Source: Akkermansia muciniphila
Lineage (GTDB): Bacteria; Verrucomicrobiota; Verrucomicrobiia; Limisphaerales; F1-80-MAGS106
Direction of reading: 5' to 3'
Assembly (NCBI GenBank): GCA_945865375.1
Contig: CAMBEJ010000008.1
Coordinates: forward strand, 1 to 64,000
DNA length: 64,000 nt
A model generated the notes under the pieces. That model was given only the letters and a program-made list of their open reading frames with translations. It was not told where the DNA came from and did not search any database. Shown here piece after piece: positions 1-64,000 of this stretch (position 1 is its first letter; each line of letters starts with the position of its first letter). The position numbers and the translations under genes are program-made.

Positions 1-252
1 GGCGGCCTCGAAATGTCTCCCACGGTTCGCACTTCACCTTCTGCACAGCCTCAAGAAGCAGGTGGTAATGATTGTCCAGAGCACGAGACAATGGAGGCGC
101 AGATGAAATCGAGGAACCAGTTCCGCCAGCAGTTCGCAAAAATGCCGACAGTCGCGTGCGTCGCGATAAATCGGCCGTCGTTCATTGCCGCGCGTGGTGA
201 GATGATACCAACCGCCCGCCCGCTCGATGCGCAGGAGTCTGGTCACTAACAC
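1..252 (-). pseudogene. REP-associated tyrosine transposase (Y1/RAYT) N-terminal part, frameshifted, runs off window edge
   Basis: ERAGGWYHLTTRGNERRPIYRDARDCRHFCELLAEL motif; frame change at gtgctc|tggacaatcattaccac, where +1 frame restores DNHYHLLLEAVQKVKCEPWE. Confidence 0.7.
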
Positions 253-279
253 GACCGTGACGTGGCCAATTTCAAAATC

Positions 280-303
280 AAGTGTTAAATGTTAAGATGT
301 GAC
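280..303. repeat. RAYT-associated terminal repeat, copy 1
   Basis: aagtgttaaatgttaagatgtgac, 4 mismatches in 24 to aattgttgaatgtcgagatgtgac at 2642-2665. Confidence 0.5.
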
Positions 304-324
304 CGTGTGCCCTAATGGGTGACC

Positions 325-405
325 CCTTGCAGCACGGTGACGTTGTACGGTGAACCCCGCGTGATCCACGATATCGACCTGGTCGTTTTCCTCCGTGCCG
401 TGGTT
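325..405 (+). pseudogene. Nucleotidyltransferase-like remnant
   Basis: + strand reads STVTLYGEPRVIHDIDLVVFLR, resembling the start of a nucleotidyltransferase domain, then homology stops. Confidence 0.35.
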
Positions 406-1610
406 CAAATACGCGCCAGCCATTCCCACGCAGGCCGCACCTCTACGCGCCGTTCGCCGTCGGTCAAAGTGTCCCGCTGGTCAAGAGTGAGGATCACACC
501 CTCGCGCCGGCCCGGGAAAGCGGCGGTTCCGGCCAGTCCCGCCAGCTCGCGCGGCAGGTTGGCCGGGGTCAGTTCAGTGCATACCTGAATGGCCTCGGTG
601 TCCGTGACGAAATCGCATTCCCAACGATCAGTCTCCCCGGCGTAGCAGCGGGACTTTCCGGCGCGGCGGAGGGCTAGAAAGACAGCGTTTTCCAGCCGGT
701 GGCCGAGGTCGGGCTGTGCCTGCGGGGAATTGGCCCGGCGCAGTCCGTTGTCGATGGCGTAGTATTTGCAGGGGCTGATGACACGCTGCTTGAAGGAGGT
801 GCTGAAACGCGGCAACGAGAGCACCAAATAGGCGTCCTCCAGATATTCCACATAGCGGGAGGTCTGACCCACGGCGGGGATGGCGAGGGCTTTGGTAAGC
901 CGCTGGAGAGAAACGGGCTGGCCGGTGTTGGCAAGCAGGTGCAGGCCCAGGTTCATCAAATGGCGCGTCTCGCGCAGCCCGTGCCGGTGGGCAATGTCCC
1001 GCTGGATGATGTCGCGGAAAAGATCGCGCAGCATCTCGGGCCGGCGCTCGCGCAGGAAGCCGGGGAAGCCGCCATCGTCCAGATACGCGCGCAGGGATGC
1101 CGCGCCTGACGTCTGCCCGGTGGAGTTCAGGTATTCCGTATAGCTGAAGGGGAATATCTCGAAGGAATGGTGGCGCCCGGTGAGTTTTGCGCCCAGCTCG
1201 CGCCCGAGCAAGGAAGCATTCGAGCCGGTGAGGCATACCGGGCGACCACGATCCAGAAGCAGGCGCACAAGCCGCTGCCATTCAGCCAGTTCCTGAACTT
1301 CGTCGAAGAAGACCGGCTTCCCGCCCGGGGCCAGCTCCTCAATGAGTTCAAGGAATGCGGCGAAGTCACCCACGCCCAGATCGAAGAGCCGGGGATCCTC
1401 GAAGTTGCAATAGAAGCCGCCGCCGGGTGTGCGCTCGCGCAGTTGGGCCTGCAAGGTGCTCTTGCCGGAACGCCTGACGCCGGTCAGGACGATGGCCTGG
1501 CTCGAATCCAGGGGAATCCGCGGCCCCAATGCGCGGAGCACGGGGTGCGCGGGAAGTGGCGACGGGGCTTGGTCACACAGGATGTACCGAAGTGTATCTC
1601 GTAACAGCAC
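405..1610 (-). CDS. AAA ATPase, DUF4143-type ATP-binding protein
   Basis: 401 aa; Walker A GVRRSGKST, Walker B KPVFFDEVQEL, LTGSNASLLGRELGAKLTGR, EIFPFSYTEYL. Confidence 0.85.
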   Translation of the reverse strand: MLLRDTLRYILCDQAPSPLPAHPVLRALGPRIPLDSSQAIVLTGVRRSGKSTLQAQLRERTPGGGFYCNFEDPRLFDLGVGDFAAFLELIEELAPGGKPVFFDEVQELAEWQRLVRLLLDRGRPVCLTGSNASLLGRELGAKLTGRHHSFEIFPFSYTEYLNSTGQTSGAASLRAYLDDGGFPGFLRERRPEMLRDLFRDIIQRDIAHRHGLRETRHLMNLGLHLLANTGQPVSLQRLTKALAIPAVGQTSRYVEYLEDAYLVLSLPRFSTSFKQRVISPCKYYAIDNGLRRANSPQAQPDLGHRLENAVFLALRRAGKSRCYAGETDRWECDFVTDTEAIQVCTELTPANLPRELAGLAGTAAFPGRREGVILTLDQRDTLTDGERRVEVRPAWEWLARI

Positions 1611-1794
1611 ACTTTTGTTCTATCATAAAGTACAGTTTTTGAAAGCGTTGATTGGAGTAGAGGCGTGCACTCGTCATTGGGCCGGAGGAACGCATTGTGA
1701 TAGCAACTTCGCAAGCGCCCGGCCCTTATCATCCAGACCGACGCCGCCAACTCCAACCCACGCTACCCAAACACTTGATTCCGCTACTCCGTCG

Positions 1795-2139
1795 AGGGGA
1801 GGAACGGATGCAGGCGCTCATCGCGCACCTGCTGGCGCTTTCCCGCGTGGGCACCCAGTGCGCGAAGCTCGCACCGGTGGACAGTGCGCGGCGCTCGGCA
1901 CGGCACTGGCGAACCTCCGCACTGCCATCGCCGAGAGCGGAGCGACGGTGTCGCACGACTTGCTGCCGCGCGTGAGCGCCGACGCCTCGCAACTGGCGCA
2001 GCTCTTCCAGAACCTCGTGGGCAACGCGCTCAAGTATCGCTCCAAGCAGCCGCCGGTGGTCCACATCAGCGCGCAGCGCGAGGGGACGCAATGGCGCTTT
2101 GCCATTCGGGACAACGGCCTCGGCATCGAGCCGCAGTAA
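1795..2139 (+). pseudogene. Histidine kinase remnant (HisKA/HATPase_c part)
   Basis: ERMQALIAHLLALSRVGTQ in one frame, then AIAESGATVSHDLLPRVSADASQLAQLFQNLVGNALKYR...IRDNGLGIEPQ in another; truncated before the rest of the ATPase domain. Confidence 0.7.
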
Positions 2140-2143
2140 CATG

Positions 2144-2665
2144 GAGTCATCTCGACATTCGACAATTAACATGGAAACCAGATCACGGAGAATGTCTTTG
2201 ACATGGCCAGACCCCAGCAGATAGAGCGGGCCGGCGGGTGGTTTCATATGTTCAACTGACGGCACGGGCGCAGTGGGCATTTGTTTCAGGAACGGTTCAA
2301 ATCGGTTGTGGTCAGCCCATTCGAATGGGGGCTGGCGTTGAGCCGGTACGTGCATTTGAACCCAGTGCGCGTGAGGTCGCTGGGGTTGGGGAAAACCCAG
2401 CAGCAAAGGATCCACGCGGGGACGTCGTCGATTCCAGAGGTCAGCGTGGTGGAAGAAAGGGTCGCGCGGTTGCGACGGTATCGTTTGGATGTGGGACGGC
2501 GGGCATGCGGCTTGAAACTGGAAAGGTTGGCGGGTGCGGCGGGGATGACGGACTACAGCACGGTATCGATTGCCGTCAGGGTGTTTGAGAAGCGACTGAG
2601 GAAGAGTCAAGTCGAACAAGATCGGTTCAAGCAAGTTTGCCAATTGTTGAATGTCGAGATGTGAC
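2144..2665 (+). mobile_element. RAYT-type element with inverted terminal sequences
   Basis: left gagtcatctcgacattcgacaatt (2144-2167) inverted relative to aattgttgaatgtcgagatgtgac (2642-2665). Confidence 0.6.
2203..2664 (+). pseudogene. REP-associated tyrosine transposase with internal deletion
   Basis: MARPQQIERAGGWFHM start, then loss of catalytic core, then HLFQERFKSVVVSPFEWGLALSRYVHLNPVRVRSLGL. Confidence 0.75.
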
Positions 2666-3118
2666 CCCAATTGGATCCCTACAGAGAAATACCTGCGGGA
2701 AGCCCCGGTCTTTTGCGCTCTCACGGATGAGTTGGAATGCAGCAATTCCGAGCAATAGCTCATAGCATCGGTTGATGAATCGTGACCTGGAAAGAGTCAA
2801 AACACTCCACATTCCGTGCGGAAGACCGTCCAACGAAATCTTCTTGTCCAATCGATATTTCTCTGGGGATAGTAACTCTATGAGAGCCACCGGAAGAGGC
2901 ATGAACTGGAAAGCAAGGAGACCTAGAAAAAGATAGCCCCATCTGGAGCTGAACAAAGGGGCTCGATGACATCCCAAGTCCTTCCCGAAGAGAAAAAGGC
3001 CAAGAGCAAGCAGGGAGCCAACCAGCGCCTTGCCGTCCTGACTCACCGTTCCAAACACCAGAGGGGACAAGCAAACACCCAGCGCACCGGGAATAGACTT
3101 TAACATGTCGACCGCCAA
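2627..3118 (-). pseudogene. O-antigen ligase/polymerase (Wzy-like) N-terminal fragment
   Basis: 163 aa hydrophobic; LVFGTVSQDGKAL, FQFMPLPVALIELLSP; C-terminus encoded by RAYT-element end. Confidence 0.55.
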
Positions 3119-3192
3119 GGGGATAGCACCTGGTCTTTAATTCGATCGCCGCAGAGGACAAAGATTTCCAGGGAACTCAGACCACGCCGTGT

Positions 3193-5640
3193 TCAAACGC
3201 GATGCCCTTTGTCTTCCTTTATCCCTGAATGTGAGGCTCTCGCGTCAACCCCCTCGGAACTGGCTGCGGGAGGCGTTGTCGGCGTCATCCCGGCACCCCT
3301 CTGCGCCGCCCTCCGGGCTTTGAATTCCAGAGATTTTGCGGCCTCAGAAGCCGCAAGGGTGTGTCTCGAAGTAATCTCCCCAACTCTTGCCTTGGCCGCT
3401 GCTTCGATGGATCCTGCTTTCAGATGGCCGCGCTTCGGTTGCGCCATCTTTGAGCCAGGCTTGGGTACATCAGCGTCGCCCAGTGGAGTCTGATCTGTTT
3501 GCTCCTGGTTGTAATAGGCGTGGTAATAGTTGTTGTAATAATAGTAAGGGTTGTCGGCGGTAATTCCATTCAACACGATGCCAAGTATTAGAGCCCCGCG
3601 ATGCCGGACTGCCTGGAGCGCCGTCTTGGCGAACTTCATCGGTGTCTGGCCGGCACGCACCACAAACAACAAACCGTCAGCGAGGCTCGCCAAGGTGAAC
3701 GTGTCGTCGATCCCGGTGAGGGGTGGACAATCCACTATGATGTAATCAAATTCCTTTTTTACTGCATCGAAAAATTCCTTTGTGATCGGGCTGATCAACA
3801 ACTCTCCCGGATTAGGTGGCAGTTTTCCAGTCGTAATGATCTTCAAAGATCGAACTTCCGTCGGCTTTATGACATCCGTCCAGTGGGACTCCCCGGCGAG
3901 GATGTCGCTCATGCCCGTCTCGCGTTGAACTCTGAAATAAAAATGCACTTTGCCTCGGCGGAGGTCAGCGTCAATCAAAAGAACCTTGTGCCCAGCCATA
4001 GCCAACGTGGCGGCAAAGTTTACAGTGAATGTGGTTTTCCCGTCCCCAGGCACGGCGCTAGTGACCAAGAGCAATTGCCTGGATCCCCGATCCGCTCCAA
4101 GCATTACAGCGGACCTCACGCCTCGAATTGACTCCGAAAACATGTTGTGCTGACTCAACTTGGTGATCAGCAAAAAACCGTCTTTGTTGTTGCCCGGCTC
4201 AACTTGGGGCACCTGCCCAAGAACCGGTTCACCCAGTGCCTCCTCAAGCTCCTCCGCAAGCTGCACACGATCGTCTAGTCTTTGCAGGAAGTAGGCGATC
4301 CCGAGTCCAACCGCCAAACCAGAGAGAAAGCCGAACAAGATCATCTTCCGGCGCTGTTGATTCCCCCAGCTGGGTGTCTCCCCACTCCCCTCCCCAAGCG
4401 CCGTGATGTCGTAATCCTCCTCGGGAACCATGCTGCGGTCGATCGTGGCCAGGTTCTTGTCGAGGGATTCGATGATCGCTCTTTGAGAAGTTTCCTGTGT
4501 CTGCAGTTCGTTGTAATCGTCCTGCAGCCTTCTGCTCTCGATCACCTTTTTCCTTTGATTATCGATGACCGCATCGTAGCCTTTTTCTTGAGAAATGAGC
4601 GATTCCAGCCTCGCTTTTTTGCTCCTCTCAATCCTCTCAACCTCGAATTTGATCGTCTGCTGCAACTGGGCGACCGCTTCCTGAATCTGGATCATGAAAG
4701 GATGCTTCGGTTTGAGCAACAGCCTCACTTTTTCCAACTCCACCATCTTGCCCTGCAACTGGAGGTTGAGATCTTGGTATTTGGAGCTGTCCACAAACCT
4801 GTCCAAAGGATCTGAGCTCAGGGACTGGTTCGCTCCTTGCGCGCTCTTGGGTGGGCTGGCTCCTCCAGGAGGCTGATTGGCGGAAGACGTGAAATTACCC
4901 AGCGCTCCTTCGGCTATTTTCTGAGCCGTTGTCTGTTCCAAAAGTTCCCTCTCCTTGGTCAACTGATCTCTCTCAGCGATGAGCTGATCCAGTTTGCGCT
5001 GGTCATTGGCTCCAGTTTCCGCAGCGCTCCCAATATTATGATCCGTACGGAATTGCTGCATCTTTTCGATCACGCGCCTGAGTTCCTCCCTCTCCCTGTT
5101 GACCTGGACCTCAGTCGTGAATCCTGTTTTTGCAAACAATCGACTTCGCTTCTCCTCCTTGTATTTGATCACCTCGTTAGCCCAGTTCGTGGAGAAGAGA
5201 TAGGCATAGCGGAAATCGGTGCTTGTCACCACCAACTTGAACGAGTTAGCAGCGGTCAATTCGGCGCTCGGAACGTAACTGGGGGTCATCGGGTTGGCAT
5301 AGAGCTTGTGAACCTGCTTCCGAGTGCGTTCGAGCACCAAATAGTTCCTCATCTCCGCCAGCCGATTCTCGTAAAACTTGTCCATCATCTCCAGAATCTG
5401 TGCCTTCGTTTGCAACACTCCGACTTTTTGCGGGATGGAGATGATGGATGTCGCCTCATACTGGTTTGGTGTCTGAAAGGCTCGGTAGGAGCTCACACCC
5501 AGCCCGGCAAGCGAAAACACAACCAGCAGCCACCACCGCCCCCCCACTAATTTGAGGTGGCGACGCACCTGCATGGACAGATTGAGCCTGTCCACCATGC
5601 TGGTGCCATGGGCCACGTTCGGATAGGGAGCTTTGTTCAT
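3193..5640 (-). CDS. Wzc-like polysaccharide co-polymerase / tyrosine autokinase
   Basis: 815 aa; Wzz-like N-term, coiled coil, Walker SAVPGDGKTT, KVLLIDADLRRGK, DYIIVDCPP, Tyr cluster NPYYYYNNYYHAYY. Confidence 0.9.
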   Translation of the reverse strand: MNKAPYPNVAHGTSMVDRLNLSMQVRRHLKLVGGRWWLLVVFSLAGLGVSSYRAFQTPNQYEATSIISIPQKVGVLQTKAQILEMMDKFYENRLAEMRNYLVLERTRKQVHKLYANPMTPSYVPSAELTAANSFKLVVTSTDFRYAYLFSTNWANEVIKYKEEKRSRLFAKTGFTTEVQVNREREELRRVIEKMQQFRTDHNIGSAAETGANDQRKLDQLIAERDQLTKERELLEQTTAQKIAEGALGNFTSSANQPPGGASPPKSAQGANQSLSSDPLDRFVDSSKYQDLNLQLQGKMVELEKVRLLLKPKHPFMIQIQEAVAQLQQTIKFEVERIERSKKARLESLISQEKGYDAVIDNQRKKVIESRRLQDDYNELQTQETSQRAIIESLDKNLATIDRSMVPEEDYDITALGEGSGETPSWGNQQRRKMILFGFLSGLAVGLGIAYFLQRLDDRVQLAEELEEALGEPVLGQVPQVEPGNNKDGFLLITKLSQHNMFSESIRGVRSAVMLGADRGSRQLLLVTSAVPGDGKTTFTVNFAATLAMAGHKVLLIDADLRRGKVHFYFRVQRETGMSDILAGESHWTDVIKPTEVRSLKIITTGKLPPNPGELLISPITKEFFDAVKKEFDYIIVDCPPLTGIDDTFTLASLADGLLFVVRAGQTPMKFAKTALQAVRHRGALILGIVLNGITADNPYYYYNNYYHAYYNQEQTDQTPLGDADVPKPGSKMAQPKRGHLKAGSIEAAAKARVGEITSRHTLAASEAAKSLEFKARRAAQRGAGMTPTTPPAASSEGVDARASHSGIKEDKGHRV

Positions 5641-5666
5641 TGCTACCAGGCTTGGGGTTTCTCAGC

Positions 5667-6404
5667 CTAGAAAACCAACCCCTTCTCAGGCACCTGAATC
5701 GTGTCCCCATCCTGCAAAATCTTGTCAAGATCCTTCCTGCCCTTGCGCAAAATAGCATCGACATCAACCACAATGATCTTAGGCTTTTTGACTCCTGGTT
5801 CGCTTCGAATGATCTTCACCTTCCTCAGTTGGGCATAGTCCGTGTAACCCTTTTCGACAATCGCGTCTGAGAGTTTTTTTTGCTCGCCGGGATTTAATTT
5901 TAAGAGACCCTTGATGATGCTTCCCACAAAAACTACCTGCCCAAACCGCTCGCTCCTGCTGGTGAGTTGAATAGTGACAGTCACTTTATGATAATAATCG
6001 GCCTCCAACCCCGCGACCAACTCAGTCTTCACCTGCTCCGTAGTCTTGCCCACGGCCTGGACGGATATTAATGGGCTCTGCCTGACCCGGCTGACAGGGA
6101 AGGTCAATTGCCCCAGGGAACTCACGATCAGCTCTGGAAACTCTGCGTCGCGGACGGGGTCTTCCTGGATTGTGTATTTGATCTTATCCTGATGAACGAG
6201 CTTGTGGGCTGAAAGAAGTTCGGCATCAGCGTCTGACAAAGACTCCTTAGGTTTCGCCACTTCTTTTGGTGCTTCCAGAGTGCTTCGCGGCTCATCCGGT
6301 TTGGCCGACGGCTTTGAGTCATCACCCCGCGCCGATGCCGCGCATGTCACAACCAGCCCCACGATAGCGGAAAAGCCGGATAAAAGTTGGTTTTTAAGTT
6401 TCAT
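5667..6404 (-). CDS. Polysaccharide biosynthesis/export protein (Wza-like)
   Basis: 245 aa, signal peptide, LTFPVSRVRQSPLISVQAVGKTTEQVKTELVAGL...VFVGSIIKGLLKLNPGE, DGDTIQVPEKGLVF. Confidence 0.75.
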   Translation of the reverse strand: MKLKNQLLSGFSAIVGLVVTCAASARGDDSKPSAKPDEPRSTLEAPKEVAKPKESLSDADAELLSAHKLVHQDKIKYTIQEDPVRDAEFPELIVSSLGQLTFPVSRVRQSPLISVQAVGKTTEQVKTELVAGLEADYYHKVTVTIQLTSRSERFGQVVFVGSIIKGLLKLNPGEQKKLSDAIVEKGYTDYAQLRKVKIIRSEPGVKKPKIIVVDVDAILRKGRKDLDKILQDGDTIQVPEKGLVF

Positions 6405-6423
6405 GGAAACCTGTTTGATTCAA

Positions 6424-6918
6424 TCAAAACTGACTAACGCTGTAAATCGATATCGTATGGCTCCAGGCGGAATCAGGCGCGACGCTGAACGAGTTAATAC
6501 TCGGCGTGTTCAGGTAAAACCGATACCCGGCACCCATGCTGAACTGCATAAGATGGTCTTTAGAGATGGGGTAAATAAACCCGATTCCGACATGTGGGCC
6601 AATCGACCAATCAGCCAGCGGCTTGTCAGCAGACAGATTGATGTTGTCGTTGAACTCGGACTGGATTTCCCCTGCGATTCGGCCCTGCAACCGGCCCCAC
6701 TTCAGGTTGTACTTGGCTGCCGGCGGCTGCCTAAACGGCACATTTGGTGAAGATCGCAGGGTCGTCTAAGCATTGGCTTCGATGACGACGCAGGCAACGG
6801 TCAGAGCTCCGACCGCCAGCCTGCACCACACCCAGAACCCGCCCAACCGGTCAAAAACACCCTTCCGCACAAGCGCCCATCCCCACCGCAGCGCTGCTAC
6901 TTTGTTCTCGTCGCTCAT
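6424..6918 (-). pseudogene. Outer-membrane beta-barrel protein with in-frame TAG and probably truncated C-terminus
   Basis: 6918-6766 encodes a signal-peptide-like 50 aa ending VIEANA then TAG; same frame continues TTLRSSPNVPFRQPPAAKYNLKWGRLQGRIAGEIQSEFNDN... Confidence 0.6.
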
Positions 6919-6923
6919 CAGCT

Positions 6924-8912
6924 CTAGCGACCTGTGTTAGCTCCAGTCGATGACACCTCGGTCTCAATGATGCGAGACCCATCCAAATCATTGGAAGGTG
7001 TCAAGCCGGCATTGCGGCCTTTAGTGCCCCGTTTGGATGAGTTTGACGCATCAAGACCTGCGTCCGTTCCAGCTCCGGCAAAGTCACCGATGAGCACGCT
7101 GCCGTCATCCGACTTTGCAACCAAACCCCCGTCTTTGCGGAGATCGAAGTTCAGAGAATTTGATGCAGGCAGTGTCGGAGTTGACCCGTCGGGAGTCGTG
7201 AACTTGACTGGCAGGCTGTTTGCGTCATGAGTCGTAGCGATAAAGGTGCCTTTTCGAGTATCCAATGTCAGCGTGACACTGTCTCCTTCTGAAATCTCGA
7301 TTTTCAACCCGTTGAGTGAACCTAATGAGATCTCGAAATCTCCACCCACAGCCGTAAAAAGTACCGCGCCTTGTTCTGAGTAGGCAATCGAAAGTTCGTT
7401 CTTGAGCCCAACTTTCATCCGTTTCTCGCTGTTCGGCTGCATGACTGGGTCCTGCGACACCCCCTCCAAAATCAGGGGGACACCGTAATCCCACTTAAGA
7501 CCAATCGGCTCTTTGGCCCCTGAAGCCGAGGCTAGGCCCCCTCGAGATAACCGACCTCTTTCGATGACCTTGTTTTCGCCAGTCAAGCTGATCTCTTTGC
7601 GCGTCACCGTGTTCACCAGACTGACACGGCCCCCCACGGCTGCGGTTGAATAGACTGAATCTGCCAGCGAGGCAAACTGAAACGAGGCGCCCGGTGCCAC
7701 GGTCCCGACCGTTCGGCTTGGTAGCAAAACGAGCATGGATAAATCCGGTGACTTGTTGAGGATGTCAGCCGTCTTGAGCTTCGCGTTCCATTGAAGCCCG
7801 AATTCCTGTCCGCTCAGACCAAGGGGTTTCCAGCCAGGGATCTCGGGAATCGACGCCGAAATATATCGTTTGATCACGTTGAAGCTCAATGTCTGCGTCC
7901 CCAGATCGTGAAAGAGCTCCAACTCGGTCCCGTTTGCCAAACTCACCCTCGGCGCTCTCCCCGGCTCGACGCGAATCGATTGTTCACCCACTGCAATCTC
8001 AAGACCCGCTCCGAGCGTTCCCCGGACCGTGACTTCTGTGACTGGCGTCAACCGCATGATCTTCTTGCCACCCTTTCCATCCGTCATCTCCCTCAAGGGA
8101 CCTCCTGTGATCGCGGCTTGTCCAGGCCAAAAAGCAAAAGCCTTGCCATCCGCTGTGCTGCCGGTGACCGCCCCATTCCCAGCAAGGTAATAACTCAAAT
8201 CGGTAAAGATCCCCGTCTTGGTGGTTGAGTTCGGCCCCACGACCGCTTTGGCTCCATCAGGAAGGTGGATCTGCACCATCACCATCAGATCGGAGGTCGA
8301 AGACTGACCCGTAGCCACCTCAACGGAGGATCGGGGCTCTGAGTAACCAAAAGTAGCAGACTCCCCAATAGGAAGCTCCGCTTTCCACGTACTCAGATTC
8401 TCTCCCGTGATTTCCGCAGATCGCTCCACAGCACTGACCACCCAACGCGTTCCCCGTTGAATGGGTCGGAGTTCGAGGCCTTCCACTATCAATCGTCCCT
8501 TGTTTTTGGCGGCATCTTCGAAAGAAACGACAGAAGCGTTGTTTATCCGAATCTTGAAGACTTCGTCCCCAGCGCCCACAAAATGGAGTGTGGTGACTTG
8601 CCCCTGCGCCACGTTGGCGACTGTAAAACTCCTCGGCTGCAGCCCAAGCACCGCGGTCTGACCTGTGGCGAACTCCCAAACCGAAGCCTGCCCTCTCAGA
8701 TTTTGTGCCGAAATTGAACTGCCGGTATCTCGGATGATTCGAACAACCGCATTGGTGCTCAGTTGAATCACCGACTTATTGGGCAACCCAATCTGAACGG
8801 AACGTCGGCCAGAAAACTGGCTCAGATCCAAATACTTCTGGTCAGGCGCCCACCCCAAACCAAGAGTCTGACCCCTCGTTGCGACGGGAATCATCGGCGC
8901 TGCACCTTCCAC
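6924..8912 (-). pseudogene. C-terminal ORF fragment of the giant repeat protein
   Basis: 662 aa open frame; WVVSAVERSAEITGENLSTWKAELPIGESATFGYSEP. Confidence 0.5.
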
Positions 8913-10528
8913 ACTGAATAAGAGTGTCCCTTCGTGACAGCGGTTCTGAGGTTCCTCCGAATCAAATCCTGCGAGAACTCAAGCTCGGTGCCATTGGGCG
9001 TCGTTACCTTTTGGGTGCCGGTCGATCCAACGATGATCTTCCGCTCACCCATCCTCAACTCGATATCGCTTCCGAGTTGTCCGATGATTCGAACCTCTAC
9101 CGTGGGGGTTGGTCGTCTGACCGCTTCCTTCCCCTGGTCCTCCACGCTTTTCCGAAGAGGCCCTCCCACGATGGGCAACTGCCCCCCGTTCAACTCAAAA
9201 TTCCGACCATCTGCGGTGAGCCCTCCCACCTCCCCGCTTCCCATCAAAGTGTAAGTGCCATCTTTAAAAACGTCAGTCCACGTTTTCGAGTTTGGACCCA
9301 TCGCAGCCGTCGCGCCGTCCGGCATTTGCAAGCGAACCAAATCTTTGGAATCAGGCGTCGATCCCTGGGCAGTCGCCAACTCAACGACCGAACGAGGTTC
9401 CGAGTAGAGAATGGCAACGGCTTCTCCGATGGGCACACCCGCCTTCCAGCTCCCAAATGGTTCAGCGCTGACCTCCGCCGAACGTTCCATGCTTCTGATC
9501 ACCCACCGCGCTCCCTTCTGGCTGGGCTGTAATTCGACGCCCTCAATCGCGATCTTCCCCTTGGCCTTCATGGCCTCTTCAAATCCAATGACAAGTTTGT
9601 CGTTGACCCTGATTTTGAAAACATCCCCACCCGCCCTCACAAAGCGCACGCGCGTCAGTGATGTGTCTGGAGGAATGTCCAACAAGAAAAGCCGCTTCTG
9701 CAAGCCCAAATTCAGGACCTGATTGCTCGCAAGATCCCAGAAAGAAGCCTCACCCCTTAAAGTCTGAACCGAGAACGCATCCCTCGACCCGCGCGCCACC
9801 CGGATCGAGGTGCCTGGGGATAAACTCGAAAGTGACTTGTTGGGCAATAGAAGCAGCAGTGGATCGCCTCCCCCAACATGCACAATCTCGGCGACTCGTT
9901 TCGAGGAATCCATTGCGATTTGAACCGCTTGATCTGACAGCAGGATGAACTTCAGATCTGCCACGGCATCCCAATCCATCTCGACGTTCCCCTTCTTCAC
10001 CATCACTCTCAGAGCTCGCTTGTTAAAATCTTGAGAAAATTCGATTTCAGTCCCGCCTGGAGTCGTAATCTGTTGCACCCCTGAGGGGCCCACAACCGCT
10101 TTCTGTCCCTCTAAAACCACCTGGAGATTCCCGCCAATTGATCCACGAAGCGATGCTGTGATCGCAGGCGTGGCCCGGATGGATCTTTCCTTGGAGTCCG
10201 GCTCCTGGATCTTCTTCAGGGGCCCTCCGGTGAAAGGGATGGTTGAACCATCCAAAGCGAACGCTTTTCCATCCGCCGAAGTGCCTTTGACAGGTCCGAT
10301 TTCGCAGAAGAATAAGGCCCCACTGCCGCCATGCCTTCCTGGGCGAGCCTCATTACGACCACAGCTCTCGATCGTTTGTTGGAACCTTCCCCGGTAAAAA
10401 CCTTCACCCATGAACTCGACGGCGAGTAGGCGAAGGTCGCCGCCTCGCCCAAGGGCACCTCCGCCTTCCAGCTCCCTAGCGATTCTCCCGTGACTTCGGC
10501 GGGACGCCCCCAGCTCCGGACTGTCCAC
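8891..10528 (-). pseudogene. Internal ORF fragment of the giant repeat protein
   Basis: 545 aa open frame; WVIRSMERSAEVSAEPFGSWKAGVPIGEAVAILYSEP. Confidence 0.5.
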
Positions 10529-11006
10529 CGCGAGCCACCCTCAGAAGGATGAAACTCCAACCCATCCAGCTTCAGCACACCCTGAGTTTTCGCAACCTCT
10601 TCGAAACCATAAACCGCTCCTCCGTTGATTCGAATTCTAAACCCTTTCCCCTGATCACCCATGAAATGGACTTTGGTGACCAGACCGAAAATAGGACTTT
10701 CAACGGAGCGCACCACCTTTTGTGCCGTCAAACCTGTCACTTGGTCGCTGGAAACATCCCATAAAGTGACCTGCCCGCCAAGGGCCGCCACGGAGTAGGC
10801 CGTCGTATCCTCCCTCGAAAACCTCAGGATCCCGGAAGTTCCCAAACTGGCCGTCGAACGATCTGGCAGGGAAACAACAACGAGCCTCTCCCCGCCACTC
10901 CGTGAGATATCGAGTAGCTGACGGCTCTCGTCCCAGTCCAAAGCGACCGACTGACCTGTCAGGAGAACGCAACCAATTTGTTTAAAGCCATCCAGCCTGA
11001 GTTGCA

Positions 11007-13316
11007 CTAACCCCTTGGAGACGGAGGCCCGCACACCCCATCCTTGCCGTTCTGTGTGAGCTCGAAACTCGTTCCATTGGGGAGGGTGAAATGTTTTCCT
11101 GAACTCTTGGTCAACGGCACCTTCTGACCGTTGGCATCAGCCACGACATCCCCGCGGGCGGTGCCGTAAAAAACGACTTGCGCGGCGTAGGGGCTCACAT
11201 CGCTGACATCTTGCATGACAGAAGACGGAGTTCCTAACATCCCCCCGTTCATCAAAGCCGTGCCTCCTCCCAACACAAAATTCCTTCCAGCCGCCGTGAT
11301 TCCCCTCACAGCTCCTGACCCGAAAAAAGTATAACTGCCGTCCTTCATCACATCGGTCTTGGTGTAGGAATAAGGACCCATCGACGCAGTCGCTCCATCA
11401 GAAAACTCGAACTTGACAAGGGCGTTGGTCGACCCTGACGTAGCCTGAGCTGTGGTGACTTCAGCCAACGCCAGCGGCTCTGAATACCAGACGGTGGCTG
11501 ACTCGTTCAGGCTTATTTCCGCTCTCCATTCTCCGAGGGCATGAGCGCTGACCTCGGCCGGCTTCTCGACACTCCGGATCACCCAGCTTGTCCCCTTATT
11601 CTTGGGGATCAATTCCACTCCATCCCGTGAAATGGTTCCTCTTTTTGCGTCTTGGGCGTTTTCAAAACCAAACACAGATACCCCGTTGATTCTGATCTTG
11701 AACCCTCCTTGAGGACCTCCCAGTAGTTGCACCCTCGTCACCAAGCCAACCACTCGTTTCCCGCCGTTCGGAACCACAGTCACATGCTTCATAGCGCCAA
11801 GATCCAAGGGTAGCAACGAGCTGGATTCCCAAACCGCAACCTTCCCTTGCGTGGCACGGACTGAATAGGTGTTCGGACTCTCCTTCTTGAGACGGACCGC
11901 GCTCCCAGGGTGGAGAACGACCCCGGGTTGGTTCGACATTGCCAGAGGAATAGGCTCTGCTCCTTTGACGTGAAGTAATCCCAACCGGTCCTCTGACCCA
12001 ACCCAGTCAATGGCGAATGATTGCCCCGAAAGCAGCAGCGGGGTCACCGATTCCAAAGCCGCTATTTCAAGGCCGATGAACCCCTTGACAACCACCACAT
12101 TCAACAGACGGCTTTCCGGATCGAGATCGAATTCTACTTCCGTCCCATTAGGCGTACGAAGACTGTTTTTCCCACCCCCCGTCAGGATGAACCGTTGAGG
12201 AGCGGCCTCCACTTCCACGGAGCCTCCAGCCTCTCTCTTCACCCGGATCGCAGTGAAGGATGTGCCCCGTGCAAGCCGGCCCCGTCCGCTCTGGTCAGAG
12301 AGGCTCTTCATTGGGCCACCCCGAAGAGGGATCGAAAAGGAGCCCAAATCGAAAGGTGTCCTGTCGGCGTCCACCCCTGTTAAAGAACCCCTGCCCGAGA
12401 GGGCGTACGTTCCAACAAGATGAATTCTCGTGAGCTGGGTGTTGAAACCACGACCTGCTGCAACCTCGAAAGTGCGCGCGCTTGTGGGGAGGGCCATGAT
12501 CCGCCGCGAAGGTCCGTCCAAAACCGCAACCCGCCCCTTCGTGGTCTGGGCCGAATAGGTGCCCGAGGATGTCCGAACCAATCGCAGCGCGCTGACAGGC
12601 CCCACGCTAGCCATGGACCCATCGGGAAGCATCGCATAAACTGGGTCGTCCCCAGAGCCGTGCATAATGTCCACACTCTTTTGACCCGCATCCCACGTCA
12701 GAATGACTGATTGGCCCGAATACAGCACGGCAGAGCCGGCTCCAATTTCAGCAGGCTCAAGGGTCACCAGGCCTTTTTTGACAAAGACTTCCAAAGCCTT
12801 TTTCACCGTGTTCTGCTCAAACCGTAGCTCCGTGCCGTTGGGCGTGGAAACCGATTGGCTGGAGGACGCCGCCACGGTGGTTCGTTGGCCTGCAATCTCC
12901 AACTCCACATTCCCGCCAACTTGACCTCTGAAAATCACGGAAACGGCCGGTGAGGTTCTGGCCAAGTCTCCGCCTACCCTGCCACCACGAGTCTGTTTGG
13001 AGGGCCCGCCCGATACGTAAAAATGGGTGGAACCTAACACAAACCGGTCTTTCTCGGCCGTGATTCCAGAAATCGAGCCAGTCCCCGAGATCGTGTAGGT
13101 CGTGTCCAAATACGATTCCACTCGTGCATGAGACCCAGGACCGATATCAGCGTAGGCTCCGTCCGGCAATGTCATCGTGGTCCGGGATACCCCACCCGCT
13201 TTGGATCCCGTAGCAGTTCCCACACGAACAAGCCTCTCCTCCTTGCAGAATTCAAAGACCGACTCCTCAAAAACTGCCAAGCTCGATACCCAGCCCGGGA
13301 TGTCCTCAGCAGTCAC
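11007..13316 (-). pseudogene. Internal ORF fragment of the giant repeat protein
   Basis: 769 aa open frame; WVIRSVEKPAEVSAHALGEWRAEISLNESATVWYSEP. Confidence 0.5.
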
Positions 13317-13825
13317 AACGGTCTGCTTATCGATCGCCTAGATGACCCAAGACCTCCCTTTCTCCTTCACCGTGAGTCCGACGCCGTTTGTCGTCAACGT
13401 GCCTTGATGAGGCAAAAGGTTCTCATAACCAAAGACCAGTTTCTCACCCACCCGGACCCGGGAAATACAATTCTCAGCACCCCCAATCAAGTGAACCCGC
13501 TGCGCCTCAGAGGGACCCGATCCAGGGGCCGCCGACTGAGCCCACCCAAGCACAGGAAGCAGATTGAACCCGCAGGCGAGAAACCAACCTAGGACAGCTC
13601 CGCCATGTTTGATGTCCGCTGCTTTCATCGACTGTTGATTGGATCACAGACTGTTCCGTCTTGGCGTGGCCTCTGACTGCGCACCGCGCTTGTCAATAGC
13701 TCACAAAAGCACTGATTTCAAGGAGCCATTTCCCAGATGGAACCAGCGGACCGGCACGGGAAATTATTTGTATTTGACAGAAAAACTATGACCCATCATG
13801 TTATCAGAATCCGTTGATATAACGG

Positions 13826-13947
13826 TCTCATTTAGAGTGGTGGAGGGACTGGCCCTGCGAAACCACGGCAACCGGTGTGGCCAGCAAGCCCATGAGCGTG
13901 TGCCAATTCCAGCCCCGAGCAGAGTGTGCCTCGGAACCGATGAGAAG
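13826..13947 (+). promoter_or_regulatory. SAM-I (S-box) riboswitch aptamer
   Basis: agagtggtggagggactggccctgcgaaaccacggcaacc...gtgccaattccagc...gatgagaag matches S-box consensus; P1 tctcat/atgaga. Confidence 0.88.
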
Positions 13948-13961
13948 AGCGCTGCCGTTCC

Positions 13962-13998
13962 ACCCCTTCTCATACCCGGAGCAGGGGTTTTTTATTTT
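13962..13998 (+). terminator. Riboswitch-controlled intrinsic terminator
   Basis: acccct-tctcatacccggagc-aggggt followed by ttttttatttt; cttctcat (13966-13973) can instead pair with atgagaag (13940-13947). Confidence 0.8.
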
Positions 13999-14015
13999 AC
14001 GAAGAAGACACAATT

Positions 14016-15275
14016 ATGGATAAGAACACAGGGTTCATGAAGGCCCTCAAATGCCGTGAGTGTGGGAGGGAATACCCTCTGGAAGCCACTCACGTTTGCG
14101 AGTTCGACTTCGGCCCGCTCGAGGTCGTTTATGACTACGATCGAATCAAACACTCCCTGACACGGGCCGTCATCAAGAGCCGACCACAGTCCATGTGGCG
14201 CTACCGCGAACTGCTGCCGGTTGCCGGTGAACCCACTGTGGGGTGCCAGGTCGGATACACCCCTCTCGTGAAGGCGGACCGCTTGGCAAAACGCCTTGGG
14301 ATCCGCGAGCTTTGGGTAAAAAACGATACCGTCAACTACCCCACTTTATCTTTCAAAGACCGTGTTGTGAGTGTCGCGTTGAGCCGCGCCCGGGAGCTGG
14401 GATTTAGCACCGTGGCATGCGCGTCAACGGGGAATCTGGCCAATTCTGTGGCTGCCAACGCGGCGGCCGCAGGCCTCAAGGCCTATGTCTTCATCCCGTC
14501 TGACCTGGAACAGGGGAAGGTGGTCAATTCACTGGTTTATGGCGCGCACGTTATTGGGATCCGGGGGCACTACGATGAGGTCAACCGTTTGTGCGCGGAG
14601 ATAGCCGGTAAATACGGCTGGGCTTTCGTCAACGTGAACATGCGCCCTTATTATGCGGAGGGGTCCAAAAGCATGGGGTTTGAAATTCTCGAACAGCTCG
14701 GTTGGACCGTGCCACAACACACTGTGGTTTGCATGGCTTCAGGCTCCCTCCTAACGAAAATTCACAAGAGCTACCAAGAATTCATGAAACTCGGGATCGT
14801 CGCCGAGTCGCGCTACAAAGTACACGGAGCCCAGGCTACCGGCTGTTCCCCGATCTCCACAGCTCAAAAAGCCGGGTTAGACTTTTTCAAACCGGTAAAG
14901 CCAAACACGATTGCCAAATCGCTTGCGATCGGAACCCCAGCGGATGGGTTCTATGCGCTCAAAGTCATGAAGGAAACAGGAGGCGCCGCTGAGGATGTCA
15001 CAGACGATGAAGTGCGTGAGGGAATAAAATTGTTGGCGGAGACCGAGGGGATTTTCGCGGAGACAGCGGGAGGTGTCACGGTAGGTGTCGCCAAGAAATT
15101 GATTGCCTCTGGCCACATTCCCCAGGATGCTTCCGCCGTTCTCTGCATCACCGGAAACGGCCTGAAAACACTCGACGCCATCGCCGGCCATGTCGGGCAG
15201 ACACGGGAAATCAAACCCAGTCTCCGCGAATTCGAGGCGCTCTTGGACAAAGAGAACAAGCTGATCAACGCCTAG
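14016..15275 (+). CDS. thrC: Threonine synthase-like PLP enzyme
   Basis: 419 aa; N-terminal CRECGREYPL, LWVKNDTVNYPTLSFKDR PLP-lysine region, ASTGNLANSVAANAA, TGNGLKTLDA. Confidence 0.88.
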   Translation: MDKNTGFMKALKCRECGREYPLEATHVCEFDFGPLEVVYDYDRIKHSLTRAVIKSRPQSMWRYRELLPVAGEPTVGCQVGYTPLVKADRLAKRLGIRELWVKNDTVNYPTLSFKDRVVSVALSRARELGFSTVACASTGNLANSVAANAAAAGLKAYVFIPSDLEQGKVVNSLVYGAHVIGIRGHYDEVNRLCAEIAGKYGWAFVNVNMRPYYAEGSKSMGFEILEQLGWTVPQHTVVCMASGSLLTKIHKSYQEFMKLGIVAESRYKVHGAQATGCSPISTAQKAGLDFFKPVKPNTIAKSLAIGTPADGFYALKVMKETGGAAEDVTDDEVREGIKLLAETEGIFAETAGGVTVGVAKKLIASGHIPQDASAVLCITGNGLKTLDAIAGHVGQTREIKPSLREFEALLDKENKLINA

Positions 15276-15311
15276 CTCCATCCGTCAACAACCTTAGGTG
15301 CTTCAATCATT

Positions 15312-15587
15312 ATGGCTAAGAAAGTACGCATTCCCACTCCTCTGCGAAAGCTCACCCATGACGAAGAAATCGTCGAGGTGACGTCGGACACTATCAAGGG
15401 CGCAATCATGGAACTTCAAGTGCGGTTCCCGGGCATCCAGGAACGGCTCCTGGATGAGTCGGGGGCCATCCGGAGATTTGTCAATGTCTACGTCAATGAG
15501 GAGGACATTCGTTTTCTACAGAATCAGGAAACCCTCCTCAACGAGGGCGACGAAATAAGCATCATTCCCGCGATCGCAGGCGGTTAG
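15312..15587 (+). CDS. MoaD/ThiS-family ubiquitin-like sulfur carrier
   Basis: 91 aa, beta-grasp pattern, ends VNEEDIRFLQNQETLLNEGDEISIIPAIAGG. Confidence 0.88.
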   Translation: MAKKVRIPTPLRKLTHDEEIVEVTSDTIKGAIMELQVRFPGIQERLLDESGAIRRFVNVYVNEEDIRFLQNQETLLNEGDEISIIPAIAGG

Positions 15588-15622
15588 GCGGTTCGTGCAA
15601 CATCAAACATGGAACCTAATCC

Positions 15623-15919
15623 TTGAAGACTGTCAAAAACGAATCCTCAAAGGGCTCGCCTCGCCCCGCGCACGTTCTGCAAAAATCCCGGCTTTGGTTG
15701 ATGTACCCACCCAGGTTGATCACCACTCCCGTTGTTTGGCAGCTTGGCCAAAAACACAAAGTGATCACCAATGTCCGACAAGCCAGTGTCACCGACGAAA
15801 TCGGGATCGTTTGCCTCGAACTCGAAGGCCGTAGAGCAGACATCAAGGCTGCTATCAGATGGATGACGAACCTTGGGATCAGCGTCGAACCGGTGGAGAT
15901 CAACATCATTGAAAGTTGA
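15623..15919 (+). CDS. NIL-domain protein (start uncertain; 15701 also possible)
   Basis: LWLMYPPRLITTPVVWQLGQKHKVITNVRQASVTDEIGIVCLELEGRRADIKAAIRWMTNLGISVEPVE. Confidence 0.75.
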   Translation: MKTVKNESSKGSPRPAHVLQKSRLWLMYPPRLITTPVVWQLGQKHKVITNVRQASVTDEIGIVCLELEGRRADIKAAIRWMTNLGISVEPVEINIIES

Positions 15920-16027
15920 TTCCCCTCAGGTCAGCGATCCCACGCCTCCCGAAAACACTCGCCGCACCGAGGAGCACGGGATGTCGTTCTTGAAAGTCTG
16001 AACCCATCGGGCACCGCTCTCAGCAGT

Positions 16028-16325
16028 GCGCATCTCAGATTTTTCGTGCTCGCGTTTCCTACTCGTAATCGTAATCCCATGAACCGCCGATTCGACCACG
16101 AAAAGCTGGAGGTTTATTGGAAAGTGCCGCCGCCCTGGATGTGCTCGTGGCCAAAGGCCGATGTTCTGGGGAGGAAGTTCTGTCATGAAAAGAACGCCTC
16201 TGGAGCGTCGTTTCGATGTTAGTCGCCTTGATAAAGGCAAACTCCGATTACCGGTTGCACGAGGGAAACCCGGGATAGGATTACGATTACGATTACGAGA
16301 AGATCTGGAAAAATCTGAGATGCGC
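16028..16325 (+). mobile_element. TIR-bounded four-helix-bundle element, deletion derivative
   Basis: perfect inverted 17-mer gcgcatctcagattttt (16028-16044) / aaaaatctgagatgcgc (16309-16325), cgtaat repeats inside, same interior as 25806-26297 minus ~183 bp. Confidence 0.65.
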
Positions 16326-16458
16326 GATCTCGGCATCCACCCCCTCAGAAAAGTCTGACCCCAGCAAAATGGCAGGACTACGTTCTTGACCACTCTTGCC
16401 CAATGATTTATAGCTCAATACCAATTCGGTCCTACGGCAAAATTACTTTGAGAACCCA

Positions 16459-16791
16459 TTGGCTATGACAAAGCGCGACTTGGTGGTTCGGATAAGCGGG
16501 GAAACCGGCCAGATCCAGCAGGATGTACTATCCGTGGTTCAAAAGACTCTCGACTATATTTCAGAGGCCTTGGCCCGGGGACAGACCGTGGAATTGCGGA
16601 ATTTCGGAGTGTTTGAGGTGAAGCTTAGAAAAGCCAGGATCGGCAGGAACCCGAATGCTCCGGAGGCCGACGTAGCAATACCCCCCCGCGCCGTCGTCAA
16701 ATTTAAGCCCGGTAAAGCAATGAAGGAATCGGTGATCAGGCTCACATCCGCCTCCACAGCAGCTCGAAAAGATTCTAAAGCCAACTCGTGA
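16459..16791 (+). CDS. HU/IHF-family DNA-binding protein
   Basis: 110 aa; ELRNFGVFEVKLRKARIGRNPNAPEADVAIPPRAVVKFKPGKAMKE. Confidence 0.92.
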   Translation: MAMTKRDLVVRISGETGQIQQDVLSVVQKTLDYISEALARGQTVELRNFGVFEVKLRKARIGRNPNAPEADVAIPPRAVVKFKPGKAMKESVIRLTSASTAARKDSKANS

Positions 16792-16866
16792 GCGTCCCTG
16801 CCAAAACCGATCGTGTTCGTGGGTGGAGCGGACGGTCTCTCGCCTAGGTCCCAACATCGTTTCGTC

Positions 16867-18114
16867 ATGGATCGATTACCCGGTTTTAGGGACTTTTACC
16901 CAAATCCAGTGCCGAACGGAGACGTCTGGAGTCTTGACCTCCGCAACCATATTTTTGCCCAATGGCGCCGGGTCGCAAAGGTGTACGGCTTTCAGGAATA
17001 CGACGGTCCGCCTGTGGAGCCCCTCGATCTCTATACCACAAAAAGCGGACAAGAGATCGTTGGCCAGTTATATAATTTCACAGATAAAGGAGGAAGGGAT
17101 GTCTCGCTGAGGCCCGAGATGACCCCCACCTTGGCGCGCATGGTGGCGGCCCATGAAAGGGGCTATAAAAAGCCCATTAAATGGTTCTCGGTGCCCCAGG
17201 TCTTCCGTTATGAACGTCAGCAAAAAGGCCGCCTCAGGGAGCACTTCCAACTCAACGCCGACATCTTCGGAGAAATCGACCCTGCGGCCGATGCGGAGCT
17301 GATCGCGTTGTTGATCGATACCCTCCGTGCTTTGGGCCTTTCATCTGAAGATTTTGTCATACGGCTCAGCAGCCGGCAAGCATGGCAGGGCCTTCTCAAG
17401 TCCAAGGACTGTGAGCCAGATCGAGAATATGAATTCTTCCAAATCATCGATAAACTCGAACGCGACTCCGAGGAATCAACGGCCTCGAAACTGGCCGCAA
17501 TGGGCCTCTCGCTAGACGATGTGAAATCCTTCATTGCCGCCGCTGAACCCACTGCGGATCTCGAGAGGATTCTCGACGGCATCAAGGCCAGGCACCTTTC
17601 CCAGTTCGTCACAATCGACTACTCCATCATCAGGGGGTTGGCCTATTACACCGGCCCTGTTTTCGAGGCTTTCGATAGAAAGGGAGAGTTTCGAGCGATC
17701 GCTGGAGGAGGACGCTATGACGGACTGGTCACGCTCATCACGGCGGGCAAAACACACCTGCCAGGACTCGGATTCGGCATGGGCGATGTCGTGCTTACTG
17801 AACTGCTGAAATCAAGAGGATTAGCCTCCGTTCCCGCAGCGAACCCGGATGTGTTTGTGCTGATCGAAGAAGAATCCCTTCGAACTCTCTCTTTGAGTCT
17901 CATTCAGCAACTCAGAGAAAGCGGCAAGCAGGTCGAGTTCAGCCTGACCCCCGCAAAAGGTGACAAACAATTCAAACGCGCCACCGAGTTGGGGGCACGG
18001 CATGTCTTGAGAATCGAACAGGGTCCAGAACCCCAAGCCACCGTTTGGCTGAAAAATCTCAAATCTCGCATGGAAAAACGGCTCGCCCTGAACGATGTTA
18101 TAAATGCGTTATGA
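16867..18114 (+). CDS. hisS: Histidyl-tRNA synthetase
   Basis: LPGFRDFYP, SLRPEMTPTLARMV, GLAYYTGPVFEAFDRKGEFRAIAGGGRYDGL. Confidence 0.93.
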   Translation: MDRLPGFRDFYPNPVPNGDVWSLDLRNHIFAQWRRVAKVYGFQEYDGPPVEPLDLYTTKSGQEIVGQLYNFTDKGGRDVSLRPEMTPTLARMVAAHERGYKKPIKWFSVPQVFRYERQQKGRLREHFQLNADIFGEIDPAADAELIALLIDTLRALGLSSEDFVIRLSSRQAWQGLLKSKDCEPDREYEFFQIIDKLERDSEESTASKLAAMGLSLDDVKSFIAAAEPTADLERILDGIKARHLSQFVTIDYSIIRGLAYYTGPVFEAFDRKGEFRAIAGGGRYDGLVTLITAGKTHLPGLGFGMGDVVLTELLKSRGLASVPAANPDVFVLIEEESLRTLSLSLIQQLRESGKQVEFSLTPAKGDKQFKRATELGARHVLRIEQGPEPQATVWLKNLKSRMEKRLALNDVINAL

Positions 18115-19643
18115 GCACTTGTGTCATCGGCATAGACAGCGGCACTCAATCAACCAAAGTATTGGTCGTGGACGCCATCACGGGCAAGGTCATGGGAGCG
18201 GCAGTGGAAGATTACCCAATGATCTCGGGACTTCCACCCGGTGCGAAGGAGCAACACCCACATACATGGCGGGACGCCACCGGAAAGGCCCTGGGCAAGG
18301 CCCTGAAGGCAGCCCGCGTACCACCCGGAGACGTTAAGGCCATTGGTGTGAGCGGACAACAACACGGGTTCGTGCCGCTCGATAAACGCGGCGAAGTCAT
18401 CCGTCCTGCCAAACTATGGTGCGATACTTCCACCACGGCTGAGTGCGAAGAAATCACCGAAGCTTTGGGGGGCACCAAGATGGCCATCAGGGCAGTCGGC
18501 AACGCCATCCTGCCAGGATTCACCGCAGGCAAAATTCTCTGGGTAAAGAAGCACGAACCCAAGAACTACCAGAAGCTGTCCACTGTCCTGCTGCCCCACG
18601 ATTTCCTCAACTACTGGCTGACCGGGAATCGCTCGATGGAGTGCGGAGACGCCAGCGGCACAGCGCTGTTGAACGTCCAAGAACGGGTCTGGTCCGAGGA
18701 GGCCATCAACGCGATCGATCCTGCGCTCAAGGGCAAATTGCCCAAAATCATATCCAGCGAGCAACCCGTCGGCAGGCTCCTCCCGGATGTCGCCAACGAG
18801 TTTGGCTTAAGGCCGGGCATCGTCGTGAGCGCCGGGGGCGGAGATAACATGATGGGTGCGATCGGAACAGGCAACACCAAACCCGGGTGCGTCACGGCCA
18901 GCTTTGGAACAAGCGGAACAATCTACGCCTGTGCCGCCAAGCCTGTCGTGGATCCAAAAGGCGAAATCGCGGCGTTCTGCGACTCGACAAATCGTTGGCT
19001 CCCCCTCCTCTGCACCATGAATGTCACCGTGGCCACAGAGATGGTTCGCAGGAATTTCGGATTGTCGCATGCCGCATTCGAGGCCGAGGCAAAAAAGGTC
19101 GCCCCAGGATCCAACGGTCTCTTGCTGCTCCCTTACCTCGAGGGTGAGCGCACGCCGAACGTCCCATCCGGCACCGGCATTTATTTCGGGCTGAACCCAC
19201 GCACTTTTAACGCTTCTCATTTCGCCCGGGCCGCCCTAGAGGGAGTGACGTTGGGCATGAATTACGGGCTGCGCCGCTTGGCATCGCTTGGCGTTCGCCC
19301 AAACCAAATTCGAGCCACGGGAGGCGGCTCCAAGTCCAGGCTGTGGCGCCAGATCATGGCCGACGTGTTCAACACCCCCGTCATCACCCTCAAAGTAGTG
19401 GAAGGCGCCGCTTACGGGGCAGCCATTCAAGCTCTCTGGTGCTGGCGGCTTCAAGAGGGGGAGACGATCTCCATCACGGAATTGACCGACCAGTTTGTCA
19501 AAGTTAACACCAGAGAAACAGCCGAGCCTAACCCAGGTAGCGTCGCCATTTATACAGAATTACAGGAAATCCAAAATGACCTTTCACGCGGAGCACGCGA
19601 GGCTTTCTCGAAACATCGCCGCTTCCTACTCAAAGGCTCATGA
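18111..19643 (+). CDS. xylB: Xylulokinase (FGGY family)
   Basis: VIGIDSGTQSTKVLVVD, GVSGQQHGFVPLD, ATGGGSKSRLWRQIMADVFNTPV; ATGA overlap with hisS stop. Confidence 0.9.
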   Translation: MSTCVIGIDSGTQSTKVLVVDAITGKVMGAAVEDYPMISGLPPGAKEQHPHTWRDATGKALGKALKAARVPPGDVKAIGVSGQQHGFVPLDKRGEVIRPAKLWCDTSTTAECEEITEALGGTKMAIRAVGNAILPGFTAGKILWVKKHEPKNYQKLSTVLLPHDFLNYWLTGNRSMECGDASGTALLNVQERVWSEEAINAIDPALKGKLPKIISSEQPVGRLLPDVANEFGLRPGIVVSAGGGDNMMGAIGTGNTKPGCVTASFGTSGTIYACAAKPVVDPKGEIAAFCDSTNRWLPLLCTMNVTVATEMVRRNFGLSHAAFEAEAKKVAPGSNGLLLLPYLEGERTPNVPSGTGIYFGLNPRTFNASHFARAALEGVTLGMNYGLRRLASLGVRPNQIRATGGGSKSRLWRQIMADVFNTPVITLKVVEGAAYGAAIQALWCWRLQEGETISITELTDQFVKVNTRETAEPNPGSVAIYTELQEIQNDLSRGAREAFSKHRRFLLKGS

Positions 19644-19712
19644 ACGGAGTTCTTTCAAAACCATAGAAACCCACATCGCATCCAAGAATACCCAAAGTTA
19701 AATCTCAGACAC

Positions 19713-20066
19713 ATGAAGTTTATCCTCTCAACACATAACGTCACTCTCACAAAGGCCATAGAGGAGCACATCCTCTCCCGTATCGATAAGCTCGAACATT
19801 TTGACCGCTGGGCGGTGGATGCCCGAGTCACTTTGGAACATGACCACACAAAGGTTCCTGAGAAGCAGTTTAAATGCTCAATACGGCTTGGAGTTCGAGG
19901 GCCTGACCTGTTTGCTGAAGACGTTGAAAGCGACCTTTACACTTCCATTGATAAGGTCACCAAAAAGATCGAACAACAAATTCGCAAACGCCACGGCAAG
20001 GTGAAAGTTCGCACCCACACGGACGCGTCACGAAGCAAGCGGGCCAGACAGGAATCGGAGATTTAG
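19713..20066 (+). CDS. hpf: Ribosome hibernation-promoting factor (HPF/RaiA family)
   Basis: LTKAIEEHILSRIDKLEHFDRWAVDARVTLE...DLYTSIDKVTKKIEQQIRKRHGKVK. Confidence 0.9.
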   Translation: MKFILSTHNVTLTKAIEEHILSRIDKLEHFDRWAVDARVTLEHDHTKVPEKQFKCSIRLGVRGPDLFAEDVESDLYTSIDKVTKKIEQQIRKRHGKVKVRTHTDASRSKRARQESEI

Positions 20067-20113
20067 ATCGCCTCCTTCCCGATCTCTCATTTCGAAGATG
20101 TCGCTGCCGTACT

Positions 20114-21379
20114 ATGCAGGGATCCTTCTTCCTCCAAGCGCGGGACGTCATCCCGGTGGCTCATCCCGCCATCCAAGGGGGCATTGTCGAGATCCATGGA
20201 AACCGCATAACGGCTGTCCACCCACCGGCACAAAAGAAAAACCTGCCCCAGGATCGGTTTTTTGACCTCGGGGACAGCATTATCATCCCGGGTCTCGTCA
20301 ACGCTCATTGCCATTTGGATTACACCTCGATGGTCGGAGTGATCCCACCGCCATCCAGTTTCACAACCTGGATTCACTCCATCCAGGGACTGAAACGTGA
20401 ATGGACGCTTGATGATTTCAAAGCATCCTGGCTTGAGGGCGCGCGAATGCTTGTCCACTCGGGCGTCACCACGGTCTGTGACATCGAGTCGATCTGGGAT
20501 CTCGTCCCAGACATCTCTCGTCTGACGCCGCTCCGTGTCATTTCGTGCCTGGAACTCATCGCCCTCTCGAACTCTGGGGACCCGACGCCTATGCTGGACA
20601 AGTTGACCCAGTTCAAAAAATTAGAAATCCTTCATAAATGGAGAGTGGGGCTCTCTCCTCACGCACCCTACTCCACGACGCCGCTTCTGCTGAACCTCTT
20701 GGCAACAGCACTCCAATCAACAAACACAATCGTCACGATGCATATCGGTGAATCCGCTGAGGAATGGGAGATGTTCAAACTGCGGAGGGGGCCCCTGTAC
20801 GAGTGGTTGGCTCCCCAGCGATCCATGAAAATCTGCGATGGCAAAAGCCCTATCCAAATCGTGAAGGATTGTGGAATATTGTCCCCTTCATTCCTGGGAG
20901 TTCACATGAATTATATGGACACCTCAGATGCCGCGATGTTCGCTGAGACGGGAGCGTCGATGGTCCATTGTCCAAGGAGCCACTCCTACTTCAACCATTC
21001 AGAATTCCCTCTTGCTGTCGCAAAGAAAAACAAGATCCCAATTTGCTTGGGAACGGACAGTCTGGCAACGGTTCGTGTTTCCAAATCAACCGTGACAAAA
21101 CTCTGTCTGTTTGCCGAAATGCGGGAGTTCATGCGAAAATATCCGGACATCGCCCCCCGGGAAGTCCTCGAGATGACAACCACCACGCCAGCGCAAGCGT
21201 TGGGTCTTCAAGGCCTAGCCGGGACCTTGAGCAAAGGTGCGTTCGCAGACTTGGTGGTCATCCGAGCGAAGGACCCCGCTTCCGATCCTTATACAACTGT
21301 CGTCTTGAACGAAGATCCACACCGCGCTGTAATGATCGATGGTGCCTGGGTCGTGACTCCCCCTCATCTCCAGTCGTGA
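20114..21379 (+). CDS. Amidohydrolase (chlorohydrolase/aminodeoxyfutalosine deaminase-like)
   Basis: IIPGLVNAHCHLDYT, GLSPHAPYSTTP, MHIGESAEE, VHCPRSHSYFNHSEFP, CLGTDSLAT. Confidence 0.85.
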   Translation: MQGSFFLQARDVIPVAHPAIQGGIVEIHGNRITAVHPPAQKKNLPQDRFFDLGDSIIIPGLVNAHCHLDYTSMVGVIPPPSSFTTWIHSIQGLKREWTLDDFKASWLEGARMLVHSGVTTVCDIESIWDLVPDISRLTPLRVISCLELIALSNSGDPTPMLDKLTQFKKLEILHKWRVGLSPHAPYSTTPLLLNLLATALQSTNTIVTMHIGESAEEWEMFKLRRGPLYEWLAPQRSMKICDGKSPIQIVKDCGILSPSFLGVHMNYMDTSDAAMFAETGASMVHCPRSHSYFNHSEFPLAVAKKNKIPICLGTDSLATVRVSKSTVTKLCLFAEMREFMRKYPDIAPREVLEMTTTTPAQALGLQGLAGTLSKGAFADLVVIRAKDPASDPYTTVVLNEDPHRAVMIDGAWVVTPPHLQS

Positions 21380-21381
21380 AC

Positions 21382-22626
21382 ATGGTCACCTTGGAACAAC
21401 AGCTTGCTCACGAACTGGCGGTGTTGGACCGCGCAGGACTCAAGCGTTTCCTCAGAACCATCTCGTCGGCACAAGGAACTTGTGTCAGCTCGGAAGGACG
21501 CCAGTTTATCAATTTTTCCTCCAATGATTATCTGGGATTGGCCAATCACCCTGAACTCAATCAGGCTGCCCAGGCCGCCATCGCCGCCTTTGGGACAGGT
21601 GCCGGCGCGTCCCGCCTTATCTCAGGTTCGAACGCCTGGTTCCCAAAACTGGAAACGACCCTCGCCCTCTATAAAGGAACCGAACGCGCGCTGGCTTTCT
21701 CCTCGGGCTACGCGGCGACGTTGGGAACCCTCCCCTGCCTGGTTACGAAAGGGGACGTGATTCTGGCCGATCGTCTCGCCCACGCTTCGATTATCGATGC
21801 TGCCCGTCTGTCAGGCGCAACCCTTAGAGTGTTTAGGCACAACGACATGGGTCACTTGCAAAAACTCCTCCGTTGGGCTGCCACCGAACTCCAAGCCTCT
21901 CGCTCCAAATCCCCCTGCTCCGATGCCAACCCTCGAACCCTCCCCACGGAATCTCGTCCAAGGAGAATTCTCATCGCCACCGAATCGATTTTTTCAATGG
22001 ATGGCGACACCGCGCCCCTGATGGACATCGTCGCATTGAAAACCGATTGGAATGCGTTCCTCTTCCTGGATGAGGCTCACGCAACAGGTCTCTGCGGCCC
22101 ACAAGGAAAGGGGTGGGCTCACGCCTGCGCTGTGGCCGAGCATGTCGAGGTGACTATGGGCACATTGGGCAAGGCCTGCGGCTCTTCGGGGGGCTTTGTC
22201 TGCGGAACTGCCACGTTGATCGAATTCCTGATCAACCGGGCGCGCACCTTTCTTTTCTCCACTGCTCCGTTGCCTGCCTGTGCGGCAGCCGCTCAAACTG
22301 CACTCGAGTTGATGAGCTCGCACGAAGGAGATAGGCGGCGCGCGGTGCTCTGGGATAACATCCGCCTTCTCTCCTCGGCACTCCGTTATGAAAAACCATC
22401 CCAAAGCGCAATTTTTCCGATACTCGTAGGGGCGGAACACCGAGCTTCGCGGATCTCCCAAGCACTCTTTGAAAAGGGATTCCTCGTGCCTGCAATTCGC
22501 TACCCTACCGTGGCGCGTGGAAAGGCGCGGTTAAGGATAAGTCTCTCGGCTGATCACACATCGGAACAAATCCACTTTTTGGTCGCAGCGCTCGAAAGCG
22601 CCTGCGCCGACACTCTCTCAGTGTGA
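21382..22626 (+). CDS. bioF: 8-amino-7-oxononanoate synthase family protein
   Basis: INFSSNDYLGLANHPEL, GTGAGASRLISGSNAWFPKLE, FLDEAHATGLCGPQGKG, MGTLGKACGSSGGFV. Confidence 0.9.
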   Translation: MVTLEQQLAHELAVLDRAGLKRFLRTISSAQGTCVSSEGRQFINFSSNDYLGLANHPELNQAAQAAIAAFGTGAGASRLISGSNAWFPKLETTLALYKGTERALAFSSGYAATLGTLPCLVTKGDVILADRLAHASIIDAARLSGATLRVFRHNDMGHLQKLLRWAATELQASRSKSPCSDANPRTLPTESRPRRILIATESIFSMDGDTAPLMDIVALKTDWNAFLFLDEAHATGLCGPQGKGWAHACAVAEHVEVTMGTLGKACGSSGGFVCGTATLIEFLINRARTFLFSTAPLPACAAAAQTALELMSSHEGDRRRAVLWDNIRLLSSALRYEKPSQSAIFPILVGAEHRASRISQALFEKGFLVPAIRYPTVARGKARLRISLSADHTSEQIHFLVAALESACADTLSV

Positions 22627-22668
22627 CCGGCGTGGCATTTTTCCCACTTTATTGGTCGATACTATTCT

Positions 22669-24126
22669 ATGCACCCGATCGCAAAGCTGGATCATAAGTT
22701 CCTCTGGCACCCCTTTACTCAGATGAAGGACTGGCTGACGCGCGAGCCAATAGTTATCAGATCGGGAAAAGGTTCCGTTCTGGTGGATGTGAAAGGACGC
22801 CAATACCTCGATGCCAATTCTTCCATCTGGACCAACATTCACGGGCATCGAAATCCCAAGATCGATAAGGCACTGCGCCGACAGTTAGAGAAAATCTCCC
22901 ACTCATCCGCCCTCGGGCTCGCTAGCGAGCCCGCTCCAAAACTCGCCGCTCGACTCATCACCGCGGCCGTGACACCGGCCAAAAAACGGAATTTTCCATC
23001 TCCCAGAGCAAGACTTCCTTCATCCCCATCCCTGACAAAAGTCTTCTTTTCTGATGACGGCTCAACCGCGATGGAAACGGGCATCAAACTGGCCACCGAA
23101 TTTGCGAAAAGAACACGCGGGATCACAAAGCCCCGTTTCCTTTCTCTTGAAGGTGCCTATCACGGCGATTCGGTCGGAGCCTCCAGCATGGGACACATTC
23201 AACTCTTTCGCCGATCCTGCACCAGCATTCTCTTTAAGTGTGACACGGTCATGTCTCCTTACTGCTACCGCTGCCCCTTCAACAAAGCCAAACCGGAAAA
23301 GGCAGACGCTCGCTCTTATCGCCAATGCGAATGGCAGTGCGTCGATGTCGTCGAACGCGCGTTTGCCCGACAAAATAAAAAGGGAGCCCCCTACGCTCTC
23401 TTCGCGCTGGAGCCGTTGATTCAAGGTGCCGCGGGAATGATCCCTCAACCCGAGGGCTGGCTTTCCCGAGTCTGTGAGATCGCCCGCCATTATGGAACCC
23501 TCACCCTGCTGGATGAAGTGATGACAGGTTTTGGGAGAGCCACCACAAAGCTGCTTCCGAACGGGAGAAGTGAGCTGTTCGCGTTTCAACGTGAGGGTGT
23601 GACCCCTGACATGGTGGCTCTTGCCAAGGGCATGACGGGCGGCTATCTACCCATGGCGGCAACCCTCATATCTCAACCCATTTTTGATGCGTTCCTGGGT
23701 GAATACGAAGAGTTCAAAACCTTTTTCCACGGCCATAGCTACACCGCCAATCAACTGGGCTCGGCTGCAGCCCTCGCAAACCTGGATTTGCTTGAGTCTC
23801 CCCGCGTCCGCAAACACCGGGCAACCATGGAAGTCGAACTGCAAGAGGGCCTGAACATCCTATGGAAGAGCCCTTGGGTCGGCGATATCAGGCAGGTCGG
23901 ACTCATTGTGGGCGTCGAATTGGTCAAAAATCAGAGAGATAGAACTCCTTTCAAACTCCAAGACCGGGTTGGAATCCGGGTTTGTGAGGCGATGGCTAAA
24001 AAGGGCGTCCTAACACGGCCCATAGGAAATGTGATCGTCCTCATGCCCCCCTTTAGCACGACCGTGCCTCAGCTCCACACGATGATGACTGTCCTGTTTG
24101 AATCCCTCAGAGAAACTCTCGGATAA
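22669..24126 (+). CDS. bioA: Adenosylmethionine-8-amino-7-oxononanoate transaminase
   Basis: FLWHPFTQMKDW, FFSDDGSTAMETGIKLA, GAYHGDSVGASSMG, LLDEVMTGFGR, LAKGMTGGYLPMAATL. Confidence 0.92.
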   Translation: MHPIAKLDHKFLWHPFTQMKDWLTREPIVIRSGKGSVLVDVKGRQYLDANSSIWTNIHGHRNPKIDKALRRQLEKISHSSALGLASEPAPKLAARLITAAVTPAKKRNFPSPRARLPSSPSLTKVFFSDDGSTAMETGIKLATEFAKRTRGITKPRFLSLEGAYHGDSVGASSMGHIQLFRRSCTSILFKCDTVMSPYCYRCPFNKAKPEKADARSYRQCEWQCVDVVERAFARQNKKGAPYALFALEPLIQGAAGMIPQPEGWLSRVCEIARHYGTLTLLDEVMTGFGRATTKLLPNGRSELFAFQREGVTPDMVALAKGMTGGYLPMAATLISQPIFDAFLGEYEEFKTFFHGHSYTANQLGSAAALANLDLLESPRVRKHRATMEVELQEGLNILWKSPWVGDIRQVGLIVGVELVKNQRDRTPFKLQDRVGIRVCEAMAKKGVLTRPIGNVIVLMPPFSTTVPQLHTMMTVLFESLRETLG

Positions 24127-24167
24127 CCCGTCACAACAGCCAAAAAAACTCCCTCACGTTGAGTGGG

Positions 24168-25049
24168 TCAGGAGTTCGGAACCTCGACAACAGTCATCCA
24201 CATTCGCCCTCCAAATTCCCGCCTCAGCTTCTCAGCCAGACGTTCTCCCGAAACCAAAGAGCCACAGATCGCGAAAATCGTGGATCCACTCCCTGACATC
24301 ATCGCTCCAATCGCTCCTTCCCTTTTCACGAATTCGAGCATCATCGCGATCAACGGGTATTTTTCGAATACGGGGAGTTCAAGTGAGTTATACATGAGTG
24401 GAATGGCGTCGACCAAAGCCCCAAGTTGAAGGTGCCATGCCAAGTTGGCGGCGCGACCGGTCAAGCCATTCAGCGCTCCGGGGAATTTGGAAAGGGCCTG
24501 GTAAGCCCACGCGGTGGTCACGCCAAAACCAGGATGACAGAGGACGAACGCAGCCCCTTTCAAGGCAAGAAAAGGGGCCAACGGTGTGACGATTTCTCCC
24601 CTACCAATGCCCGAAGCCGGCATTTCTTGGAGGAAAAAGGGGATATCAGACCCCAACCCTGCCGCGAGGCCAACGATCTCGACAGCAGTCAGTGGGAACC
24701 CAAAGATCTCGTTCAACCCCAGCAACGTGTGCGCCGCGTCGCTGCTGCCACCTCCCAGTCCCGCCGAAGCTGGAACATGCTTGACCAGTCGGATCGAAAC
24801 TCCGTCCTGTGCCCCAATACGGCTTAGAAAAATCCTGGCCGCTCTCCATGATAGGTTGGAAGCATCGGACGGAACTCCCGGGGCATCACATTCGAGGCGG
24901 ATACCGACACCGACCCTCTCGATCTCCAACTCATCACAAATCTGGATCGGATACAGGATTGTTTCCAACTCATGAAACCCATCCAGGCGCTTACCCAGGA
25001 TATTGAGAAGAAGGTTGACCTTGCAAGGGGCCCGGCGACTCACAATCAT
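24168..25049 (-). CDS. ispE: 4-diphosphocytidyl-2-C-methyl-D-erythritol kinase
   Basis: APCKVNLLLNILGKRLDGFHELETI, HVPASAGLGGGSSDAAHTL, GAMMSGSGSTIFAI. Confidence 0.92.
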   Translation of the reverse strand: MIVSRRAPCKVNLLLNILGKRLDGFHELETILYPIQICDELEIERVGVGIRLECDAPGVPSDASNLSWRAARIFLSRIGAQDGVSIRLVKHVPASAGLGGGSSDAAHTLLGLNEIFGFPLTAVEIVGLAAGLGSDIPFFLQEMPASGIGRGEIVTPLAPFLALKGAAFVLCHPGFGVTTAWAYQALSKFPGALNGLTGRAANLAWHLQLGALVDAIPLMYNSLELPVFEKYPLIAMMLEFVKREGAIGAMMSGSGSTIFAICGSLVSGERLAEKLRREFGGRMWMTVVEVPNS

Positions 25050-25115
25050 ACCGGTTCATCTCAAACGAAAAGGCCAACAATGGATCATTGTTGGCGCAAA
25101 ACTCTGCGAGAAACT

Positions 25116-25646
25116 TCAATAATCGAAGATCCGGAAACGACTGCCGGGCACCAACGGGGCGATGTCACCGCCAGTGAAGCCCATTTGCGTGTCCGTTTCA
25201 AACGCGCTGTCGGTGATCAACCGGGGCTTGTAACTGTCTGGATAAACCGGGTGCTCAGAAATGTCCGGGATAAGATAATTACCAGGCTTGAGATAGGGCT
25301 CGTAACTCGGGATTGGGAAAGTGAGAATCTCGAAGGCTCCCACCACCGTCCTCGCCACACTCCGGTTGAACCCTTTGAAAAATCCACTGGTGTAAGCCAC
25401 TTCGTTTGGCCCGTACAACGCGGACTGCTCGACCGATCTCCGAATCTCCCCCATCCGGGTGAACTCACTAAGGTTGTTCACGCCGCGACCCAACTTCTGC
25501 TCCGGACCCGCGCAGCCGGAATTGATCAATAGGAGGCCACAGGCGAACCCGAATGCAAGCCGTTGAATGCGCATAGTCATGAAATCGTTAAGCAAGAGGT
25601 TAGTCAGCTCAGGTTTCTTGTAAAGGACTTTCAGCACAACTTGCAT
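25116..25646 (-). CDS. TIGR04073-like exosortase-system-associated lipoprotein
   Basis: lipobox-like LLLINSGCAG; KLGRGVNNLSEFTRMGEIRRS...GFFKGFNRSVARTVVGAFEILTFPIPSY. Confidence 0.65.
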   Translation of the reverse strand: MQVVLKVLYKKPELTNLLLNDFMTMRIQRLAFGFACGLLLINSGCAGPEQKLGRGVNNLSEFTRMGEIRRSVEQSALYGPNEVAYTSGFFKGFNRSVARTVVGAFEILTFPIPSYEPYLKPGNYLIPDISEHPVYPDSYKPRLITDSAFETDTQMGFTGGDIAPLVPGSRFRIFDY

Positions 25647-25652
25647 GAACCG

Positions 25653-25793
25653 CAGGGCTGATTCAAGAAAACGGAGCGCTGGCTTCCAGCCGGCTTTGGT
25701 TCAACGATCCGTCGGTCGCGCAGCCAAGCCGATTGGAAATCGGCGCTCCGGCCCCTCTGGCTGAGCATCCGCTGTTTTCTTGAATCAGCCCTG
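25653..25793. mobile_element. 141 bp MITE with perfect 20 bp TIRs and 9 bp target duplication
   Basis: cagggctgattcaagaaaac (25653-25672) / gttttcttgaatcagccctg (25774-25793), flanked by catgaaccg at 25644-25652 and 25794-25802. Confidence 0.85.
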
Positions 25794-25805
25794 CATGAAC
25801 CGTCC

Positions 25806-26297
25806 GCATCTCAGATTTTTCGTGCTCGCGTTTCCTACTCGTAATCGTAATCGTAATCGCAATCGTAATCCCATGAACCGCCGATTCGACCACGAAAAGG
25901 TGGAGGTTTACCAAGTATCTTTGGCTTTCATCACCTGGCTTGAGCCGATCTTGCAGAAATTGCCCAAGTCCCTCTCTGTGACCGACCAATTCGATCGGGC
26001 CAGTACCTCCATCCCTCTGAACATTGCCGAAGGCAACGGAAAATTCACTGGAGCGGATCGTTGCCGATATTTTGACAATGCCCGTGGCTCCGCTTTGGAA
26101 AGTGTCGCCGCCCTGGATGTGCTCGTGGCCAAAGGCCGATGTTCTGGGGAGGAAGTGCTGTCAGGAAAAGACCGCCTCTGGGGCGTCGTTTCGATGCTAG
26201 TCGCCTTGATAAAGGCAAACTCCGATTACCGGTTGCACGAGGGAAACCCGGGATAGGATTACGATTACGAGAAGATCTGGAAAAATCTGAGATGCGC
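25806..26297 (+). mobile_element. TIR-bounded element carrying a four-helix-bundle protein gene
   Basis: gcatctcagattttt / aaaaatctgagatgc ends, cgtaatcgtaat arrays inverted at both ends, intact ORF between. Confidence 0.65.
25873..26256 (+). CDS. Four helix bundle protein (23S rRNA intervening-sequence protein family)
   Basis: MNRRFDHEKVEVYQVSLAFITWLEP...LTDQFDRAS-like SVTDQFDRASTSIPLNIAEGNGKFTGADRCRYFDNARGSALES. Confidence 0.88.
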   Translation: MNRRFDHEKVEVYQVSLAFITWLEPILQKLPKSLSVTDQFDRASTSIPLNIAEGNGKFTGADRCRYFDNARGSALESVAALDVLVAKGRCSGEEVLSGKDRLWGVVSMLVALIKANSDYRLHEGNPG

Positions 26298-26385
26298 ACC
26301 ATGAACCAAGTGCCTCTTAGAGAAAACTGAGAAGGGTTATCCTGAGTCCCACCCCCGGCCCGGAGCGCGCCTCCCCTCCCAACCC

Positions 26386-27399
26386 TCACACCTGATCCTG
26401 CGACGCTTTGAGATCCTTCTTATGCCAGAAGTAAGCCACCATCACACTGATCTCATAAAGCAAGTGCAACGGCGCAGCCATAATGAACATTGTCAAAGGA
26501 TCCCCGGATGGCGTCAGCACCGCGCAGATAACCAAGTTGAGAACAACCCAATAAGAACGAAAGGCCGCAAGCTTCTTGTAGTCGAGCAAGCCGATTCGCA
26601 CGAGAATTAGGATCACGACCGGAAGCTCGAAACTGACGCCTAGAGCGAGCAAGAATTTACAGACGAAACTCAAGTATTCTTCCGCTCTCCATTCATCCGC
26701 TCCGAAACCCATCCATTGTGACATTTGAACCGAGGCCATCAACGCCACTTGAAGCAGTATGAAATAGCAAAAAGCGACTCCCAACAAAAAGAGGAAAGTG
26801 CCCATCGCCGCCACCTGCAGGACAAGATTTTTCTCATGGAGATGCAGCGCCGGGAGTATATAATGGCCAAGAAAATATAAAACGAAAGGGCATGAGAGGA
26901 CGACTCCTCCGAAGAACGCAACCTGGAACATCACCATGAGCGCCCCCATGGGACTGTAATTCTTGAGTGTCACCGCCAGCGAGCTTCCACCCACAACCGG
27001 AGAAGAATTCCAATCCATCCCCACCACCACGTTGGTGCCGATTAAAATTGGATTCAGCCGCAGAGACTCAAAATGACGTGGCGGGGTGCCCTCGGATTGA
27101 ACCATCGGGAAACTGGGAGCTCTAACTTTTCCCAAAAAATTCGTGCCGAGGTAGACGCCCACCAATCGGTTCGTCCCCGAAGCGTCGGCGTCCACATTGG
27201 AACGCTTAAGCGGCCAAGTCAGAATGCCAATAACCCTATCCGCAGCGACCATGCACAGGAGCATCCCCAAGACCACTGCCACAACACAGCGGACCAAGGT
27301 CCAACGAAGATCCTCCAGGTGATCGAGAAACGGCTTAACCGGCCCCCCACCCTCTTCGGGATGGACTTCTATTAGCCCATCCCCGGGCTCGTCTGACAT
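26386..27399 (-). CDS. tatC: Twin-arginine translocase TatC
   Basis: PFLDHLEDLRWTLVRC, AFRSYWVVLNLVICAVLTPSGDPLTMFIMAAPLHLLYEISV. Confidence 0.93.
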   Translation of the reverse strand: MSDEPGDGLIEVHPEEGGGPVKPFLDHLEDLRWTLVRCVVAVVLGMLLCMVAADRVIGILTWPLKRSNVDADASGTNRLVGVYLGTNFLGKVRAPSFPMVQSEGTPPRHFESLRLNPILIGTNVVVGMDWNSSPVVGGSSLAVTLKNYSPMGALMVMFQVAFFGGVVLSCPFVLYFLGHYILPALHLHEKNLVLQVAAMGTFLFLLGVAFCYFILLQVALMASVQMSQWMGFGADEWRAEEYLSFVCKFLLALGVSFELPVVILILVRIGLLDYKKLAAFRSYWVVLNLVICAVLTPSGDPLTMFIMAAPLHLLYEISVMVAYFWHKKDLKASQDQV

Positions 27400-27429
27400 A
27401 GCAATGCCGAATCAACTCCGAGTTTAGCC

Positions 27430-27687
27430 CTAGGGGTTCGGCGCACTTTTGGATGCACTCGCCGAGGAGGAAGACTCCACACCGACGGGTGTGATTGTTC
27501 GTCGGGGAGGTTCTGGATCAGGATGATCTTCGATCGCCCGATGCAGGTCATCCTGAACCTCTTTGGTCGCTCTTTTAAACTCCTTGATGCCCTGGCCGAG
27601 ACCTCTCGCCAACTCGGGAAGCTTCTTCGCACCGAAAAGTATCAGAACCACGACTAATATCCCAACGATTTCTGGCCATCCTAACAT
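27430..27687 (-). CDS. tatA: Twin-arginine translocase TatA/TatE family
   Basis: [40 protein letters not shown]. Confidence 0.93.
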
Positions 27688-27778
27688 ATATTTTAAAGGA
27701 TAAACGAACAGCGACTTCTGAACCCTAGATCATGACATCCAAATTGTAAAGCGACGCGCTAATTCCAGCCCATGTCCC

Positions 27779-28456
27779 TTATTTCAGAGGCTTCGGCTTC
27801 AAGAGAATGAACTGCCCGCGCCGGTTCTTTGACCATGCTTCTTCCGTGCTCCCCGGGATGGCAGGACGAGCCTCACCATATGAAATCGTCCGAATTCTAT
27901 CCGGGCCGATTCCCAAATTCGCAAGGTATTCCCGCAAGCTCAACGCCCGACGCTCCCCTAGCGCGAGGTTATAGCCTTCAGTACCGCGCTCGTCACAGTG
28001 GCCCTCGATCAACAGTTTGTCAGCCATGCCCGTTCGCAGAACTTTCGCCACCTCTTCCATCTTCCCATTTTCTCCAGCTCGAACAGAAGACTTATCGAAC
28101 TCAAAATAGACGGTGTAAGACGCCAAGGCGGCGGGGTCCATGATCATATTCTCGAACATCTCCAAGCCAGAAAGCGCCAGCGGATCACCGTTCGGATTGA
28201 TCGGGTTGATCGGCGTCCCTGAAGCCCCGGGATCCTGAACGTTCGGGCGGCCTCCAGTCAGATCCGGCCGTTCGGCCCCGTTACCGGGTTTCCCTCCCGA
28301 GGGGGTCGTCGATCCAAAGGGTGGCTCAGTGCCAGGTGCTCTCGTCGGAGCACCGGGAATGTAAGTGGGTCCCTTAGGTGATTTCTTGCATCCGACCGTG
28401 CTAAGGGCCGTCAGTAATCCTAGTGCTAACGAAAATATCAGTTGCGTCCGTTTCAT
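27779..28456 (-). CDS. pal: Peptidoglycan-associated lipoprotein (OmpA C-terminal domain)
   Basis: lipobox LSTVGC; VYFEFDKSSVRAGENGKMEEVAKVLR...IEGHCDERGTEGYNLALGERRALSLREYL. Confidence 0.92.
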   Translation of the reverse strand: MKRTQLIFSLALGLLTALSTVGCKKSPKGPTYIPGAPTRAPGTEPPFGSTTPSGGKPGNGAERPDLTGGRPNVQDPGASGTPINPINPNGDPLALSGLEMFENMIMDPAALASYTVYFEFDKSSVRAGENGKMEEVAKVLRTGMADKLLIEGHCDERGTEGYNLALGERRALSLREYLANLGIGPDRIRTISYGEARPAIPGSTEEAWSKNRRGQFILLKPKPLK

Positions 28457-28479
28457 GTCTTGTGCCTTGAGCAATAGCT

Positions 28480-29688
28480 TCAGCGAGCCCAACAGGGCTG
28501 TGAACTGCTTCCCAAAATATGTTTGACATCCTTGACCTGTTTGGTTGGGACGTCAAGCAAAGACAGCACACGCGAGCCTTTGGAACGTCTGCTAAAAACG
28601 AGGGTTCTTGAATTTGGAGCCCAGGAGGGATCCTCACCCGAAACCAGTTCCTTCACATCTCCCCTGGAAGGAGACACGACGCAAATCTCAAAGTTCGCTC
28701 CTCCGCGTTGTGTCGTGAATGCGATACTCTTCCCGTCCGGTGACCAGTCCGGCTCCGTGGCATTCGCCACACCCGGCGTCATCAAACGTTTCACCGCGCC
28801 TCCAGAAGCGGAAACTGTGTAAAGCGACGGGCGCCCCTGCAACCTTGAAACAAAACAAAGAGTCTGGTTGTCAGGCGACCAACAAGGTGAGGACTCGTCC
28901 TCCTTGGTCCGTGTCAACTGGACCAGGTTGCCTCCTCGCACATCGCTCACATAAACATCCGGGCTGCCTCCTTTGCTCAAAATCATGGCGAGTCGCTGCC
29001 CATCGGGTGAGATCGCGGCGCCGGTGTTCAACCCCGTGTATCGCGCCACAATCTGCCTCGCACCAGTCGTCAGATCATGCGAGTAGATATCTGGATTCCC
29101 CAGCTTGTACGACGTATAGTAGAGCATTCTCCGACCCGGTGCCCATGCGGGCGCGAACACTAACGCGTTGTCTTGCGTAATCCGATTGGCCGCAAACCCA
29201 TCGTAATCGGAAACAACCACCTCATTATTGATGCCCGCATCGACTTTATACGCTATTCTCGTCAACGATATACCCTTCTTCCCAGTCACCGCCTGGATCA
29301 CATCGTCCGCAAAGGCATGAGCCTGGATTCTCATCGAACCACTCGAATACGCTCTGTCAAGGACATGAACTTTCGTCGCCGCCTCCAGAACATGCCCCTC
29401 CACACGTCCACTGTTACTTCCAGTAATGAGATAACCCGCCTCGCTTGCGCCAACGAAACTAAAGCCTTGAATCCCCAGATCGAATCTCACCACAGAATCA
29501 ACTTCGCCGGAAAATCCAGACATTGAAACGGGTATCAGTTTGCTGGGATCAGCCCACTTGGAAATCCTGAGCTCAACCGGTTCCTCCGCACGAGCGCTGC
29601 CGACTCCCAGAAGGATCGAGCAGACCGCAGCCAAGCTGCTCAAGGGCATGCATCGCTTCATTCGAATATCAATTCCTTTCATAAACAA
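28480..29688 (-). CDS. tolB: Tol-Pal system beta-propeller protein TolB
   Basis: PDGQRLAMILSKGGSPDVYVSDVRGGNLVQLTRTKEDESSPCWSPDNQTLCFVS repeats. Confidence 0.88.
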   Translation of the reverse strand: MFMKGIDIRMKRCMPLSSLAAVCSILLGVGSARAEEPVELRISKWADPSKLIPVSMSGFSGEVDSVVRFDLGIQGFSFVGASEAGYLITGSNSGRVEGHVLEAATKVHVLDRAYSSGSMRIQAHAFADDVIQAVTGKKGISLTRIAYKVDAGINNEVVVSDYDGFAANRITQDNALVFAPAWAPGRRMLYYTSYKLGNPDIYSHDLTTGARQIVARYTGLNTGAAISPDGQRLAMILSKGGSPDVYVSDVRGGNLVQLTRTKEDESSPCWSPDNQTLCFVSRLQGRPSLYTVSASGGAVKRLMTPGVANATEPDWSPDGKSIAFTTQRGGANFEICVVSPSRGDVKELVSGEDPSWAPNSRTLVFSRRSKGSRVLSLLDVPTKQVKDVKHILGSSSQPCWAR

Positions 29689-30744
29689 TCAACCCGCATT
29701 TCGTTTTGCTTGAAGATCAAAACTCAATGGAAACAGCTTGCTGAGGTCCTTCATCTCCGATGGAAAAGGGGCGATGAATCGCACTCCATCCAGCGCCCTC
29801 TGGACGGATCGGTTCATGGTTTCGCTTCGGCAGCTCCCTACTATTCGAGCCGAGATGACCCGACCATCCCTGCCAACAATCACCACCGCCTTGACCACAT
29901 GCTGGGTCCCTTCCACATCCGCAGGTTCCATCCAGGCTTTTTGATAGATCCCCATGACCACCTGGCCGTAACTCGCGTGTCCATCCCCCCCAATTCCGAT
30001 TCCAATCCCGCTAAGACCCTCGGTCGACAAGCCAACCCCAACGCCCGATCCAATTTTCTGTGCAACGCTATTAATAAGGGCACCCCGCTCCTCTCCCGCG
30101 CGACGCGAGGCCTCCGCCAATTCAAAATCTCGTTTGGCCTTTTCAACACCTTCGTCGATCTGGTTTTTTGCCCTCTTTAAATTAGGTTGCACGGAGGATT
30201 TCGACGTCGATTTGGACCCCGTTTCAGACGTGGCTTCCTTGTTTGGCTGAGGCTCATTTTTCTTCTCCCGTTGGCTCAAACGCTTTTTCTGTTGGAGAGG
30301 CGTCAAATCGGGAATCACTGTCTTTGGCAGAGGTCGCAACTCCGCTTCCTTCTCAGCCTCATGCTCGCTCTTCGGTTTGGAGGGCTTGCTCGGACTCCTC
30401 TGGGGTGGGCTCGTCCGAGGAATCTCGGTGATCTCCGCCACTAGGGGAGGAGTGATTGAGTTTCGGGGAGGAGGTTGTGGCTTGGGTGGCATGCCCTGTT
30501 TCGGGGGGTGGCTGTCACTCCCAGCTGTGCCTCCTCCAGATTGACCGCCCGTCCCGATGATGCCCTCCAGAACATTCGCTGGAATGTACGTGATGACGGG
30601 CATCCCCATCGGGATGTCTCTCTTCGTGATCAGGAGGGGCCCCACAAGCAAGGCCAGAAGCAGCAAGAAGTGCCCCGAAAAAGAGGCCACCAAACATCGA
30701 TTCTTAAGCCGCTCCATAAGGTCACTGGATAGAGTGAGTTTCAA
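29689..30744 (-). CDS. TolA/TonB-like C-terminal domain protein
   Basis: N-terminal TM, Pro/Lys-rich linker, C-terminal VVIVGRDGRVISARIVGSCRSETMNRSVQRALDGV. Confidence 0.75.
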   Translation of the reverse strand: MKLTLSSDLMERLKNRCLVASFSGHFLLLLALLVGPLLITKRDIPMGMPVITYIPANVLEGIIGTGGQSGGGTAGSDSHPPKQGMPPKPQPPPRNSITPPLVAEITEIPRTSPPQRSPSKPSKPKSEHEAEKEAELRPLPKTVIPDLTPLQQKKRLSQREKKNEPQPNKEATSETGSKSTSKSSVQPNLKRAKNQIDEGVEKAKRDFELAEASRRAGEERGALINSVAQKIGSGVGVGLSTEGLSGIGIGIGGDGHASYGQVVMGIYQKAWMEPADVEGTQHVVKAVVIVGRDGRVISARIVGSCRSETMNRSVQRALDGVRFIAPFPSEMKDLSKLFPLSFDLQAKRNAG

Positions 30745-30762
30745 ATCGGTTCCACATTGGAG

Positions 30763-31182
30763 TCACTTCTTCGAATTATCCGCCGTTCGAAGCGAGAATC
30801 GGAATAGGCCATTCTTTTGACAACGGTCGATCAATGCATAAGCGTCCCGAACCCGCCCGTTCTCGTCCGCTCTTATGAAAACTGTAAGGTTGGGGTTTTT
30901 GCCGAAGTCACGGACCAAATCGGCTTCGATCTGATCAAGCAACTTTGGTTTTCCCCCGAGGAAAAAACGGCCGTCCTGGGTCACGTCCACCTGCCGGATA
31001 TCGTCCTTCTCAAGCTTGCCATCCGGACGGCCCCCAGGCGGAAGTTTCACATCCATCCCCTGCTCCAATAGAGGCGTCGTGATCACGAAAATAATTAACA
31101 GTACAAAAGCCAGATCCAACAGCGGCGTGATGTTGATGTCGCTCAGCGTAACAAGATTATTCCGTTGAGAAAACCTGCGCAT
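30763..31182 (-). CDS. tolR: ExbD/TolR family protein
   Basis: LSDINITPLLDLAFVLLIIFVITTPLLEQGMDVKLP. Confidence 0.9.
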   Translation of the reverse strand: MRRFSQRNNLVTLSDINITPLLDLAFVLLIIFVITTPLLEQGMDVKLPPGGRPDGKLEKDDIRQVDVTQDGRFFLGGKPKLLDQIEADLVRDFGKNPNLTVFIRADENGRVRDAYALIDRCQKNGLFRFSLRTADNSKK

Positions 31183-31227
31183 AACAATTCGCTCGAACTT
31201 AGCCCATCACCCTCTCCATAGGATCGT

Positions 31228-31578
31228 TCACCACAGTCTTAAAACCGCATTACCCCTCAACGCCCACGTCAGAACAAAAACAAGAACGACCACAGAAATG
31301 ACGACCAAGATCGTCACCGGATTCAAAACCCCGCTACCCAGGGAAAGAACGGAGAGCTTGCCGGACGAAGCTTCCCGCCCCCTCCGCCCACACTTCCGGC
31401 ACTGGCTAAAAACTAATTGATTTTCTTCACCACACGCACCGCAAAAATAAAAGAGACTCCGTCCACAGCGATCACAAAGCTTCAAGCCTTGAGGGTTGAG
31501 CCGGTCGCAACTCGGGCATGAAAGCCCTCGGCAACCGGCGGATTTTCCGCCGCTCGCATCGTGCCCTTCAGTGCTCAT
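31228..31578 (-). CDS. Zinc-ribbon membrane protein inside tol operon
   Basis: CPSCDRLNPQGLKLCDRCGRSLFYFCGACGEENQLVFSQCRKCGRRG plus C-terminal TM segment. Confidence 0.65.
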   Translation of the reverse strand: MSTEGHDASGGKSAGCRGLSCPSCDRLNPQGLKLCDRCGRSLFYFCGACGEENQLVFSQCRKCGRRGREASSGKLSVLSLGSGVLNPVTILVVISVVVLVFVLTWALRGNAVLRLW

Positions 31579-32281
31579 CGTCCTTAAGAAACTCAGTCTC
31601 CATCTTGGAGACCAATTCCTGTGCAAAATTATCAAGCTCCACGGTCAACACTCGGAGACTATGGAGAAGCCAATTATAACCGAACATGGAAGGAATCGCC
31701 ACCATCAAGCCAGCCACCGTGGTGACCAGGGCTGCGGCAACGCCTGGGGCCATCGTGAGCAGATCAGCCTTCCCGCGCGCCGCCACGTAGGCGAAGGCAT
31801 CCATCACACCCCAAACCGTGCCCAAAAGCCCCAAAAATGGAGCCCCGCTCACGGCCAAAGCCAGCAAAATCAAGCCCGACTCCAACCTCAAAGACTCCTT
31901 AGCCACCACTCGTTCCAAGGTCCTCTTCACATGCTCCATCGACTTCAGCGATGTCGCTGACGCCCTCGTCGTCCCGCCACGCCGCATCCGTGCATCCAGT
32001 TCACCACAGCCAGCCTGGTAAACCGTGTAGAGAGGACAGCCTTCAACCTGGATCGCGCGATCATACAGATCGTAAACGCTTTTCTGATTTTGGAACTCAA
32101 CATCGAAAAAAGTGTTTAGCTTCTTCGCTCGCCTCATCTGAATCCCCTTATACGCCATCACAAACCACGCGAACACAGAAAAGATCATCAGTATAAAAAT
32201 GATCCCCTTCGCTTCCGGGGTCGAAGTCTTCCAGATAAACTGAAACTGGATCTCCGCAAATTGGCACATCGCCATGTTCAT
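31568..32281 (-). CDS. tolQ: MotA/TolQ/ExbB proton channel family protein
   Basis: VSGAPFLGLLGTVWGVMDAFAYVAARGKADLLTMAPGVAAALVTTVAGLMVAIPSMFGYNWL. Confidence 0.92.
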   Translation of the reverse strand: MNMAMCQFAEIQFQFIWKTSTPEAKGIIFILMIFSVFAWFVMAYKGIQMRRAKKLNTFFDVEFQNQKSVYDLYDRAIQVEGCPLYTVYQAGCGELDARMRRGGTTRASATSLKSMEHVKRTLERVVAKESLRLESGLILLALAVSGAPFLGLLGTVWGVMDAFAYVAARGKADLLTMAPGVAAALVTTVAGLMVAIPSMFGYNWLLHSLRVLTVELDNFAQELVSKMETEFLKDDEH

Positions 32282-32375
32282 GTTGAATCTCGACGAGCAC
32301 GAAGCCTAATCCCTTCATGTCTTCATCGTAAATAATCTAGCCGCCGCAGTGATTTAACCCCTTGCGCCTCCAGGG

Positions 32376-34577
32376 TCAAAGGCAATCAGGCTCCAATACC
32401 AACACAGAAAGAGGAGGCAGAACTAATTCAGCCGAATTCTGTCGCCCATGAAAACAAACTGGTTCTGCGATGATACTCCCCAGGTTCCCAACGTTGCTGC
32501 CTCCATAAACACCAGAGTCACTATTCAGGCTTTCTTTCCAACGACCCCCATTTGGCAGCCCAACTCGATACCCAGACCGAACGATGGGCGTCAGATTGAG
32601 GACCACCACCACAACCCCATTGGACGCTGAGGATCGCCTCACAAACGCCAAAACACTCCGTTCATGATCTGAACAATCGATCCATGAGAACCCCCCCTCC
32701 TCAAAATCGGACTCGTAGAGGCAGGGTGTTGATCCGTAGAGCTTATTGAGGTCCGCCACCCATCGCCGAACTCCTTCGTTGAGACTGGAAGATTCGAGCA
32801 ACCCCCAATCCAGCTCGGAATTCGCGTCCCATTCTTTAAACTGACCTATCTCCCCTCCCATGAAAATGACTTTCTTGCCGGGGAAAGTCCATTGGTAACC
32901 AAACAACAGCCTTAAGTTAGCGAACGCCTGCCAGGCATCGCCAGGCATCCGTCCAATCAAGGAGCGCTTCCCATGCACCACTTCGTCGTGTGAGAGTGGG
33001 AGCACGAAGTTCTCATGGTTCTGATAGAGCGTCGCAAAGGTGAGATCGTTCTGATGGTACTTTCGATGAATCGGTTCGCGCTCTAAATACCCTAGTGTAT
33101 CGTGCATCCAACCCATGTTCCACTTCAGCGAAAAACCAAGCCCCCCCAAGTACGGAGGCCTCGTGACTTGAGGCCAAGCCGTGGATTCCTCCGCCACGGT
33201 CAACACCCCGGGATGCTCTGTATGCACCACGTGGTTGAAGTGTCTCAAAAACTCCACAGCCTCCAGATTCTCTCGACCACCATATTGGTTCGGCACCCAT
33301 TCCCCTTCCTTCCTCGAATAATCCAAATACAACATCGAAGCCACGGCATCGACCCTCAAACCGTCCATGTGATAACGTTCGCACCAGAAAAGAGCGTTCG
33401 AAGTCAGAAAATTGCGAACTTCGTGGCGGCCGTAGTTGAAAATCAGCGTGCCCCAATCCTGATGCGCTCCTTGTCGTGGATCCTCATGCTCGAACAGCGC
33501 CGTCCCATCGAACCGGGCCAAAGCCCAGTCATCCCGTGGAAAATGGGCTGGCACCCAATCAACAAGAACCCCAATCCCCGCGTCATGCAGCACATTCATC
33601 AGATACTGAAAATCGTCGGGTGTCCCATACCTCTGCGTCGGCGCAAAAAAACCGGTGACTTGATATCCCCACGAGGGATAAAACGCGTGCTCCGCAACGG
33701 GAAGAAATTCAACATGTGTGAACCCCATTTTCCGAACATGATCCACCAGCAACCCCGCGACCTCACGATAGCCATGAGAGTGATGGGGATCTCGCTTGCG
33801 CCATGATCCCAAATGAACTTCGTAAATACTGATGGGCCGCCTCAGATGATCCGTTGCTCGGCGAGAAGCCATCCACGCCTCGTCGCCCCATGAGTGCTTG
33901 GCCGTGTTCCATACCACCGACGCGTTGCCCGGCGAAGCCTCGCAGTAAAAGGCAAACGGATCCGCTTTCAATCGGATGCACCCGGAGGCATCCCGAACCT
34001 CAAATTTATAGCGTTGGCCTTCGCCCACGCCAGGGATGAAAATCTCCCAGATACCTGACGCGCCGAGCAATCTCATGGAATGCCTTCGCGCATCCCATGC
34101 ATTGAAGTCTCCCACCACACTGACCCGCTGTGCGTTCGGTGCCCAAACACAAAAACTAACGCCGGGAACTCCGTCAATAATCCGAAATTGAGCACCCAGT
34201 TTATCGTAAAGGCGGCGCTCATTGCCTTCTCCAAAAAGGAATAATTCCGACTCCTCAAGCGAGGGCAAGAATGAGTAAGGATCCCTGGTGGTGACGCAAT
34301 TCCCTCGATCGTCCCAGACGACTAGATCGCACGCGTAAACCTCTTTTGAACCGCGTGTCACTCCTTCAAACAGACCTGACTCATGAATCTTTTTCAGGGC
34401 AAAAGAGGGCTTCGACTTCTCGTGCGTGGGACGCACTTCGATCCGGGCTGCCGTCGGCCAGAAAACCCTGACCGCCACTCCTTTCCCGCCACTTAATGGA
34501 TGCATTCCCAGGAGCTGATGAGGCGACCGATGAACAAGCCCCACCAGGCTCTCCAATTCAGAATGGCTCAAAATCAT
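32376..34577 (-). CDS. glgB: 1,4-alpha-glucan branching enzyme
   Basis: 733 aa; GLRVDAVASMLYLDYSRKEGEW, TVAEESTAWPQVTRP, LPLSHDEVVHGK, FMGGEIGQFKEWD. Confidence 0.95.
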   Translation of the reverse strand: MILSHSELESLVGLVHRSPHQLLGMHPLSGGKGVAVRVFWPTAARIEVRPTHEKSKPSFALKKIHESGLFEGVTRGSKEVYACDLVVWDDRGNCVTTRDPYSFLPSLEESELFLFGEGNERRLYDKLGAQFRIIDGVPGVSFCVWAPNAQRVSVVGDFNAWDARRHSMRLLGASGIWEIFIPGVGEGQRYKFEVRDASGCIRLKADPFAFYCEASPGNASVVWNTAKHSWGDEAWMASRRATDHLRRPISIYEVHLGSWRKRDPHHSHGYREVAGLLVDHVRKMGFTHVEFLPVAEHAFYPSWGYQVTGFFAPTQRYGTPDDFQYLMNVLHDAGIGVLVDWVPAHFPRDDWALARFDGTALFEHEDPRQGAHQDWGTLIFNYGRHEVRNFLTSNALFWCERYHMDGLRVDAVASMLYLDYSRKEGEWVPNQYGGRENLEAVEFLRHFNHVVHTEHPGVLTVAEESTAWPQVTRPPYLGGLGFSLKWNMGWMHDTLGYLEREPIHRKYHQNDLTFATLYQNHENFVLPLSHDEVVHGKRSLIGRMPGDAWQAFANLRLLFGYQWTFPGKKVIFMGGEIGQFKEWDANSELDWGLLESSSLNEGVRRWVADLNKLYGSTPCLYESDFEEGGFSWIDCSDHERSVLAFVRRSSASNGVVVVVLNLTPIVRSGYRVGLPNGGRWKESLNSDSGVYGGSNVGNLGSIIAEPVCFHGRQNSAELVLPPLSVLVLEPDCL

Positions 34578-34754
34578 CGTTGCACACTATCGGTTCGCGG
34601 CACATTTCAAATCAAAAACCGACTGGTCGTCAGTCTAGGGGAACGTCACCACATGGAGACACCCCCTTTTACGTGGGGAGCACCTCCGGGTCTGCCGTTT
34701 CCAGGAGCCTCAGACCTCAGCAAAACCGGTTGAAATCGTGATCTGGGCGCGCAA

Positions 34755-34848
34755 CCCCAATTCCTCCATTTTTCCTAATCGTAATCGTAATCCTCGGGTG
34801 TTGCCCTTGAAACAGAGGGGTGGATTACGATTAGGAGCAGGGAATTGG
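34755..34848. repeat. TAATCG-hexamer hairpin / MITE-like remnant
   Basis: tcctaatcgtaatcgtaatcc (34773-34793) versus ggattacgattagga (34822-34836), flanked by ccaattcc / ggaattgg. Confidence 0.5.
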
Positions 34849-34988
34849 AGTTGCTCGAGCATCAGGCTAAACAGAGTCGTTTTACTGAGTTCAGAACCTC
34901 TGGATCCCAGGTCCCTATCAATATGCTCGCCTTCGCAGAAGGCAGCACCCAGAGGTCGGAGACCTGCCACACAATTTGTTGCCCCCGT

Positions 34989-35600
34989 TCAGTGATGCTC
35001 CACTTGTCCCTTGGCAAGAACAACCCCCAGAATGCGGCGCACTTGGTGCCCCACCAAGTCCAACGAAACATCCGTCCAGATCAAAAAGTCGGAAACATCC
35101 GCCTTTTTCACCGCCGACCATTGTGCCGCAATGCGGGCCTCTATATCAGACTCACTCCATCCTCGTTTTTGCAACCGCACGAATTGGCTCTCCACGCTAC
35201 AACCGACACAAACCACATGTTCGAAAAAAGGCGCGGAATCGGTTTCATGCAGCAACGGAATGATCACCACCCCCGCAGGCACTTGCCTCTCCCTCCATCG
35301 ACCTACCTCCTCCCGCCACTGCATCGCTATCCGGGGATGCAGAATCGACTCCAGGGCTTCTCGCCGCTTGGCATCCGAGAAGACGACTCTCGCCAAGGCG
35401 GAACGATCCAGACGGCCATCCGGGAGAAGAATCGAGGGACCAAATGCGGCCACGATTTCGGTAAGGGAAGGTTGACCAAGCTCCACGATTTGCCGCGCTA
35501 TCACGTCGGTATCGACCACGGGTACTCCCAGATTTTGAAACAGGGTCCCAACGGTTGATTTGCCCATCCCAACACCGCCCGTGAGGCCGAGGCGAATCAT
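34989..35600 (-). CDS. coaE: Dephospho-CoA kinase
   Basis: LGLTGGVGMGKSTV, VVDTDVIARQIVELGQPSLTEIVAAFG, HPRIAMQWREEV, VVIIPLLHET. Confidence 0.93.
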   Translation of the reverse strand: MIRLGLTGGVGMGKSTVGTLFQNLGVPVVDTDVIARQIVELGQPSLTEIVAAFGPSILLPDGRLDRSALARVVFSDAKRREALESILHPRIAMQWREEVGRWRERQVPAGVVIIPLLHETDSAPFFEHVVCVGCSVESQFVRLQKRGWSESDIEARIAAQWSAVKKADVSDFLIWTDVSLDLVGHQVRRILGVVLAKGQVEHH

Positions 35601-35748
35601 AATTCCTGCCGGAAGAGGCTGTTCATGAACTCACATCAATCCTCTTCACCGCCCGGATAGAAGCGTTTAGACTTGGTCTTGAGGTAGTTTGGAATTCGAA
35701 CCTCGTCTCACCAAACCTTGAGAATAAGCCTTCAGAATCGCAAAACCA

Positions 35749-38700
35749 TCACCTCACAACAGCCCTGTAAAAGCGCATGGACCGACCTGCTGCGGACGCA
35801 TCGTTCACAATAACCACACCGTTGCTGGCGACGCTCCTAGAGATCTCTGCCCATCGAACCAGATCATCCGAGGCCTCAATGACATAGAGTTGGTTGAACT
35901 GGCCCAGCAAAGTGAGGGTCACGCTCCCGTCAAACCTCCGGTCAGCCGAAAGCACAGCAGCCGTAGTTTGGTTCACCCCGACGACCAATGGTAGCTCCAC
36001 GTTGTCGATGAAGGCAGTATCTTCGCCTGCACTGTTGTTAAAGTCTTTCGAATAACGCCACTCCAAATCGAGGGTTCCCGCAGGCAGCACGAATTTGTAA
36101 GCAGACCAATCAATCACTCCAGACCAAGCTTGTTTGAGTTCTCCATTCACAAAAAACTGCATCTTGTCCCACTCCACCTCAGAACTCACTCGGTAATCGA
36201 ACGAACCCGAACCCCCACGTGAATTCACCGAAAGAGAAAGAATGCTTTGTTGACCATTCGAAATAACGCCTGAACGCGCCGCGAATTTGCCTCGCGAAAC
36301 AGACTGGGATTGCACTGACCAAAGCGCATCACCGCTGGTTTTCCAACCCACTTTTCCAAGCGTCCCACCCTCGAAGTCGTCTGTCGGAATCCGGGCGCTA
36401 AACACCGCAGACACAATGATGTTGGATCGCATCACAAGGGACAAGATTGGATCATGGGACATAAACGATCCTTCCCAGCGAACAAAGTCAAAATTCGCAT
36501 CCGGCGAGGCGACCAAATGAACCGTTGCATTCAATCCATAAAGACCTGATCCAGGGATGACAACACCACCCGCCCCCGCGCTGGGCTTCAGTGACACAAT
36601 ACCGCCAGATTCAAAACTATAAGAGACCTTGACCACCCCAAAGCGACCCGCGAAACCGTCCACCCCGATGCGATAGGTTTGCCCCCCCTCGACAGCTTGG
36701 CTGATCTCGCTGTAACCACTGCCCTCGATGGCGTCGTCATTGGACGCTATCAGAGTCAGTTTCTCAACGCGGCCTCCTGTATAAAGACCCAAGAGTGTGT
36801 CGAAACTGGAGTTCGTCGTGCTGATTGCAAAGACTCCGTTCGCTGGAGCTTTCCACCACCACCAGACCGACTTACCCCCATCGTTGCCTCCATGGTTAGG
36901 CTCTCCAAATTCCTTTGTTGCCGCGTCTGTTTTGCTTTCAGCAATGCCTTGGTTTCCAGGCAATTCAGAACCTTGAGCGAACAAGTCATTCACGACATCG
37001 ATCGGGCGATAATTAACTGTAATAACCGCCGCCTCAGAAACGTTTCCCGCACGATCAGCAGCCACCACGCTCACTTTGTTCGCGCCCCGCGCAAATGTCA
37101 CCACTTGACCCCAATTCGTCGTCCCGTTCGCATCGATTGCGAGCGAGTTGTTGACGCGAATGGCGACCTTTTCAAGTCCTGAACTATTTGGAATTGTGTC
37201 CACGGCGGTTCCCGTGATCAGTGCTGTGGCCGTGGTCACAATCGAACCACTTGCAGGCCCTACGATCACCACGCTCGGTGGCGTGGTGTCGGCACCCCCG
37301 TTCGGTTCTATTCGCAACCGCACCAGACCTGCGGAAGCCGCATCGAAACCGGCAACCGCGATGTGGTAGGACAGACCATTGGTGGCGTTGAACGTGAGGT
37401 ACGCTTGTTTCCTGGTTCCGACATCGTCCGCTCCAGCCACTTTCTTCAACGTGGAAACAGAGCCTCCGGTATAAACACCGATGACGGTGTCAAAGCCGCT
37501 TCCGGTTGTGTCCACGACGACGGAGCCCGTGGCCTTCGGAGACCAATCCCACCACACCGAGGAATTACCCGAGGGCGCATCCCCATGAAGCGGTTCCCTT
37601 GCCTCCAAAGTAGCAAATTTGTTGTTCCCAATCACACTCCCACCCGACGCGGAAACCTTTAGAGCGTTCGCGAGCATGTCGTTTGCAGGGCCCGCAACCA
37701 CCACATACACATTTGTGATAGTTGTTTTCTTTTTGCCGGTGGCATTGACGTCGTAGACCAGTGTAAGGGGACCCATGTTGGTCGGAACAAAGATAAAGCC
37801 GCTGTAAATGGCGTCGTTGGAAATGATGTCGGGGGCCCTCCCGTCATTGGCAAGCACCAGATTAGTCGAAACAACACCATTCATCAAAATGCCGGAAAAC
37901 CTGGCGTTCGTCACCGAAAGCAAATCGGTCACTCTCGCGAAGAAAGGGGTTTTCGAACCCACTAAAAGCTCTGAGCGCTGAGTGAGTGAACCCGGCGCGG
38001 GCGTCACGGACACCTCCAAAACACCATCTGCAGTGGCTCTCAGCGCAGCCAATGCATTGAGCCTACCGCCACTCGTCGTTTTGTCTTTTAACGAATTGAT
38101 GGCCGTTGTCGTGGAAATCAGCCGCTCCCGCAACTCAACCACGGAAGCCTTGGGGAACAGGGCAAGACACAACGCCGCCACTCCGGTCACATGGGGAGCC
38201 GCCATGCTGGTTCCGTTGAACACCTGGTAATCCGTATCGGACCCTGATGTGCTCGAGTAAATACCCACTCCGGGGGCTCCAAGATGGACGCTATTCCTGC
38301 CAAAATTTGAAAAGGAGGCGAGTTTATCTTTGTTATCCAAAGCGGCGACCGAAATCACGCTGTCCAAGTCGTAGCTGCAGGGGAAAAAAGGGTCTAAATC
38401 GTTATCGTTTGAGGCATTGCCCGCAGCGGCAACAAATAGGTGACCCTGGTCGCGGGCGCGTTTTAAAGCATCGAACATGGTCTGTTCAAACGGACCTCCA
38501 CCCCAACTGTGGTTGGAAACTTTCACACCCTTGGCAACGGCAAAATCCAAACACTGAATCGCGTCGCTCGTTAATCCGAAGCCACCTTGAGAAGCACCTC
38601 GAATAAACTTCAACGCCATGAGACGCACCTTCCAAGCGACGCCCACGTGCCCATTCTCATCGTTAGCGGTGGCCCCAATCGTGCCGGAAACATGAGTCCC

Positions 38701-39417
38701 GTGATCGTCGTCGTCAAAAGGATCGCCGCTATCCAAAATCGAGTTGATGCCATAAACGTTATCGACGTACCCATCGCCATCGTCATCGGTTCCGTTTCCG
38801 GGAATCTCGCCCGGGTTCACCCACATTTGAGACGCAAGATCCTTGTGTGTGTAACGAATGCCCGTGTCAATCACAGCGACCACCACGTTAGTGGACCCCA
38901 CCGTGATATCCCATGCGTTGGTACCATCGAGCCCGGCGTGTGAAACATTGATATCAGCACCCTGGACCCCACCGCTCTGTCCATTGTTGTTCAACCCCCA
39001 AAGAGTGCCGTCCACATACTTGCTGTCGGTCGGTTCGATCGTGGGATAGTGAGCGTAGTCAGGATCGACGTAGGCAAAGTTTCCCGAGTCGCGCAGGGAC
39101 GCGATTTTGCGAATAAGCTCCTGTGCCCGCTCCGCTTCCCCGATGCCGGCTTTCGCCGAAGCGGGTCCATCCCCATTCAACAACACTAGCCCGGGAACCA
39201 GCCGGTAAGTCCTTGCGACACGCAGTCCAAGGGATTGCAAAGTCACATGACTTTTTTGAACGGACGCGTCATCCTTGTATTTGGCCAGGATCCGGGTGGC
39301 ATGCGCCTTGTGCTTGCCAACGGTCACGAGTTCCTCGTTGCCAGCCACGGCAGACAGACAAAGGCCGACGCTCAGAACCAGAGACACTAAACGATGAATA
39401 GACATACCCTGAAGCAC
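35749..39417 (-). CDS. Subtilisin-like S8 serine protease, large multidomain secreted protein
   Basis: 1222 aa; triad VVVAVIDTG, DDHGTHVSGTIG, NGTSMAAPHVTGVAAL; signal peptide. Confidence 0.93.
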   Translation of the reverse strand: MLQGMSIHRLVSLVLSVGLCLSAVAGNEELVTVGKHKAHATRILAKYKDDASVQKSHVTLQSLGLRVARTYRLVPGLVLLNGDGPASAKAGIGEAERAQELIRKIASLRDSGNFAYVDPDYAHYPTIEPTDSKYVDGTLWGLNNNGQSGGVQGADINVSHAGLDGTNAWDITVGSTNVVVAVIDTGIRYTHKDLASQMWVNPGEIPGNGTDDDGDGYVDNVYGINSILDSGDPFDDDDHGTHVSGTIGATANDENGHVGVAWKVRLMALKFIRGASQGGFGLTSDAIQCLDFAVAKGVKVSNHSWGGGPFEQTMFDALKRARDQGHLFVAAAGNASNDNDLDPFFPCSYDLDSVISVAALDNKDKLASFSNFGRNSVHLGAPGVGIYSSTSGSDTDYQVFNGTSMAAPHVTGVAALCLALFPKASVVELRERLISTTTAINSLKDKTTSGGRLNALAALRATADGVLEVSVTPAPGSLTQRSELLVGSKTPFFARVTDLLSVTNARFSGILMNGVVSTNLVLANDGRAPDIISNDAIYSGFIFVPTNMGPLTLVYDVNATGKKKTTITNVYVVVAGPANDMLANALKVSASGGSVIGNNKFATLEAREPLHGDAPSGNSSVWWDWSPKATGSVVVDTTGSGFDTVIGVYTGGSVSTLKKVAGADDVGTRKQAYLTFNATNGLSYHIAVAGFDAASAGLVRLRIEPNGGADTTPPSVVIVGPASGSIVTTATALITGTAVDTIPNSSGLEKVAIRVNNSLAIDANGTTNWGQVVTFARGANKVSVVAADRAGNVSEAAVITVNYRPIDVVNDLFAQGSELPGNQGIAESKTDAATKEFGEPNHGGNDGGKSVWWWWKAPANGVFAISTTNSSFDTLLGLYTGGRVEKLTLIASNDDAIEGSGYSEISQAVEGGQTYRIGVDGFAGRFGVVKVSYSFESGGIVSLKPSAGAGGVVIPGSGLYGLNATVHLVASPDANFDFVRWEGSFMSHDPILSLVMRSNIIVSAVFSARIPTDDFEGGTLGKVGWKTSGDALWSVQSQSVSRGKFAARSGVISNGQQSILSLSVNSRGGSGSFDYRVSSEVEWDKMQFFVNGELKQAWSGVIDWSAYKFVLPAGTLDLEWRYSKDFNNSAGEDTAFIDNVELPLVVGVNQTTAAVLSADRRFDGSVTLTLLGQFNQLYVIEASDDLVRWAEISRSVASNGVVIVNDASAAGRSMRFYRAVVR

Positions 39418-39437
39418 TTTACACTCTTCTGTTCAAT

Positions 39438-42400
39438 CTAAAGGTTATACCGAATTCGATAGTAACGCTGACTGGATCCTTCGGACAGTGTGTCCTGAAT
39501 ACTGACAGAACTGTTGGCTTCGGACGTGTGAGTGTAATTTTGAAGCAACTGCCAAGCTCCATTCAATAGATCCACGCTATACTCAATCACATAAGTCCTG
39601 CCCGCTGCGGCATCCCAGGTCAACAGCGTTTTCCCTGAAACAACGTTCGCGCCGATCTTGACACCGCCAAAGGGAGTCAGATCAAAACCGTTGGCAATGC
39701 CGTCCCCGTCCGAATCGATGGATCGACTCTGGATAAACTGCCTGTTCATCTTGATGGTTTTTCCCGTGCCCAGGGCGACATCGACTGAGCTGTTGGGTCC
39801 GGCAAACTCGCTCACCCACGAAAGTTTCCCACCCAGTGCTCCATTAAGCTCCTCCGCTGGGACGTTGGAATCGGCAAAATATATTTTGAAATTGGGATTA
39901 ATTTTGACGAAATCACTAAGGTTTGCCAGATAACTCGGACCGATCTCGAGGTAGTCCACATAAATCGCGCTGGAAGGTCCGATGCCAGAGAATTCTTGTA
40001 AACTATCCAATCCCCCATCCAAGACCATCTTGCCAATCGCGGCGTTGTCCACAAATCCAACTGCCTTGGCACCCCTATCCTCACCCGCCCAAGTGTGTGA
40101 GATGGCTTCAAACCTAGCCGCGGTCAGCTTCAGAGTAGTTCCTAACAGATCACCCCGTTTGGGTTTCACAACAAGGTGGACGCCACGAGTTGCCGTGATG
40201 AGGTTTTGAGCAGTGCCACCGCTATCGGACAAATTCTCTGTGACTGCGAGAACCAGCGTTGAAGATGTGTTGTTTGTATAGCGGCGCATCTTGAGTTCCT
40301 CCGCTTCTATTCGGATGTCCCCACCCGCGTCGAAACGACCCCCATCTAGCTTCACTGATCGAGCCTTAAGAGAGATACCACCTGGGCCCGTCGCCATGAA
40401 GACCTGCTGTCCCTGTTCGACGTATTGTCCCGCCAAGAAAATACCACTGTTCTCAAAATAATCGCAGCGAACGAGATGACCAATCGCCACATTTGTCCCC
40501 GAATTAACAACGTTTAAATAAGGCGTCTGCCTATCCGTGCCCAGAAATGCAGTCCCAGGCACTGAAATCAACCCGTGGTTGGTCAGGCTCATCAAACCTG
40601 GGAAAAATCGATCTGTCCAATCGCTTATGTTGGCACCTAGAAGAAGTGCGCTGTTCGTCAGCATCGTTAAGCTTTGAGCTTCCACGCTCACCGATTCCAC
40701 GATCCGGAGGGTATCCCCTACAACCACATCTCTGCTTTCCGCGTGGAACCCTGTGACATAAGTTGGCTGCCGTGTGCTCACAGTCCGGGCATCCACCATC
40801 AGCACATGGAAAACGATGTCGATTGTGTTGGTGAAAATCTCTTGAATCGTCGCAATCCCATTGGTATCGGCTGGGTCTGGAAGCGTGTTGGTGAGCGCAA
40901 ACCCGGTTTGATTAGTCCAAATAGCGCTGAACGCGAAAACGTTGCCGGACATCCGTTGGATCTGTGCCTTCGACAGATTTTGAACGCTCAGCAGCTCATT
41001 GGTGGAAGACAGATCGTAATAAATATTCTGGACGTCGATGGCCGTTGATTTCGTGCTTTCCAAATGCTTCGTGCTGATGCTCACCAGACCTTCGCCTCTA
41101 ATGCGCGTTCGTTCTAAATTGAGTGTGTCGGCTAGGATCACCACTTTGCCAGGAAGGTTGGTGATGGACGCGTTCCCGACACTGGGAAGGTCAGCAAGCT
41201 GGTTTGTGAAAAAGAAGCCGTAGGACGAATACGTGTTCGTCGTCACGTTGTTCGTGAAGCTCGAATGATAAAACAGGTCTGGACGAATGATGGCATTTGT
41301 GACGGCTGTAGGCAGCGGCCGAATGCTGAAGAAAGCCACCGGATCCACTCTGGCGACTTCAAAATTCGCGGGGATGTACGTGCTGCCCGTGCTCAGGTTC
41401 GTGAGGGTGTTGTAGTTGGTCTCCGAAGCCAGTCGATCCGCTAGATAGATCGTCGCAAAATCATTACCGCCCGTGACGACGTTGGTCTCAACAGACGCCA
41501 ATTGCACCACCACGGTTTTGAAGACGTTGGTGGGTATCGTGCTGTTGTAGAACGTCACGCTGGTTGTCAAATTCGTATCTCGGGTTGTCACGAATACAGC
41601 TTGAATAGCGATATTCGTGGCAATCATGTAGTTGGTGGTGGTGGTGTTCGTCGTGCCTGGAATTGTATTCGTGACGACGAAAATGCCGACCCCCGCCGCG
41701 TTTGTGTAGACGTAACTCGCAGGGGCTGTCAACTGGATCCTGCGGTTGAGCCTCCGCTGTGCCGCATTGGTTACAGCATGGGAGCCCGAATCAACCAGAA
41801 ATGATTTGCCCTGCACACTCAGAAGGGGTGGTAAGAAAAATGCTGGGTTCTGATTCACCGGATCAGGCATCGACCCTATTCCCCAATAAATATCAGACAC
41901 TCCGGTCTCAGGAAAAAAGTTCGTTTCCGTCTGAAACTCTGAAGACCCATTGATAGCACTTATCAAAAGCCCACCTCGGGACAGATCAACGTTCGCACCT
42001 TCAATTCTTATCAGGCCGCCCGGATCGCTTGAAATGAGACCTCGGTTAATAATATTGGTCGCTTTCACTTCGACGGAAGGCGGCAAAAAAGAAAGGCTTC
42101 CTGCTTGGACGGACGCGCCTGTGCCGTTAAAAAAGGACGAAGACCACGAACGCTTTCCGCTGTCTGAAATGTTTTGGAAGAGAAAACCAGGCGATCCAAA
42201 CATCTGACCCCGATTTGTATAATAGAGCGTGTTCTGGGTTGTGTAAGGCAGCGATGTGCCAACGGAGAAGTCACCGAAATTGCCAAAGATGACGGCATCG
42301 ATCTGTGGGACGTTCGTGAGTATGCTGAAGTTCTCATAGCGAGGACTCGGGGCAGACACGACGTTGCAGAGGAACGCCAGAGCAAAAGTCCCCACTCCAA

Positions 42401-42440
42401 TAACCTTTTTCATAGCTGCGTTGAAATCGTCTTGAAACAT
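39438..42440 (-). CDS. Large secreted/surface protein, possibly beta-helix-like
   Basis: 1000 aa; signal peptide FALAFLCNVVSA, repetitive beta-rich Thr/Asn body, SIDSDGDGIANGFDLTPFGG, C-terminal module TYVIEYSVDLLNGAWQLL...RYYRIRYNL. Confidence 0.6.
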   Translation of the reverse strand: MFQDDFNAAMKKVIGVGTFALAFLCNVVSAPSPRYENFSILTNVPQIDAVIFGNFGDFSVGTSLPYTTQNTLYYTNRGQMFGSPGFLFQNISDSGKRSWSSSFFNGTGASVQAGSLSFLPPSVEVKATNIINRGLISSDPGGLIRIEGANVDLSRGGLLISAINGSSEFQTETNFFPETGVSDIYWGIGSMPDPVNQNPAFFLPPLLSVQGKSFLVDSGSHAVTNAAQRRLNRRIQLTAPASYVYTNAAGVGIFVVTNTIPGTTNTTTTNYMIATNIAIQAVFVTTRDTNLTTSVTFYNSTIPTNVFKTVVVQLASVETNVVTGGNDFATIYLADRLASETNYNTLTNLSTGSTYIPANFEVARVDPVAFFSIRPLPTAVTNAIIRPDLFYHSSFTNNVTTNTYSSYGFFFTNQLADLPSVGNASITNLPGKVVILADTLNLERTRIRGEGLVSISTKHLESTKSTAIDVQNIYYDLSSTNELLSVQNLSKAQIQRMSGNVFAFSAIWTNQTGFALTNTLPDPADTNGIATIQEIFTNTIDIVFHVLMVDARTVSTRQPTYVTGFHAESRDVVVGDTLRIVESVSVEAQSLTMLTNSALLLGANISDWTDRFFPGLMSLTNHGLISVPGTAFLGTDRQTPYLNVVNSGTNVAIGHLVRCDYFENSGIFLAGQYVEQGQQVFMATGPGGISLKARSVKLDGGRFDAGGDIRIEAEELKMRRYTNNTSSTLVLAVTENLSDSGGTAQNLITATRGVHLVVKPKRGDLLGTTLKLTAARFEAISHTWAGEDRGAKAVGFVDNAAIGKMVLDGGLDSLQEFSGIGPSSAIYVDYLEIGPSYLANLSDFVKINPNFKIYFADSNVPAEELNGALGGKLSWVSEFAGPNSSVDVALGTGKTIKMNRQFIQSRSIDSDGDGIANGFDLTPFGGVKIGANVVSGKTLLTWDAAAGRTYVIEYSVDLLNGAWQLLQNYTHTSEANSSVSIQDTLSEGSSQRYYRIRYNL

Positions 42441-42445
42441 GGCGT

Positions 42446-43954
42446 TTAGCGACCCACTACGATTCTTTCCAAGTCGTTAATGGAAGTGCCTGTCGGGAAG
42501 ACTAATGGGGCGTTTGTCGACGCATCAAAGAACCCCCAAGTAGGGCCTATAATGAATGCGCTATCCTCACCGGAGCCCACGTTCCGGTTGACTATCCACG
42601 CGCCGATGTCACTAAAGGTAAACACAACAGGACCACGAATATTCCCAGGACCACTGAGCGTCTCAGTGCCGTTGATGGCGTCCTGGTCCACGAAATTGAT
42701 GTTGCGCCCATACGTTATTGGCACAAATTGAGCCAAGCCCAGATCGTTTGCGCTGAACACGATATCTGGCTGCGTCGTGCTCAGTTCGACAAACTGCGTG
42801 ATCGCAGCCCCGTTTGTAATGTAAGTATCAGCAAATCGATTCCTGATGTTCAAGACCACGCCTAATATGGAATCGTAATTCACTCTGACAAAGCTCAACT
42901 TCTCGACACCAGGCCTCAAAGCAGTGTCAATCAGAGGTCGTGTGAAGTTTGTTATGGCAAGCCCCCCCCCGCCTGCCGCCCCACCACCGCCTCCGGCTGC
43001 TGCGTTTGTGATGGCTCCAATCGCAGGTGCCCAAGGATCCCCCCCTGCACCGCCACCGCCGCCGAATGGGGACTCCCACGGACCGCCGCCGCCCCCGACT
43101 CCAGCAGTGCCACCACCCAGAACTCCGGTTCCGGAAGCAATGATCGGCGTTCCGCCCAAAGTTTCCACATTGTAGTTCTGTCTCCGGTACAGATAACGCA
43201 AAGCGGCCACATCGTCCCGTGTGAGACCCGAATAGAATGTCCCAGAATTCTGCGAAGCCGAGGCGGCCGCCACATCGTAAGTTCCATTCAAAGAGTCTGC
43301 CAAAGAAGCGACCGAGGTGACGGAGGGTTGATTAGGATCCACAGCGATTTCGACAGCCTCGAATATATCTGGATTCGCGTAGGTCTGCTGGATGCTGTAA
43401 GTGTAGAGTGACCCGTTCACGTAGCTGGTCGGAACTAAGCTCACCGGATCAAAGTTCCGACGAATCACCGTGTAAAAGAAGATCGCTCCAATTGGAACCC
43501 TCTCACGCAGCGTGAACACCCACCGCTCGGGGACTGCCACTCCGAGTTGTTCCAACATCATCGACAGCGCCAATGACTTCAGATCGAGTAGTCCGAGAGC
43601 TTGGGCTGTGTAGTTGACTCGTCGTGTGTCCATCGGAAACTCGTTGAGCTCGACACTCAGCGCATCGGTCGACGGGAGGTCATTCAATATCTTCATTGCA
43701 GCCTCGATCGCGAACACGCCGTTTGAGCCAAAATAGTTCAAGAAGGAAGTGTCGTAGGCATAAGTCACGGTTCGCTGATTCCACCGATACTCCTCTCCCA
43801 GATTCATTGGACCCGCGAGGTCGGCGCCAATCTGGTAACCAATTTCTTGCCTCATCCATGTGGCAAAAGGTCCACCCAATGAAAACGCCTGCCCAACCGA
43901 TGAGGCCGCGAGCAAACAAACCACTGTCAGCAGTCTTGAAATGAATCGTGGCAT
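42446..43954 (-). CDS. Secreted protein with Gly-rich segment, distantly matrixin-like fold without zinc motif
   Basis: 502 aa; signal peptide; YRWNQRTVTYAYDTSFLNYFGSNGVFAIEAAMKILNDLPS, TRDDVAALRYLYR; no HExxH. Confidence 0.55.
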   Translation of the reverse strand: MPRFISRLLTVVCLLAASSVGQAFSLGGPFATWMRQEIGYQIGADLAGPMNLGEEYRWNQRTVTYAYDTSFLNYFGSNGVFAIEAAMKILNDLPSTDALSVELNEFPMDTRRVNYTAQALGLLDLKSLALSMMLEQLGVAVPERWVFTLRERVPIGAIFFYTVIRRNFDPVSLVPTSYVNGSLYTYSIQQTYANPDIFEAVEIAVDPNQPSVTSVASLADSLNGTYDVAAASASQNSGTFYSGLTRDDVAALRYLYRRQNYNVETLGGTPIIASGTGVLGGGTAGVGGGGGPWESPFGGGGGAGGDPWAPAIGAITNAAAGGGGGAAGGGGLAITNFTRPLIDTALRPGVEKLSFVRVNYDSILGVVLNIRNRFADTYITNGAAITQFVELSTTQPDIVFSANDLGLAQFVPITYGRNINFVDQDAINGTETLSGPGNIRGPVVFTFSDIGAWIVNRNVGSGEDSAFIIGPTWGFFDASTNAPLVFPTGTSINDLERIVVGR

Positions 43955-43965
43955 AAAACCAATTC

Positions 43966-45852
43966 TTACTTCAACCGGATCACCCTGAAATAGCCTTGAG
44001 CGGCACCGCCGGGCATGGGGACTGAATCGCTCTTTTCGGCGGCAAATCTCGCGCCACTCATATTTTCCCAATGCCCAAGCATCTTGCTTGTTTGGACCTG
44101 ATAAACCAATCCTGCCTGAGTATTCCAAACAAGGCGGGGACCCTGAGGTGTTTTTTCAATTCGAGTTCTCAGAACACTGCCCTTCACGATTGGGTCGGTA
44201 CCAGCCAGGAATTCCCGAATGTTTGAAGCGCCATCTCCGTCGGAATCCTCTAAACTCCCGGGCCAATTCGCAGAGTCTCTTCCGAAATGACTCTCCTGCC
44301 AATCGTCCGGCAATCCGTCGCTGTTAGCATCTTCACCCCATGTGACACCCCGACCGGCACCTGACGGGGGCGAATGACGGCCATCCGCAAGCCGATAAGC
44401 CAGCTTGAAGCTGATGGATGATCTGGGGGCAAGGGGGGCACTTAAGAAAAAGTTCTCTTTCACATCGATCGGAACTGAGCCGTTGTCCACATAGATCTCA
44501 TACATCACTGAACCCAAGCCCACCACTTCTGGCCATGTGACGCTCACTCTGCTTGAGCTCACCGCATTGACAATGGGCGCTCCCGGAGCCTCAAGGGGTA
44601 AGCTATTTCGCGAATACCTTTGAGCCACGAGATCGAATCCAGAACTCACTCCGGAGAAGCTGCTCCAAACAACGAGAAGTTTCCCCGTGGCATCCGAACC
44701 GACGCTCGGATGGAGTTGCTGGTTCCGGGTGGTTGTGTTCACCAAAAACTCGACACCCGCACCCGCCGTCAGGCCAGCGGCTGAGATAAATCTGCCATAA
44801 ATCCCCTCCCTAGACCCGTCTTGACCAAAACTGGTCCAACAAACGAATACCTCGGACCCGACCACTGAGAGCTGGGGCGCATATTGGTCCCCGACCACAG
44901 TTGTATTACACTTGTTTTCCTCACCCAAAGCCAAAGTGTTCGGGTCGACGCCTCTTGCGCTAACGTCCCACCCAGCACTTGATTTTTCCGTATCTCGTTG
45001 GCTCCAAGCCACCACCACACCGCCAGTGGAACTGACAAGCAACGTGGGATTGGAGCAAATGTCGGTGCTTCTGTTGACCCTCAATTCCCCCGTTACAGGG
45101 CTTAAATCGGCGTTGAGCAGCCGCATAAAAATGTCTGAAGACCCCTCGGATCGCTGCTGCTCAGAGACCCAGGCAACCAGGATCCTGCCATCCGGCAAGG
45201 CGATGACTGTCGAGGATTTTTGGCTGGATTTAGTGGTTTGGTTGACAAGGATCGGATCACCCAGCTTTTGCCCTGCACCAGAAAGTTTCTGAGCATAAAC
45301 TCCAAACAAGCTTCCGTCTGAACCTAAGTTTGACCAACTCACGACCACGCCCCCATCCTCTGTGCTCGCGACGGCTGCCGACTGGCCGTTTTCCGGGCTG
45401 ACGGGCACGTCGCCAGTGAGAAACTTCCCCTGGGCATCCAAAAAGCGCGCCACAATCCGCTTGACTCCAAAAGGGGCACTTTGCCAAACAAAAGCAGCTC
45501 CACCCTCCTTGAGTTGGGTGACTTGAGGAAGCTCCTGGTCGCCCGCGCCCATTTCGTTTACCCGAAATGGGCTAAAGGTTGGGTTAAAATTGGCATCCAA
45601 ACGCCTAGCACTGACCCCCAGGCCATCCCCATCTGTCGCGTTGTCCTGCCAGACGAGGTAAGAACCATCCTTTTTCACCGAGACCCTTGCTTTTGTCTGA
45701 TCCCCACGGAGAGCGCCAGCAACCCCAAACTCCCCTCCTTGAGGACTGAAAAGCTCCTGACAATGAGCGCCCCACTGGACACCCAAAACAGCGGCCCAGA
45801 TTGCCGCAGAACCTGTCGCCCGCGAAATGAATGACATAGGGATCAAAATCAT
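43966..45852 (-). CDS. Secreted protein with seven propeller-like repeats, Fn3-like domain and Ca-binding DxDGDG motif
   Basis: repeats such as DGGVVVSWSNLGSDGSLFGVYAQKL; LEDSDGDGASNIREFLAGTDPI. Confidence 0.65.
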   Translation of the reverse strand: MILIPMSFISRATGSAAIWAAVLGVQWGAHCQELFSPQGGEFGVAGALRGDQTKARVSVKKDGSYLVWQDNATDGDGLGVSARRLDANFNPTFSPFRVNEMGAGDQELPQVTQLKEGGAAFVWQSAPFGVKRIVARFLDAQGKFLTGDVPVSPENGQSAAVASTEDGGVVVSWSNLGSDGSLFGVYAQKLSGAGQKLGDPILVNQTTKSSQKSSTVIALPDGRILVAWVSEQQRSEGSSDIFMRLLNADLSPVTGELRVNRSTDICSNPTLLVSSTGGVVVAWSQRDTEKSSAGWDVSARGVDPNTLALGEENKCNTTVVGDQYAPQLSVVGSEVFVCWTSFGQDGSREGIYGRFISAAGLTAGAGVEFLVNTTTRNQQLHPSVGSDATGKLLVVWSSFSGVSSGFDLVAQRYSRNSLPLEAPGAPIVNAVSSSRVSVTWPEVVGLGSVMYEIYVDNGSVPIDVKENFFLSAPLAPRSSISFKLAYRLADGRHSPPSGAGRGVTWGEDANSDGLPDDWQESHFGRDSANWPGSLEDSDGDGASNIREFLAGTDPIVKGSVLRTRIEKTPQGPRLVWNTQAGLVYQVQTSKMLGHWENMSGARFAAEKSDSVPMPGGAAQGYFRVIRLK

Positions 45853-45957
45853 GAAACCAGAAGGATGATATGTTTCGCCATGGTTTCTATTATTTTCTGA
45901 GCAGTAACCCTGCCAACTTGCATTCCCTGAAAGTGAAGACAGTAAGCCAAACCTTCA

Positions 45958-48879
45958 TTATTGAACACGTCCCGTCAACACGGGTGTGCTGTTCGGATCA
46001 TAAGGAAGGTTATCAGGTGAATGCACACGGTTGCCAGCGGGGTCGATGATCGTCGGGGTGACGAAAATCACGAGATGCTTCTTCTCATTGGATGAAGACT
46101 CGCTCCTGAACAGCCGACCAAGCAATGGAATGTCACCTAGGACAGGAACTTTGTCCTTAGTTTTCTTGATATTCTCAGACATCAAACCACCGAGAACCAC
46201 TGTTTGACCGTCCCAAACGATCGCGCTAGTCGTCACCTGACGAACACGGAGCCGTGGCAACGGTTGTGAAGCCTGTAGCGGCGCCGCGCCCACAGTTCCA
46301 ACCACTTGGATCTGCGAGACGAACGGGCTGGTGTCATAGCCCACGAACTCGGTAATTGTAGGAATCAAAGTCATCTGGATCGTGTAGCCATCCGCAGACA
46401 CCGAAGGAATCACGTCCAATGTGGTCCCTGCGGGAATCGTTATTGTCGTATAGGTCTGGGTCCCGACCGCGGCACCGCCTCCACCACCACCCAAACCGCC
46501 TCCACCGCCTACATTGCCGCCCTGATTGAGTCCGGAAACAATGCTTCTGTAATCAACCACAGAGACCTGTGCCTGCCTGCCGCTCAATGTCGTCAAACGA
46601 GGTGAGGACAACAGATCGACGCCTTCCCTTTGCTCCAAAGCCCTGATCACAAGTCGAAATTGAGGATCGGTCAAGATGCCGGTGATCGTGCCGACTGCGG
46701 GAATAGCCGCTTGAGTCGCGTCTTGATTGCGAAGGCCGGAGCTGAGAATCCCATCGGTTCCAGCATTCGGGAACACGGAGGGAATTCCTCCGGTACTGGG
46801 AAAGATCCCGGAAGGGTTGGCCGGGGACGGGGATCCAGTGTATGAAGGGGCCGTGCCGCCTTGCATGCCAATCGCACCGCCTTTTGCGAGCGTATTGCCA
46901 AGCAGCCAATCGAATCCGATTGCCTTGTTATCTTTTTGGCTAATCTCCGCGAATTTAGCTTCGATTGTCACTTGAGGTGGTGCCGTGTTGAGCACCTGTA
47001 TGGCTTGATCTATGATGTCGAGATCCTGCATCGTTGCACGGACAAACAGAATCCCCGTCCGATCATTGAAAAAGAGGGACTTCACACCAGCCCCGGGATC
47101 TGCTTGTGGTCCACCCAAGCCGCCACCCAAACCACCCCCACCAAATCCACCGCCGCCTGCTGCCCCACCAAATCCGCCTCCACCGCCGCCAGCCCCACCC
47201 CCGCCACCACCGGCTCCGCCACCACCCACAGTCAGTGTGGGAGGGAAGTAAATCCCAGCTGACAAGAAGAATTCCCGGACCAGAACTTGAATTTCAGCCA
47301 AAGGATATTTCTGCGTGACATATTTGATCGTCCCGCTGCTTCCAGTTTGCTGAAAGCTTCCCACCGTGCCGCCGCCGGCGGCACCCCCACCAGCAGCTCC
47401 GCCGCCCCCGCCCCCGCCCCCGGCTGCACCACCCCCGCCTTGGCCACCTGTGATCGTGGCAGGCTGAACTCCCGGGTAGCCATTTTGCGAGCCTCCCTGT
47501 CCGCCACCCGCAGCCCCGCCGCCCCCGCCGCCCCCGCCGCCACCCCCTGCCCCGCCACCCCCACCGCCGCCAATTTGGTCACCGAATGGGATTCCGACGA
47601 CGGCTTCAAGTCCCTGAAGAAAGGTGTTCGGATCGACCCGGAATGTACGGGTGTAAAGCTGTAGCGGCTCGGGAGTTTTCTGTGAGAAAACGACAGCATA
47701 ATCTTCGATGGACACTTTGAGAGGCTTGTCAGCCGCTTTCGACACAGCATCCAACACGTCTGCAATACGAAGATTTCGCAGGGGCGGATTGATCTTGATG
47801 GTCACTGTATTCAGATCCACAGGCTCTTGCTGTTGCGGTTGAACCGTAAACTGCCCCGTCACCGGATCCACAGTGGGAACCCCTTGCGCACCAGAGCTGG
47901 AATCGATCTGAGAATTGATGACGAAGTTGACTCCCTGTTTGTCTGGGTCCCGTTTGCGGGCTTCCTCGTCCAAGAATTTAACCACTTCGCTGAGTGGCAA
48001 GCCATCGAAGAAAACCTCGTTCAAAACAATCCTATCCAGCTTGTAATGGATTTGCTGTCTTCCGGTGCCAGTATAGATTCGGTTCGTTCTGGCGTAAATA
48101 TTTGGCGAGGGGAGTAACTCCCGTTGCGTCGGTGGAATCCAGGCTTTGCTCACTTCAACCAACATGTCTTTTGCTGTGACTTCGCGCTTTCTGGCCTCTT
48201 GGGCGTACTTTGTCTCTTTTATAAGACTGAGGTAGTAGAATGCAGCTCGGTTCTCGGGATCTGCCTTCGTCGCCGCGGTAAACTTGACGTTGGCTTCTTC
48301 TAACTTCCCCATCTCGAAAAGCAGCCTCCCATCCTGTACGAGGATGCTGGTTTTAATCCGGCTTTCGGCCATTTCGGGAACAAGGGCTCTCACTTCATCG
48401 CTTGGAGTCATTCCCCGGAGCTTGTCCAACTCCTTATCGTTTTGTTTCTTGAAGTCCTTTGCTCTGGCGTTCTCCGGGTCCACTCTCAAGACTCTGACGA
48501 TTTGCGCATCGGCTTCCTTGTAATTGGCCTGTTTGACTGCGATGGTCGCAAGTTGAGTGCGCACGTCAACCAAACCGGCGATGGTCTGCGATCGTTCAGC
48601 ATCGATGCCGGACCCAATTCGCTGGACCAGGCCGTAGGCGTCCTCGTAGGATTTGGCGGCCCCAGGAAGGTCCTTCTTCTTTTGAAAGTCCTGGGCTGTT
48701 GCCAAAGTTTTTCGAAGGAGGATGCTCGCCTCTTGCCTGCGAACGCCCTCCTCCTCGACAATTTTCGCCACGCCGGAATCAGCGGCTATAGCGGCAACTG
48801 GCGCTAGAAGTAGAATAAAACCAAGTGTGGTGGTGGCTGCTTTGAACATGAAACTGCTTTCTTTTAGAAAAAAAGACAT
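45958..48879 (-). CDS. Secretin (type II/IV pilus outer-membrane family), Amuc_1098-like
   Basis: 973 aa; N-terminal TPR-like, secretin core EQREGVDLLSSPRLTTLSGRQAQV...VWDGQTVVLGGLMSENIKKTKDKVPVLGDIPLLGRLFRSE; poly-Gly inserts. Confidence 0.88.
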   Translation of the reverse strand: MSFFLKESSFMFKAATTTLGFILLLAPVAAIAADSGVAKIVEEEGVRRQEASILLRKTLATAQDFQKKKDLPGAAKSYEDAYGLVQRIGSGIDAERSQTIAGLVDVRTQLATIAVKQANYKEADAQIVRVLRVDPENARAKDFKKQNDKELDKLRGMTPSDEVRALVPEMAESRIKTSILVQDGRLLFEMGKLEEANVKFTAATKADPENRAAFYYLSLIKETKYAQEARKREVTAKDMLVEVSKAWIPPTQRELLPSPNIYARTNRIYTGTGRQQIHYKLDRIVLNEVFFDGLPLSEVVKFLDEEARKRDPDKQGVNFVINSQIDSSSGAQGVPTVDPVTGQFTVQPQQQEPVDLNTVTIKINPPLRNLRIADVLDAVSKAADKPLKVSIEDYAVVFSQKTPEPLQLYTRTFRVDPNTFLQGLEAVVGIPFGDQIGGGGGGGAGGGGGGGGGGGAAGGGQGGSQNGYPGVQPATITGGQGGGGAAGGGGGGGGAAGGGAAGGGTVGSFQQTGSSGTIKYVTQKYPLAEIQVLVREFFLSAGIYFPPTLTVGGGGAGGGGGGAGGGGGGFGGAAGGGGFGGGGLGGGLGGPQADPGAGVKSLFFNDRTGILFVRATMQDLDIIDQAIQVLNTAPPQVTIEAKFAEISQKDNKAIGFDWLLGNTLAKGGAIGMQGGTAPSYTGSPSPANPSGIFPSTGGIPSVFPNAGTDGILSSGLRNQDATQAAIPAVGTITGILTDPQFRLVIRALEQREGVDLLSSPRLTTLSGRQAQVSVVDYRSIVSGLNQGGNVGGGGGLGGGGGGAAVGTQTYTTITIPAGTTLDVIPSVSADGYTIQMTLIPTITEFVGYDTSPFVSQIQVVGTVGAAPLQASQPLPRLRVRQVTTSAIVWDGQTVVLGGLMSENIKKTKDKVPVLGDIPLLGRLFRSESSSNEKKHLVIFVTPTIIDPAGNRVHSPDNLPYDPNSTPVLTGRVQ

Positions 48880-48888
48880 ATTGAAGCG

Positions 48889-49677
48889 TCAAGGCGCGGA
48901 GTTGAACTTCACCGTCGTGCGTTTGGATGATGATTTGGCAGACACTACTATTTCCCCCTCAGAAATGGCAACGATATTATAGGTTTCTCCGCCAAGACTA
49001 AAAGTTTGTTCGACGCGCATGTTTTTGAGGATTCTATTATTCTCCGGTGCATATCTCAAATCAACCATGTAGCCCATGGTTTTGCTGAATGATTTTTCGG
49101 CGCTGATTTTCACCTGCTCTCCGCCCTCAATCTCCAACACCACCTCGGAAGGGGCGTCTTTACTTCCTTTGATCTCCTTCAGGCCAACCCCCAAAGAACG
49201 ATTTCCAAGAGTGAGGGGCAACGTTTTTTTAGGGCGGTTGGCCGGGACCTTATCGGCTTCTCTTGTCATCCCCACGCGGTAACGAAGGGCATCTCCAACT
49301 CCGCTTGTCCCATCGTAGGTGAGCACCGTTTTCAAGGGTGTGATCTTTAAGATTTCCAAAGCGGTCGGTCCCGCTTCCTTTCCAAGCTGCGCCTTCAGCA
49401 GTTCCCCATCGGGCCGCTTGAGCCAACGAACAGGGTTAAACACGTTGTGCGCGCCGGAGAGCGTGAATGAAGGCGGCTTCCGCAGCCTGTCGAGAACCAT
49501 CTGATTGGTGCTCAAGTCATAGGGACTGAATGCTTTGGGCTTCGGATTGGGGATGCTCTTTGAAATCTCATCCCTGATTGTAGAGACTTTCATCGGGAGG
49601 AGCGCAGCCGCCACCGCAAGGCCCAGCAGCACAACGCTGAGAAGCACTTTCTCGTAATGTTTCTTGAGGAAATCCAT
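48889..49677 (-). CDS. Inner-membrane pilus-like protein, Amuc_1099-like by position
   Basis: 262 aa; single N-terminal TM VLLSVVLLGLAVAAALLPM; position between secretin and next pilus gene. Confidence 0.6.
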   Translation of the reverse strand: MDFLKKHYEKVLLSVVLLGLAVAAALLPMKVSTIRDEISKSIPNPKPKAFSPYDLSTNQMVLDRLRKPPSFTLSGAHNVFNPVRWLKRPDGELLKAQLGKEAGPTALEILKITPLKTVLTYDGTSGVGDALRYRVGMTREADKVPANRPKKTLPLTLGNRSLGVGLKEIKGSKDAPSEVVLEIEGGEQVKISAEKSFSKTMGYMVDLRYAPENNRILKNMRVEQTFSLGGETYNIVAISEGEIVVSAKSSSKRTTVKFNSAP

Positions 49678-49682
49678 GACAG

Positions 49683-50786
49683 CTACTGAGTCGCCGGGGC
49701 CGCCTCAGCGTCCTGGCCGGGACTGGGCTTAGGCGCCTTTTTTTCAACTTTATCCACGCTCGGGAGATTCAGCCGTATCGAATGGATCATGAGCGTGACC
49801 TTGAGGGACTTTTCATCCACCACGGTTTGTGTCCCGGTTTTGGGTGCCGGCGTCGAATTGGACGTGGGCTGCCCCTCGGTCGGCGCAGCGGCAGCCCCTC
49901 CAGAATTCAGTCCATAACGGCTCATCATCGCTTGATTCATGCCTCGGCCCATTCCATAACGCGCCGCTATGGCCGGATCCATTCCCCCCATTCGGGCTCC
50001 TGCCATGGGCATCGAATAAGCAGGAGTCTCGGCGCTCCCGTCGGCCGTTGTTGAAGCTGAGCTGAGGGACACGTTAATATTGGTGATCACCATCGTCTCG
50101 GGCGCAGTGGCGAGCAGAGACAGCGCTGCGGCCAATTCCACGCTAAAGCACTGAAACGTGACCTCGTAGGGGGCGATCACAGCGCCCGTCAAAGCGTTCG
50201 TCGAGATCTTTTTCGTGAGATAATCCAAAGAACCAGCAGGGTCATCGCTGGAGACGCTCGCCCTGCGCAACCCTACTAAAGAGTGTATTTTCGCTTTATA
50301 TAAGCAGCCTAGGATGGCTTTGATATCCGTCACTTGGTCTGTAAGCGGGTCGATGCTACCGCTGGCAAAATTAACAAGCGGCCGCTGCGCGGCGAATGAG
50401 AAATGATAAGGCTTCGGGGGGAGGCTCACACCCAACCGTTCCGCGTCGATAGTAAAATTGTGGATGCTGGTCTCCAAGAAAGCTTTGAAGCTGGCCCCTT
50501 CCAAGGAATTGGTGTCCTTGGAAACAGGCGGAAAGTAATTTTTTACCGTTTGGAGCGAGGCTAGAAGCCTTTTTTGTTCGACCTGGGCCGCTTTAATATT
50601 TTCTTCGCTCGGAAAAACCTCGCGTTTGAGCAAGCGCTCCAATTCGGCAGTACCCGCGCTGAGTTGGTCAGTCACCGCAGTTTTCTGTTGGATCTTGTCG
50701 TAAAGAAAGTAGCCGGCAAACCCCAGCAAACCGAGAGCACCAAGCCCGCCAACCACCAGCAGGAGATTTTGTTTAAGCCATTTCAT
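49683..50786 (-). CDS. Amuc_1100-like pilus protein (PilO-like position)
   Basis: 367 aa; N-terminal TM, coiled coil, domain, MM-RYG low-complexity segment; lies between PilM-like and Amuc_1099-like genes. Confidence 0.65.
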   Translation of the reverse strand: MKWLKQNLLLVVGGLGALGLLGFAGYFLYDKIQQKTAVTDQLSAGTAELERLLKREVFPSEENIKAAQVEQKRLLASLQTVKNYFPPVSKDTNSLEGASFKAFLETSIHNFTIDAERLGVSLPPKPYHFSFAAQRPLVNFASGSIDPLTDQVTDIKAILGCLYKAKIHSLVGLRRASVSSDDPAGSLDYLTKKISTNALTGAVIAPYEVTFQCFSVELAAALSLLATAPETMVITNINVSLSSASTTADGSAETPAYSMPMAGARMGGMDPAIAARYGMGRGMNQAMMSRYGLNSGGAAAAPTEGQPTSNSTPAPKTGTQTVVDEKSLKVTLMIHSIRLNLPSVDKVEKKAPKPSPGQDAEAAPATQ

Positions 50787-50787
50787 T

Positions 50788-52674
50788 TTACAACTTGATC
50801 ACCCGTTTGAGTTTGAGGGTGACCTGGAAAGTGAAAGTGTCCGCAGCGGCATCGACCGCTTCGAGCTGGCCGGAGAGCTTGGTCTCCTTTTCGTCGAACA
50901 GCGGACTTTGTTTGAGCTCTTTTTCCAGAGCAAATGCGAGCTCGGTGTTCGCAGCCGGGTTCCGGGAAGTCAGATTGATGCCGCGGCAGGTCAACTTCAT
51001 CGTCCCTTCGTCAATTTTTTTCACTTTCGGAGCCGCAGGCTCAGCACCGGGCATAGCACCAGGAGGGGATTCCGCGCCAGGTGCCGCCTCCCCTTCCGCT
51101 CCAGGGGCAGGGCCTCTTGGCATGAGGCCATAGCGCCTCATCATGGCCATGTCCATCCTGAAGACACCAGGAGTGGCTCCATCTTCCGCAGCCGCTGCCG
51201 CAGGCTCCTCTGCCTCAGTCCCAAATCGCTCGAGCCAAACCCCCGCATCCCTCCCCCATTTTTGTTTAGCACCTGCCTCAGTCACCAAGAGAATGGCGCG
51301 CAGCTCCGTCAGTGTCTCCTGCCAGTAGAAGCGGTCCTGAAGCCACGTAGCAAGCTGCTCCATCTCCTTTTTCGCCTTGCCCACGCTTTGCTCCTCCGCC
51401 TGCAACCGCTGTTCCGTCGCCTGGAGCGGCTGGACCTTCGTATTGATGCCGTCCAAAGCGCTTTGGGTGACGGCAGCGACATCGCCGTAGAACCATCCGT
51501 AGGCAAAAACCACGGCGATGAGGCTGAAAACACTCGCAATAAAATAGGGCTTTTTCTGGCTAAGCTGCTGCTTTTTGAGAAGGTTTTTAGGAATGAGGTT
51601 CATCTCCACCGGACATTGGGCGACGCTGCGAAGGCCCAAGCCGACGACCTCACCGAAGGAATGAGCCACCACCGCCAGCTCCTCCAAGTTGACAGAAGGA
51701 TCGATCTCAACGTTTCTGAAAGGGTTAAAATACTCGATCGGAATATTAAATTTCTCCGTGAAAAACTGCGTGGTGTAAGCCATGATGGAGGCTCCTCCAG
51801 CAAGGTAAATCCTTTGAGGGGCGGAACCGCCTTGCTGACCGCGATAGAACTGGACCGTCTGGTTCACCTGGATATGAAGGCGGGTGAGAACCTGGCGCGC
51901 AATTTTTGAGACCGTGGCTTGCCTGGGATTCTCGGGCTCTTCGTAAGCTCCACCCAAGCTGACGAAGCCTTCGGCAATTTTGAATTTCTCAGCTTCCGCA
52001 AAAGGCAGTTTGGCCTCAGTCGCAAAATCCTGGGTGATGGAATTGGCACCGATGTTGATACCCCGGGCGTAAAACTTGCCCTTCTCGAAGAAATAAACGT
52101 TGCTCGTCTTAGCGCCGATATCCAACATCATCGAGCAACCGTCCACGTCGCTATAGTTATAGCGAAACGCGTTGCAGATAGACGCGGGTGACACGTCCAC
52201 CAATCCAATTCGCGAACCGGAACTCTGCGCCACGCGGAACATGCCTTCGACCACGTCTGCTTTGACCGCGACGAGCAAGACTTCCAGCTCTCCCGAAGCA
52301 TTGCTTCCTAGGATTTGATAATCCCAAACCACCTCTTCCAAAGGGAAAGGCACATTTTGCTGCGCCTCGTATTGGATGATTTGAGTGACCTTCGACGAAT
52401 CGACAGGGGGCAGCTTGACAAACTTCGAAAAAACATGAAATCCAGGGGCGCAGACATTCATCTGTTTGGCGGAAAAGCCCCTTTCAGCAACCAGTTCCTG
52501 CAGAGCCTTGATGAGGACCCTCTCCCGAGACGCATCCTGGGATCCCTGCAGCCCCAGGGACTTGACCCCAAACTTTTGCAGCACCAGCACGCCAGCGCTG
52601 GTTTGCGCAAACTCGGCCACCTTCAGGGTACCGGCCCCCAGATCGAGGCTTAAAAATGTCTTCGCCTTAAGCAT
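50788..52674 (-). CDS. pilM: PilM-like ATPase fused to PilN-like membrane domain (Amuc_1101-like)
   Basis: 628 aa; FLSLDLGAGTLKVAEF, DIGAKTSNVYFFEKGKFYARGINIGANSITQD, IYLAGGASIM, then MNLIPKNLLKKQQ...TM...coiled coil. Confidence 0.85.
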   Translation of the reverse strand: MLKAKTFLSLDLGAGTLKVAEFAQTSAGVLVLQKFGVKSLGLQGSQDASRERVLIKALQELVAERGFSAKQMNVCAPGFHVFSKFVKLPPVDSSKVTQIIQYEAQQNVPFPLEEVVWDYQILGSNASGELEVLLVAVKADVVEGMFRVAQSSGSRIGLVDVSPASICNAFRYNYSDVDGCSMMLDIGAKTSNVYFFEKGKFYARGINIGANSITQDFATEAKLPFAEAEKFKIAEGFVSLGGAYEEPENPRQATVSKIARQVLTRLHIQVNQTVQFYRGQQGGSAPQRIYLAGGASIMAYTTQFFTEKFNIPIEYFNPFRNVEIDPSVNLEELAVVAHSFGEVVGLGLRSVAQCPVEMNLIPKNLLKKQQLSQKKPYFIASVFSLIAVVFAYGWFYGDVAAVTQSALDGINTKVQPLQATEQRLQAEEQSVGKAKKEMEQLATWLQDRFYWQETLTELRAILLVTEAGAKQKWGRDAGVWLERFGTEAEEPAAAAAEDGATPGVFRMDMAMMRRYGLMPRGPAPGAEGEAAPGAESPPGAMPGAEPAAPKVKKIDEGTMKLTCRGINLTSRNPAANTELAFALEKELKQSPLFDEKETKLSGQLEAVDAAADTFTFQVTLKLKRVIKL

Positions 52675-52966
52675 TTAACAATGTTCCCGAAGAAAGCTCA
52701 ACCTCTCCTTCAGCACGCGCCGGAGCAAGAAACAAGCAAATCTAGAAAGTCGCTGTGGTGGTTACTGAAAAACGTGTGCATGGTCAAACAGAAAAAAAAC
52801 TTTAACCGCTTTTTCGGTCAATTCGAGACGGCTTGTGCGAGGATTCTGCCTTGGCGTGATCGGACCCAACACGGCTCCTGAAGTTCTGGATGGTTGAAAA
52901 CAAGACTGGGGACAGCCTGACTGAAAGAGGTGTAAAGCAAGTAACTCATGTCAACAAGGGACTCAG

Positions 52967-54361
52967 TTATCTGGCTCCGGTGCCCCTCAACACCACGGGC
53001 ACAGTTTTTAGGAGAATTTTGATATCCAGCCAAAAGGACCAATTGTCGATGTATTCAAGATCGAGTTTCACCCATTCCTGAAAGTTTCTAACCTCGTTAC
53101 GGCCACTGATCTGCCAGAGGCAGGTCAAACCGGGTTTGACGCTCAAACGACGCCGGTGCGCGAGATCGTCGAAACGCTGAACCTCATCCACCGGTAGAGG
53201 CCGGGGACCCACCAGGCTCATTTCCCCGTGCAGCACGTTGAGCAGTTGCGGGAACTCGTCGAGGCTGTACTGGCGCAAAAACCGGCCGATGCGAGTGATC
53301 CGAGGGTCGTTGGTGACTTTAAAAACGGGCCCGTCCATCTCGTTGAGCGCCATCAACTCGGCCTTCAACTGCTCCGCATTGGTCACCATGGTCCGGAACT
53401 TCAGCATCGTGAAGGGTTTTCCATTGAGCCCGCTGCGTTGCTGCTTAAAAAAAACAGGGCCAGAGGAGCCGAACTTGACGGCGACCGCCACCAACAGCAG
53501 CAAGGGAAGAACGAGCATCAACAGGAAGAGGGACCCCACCAGATCGATTGCGTGCTTGGCGACCCCTTGCCAGGATGCCTCCGGTGCGGAGCGAAAAACA
53601 AGCATGGGCCGGCCATTGAAGTCGTCCAAACTGGTTCGTGAAAACTGGGTCTTGAAGAAGTCCGCCATCAGCCAGACCTCCACCCCCTCAAGCTCGCATG
53701 CCTGGATCGCCTTCTCGATCTGCCCGAAGTAAGTGTTCTTGGCGCCGATCACCACACCATTGGCGGAGTGCAGGTGCAAAAGCTCCACCAACCGGTCTAT
53801 CGAAGAGTGATTCAGATCCACCTCCGTGAGAATCTCAGCGCTCTTTGAAAATTTCGTATTAATTTCACTGCGGAAACCGCGTATATCCTCTTCAGTCCCC
53901 GCGAGAATCAACCGCTTCCTGAACGTGGCTAGCCCTTTTGTCGTTCGGAACCAATAAAGGATAAAGAATTCTTTAGCATAAACCGAGCCAAAACTGATGA
54001 ACGGGAAAAATATAATAACCGATCGTGCATGAGCTTGTTCACGAAACAGGAACAACATCACGACGAGGCTCAGCGTGACCAGCATGCACCCGCGGAACAG
54101 AGGCATCAACGCCTGCCGGGCTTCAGCCCTGAACGGCCTGGAATAGAAGCCCTGGCTTTCGAGAACGGGTGGGCTGAGAAAAAACACAACGCCGAACAGC
54201 CAGAGGTATTGGTCGAAAGGGGGGATGGTGCGGGATCCGCCGAGGACTTCGAGACCCGACCAGGAACGCAATTGGTGCGCCGCCCAGAGACTCAACGCGA
54301 AGAGTCCTGCGTCGATCACTTTGTGGACCTGTGTCCGGATATGTTCCTGTCGGCGAAGCAT
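52967..54361 (-). CDS. Polyprenyl-phosphate sugar transferase (exopolysaccharide initiating)
   Basis: 464 aa; FFKQQRSGLNGKPFTMLKFRTMV, DEFPQLLNVLHGEMSLVGPRPLPVDEV, VKPGLTCLWQISGRNEV. Confidence 0.92.
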   Translation of the reverse strand: MLRRQEHIRTQVHKVIDAGLFALSLWAAHQLRSWSGLEVLGGSRTIPPFDQYLWLFGVVFFLSPPVLESQGFYSRPFRAEARQALMPLFRGCMLVTLSLVVMLFLFREQAHARSVIIFFPFISFGSVYAKEFFILYWFRTTKGLATFRKRLILAGTEEDIRGFRSEINTKFSKSAEILTEVDLNHSSIDRLVELLHLHSANGVVIGAKNTYFGQIEKAIQACELEGVEVWLMADFFKTQFSRTSLDDFNGRPMLVFRSAPEASWQGVAKHAIDLVGSLFLLMLVLPLLLLVAVAVKFGSSGPVFFKQQRSGLNGKPFTMLKFRTMVTNAEQLKAELMALNEMDGPVFKVTNDPRITRIGRFLRQYSLDEFPQLLNVLHGEMSLVGPRPLPVDEVQRFDDLAHRRRLSVKPGLTCLWQISGRNEVRNFQEWVKLDLEYIDNWSFWLDIKILLKTVPVVLRGTGAR

Positions 54362-54422
54362 TGGTTGATGGCCTACAGGAAATGAGACACGGCGGGAAGC
54401 TCCAACTTTCTTTGAGCCCCAT

Positions 54423-55121
54423 TCAGAACGTCTGGAATTGAGGAGCGGCGGCGACCAGAAATTGCTTCACTCGATCGAAGGTGATCTCTTCCTGTCCTGG
54501 AAAACAGGGGCTGAAACACGTGACGTAAGCCCACCGCTGTAGCTCTCTATTCTGGAGCAATCCCTTCGCCATCCACCACATTCGTTGGCCGTGCAGTGGA
54601 GTTTGCATCCCCTTGGCAACAAACCAGTAAACAAAAATACCACGCACGGTGATCTGTTTGCCGGCAGGATCGGTCACCTGCTTGGTCGTGGTGAGCTTCA
54701 TGACCGGCATTTCTTCGCCGGAGGGAAGTTTGACGGGCACCTTCACAGTTTCCGTTTGGTCAATGTGCCAACCCTGGCCTGTCAGACAGAACTGCGGTTG
54801 ATGGATGCTGGTGCGGTCTGTGCCCATTAAAACAACGGCGAGATCGATATAGTTGTTGGTGTTGGAGTACCGACTCCGGGCGATGGAGGTGTCTTTGGGC
54901 AGGACGCCGAGCTCTTCGGGGAACGGTTTCTGAGGTTCCGTGCGGTAGTTCAAAACGTTCGATGGAAGTTGTATGTCCATACGAGCCGATCCAGAATTCT
55001 GGGTCGCTTTCACACCCGGAGCACCCAGCTTTTGGCTGGTCTTCAGGTACATGAGGAAGGCAGAAGCCACCGATATCAAAACGAAGTTCGCGACGACTAG
55101 TTTGAGCGGCATTGAGTTCAT
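54423..55121 (-). CDS. Exosortase-associated EpsI-like protein
   Basis: IHQPQFCLTGQGWHIDQTETVKV...GIFVYWFVAKG; directly downstream of exosortase. Confidence 0.75.
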   Translation of the reverse strand: MNSMPLKLVVANFVLISVASAFLMYLKTSQKLGAPGVKATQNSGSARMDIQLPSNVLNYRTEPQKPFPEELGVLPKDTSIARSRYSNTNNYIDLAVVLMGTDRTSIHQPQFCLTGQGWHIDQTETVKVPVKLPSGEEMPVMKLTTTKQVTDPAGKQITVRGIFVYWFVAKGMQTPLHGQRMWWMAKGLLQNRELQRWAYVTCFSPCFPGQEEITFDRVKQFLVAAAPQFQTF

Positions 55122-55158
55122 AACCAGGACTCGGCGATGGGGTTGGTGGATGTGGCAA

Positions 55159-56166
55159 TCACGCGGCCCCCTGATCTCGTTCCTCAGGCCCTCGGGGCTT
55201 CCTCCTGGCGGAACGAGTCGGGTTCGGAGCAGGGTCGCGAAGAAGCCGGCTGGCAAGGAGCATGAGCGCGATGGCCACGGCGAAGGTCAGAAAACCGAGT
55301 TTTTGCTCGACGATCTGACCGGCATTCTGGCCGAAGGCCTCAGCCGCGACAATCACCCCTACAATGCGGAGAACATTGCCGGTGACGGCGAATGGGATCG
55401 CCAACCCGACGATGAGCCACCGTTTCCAGACGATCTGGAAAGTCAGCGTGCCATAAATCGTGGACAGGACCAACAGGGAGATCAGGCTGCGGATGCCGCT
55501 GCAAGCGGGAGCCACATCATAGCGAAAGGTGTGATGGGAGTCGAAGATCAGCGACCCTTCCCTGATCACATCAATCCCCAAAACCAAGTGACTGAAGCCC
55601 ACAGCGAGTTTGGAAACAACAATCCTCAACGGAATCGTGACCGTGTCAGCCAAGGAACCAAGAGGCACACTGAAAGCGAAGAGTACAAAGGGAAACAGGA
55701 TGTGCTTCATCAACTCCCGGCCCCAAACCTGCCCAACCAACCCATAAAGCCCTAAAAAGAAAGCGACAATCGAAAGCCTCGGCTGTTGGATGATGTAACC
55801 GATCCCATGCAGGGTGACGGCCAACCCCACCAGGACCATGGCAGGAGGCCAGTGAAAGCAAGGGACCTCTTTGAGTTTGTCTTTTTTCAGCCAGAGCAAC
55901 ACCAGGACAACAAACGGGATCAAGTTGCCGTGACCATCTTCGGAATTTGGGACGTTGTAGGCCCCCCACATCCAGCCGAACAACGAGGGAGTGTCCATGT
56001 AGCCGAAAGTCGAGTTCCCCAGGAACTGAAACAAAGCGACCCACGGGAGCAGCAGGAGCAGGAAGGAGCCCTTGTTCGGGATCTGCTGTAAAGTTTGAAA
56101 AATCTCGTCAACCAAGCCTGCGGTTTTGGGCCGGGGTGTCTCGGGTTCGGGGCTTGATGGATTCAT
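55159..56166 (-). CDS. Exosortase/archaeosortase family protein
   Basis: 335 aa polytopic; PACSGIRSLISLLVLSTIYG (Cys), AVTGNVLRIVGVIVAAEAFG (Arg). Confidence 0.88.
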   Translation of the reverse strand: MNPSSPEPETPRPKTAGLVDEIFQTLQQIPNKGSFLLLLLPWVALFQFLGNSTFGYMDTPSLFGWMWGAYNVPNSEDGHGNLIPFVVLVLLWLKKDKLKEVPCFHWPPAMVLVGLAVTLHGIGYIIQQPRLSIVAFFLGLYGLVGQVWGRELMKHILFPFVLFAFSVPLGSLADTVTIPLRIVVSKLAVGFSHLVLGIDVIREGSLIFDSHHTFRYDVAPACSGIRSLISLLVLSTIYGTLTFQIVWKRWLIVGLAIPFAVTGNVLRIVGVIVAAEAFGQNAGQIVEQKLGFLTFAVAIALMLLASRLLRDPAPNPTRSARRKPRGPEERDQGAA

Positions 56167-56195
56167 ATCACGTCATGCGGATCGCGTCCTCCACC

Positions 56196-57431
56196 CTATC
56201 CCGTGGCTGCCACGGTGTCCACTCGAACGATAGCATCAGGAGATGATTCAGGGCCGAGCGCCCGCCGGTAGGCTGCCGTCAGGTTCATGACAGATCGCTC
56301 CCATGAGAGTTGGCCGGAAAGTCGTTGCCAACCGAGTTCGCCCATCTTCCGCCTCTTCGCAGGGTCATCAATCATGGTCAGAATGGCATCACCGAGGGCT
56401 CGAGGGCTATTTTCGGCCACGTAATAGGCGGCATCCCCTGCTGAAGCTCTGCCTTCCTTGAGGTCGTACAAGACCTGGGCTTTCTCGAACGCCATATATT
56501 CCAACACCTTATTCATCGTGCAATGATGGTTGTAAGGGTTGATGGGGTCGCAGGACACCCCAAGGTCCATGGTTTTGAGGGCGTTGAACAAAAACTCGTT
56601 CGAAACTCTGCCGGGCATCTCCACCATATCCTCCAGATGCCACGCTTGGCGCAACCCGAGCAGTTTTTCATACTCTGGCCCGGTTCCCATTAGCAGGAAC
56701 TGGATATCGAGGCGTCCGCGTGCCGTCTTAATATGGTGGACAGCTTCCAACAATAAATCGACACCGTCCGCATTCCCCATAACGCCCACGTAACCCACGA
56801 GGTATCGTCGCCCTCGGCGAAGTGTGGGATCGTGAGCGAAGCTTGCGGGAGCGACTTTGGGAGCGGTCCGGACCTCGAACACGTCCTGCTCCTGGATGGA
56901 GCCGCGGGAAATGGCTACTTCGCGGACGGATTGGTTAGTCGCCAACACCACATCCGCGCACGCGTAAGTCAGGCGCTCTGCAATTCTGATGGCCCAATAT
57001 AAAACCCCGCGTTTGTTAAATTTCGCCTCGAACATTTCAGGCCAGAGGTCATGGACGTCATAGACAACCTTGACGCCCATTGCCTTGAAGGGCCAGGCGA
57101 CTAAGAACAGGATGTCGGGTGGATTGCAGAGATGCAATACCCTGAAACGATGCCGAAACCAGACTCTCCAGGCCAGGCACCACTCCCCGATCAAGGCCGA
57201 GGTGTATTCCGCCAGAAAACCCCAAAGTCCGCAGGCTTCGTCGCTAATCCAATGCCGGTATATCTGGATCCCCTCAAGAATCTCTGATTCGGCGGTATAC
57301 CCTCGCATCTTGGGACAGACCACAACCACTTCGTAACCTGCGTCCCGAAGAGCAAGGCTCTGCTGCCAGACCCGGCGATCCAAAGGAACGGGCAGGTTTT
57401 CTACTATGATAAGGACGCAAGGCTTTTTCAC
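56196..57431 (-). CDS. Glycosyltransferase family 4
   Basis: LIIVENLPVPLDRRVWQQSLALRDAGYEVVVVCPK, VGYVGVMGNADGVDLLLEAVHHI, YMAFEKAQVLYDLKEGR. Confidence 0.9.
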   Translation of the reverse strand: MKKPCVLIIVENLPVPLDRRVWQQSLALRDAGYEVVVVCPKMRGYTAESEILEGIQIYRHWISDEACGLWGFLAEYTSALIGEWCLAWRVWFRHRFRVLHLCNPPDILFLVAWPFKAMGVKVVYDVHDLWPEMFEAKFNKRGVLYWAIRIAERLTYACADVVLATNQSVREVAISRGSIQEQDVFEVRTAPKVAPASFAHDPTLRRGRRYLVGYVGVMGNADGVDLLLEAVHHIKTARGRLDIQFLLMGTGPEYEKLLGLRQAWHLEDMVEMPGRVSNEFLFNALKTMDLGVSCDPINPYNHHCTMNKVLEYMAFEKAQVLYDLKEGRASAGDAAYYVAENSPRALGDAILTMIDDPAKRRKMGELGWQRLSGQLSWERSVMNLTAAYRRALGPESSPDAIVRVDTVAATG

Positions 57432-57453
57432 GCAGTCGATTGGATACGGTGAA

Positions 57454-59508
57454 TCAGACGGGTCCGGTCGGCAAAGCGGGTGAGACTAGGAACGAGGTTT
57501 CAAAAAGGCAAGACTTATGACCTTCCGCAATCAACTCCAGATAAGGACCGAACCGGGCCTCCCGGAATCGACTCGAGCACACCCCCTTGAGATCTCCCTC
57601 AGCAGGGTGTTCAGGGGACGAACGCGAAGGGTTGATGGAGGAAATCCGACTCCATCCTTGTGAAACTTCGATGAACATCTCCCACCGACCAATGCGAAGA
57701 CGGAACCGCCGGGCAGAGGTCTGATCCAGCAAGGATTGGGGTGGAAATTGCCAATGCACACAAAACCCCGCGTCCCCCCCCGAAGTTATCATGTCGTAGG
57801 CATCTCTCACAACGATACGGTTTTCGAAAACACGAACCGAGCGGCGAGTGACTCCGTGCGGATGATGGAGCTCAGCCTGGATGCGCTCCAGGGTCTTTTC
57901 GACGAGCCGAGGAGTCGGATGGTGCTGGGCCCACAGGAACGGTCCCAACCGGTGCGGCGGTGGGGCGGACGATGGAGCCGGCCCATTGTGAGCCTGCCAG
58001 GACGCGAGATGGGCTCTCAGGCGAGGGTCCCCATAGTACGCCCCGGTGCCTGGGTCGATCACAACAGGCCTTCCCTCCAACCAGACAGAGAGATGGAGTG
58101 CGTCGAGATGCCCATGTGCCGCAGTGCGCAGGTATCCCAGTGAACTCAAATCCCATCTCAAGAACCAGTTACCCACCTGGTTATACGCGATCCCGGAATC
58201 CTCGAAGAACCGCCAACCACTTCCTTCGCAAAGGGGTTTCGAAGCATTGGCTTTGAGATTGAACACCCTTGGAGTCGTGGAGGGCGCGGAGCTCCACCAA
58301 TAATGGATGGCGGGTGAATGCTCGGGGTGCCGGAACCAACGACACCAGGCTTCGGCGGCGTCCGCGCCAGGGAGAAAAAAGGGAACCACCCAGGCGCTGT
58401 CTGAGTCCCCGTAGTCCCACCCTCCTGGTTGCCAAACAGCGGCAAAAAAACCGGCAGCCCGTTCCAGACGTTGCGTCACCGCGTCCGAAACAACCACGCC
58501 AGCTTGTGAAAGCGCGTGGAGGGCAAGCCAGCAAAGCTCCCATGCGAACAACTGATAATTCAACGCCTGCTCCCGGTTTCCCCCGTCCGGGGCGAACTGC
58601 TTCAGCACTTCGAGTTCCCACAGGCGATGAAGTTCCTCAAGCGGGGCTGAAAATCGGGCGAGGCCGGGCCATCGAACGACGGCCAACAGAAGGCCTGAAA
58701 GCTCGCCCAAAAGATGATTGTTCGCCGATGAGCCAAAAGAACGGTGTCGCCAAACCATCCAGGCATGCCGCGGAAGGAGGCTCTCCCTCAGACGCCGAAG
58801 ATCTGCGGCCAGTTCCGCGCCTTCACCGGATCCGTGGCTGCCACTGGAAGATCGTGCCGAGAGCAGTTCGTCGATCCCTACAAACTGGATGAGCCTGATC
58901 CCGGACTCGAGCGCGCTAGTCCAATTCCAACCCGAGAAGGCGGGATTCCTTCGATCCCAGTCGGCAAGCCACCGCACACACGTCCGGGCCGCTTTCAGAT
59001 CATGGTTTAAAAAAGCGGCTTGAGCGAGGGACATAAGCTGGCTCCATCGGCTGAGCTCCCAGATGAGCTTGATGTCGGCGCCTTGGGGCAGGGCTCGATG
59101 ATTCAAGCCGCGAGCGGGATCGTCCGTTTGGAGATCCACTCCTACAACATAGTCCTTTTGCCAGCGAGGAGGGTCATCGACATGAATGGGGATATGCCCA
59201 AACGCACGCCACTCTCCAGACTCCAGCCGACGAGCCTCCAACTGGATCGCCTCCTTGAGTTCATCCGGGGCTTCGGAAGGAGATGGCAGGGGGATTGAAA
59301 TCCGCGAGGGCTCCCATCCGACATTCGAAGCCGTGCGCAACCGGCTCTTGAACGCGTGACGATCGTTCAACTGCCACCACCGACGCCGCAGATGCCCGAA
59401 GACTTCAGATCCCTCCATGACACGGACCCGATGCCATCGCCACAACCACTTCTCGACCCAGACCATAGTGTTTTCAGCCGATCGTCCGGGACGACTGGGG
59501 CTTGTCAC
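57454..59508 (-). CDS. Heparinase II/III family protein (alginate lyase-like)
   Basis: 684 aa; SSANNHLLGELSGLLLAV, AAHGHLDALHLSVWLEGRPVVIDPGTGAYYGDPRLRAHLASWQAHN. Confidence 0.9.
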   Translation of the reverse strand: MTSPSRPGRSAENTMVWVEKWLWRWHRVRVMEGSEVFGHLRRRWWQLNDRHAFKSRLRTASNVGWEPSRISIPLPSPSEAPDELKEAIQLEARRLESGEWRAFGHIPIHVDDPPRWQKDYVVGVDLQTDDPARGLNHRALPQGADIKLIWELSRWSQLMSLAQAAFLNHDLKAARTCVRWLADWDRRNPAFSGWNWTSALESGIRLIQFVGIDELLSARSSSGSHGSGEGAELAADLRRLRESLLPRHAWMVWRHRSFGSSANNHLLGELSGLLLAVVRWPGLARFSAPLEELHRLWELEVLKQFAPDGGNREQALNYQLFAWELCWLALHALSQAGVVVSDAVTQRLERAAGFFAAVWQPGGWDYGDSDSAWVVPFFLPGADAAEAWCRWFRHPEHSPAIHYWWSSAPSTTPRVFNLKANASKPLCEGSGWRFFEDSGIAYNQVGNWFLRWDLSSLGYLRTAAHGHLDALHLSVWLEGRPVVIDPGTGAYYGDPRLRAHLASWQAHNGPAPSSAPPPHRLGPFLWAQHHPTPRLVEKTLERIQAELHHPHGVTRRSVRVFENRIVVRDAYDMITSGGDAGFCVHWQFPPQSLLDQTSARRFRLRIGRWEMFIEVSQGWSRISSINPSRSSPEHPAEGDLKGVCSSRFREARFGPYLELIAEGHKSCLFETSFLVSPALPTGPV

Positions 59509-60136
59509 GCCTGATGGCGATAAACGACTTCGTCAGACCCAGAACACGTTCTTTGTGGATCTGGCAATCAGGAAAGAGCGCCTGCATATCGTCCAACGTG
59601 AGCAGGCGAACTTCGCTCAAAAAAGCCTCCACTTCCTGGGGGCTGGGTTTCTTCACCAAGCCCCACACGGAAAAATAGCGCAACATCCGACGCTGCATTG
59701 TCTTGGGAAAAAAATGAATGAATGGGGTCATGAGATGGGGCTCGATCCAAAACCACCTCGCAGGCGTCTGCACCCACAGCGTGCGCGCGACACGCCGAAT
59801 TTCCGCCGCGAACAACCGCTGGTTTTCCAAGCTGTGCAGGTGCTCGATTACGGAGTTCGAAAACCCGATGTCCACGGACTGATCCGCGAAGGGGAGCTTC
59901 AACCCGTCCGCCACGACCAGCACGTCCTTGGGAAAACCGGTCCGGATGCCCTCCGGGAAAGCCAGATTGGACTGGATGACGCATCCAGGAAAACCACGAC
60001 CGGCCCAGACCCAGGGATACCCGCCGACATCCAGGAGCACAGTCTCCGAACGCGGAGCCATCAACTCAAAAAAACGACGGAAACGCCTGGACCTGAAGTG
60101 AGGTAGAAACAGTTGGTAAAGAGAATGAATGTCCAT
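59474..60136 (-). CDS. Class I SAM-dependent methyltransferase
   Basis: 220 aa; VLLDVGGYPWVWAG, DGLKLPFADQSVDIGFSNSVIEHLHSLENQRLFAAEIRRVAR. Confidence 0.85.
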   Translation of the reverse strand: MDIHSLYQLFLPHFRSRRFRRFFELMAPRSETVLLDVGGYPWVWAGRGFPGCVIQSNLAFPEGIRTGFPKDVLVVADGLKLPFADQSVDIGFSNSVIEHLHSLENQRLFAAEIRRVARTLWVQTPARWFWIEPHLMTPFIHFFPKTMQRRMLRYFSVWGLVKKPSPQEVEAFLSEVRLLTLDDMQALFPDCQIHKERVLGLTKSFIAIRRDKPQSSRTIG

Positions 60137-60148
60137 AGCAGAGAACCG

Positions 60149-62368
60149 TCAGCAGGGGCGCTCAATCTGGACAACACCCCCTTTGCGAAGGGCTTCAAGG
60201 ACCGCGAAGGTCAGGATCATACTGCGTTTCGACTCCAAGTAGGGCAATGGATGGCTGCGCGCGCCTTTTAGAAATGCAACCCAGGCCGCCATCTGCTCAG
60301 CATGCCCTTTCGAGGTGTATCGCGTAGTCCGCGCCCGTCCGCCTTGATGCACGGTGAGGGTCTGGAAGTTTGTGATCTCGGCAACAAAACCCGAACCCGA
60401 CGCGACGACACTCTCCTTAGGGTAGGAGGAATCACCCTCGGCCGTGTAGAGCAACTGAGCGACTGAGCCGCCCTCGAACCACATTTGAGCCGCCACACTA
60501 TCCGGGAACGGCAGTTTCCCACTCAGTCGCCCCACCGGATGAGCCATCAGTTCCACGGGTTCTACACCCAATAGAAATCGGAAGAAATCCAGGAAATGAC
60601 AAGCTTCTCCCAGGATGCGGCCGCCGCTTTCAGCGTGGTTGGAATACCAGTGTTGAGGATCAAGCAGCCCCGGTTGCACTCGATAAACGACCGTCTTGGG
60701 CCCTGCAACACTGGAAAGAACCTGCTTGAGCCGCACACTCGCGGGAGCGAACCGCCGATTGAAACCGACCTGAACACTGCCCTGGCTGGCCTCAAGGGCC
60801 TCATCGATGGACTTCAGCTCCTCCAGAGTTAGGCAGAGCGGTTTTTCGACGAACACATGACGGTGAGCCCGGAGGGCGTCGACAACCCGTGGCGCGTGCA
60901 GATGATGCCTCGTCGCGATCAGAACCGCTCGCCTCTCAGGCTCTTTCCAGAGAACATGATGATCGGTCGAGGCGTCGCTGAAACCGAACTTCGATTTCAC
61001 GTGCTGAGCGCTCAGGGAGGTTTGGTTCACGACCGTTCCCATTCGGAGATCTCCCTTCAAATGGGGAAGCAGCATGGTTCTGGCAAAGTTCCCGGCGCCG
61101 ATCACATCCAACCCCTCAACCGGCGCGCTCACCCGCTGTTCTCGGGAAACCAACCCGGTGGCCGCCGCAGGTCGGGCAGTCTGCTCAACATGCCCCATCG
61201 CCTGGGCGTCCGAGGAGCTTTGGTAATCCAACACGACACCCACATCCATGGACCCCTCCGCGGTCAAATCCTGATACACCTGGATTGCCTCCAGGAACGG
61301 TGTCAATCTTGTCGTCAGCCGCCCTGGGGTCAGCCGACCCACGCGCATCAGGTGGATGCATGCATCCATATTCCGCTGCTCCGTCCAGCGAACATAGCCG
61401 ATGGGATAATCCTGGCCTCCCCATTCATAGGCGGGATCATAACGTCCAGGGCCGTAGGATCGTGAAAACCGGACATCCAGCTCCTTTTCATAAAACATTT
61501 TCCAGGGCAGCTCGATTCTGGTGATCCCGACATCCACCATCCTTCCCCGGTCACGGAGCGCCTGAGCGGCCTGCTCGATCGGGGCATTGCTTTGCGTGGC
61601 CGTGCAGATCACAGCGGCATCGACGCCAAATCCTTCTGTCCAATGGCGCACGGCTGAAGCGAGATCGTTTTTTCCGAGAATGACAACTTCCTCGGCCCCC
61701 ATGGCTTCAGAGAAGGGACGGCGGGCGTCGGCCAGATCCACTGCCATGACGCGACATCCGCTGGCCGTCAGAACCTGCGTCACCAGGAGTCCCACCAACC
61801 CCTGCCCCATCACGAGAACACGGTCGCCGATCCGAGGCTCCACCTGCCGGACCGCCTGAAGAGCAATGGCGCAGAGCGTGGAATACGCGGCGTCCGAGCT
61901 CGCGACGCCATCAGGAACCTTCGCGGCCAGCAAATCCGGGACCGCGAGAAACTCGGCGTGAAACGCGCATTCGGCACCCGCGCACGCGACCCTGTCACCG
62001 ACCCGGAATCGGGTGTTCTCGGGGTGCGTTTCCACGACGACTCCGCAGGCACTGTAGCCGAGCGGCGTGGGTGTTTCGAGGCGGTTCCTCACTTTTTCGA
62101 GGGCGCTGCGCCAGCCCAAGTTTCGGGCTGTTTCGAGCACTTTGCGCACCTGATCGGGACGCGCCCTTGCCTTTTGGAGCAGGTTCATCCGGGCTTGCTC
62201 GACTTTCATCTTCTCAGTCCCGACACTGATGACGGTGTGGGATGTGCGGACGAGAACGCCTCCCGGAGGAGGAACCGGGCATGGAACCTCCTGAAGTTCC
62301 AGCCGTCCGTCCTGATATTGCGCGATTTGCTTCACGAGTGCGGGGAGTCTCCAAAAATCCAGGGACAA
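60149..62368 (-). CDS. Bi-domain oxidoreductase (Zn-alcohol dehydrogenase-like + Gfo/Idh/MocA)
   Basis: 739 aa; GYSACGVVVETHPENTRFRVGDRVACAGAECAFHAEF..., then VIGAGNFARTMLLPHLKG...HVFVEKPLCLTLEEL. Confidence 0.9.
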   Translation of the reverse strand: MSLDFWRLPALVKQIAQYQDGRLELQEVPCPVPPPGGVLVRTSHTVISVGTEKMKVEQARMNLLQKARARPDQVRKVLETARNLGWRSALEKVRNRLETPTPLGYSACGVVVETHPENTRFRVGDRVACAGAECAFHAEFLAVPDLLAAKVPDGVASSDAAYSTLCAIALQAVRQVEPRIGDRVLVMGQGLVGLLVTQVLTASGCRVMAVDLADARRPFSEAMGAEEVVILGKNDLASAVRHWTEGFGVDAAVICTATQSNAPIEQAAQALRDRGRMVDVGITRIELPWKMFYEKELDVRFSRSYGPGRYDPAYEWGGQDYPIGYVRWTEQRNMDACIHLMRVGRLTPGRLTTRLTPFLEAIQVYQDLTAEGSMDVGVVLDYQSSSDAQAMGHVEQTARPAAATGLVSREQRVSAPVEGLDVIGAGNFARTMLLPHLKGDLRMGTVVNQTSLSAQHVKSKFGFSDASTDHHVLWKEPERRAVLIATRHHLHAPRVVDALRAHRHVFVEKPLCLTLEELKSIDEALEASQGSVQVGFNRRFAPASVRLKQVLSSVAGPKTVVYRVQPGLLDPQHWYSNHAESGGRILGEACHFLDFFRFLLGVEPVELMAHPVGRLSGKLPFPDSVAAQMWFEGGSVAQLLYTAEGDSSYPKESVVASGSGFVAEITNFQTLTVHQGGRARTTRYTSKGHAEQMAAWVAFLKGARSHPLPYLESKRSMILTFAVLEALRKGGVVQIERPC

Positions 62369-62432
62369 TCACAAGCTCTACCACACAATGGTCACGTGAT
62401 GAGCCTGATAGAGGCTTTGCGTGATCTCAACG

Positions 62433-64000
62433 TCACCGGCATCTTGGTTTTCCCGCGCGCAGGGCGCGCAGGGAAAATCCCTTGCCGTTTTCGAAGGGTT
62501 CGACTTTTGCCGTGATTTCAAGGACCGGATAACGCACGGTCGCCAGGCCGTAGGTTTTGTAGGTGGCGGCGAAAAGTTCGGTTTCGACAATCCCCGTCCA
62601 GTCCGCAAGCGACAGAAATTTCATGGGCTCGCCCGTAATCTGGTGATGGACGCGCTGCTGCACCACGAGTCCGCAAGCGACCACTTCGTGGCCGATGTGT
62701 TCGCCGAGTTGCGAAACTGGACAGTAGGTTTCCCAGGCGATGTCCGGATGCAGTCCCAACGGATGCGTGCTCGAAGGAAACCCGTAGGCCTCGGCTTCCC
62801 ACAGCAGACGCTGGTAACGATCCGGTTCGGACAGTCCCACTGCAGGCAACGAATCGAGTCCCGGCGGCGGCAGCAGCCAGCCCTGGCCGGAAACAGACTG
62901 GCCAAAGGTTCGGTGCAGTTGCTGGAATTCCCAGTATTGCGCGGTGCGCGATTTTTCAAATTCATCAAACGCCCCCAACCGGATCATCAATTCCATGTCT
63001 TCGCAAAGCGGTGTCACACGCCGGTAAAAGTCGGATAACGAATCGAAGCGAGCCCGCCGCCGTTCGCTTAAGAGGCGTTTGCATGTGTGCTCGGTCAATC
63101 CTTTGGCGCTCGTGAGCGGAACACGAATTCGCTGTCGGAGCGCAGGCTTCGCCCCGCCCGTTTCCGCGCCGCCGGGAGGAGGCTCTTGTTGAGCCACATC
63201 GACTTCGACCTCATACCCGGGGCCCGGCGCATTGATGGTGGGCGGCAGGAGGGGGATGCCCAGACGATGGCACTCGAGCACATACACAATGGGCGCGTAA
63301 AAGCCTTTGCCGTGGCTCAGCACGGAGGACAGGAACTCGGCGGGGTGATACCGTTTCAACCACGCCGCCTGATACGCCTCGACGCCATACGCGGTGGAGT
63401 GCGCCTTGCAAAAAGCGTATCCATTGAACCCTGTCACCAATTCCCACACTTCTTGAATCTTCGCCGGTTCATGTCCCTGCGCGCGTGCCGCAGTCTCAAA
63501 TTCCTTGGCGATTTCGTCGATTGTTTTCCACTTCTGCTTCACCAGGGCGCGGCGCAGCACATCGCCGCGTCCCGGGCTTATTCCCGCGAAAGCTTCGCAG
63601 ATCTGGAGGATGTGCTCCTCATACACCACGAGACCGAACGTGCTGCGCAGGCACGGTTCCAGCGATGGATGGGGGAATTCCGGAGGTTCCATGCCTTGAT
63701 AACGGCGCGTGAATTTCAGTTTCTTTTGTTCGTTGGCAGCGCCGGGCCGGATCACGCTCACCAACGCAATCAGTCCATCGATCTCATTGATCTGGGCCAT
63801 GCGACTGAGCGACGTCATGGCCGGGCTTTCGATGTGATGCACCGCGCGCGCGTTGCCGGATGTGATCATTTCCCAAACGGAAGGATCGTCGAAGGTGGTT
63901 GGCGGAGAGCAGATGCCGACGGAGCCGCCTGGAGTATCAGGTGTTTCAGGAGCTTGGGACCGTATTGCGGCTTCTTCCTTCTTCCTTCCTCCTTCAACCT
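62433..64000 (-). CDS. Error-prone DNA polymerase III alpha subunit (DnaE2/ImuC-like), C-terminal part, open at window edge
   Basis: ALVSVIRPGAANEQKK, FGLVVYEEHILQICEAFAGISPGRGDVLRRALVKQK, GFNGYAFCKAHSTAYGVEAYQAAWLKRYHPAEF; frame stays open to 64000. Confidence 0.85.
   Translation of the reverse strand, partial: VEGGRKKEEAAIRSQAPETPDTPGGSVGICSPPTTFDDPSVWEMITSGNARAVHHIESPAMTSLSRMAQINEIDGLIALVSVIRPGAANEQKKLKFTRRYQGMEPPEFPHPSLEPCLRSTFGLVVYEEHILQICEAFAGISPGRGDVLRRALVKQKWKTIDEIAKEFETAARAQGHEPAKIQEVWELVTGFNGYAFCKAHSTAYGVEAYQAAWLKRYHPAEFLSSVLSHGKGFYAPIVYVLECHRLGIPLLPPTINAPGPGYEVEVDVAQQEPPPGGAETGGAKPALRQRIRVPLTSAKGLTEHTCKRLLSERRRARFDSLSDFYRRVTPLCEDMELMIRLGAFDEFEKSRTAQYWEFQQLHRTFGQSVSGQGWLLPPPGLDSLPAVGLSEPDRYQRLLWEAEAYGFPSSTHPLGLHPDIAWETYCPVSQLGEHIGHEVVACGLVVQQRVHHQITGEPMKFLSLADWTGIVETELFAATYKTYGLATVRYPVLEITAKVEPFENGKGFSLRALRAGKPRCR

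Follow-up and report, generated by a model that had tools for sequence, protein, structure and literature searches.

The leader and operon described here lie on the forward strand of the window, by which we mean the whole 64,000-nucleotide stretch of DNA that was analyzed. The operon consists of three genes, encoding a PLP enzyme, a CysO/ThiS-like sulfur carrier, and a NIL-domain protein, with gaps of 36 nt and then 35 nt between them. The first gene (14016–15275, + strand) would be annotated as thrC; its product, which matches PALP at 230 bits and falls into a MetM-type clade, is a predicted homocysteine synthase. The second gene (15312–15587, +) encodes a MetO/CysO-like carrier of 91 amino acids that ends in IAGG (ThiS, 64.6 bits), and the third (15623–15919, +) a stand-alone NIL-domain protein of 98 amino acids with a TTG start (NIL, PF09383, 35.7 bits; cut-off 24). 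Elsewhere in the window, at 6924–13628 on the minus strand, long reading frames of 662, 545, 272, 769, and 96 amino acids lie in series, with similar motifs recurring in overlapping or adjacent frames; they may be paralogues, or else pieces of a single large repetitive gene that frameshifts have interrupted.

The aptamer of a SAM-I riboswitch occupies 13825–13946 (+). A preliminary description of this DNA had identified a SAM-I riboswitch here and proposed an Infernal search with RF00162 as a check; in a cmscan with all 4227 Rfam families, RF00162 was the single match in the window, at 60.0 bits (E 2.1e-11; gathering threshold 44.4) and with model positions 1–108 of 108 aligned, and the folding energies and comparative conservation reported below agree with the identification. 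This leader carries the one SAM-I found in the host genome. A second SAM-I, apart from the metM operon, was seen in another genome of the host's order (G162, contig C57, 5489–5602).

Two further elements precede the aptamer. A putative promoter (13774–13802, +), proposed from conservation only, consists of TTGACA (13774–13779), 17 nt, and CATGTT (13797–13802). Of 73 non-redundant leaders, 72 have TTGAC at the same place, about 45–50 nt ahead of the aptamer, as a probable -35 element; the -10 element CATGTT is weak, and a consensus promoter scan reported nothing at the leader. Directly 5' of P1 is a short stem-loop (CCGTTGATATAACGG; 13811–13825, +), probably near the 5' end of the transcript, whose stem is kept in related loci: a stem of 5 bp or more is present at this place in 55 of the 73 leaders, with 41 different stem sequences, and 49 of these 55 stems end at P1 base one or two. 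The stem-loop may mark the transcript 5' end or stack on P1.

Downstream, the 3' strand of P1 is common to the aptamer and an antiterminator, and a terminator is present. In the antiterminator (13940–13973, +), the P1 3' strand, atgagaag at 13940–13947, pairs with its exact 8-bp complement, cttctcat at 13966–13973. The intrinsic terminator (13962–13998, +) pairs acccct (13962–13967) with aggggt (13983–13988), followed by a T-rich tail, and has an energy of -13.0 kcal/mol in isolation. The preliminary description had both pairings exactly right, and its reading of them as a SAM-OFF termination architecture is supported by the Rfam match, the folding energies, and the comparative conservation. 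When the whole leader (13820–13998) was folded, the minimum free energy, which like the other energies refers to the RNA alone without SAM, was -57.6 kcal/mol and identical to that of the P1-plus-terminator (OFF) form, compared with -54.6 kcal/mol for the forced antiterminator (ON) form. A transcript that stops at 13978, and so lacks the 3' half of the terminator, adopts the antiterminator fold. Together, the OFF form at the energy minimum and the antiterminator in the shortened transcript are the two states that a transcriptional OFF switch requires.

The same arrangement recurs in relatives. A scan of contigs with the downstream protein yielded 80 loci, mostly named Verrucomicrobia, Pedosphaera, or Limisphaerales, with a few metagenome-assembled genomes otherwise named; with the loci from whole-genome searches, the related loci number 115. 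In 112 of them, no more than 500 nt separate the aptamer from the start codon, and a hairpin with a T-run better than -8 kcal/mol is conserved in 101 of these 112. Across 76 non-redundant leaders, the pairing of P1 (82.1%), antiterminator (91.3%), and terminator (87.7%) in each case exceeds all slid registers and all 500 shuffles (maxima 81.1%, 89.7%, and 84.7%, respectively), a result that is supportive only, because the shuffles do not correct for the relatedness of the leaders. The antiterminator pairs are kept and partly covary, with 10 two-sided changes against a shuffle maximum of 4; concerted changes are found, for example, in locus L017, where the P1 3' strand GAGACGAG occurs with CCCCGTCTC, and in locus L111, where GAGTGGCG occurs with CCTGCTCAT. 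The leader thus has two mutually exclusive folds, conserved as a three-way pairing across relatives. Two loci (L023 and L030) have a metM-type operon with no detectable SAM-I, indicating that the switch can be lost or can diverge past recognition. A Verrucomicrobia contig among the loci also has a match to RF02820 (Vibrio RNA AS9; locus L062, 2414–2517, 63 bits).

The gene directly under this leader scores 279 bits with the thrC model TIGR00260 (curated cut-off 167.1), a model that fails to separate MetM from ThrC. In a 40-protein tree, a branch with 100/100 support places the window enzyme, its Verrucomicrobiota relatives, and a homologue from the actinobacterium Nonomuraea gerenzanensis on one side. 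A second ThrC of the host, encoded directly after hom (323 bits), clusters with the solved enzymes of B. subtilis and T. thermophilus, and the window enzyme does not; some ThrC branches in this tree are long, and their placement is unsure. Thirty-three positions are conserved inside both the MetM-type and the ThrC groups yet differ between them (our literature search found no paper on ThrC active-site residues with which to compare them). Because a separate thrC lies by hom, and given the MetM clade and the group-specific positions, the window gene very probably does not encode the cell's threonine synthase; the most likely product of its enzyme is homocysteine, from which methionine is made.

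MetM of Streptomyces is described in PMC12172450, citing Hasebe et al. 2024 (doi 10.1128/aem.01247-24), as a homocysteine synthase that has an upstream SAM riboswitch and a sulfur-carrier gene, metO, and works via O-phosphohomoserine. Our literature search found no other detailed account of MetM, and no paper linking SAM riboswitches with Verrucomicrobia. In Nonomuraea gerenzanensis, a locus with the same gene order as that in the window has a SAM-I (68.7 bits), the homologue noted above (54.9% identical), and, a few nucleotides downstream of it, a carrier (51.6%).

The carrier adjoins the enzyme gene in 67 of the 68 loci with enough sequence, and its C-terminal AGG is kept in relatives. Its best match in the PDB is 3dwg_C, deposited as '9.5 kDa culture filtrate antigen cfp10A', which we take to be CysO of Mycobacterium tuberculosis. 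One locus (L012, 5240–5880) has two tandem MetO-like carriers, ending in IIPAFAGG and IIPAIAGG. The NIL gene is present in 50 of the 68 loci; its absence from the other 18, most of which have a more divergent carrier, indicates that it is not essential to the system. Many of the loci lacking it have only one carrier, which is of the FAGG type wherever the sequence was read. The predicted structure of the NIL protein has a mean pLDDT of 85, and its eleven best Foldseek hits are all MetN C2/NIL structures, the matches including 3tui, 3dhw, 3dhx, 2qsw, 2qrr, and 3ced. Its probable role would be either sensing methionine, a hypothesis drawn by analogy to these domains, or assisting the complex. 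We found no paper linking NIL domains with riboswitches.

The remainder of the host genome is consistent with a role of this operon in methionine synthesis. Family searches found no recognizable MetX, no recognizable MetA, and no full-length protein of the Cys_Met_Meta_PP (MetB/MetY) family, in an assembly that is 93.6% complete and in 266 contigs, so that any single absence may be a gap. MetH is present (1733 bits); outside the operon, the genome also encodes an E1-rhodanese fusion, a type of enzyme that produces protein thiocarboxylates. Among 57 genomes of the host's order, the same 41 carry the enzyme (counted at an identity of at least 78%) and SAM-I, which occurs in none of the 16 others. 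Full-length Cys_Met_Meta_PP proteins are found in five of the 41 enzyme-bearing genomes as against 13 of the 16 enzyme-less ones (Fisher p 1.4e-6; p 4e-5 with one genome per family). The enzyme is rarer in a sample of the phylum than in the order (9 of 146 genomes, six of the nine with SAM-I); the three without a SAM-I hit are a point against the reading that we prefer below. It had been suggested in the preliminary description that control by SAM is informative about the function of the thrC-annotated gene. The MetM-type clade, the other thrC by hom, and the lack of recognizable MetX, MetA, and full-length MetB/MetY bear this out.

Our preferred reading, to which we assign a probability of about 85%, is that the SAM-I riboswitch controls an operon for homocysteine synthesis by transcription termination. 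At high SAM, the aptamer and P1 would be stabilized and the P1 3' strand occupied, so that the terminator could form and transcription would stop ahead of the operon. At low SAM, the P1 3' strand would instead pair with 13966–13973, blocking the terminator and allowing the operon genes to be read. The MetM-type enzyme would then exchange the phosphate of O-phosphohomoserine for sulfur, which the MetO-like product of the second gene is predicted to carry as a thiocarboxylate on its C-terminal Gly-Gly. The carrier is likely to be activated by the E1-rhodanese protein encoded outside the operon, and MetH would convert the resulting homocysteine to methionine.

It is improbable that the gene is instead a true second threonine synthase, or a bifunctional enzyme, with the riboswitch tuning the point at which the threonine and methionine branches diverge. 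The score of 279 against 167 bits, above the cut-off of the thrC model, would fit such an enzyme, as would the homologue from Microcystis, which is active in vitro as a threonine synthase and also as a threonine deaminase, homocysteine production in cells not having been shown (PMC12172450); these activities indicate that side activities are possible. However, the host has its separate thrC beside hom, the window enzyme belongs to a clade of its own with 33 conserved differences, the sulfur carrier is co-located in all but one of the 68 loci, and across genomes this type of enzyme replaces those of the MetB/MetY family. Moreover, turning off threonine synthesis at high SAM makes little sense. 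We rejected a plain threonine synthase because of the tree, the second thrC of the host, and the association seen across genomes.

We consider it still less probable that the product of the operon is a different sulfur amino acid (cysteine made from O-phosphoserine, as by CysM-CysO, would be one example), with control by SAM reflecting general sulfur metabolism. SAM-I controls cysteine genes too in some bacteria, and the best solved relative of the carrier is presumably CysO, the partner of CysM in M. tuberculosis. Yet, among solved proteins, threonine synthases are closest to the enzyme and CysM-type enzymes rank far lower; across genomes the gene is exchanged for MetB/MetY-family enzymes; and the related MetM is reported, in the account given by PMC12172450, to be a homocysteine synthase. 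Cysteine synthesis was rejected on the closest relatives of the enzyme and the exchange with methionine enzymes. The least credible alternative is that the riboswitch of the host genome has decayed and lost SAM binding, for although its leader scores lowest among the 41 SAM-I leaders of the order sample (60 bits, the others about 67–88), RF00162 aligns end to end with the conserved core retained, the score is far over the cut-off, and an intact expression platform follows the aptamer.

If the operon does make homocysteine under the SAM switch, the cell would be able to shut methionine synthesis when SAM is plentiful. The riboswitch here identifies the pathway of a misannotated gene. Many SAM-controlled genes of Verrucomicrobiota that bear the misleading name 'thrC' very probably encode homocysteine synthases; genomes lacking MetA/MetX and MetB/MetY, and so seeming to be methionine auxotrophs, are probably prototrophs. 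The NIL protein is a candidate further part of this recently described route. We tentatively raise the possibility of a second feedback loop, in which the NIL protein binds methionine and regulates or docks on MetM-MetO, such that SAM would act on transcription and methionine on the enzyme. If true, NIL proteins would be a common element connecting the MetM-MetO pathway, MetN, and the DUF39-NIL/ferredoxin route to homocysteine.

Compared with known systems, the leader is a SAM-I (S-box) riboswitch of the transcription-termination type, both in its full-length RF00162 match and in its layout of P1, antiterminator, and terminator; it shows no essential difference from that class, adding only the short stem-loop that abuts P1 outside the RF00162 match. 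With the CysM-CysO thiocarboxylate carrier system of M. tuberculosis, the operon shares a PLP enzyme of fold type II and a Gly-Gly carrier, the latter having CysO as its best PDB match, but the window enzyme is threonine-synthase-like rather than CysM-like and its predicted product is homocysteine. The third gene product resembles the NIL/C2 regulatory domain of MetN in its Pfam match and best structural matches, whereas it stands alone in a biosynthetic operon, without an ATPase. In the DUF39-NIL/ferredoxin pathway of Desulfovibrio and methanogens, which bypasses homoserine (PMC5764234), a NIL-domain protein likewise takes part in homocysteine synthesis; the NIL protein of the window, in contrast, has no ferredoxin domain, and its gene lies with those for the sulfur carrier and the PLP enzyme.

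The closest likeness is to metM-metO of Streptomyces which, as described in PMC12172450, has the same SAM riboswitch, threonine-synthase-like PLP enzyme, and neighboring sulfur carrier; this arrangement was already known. The window operon differs in its Verrucomicrobiota host and in its third, NIL-domain gene, a comparison made by description and through the Nonomuraea locus, whose identical layout forms a bridge to the reported Streptomyces MetM. For this reason the operon is best classed as a metM-metO operon of Verrucomicrobiota with a NIL gene in addition; what is new is its spread across one order of that phylum, the NIL gene, and the stem-loop that abuts P1 on the 5' side.
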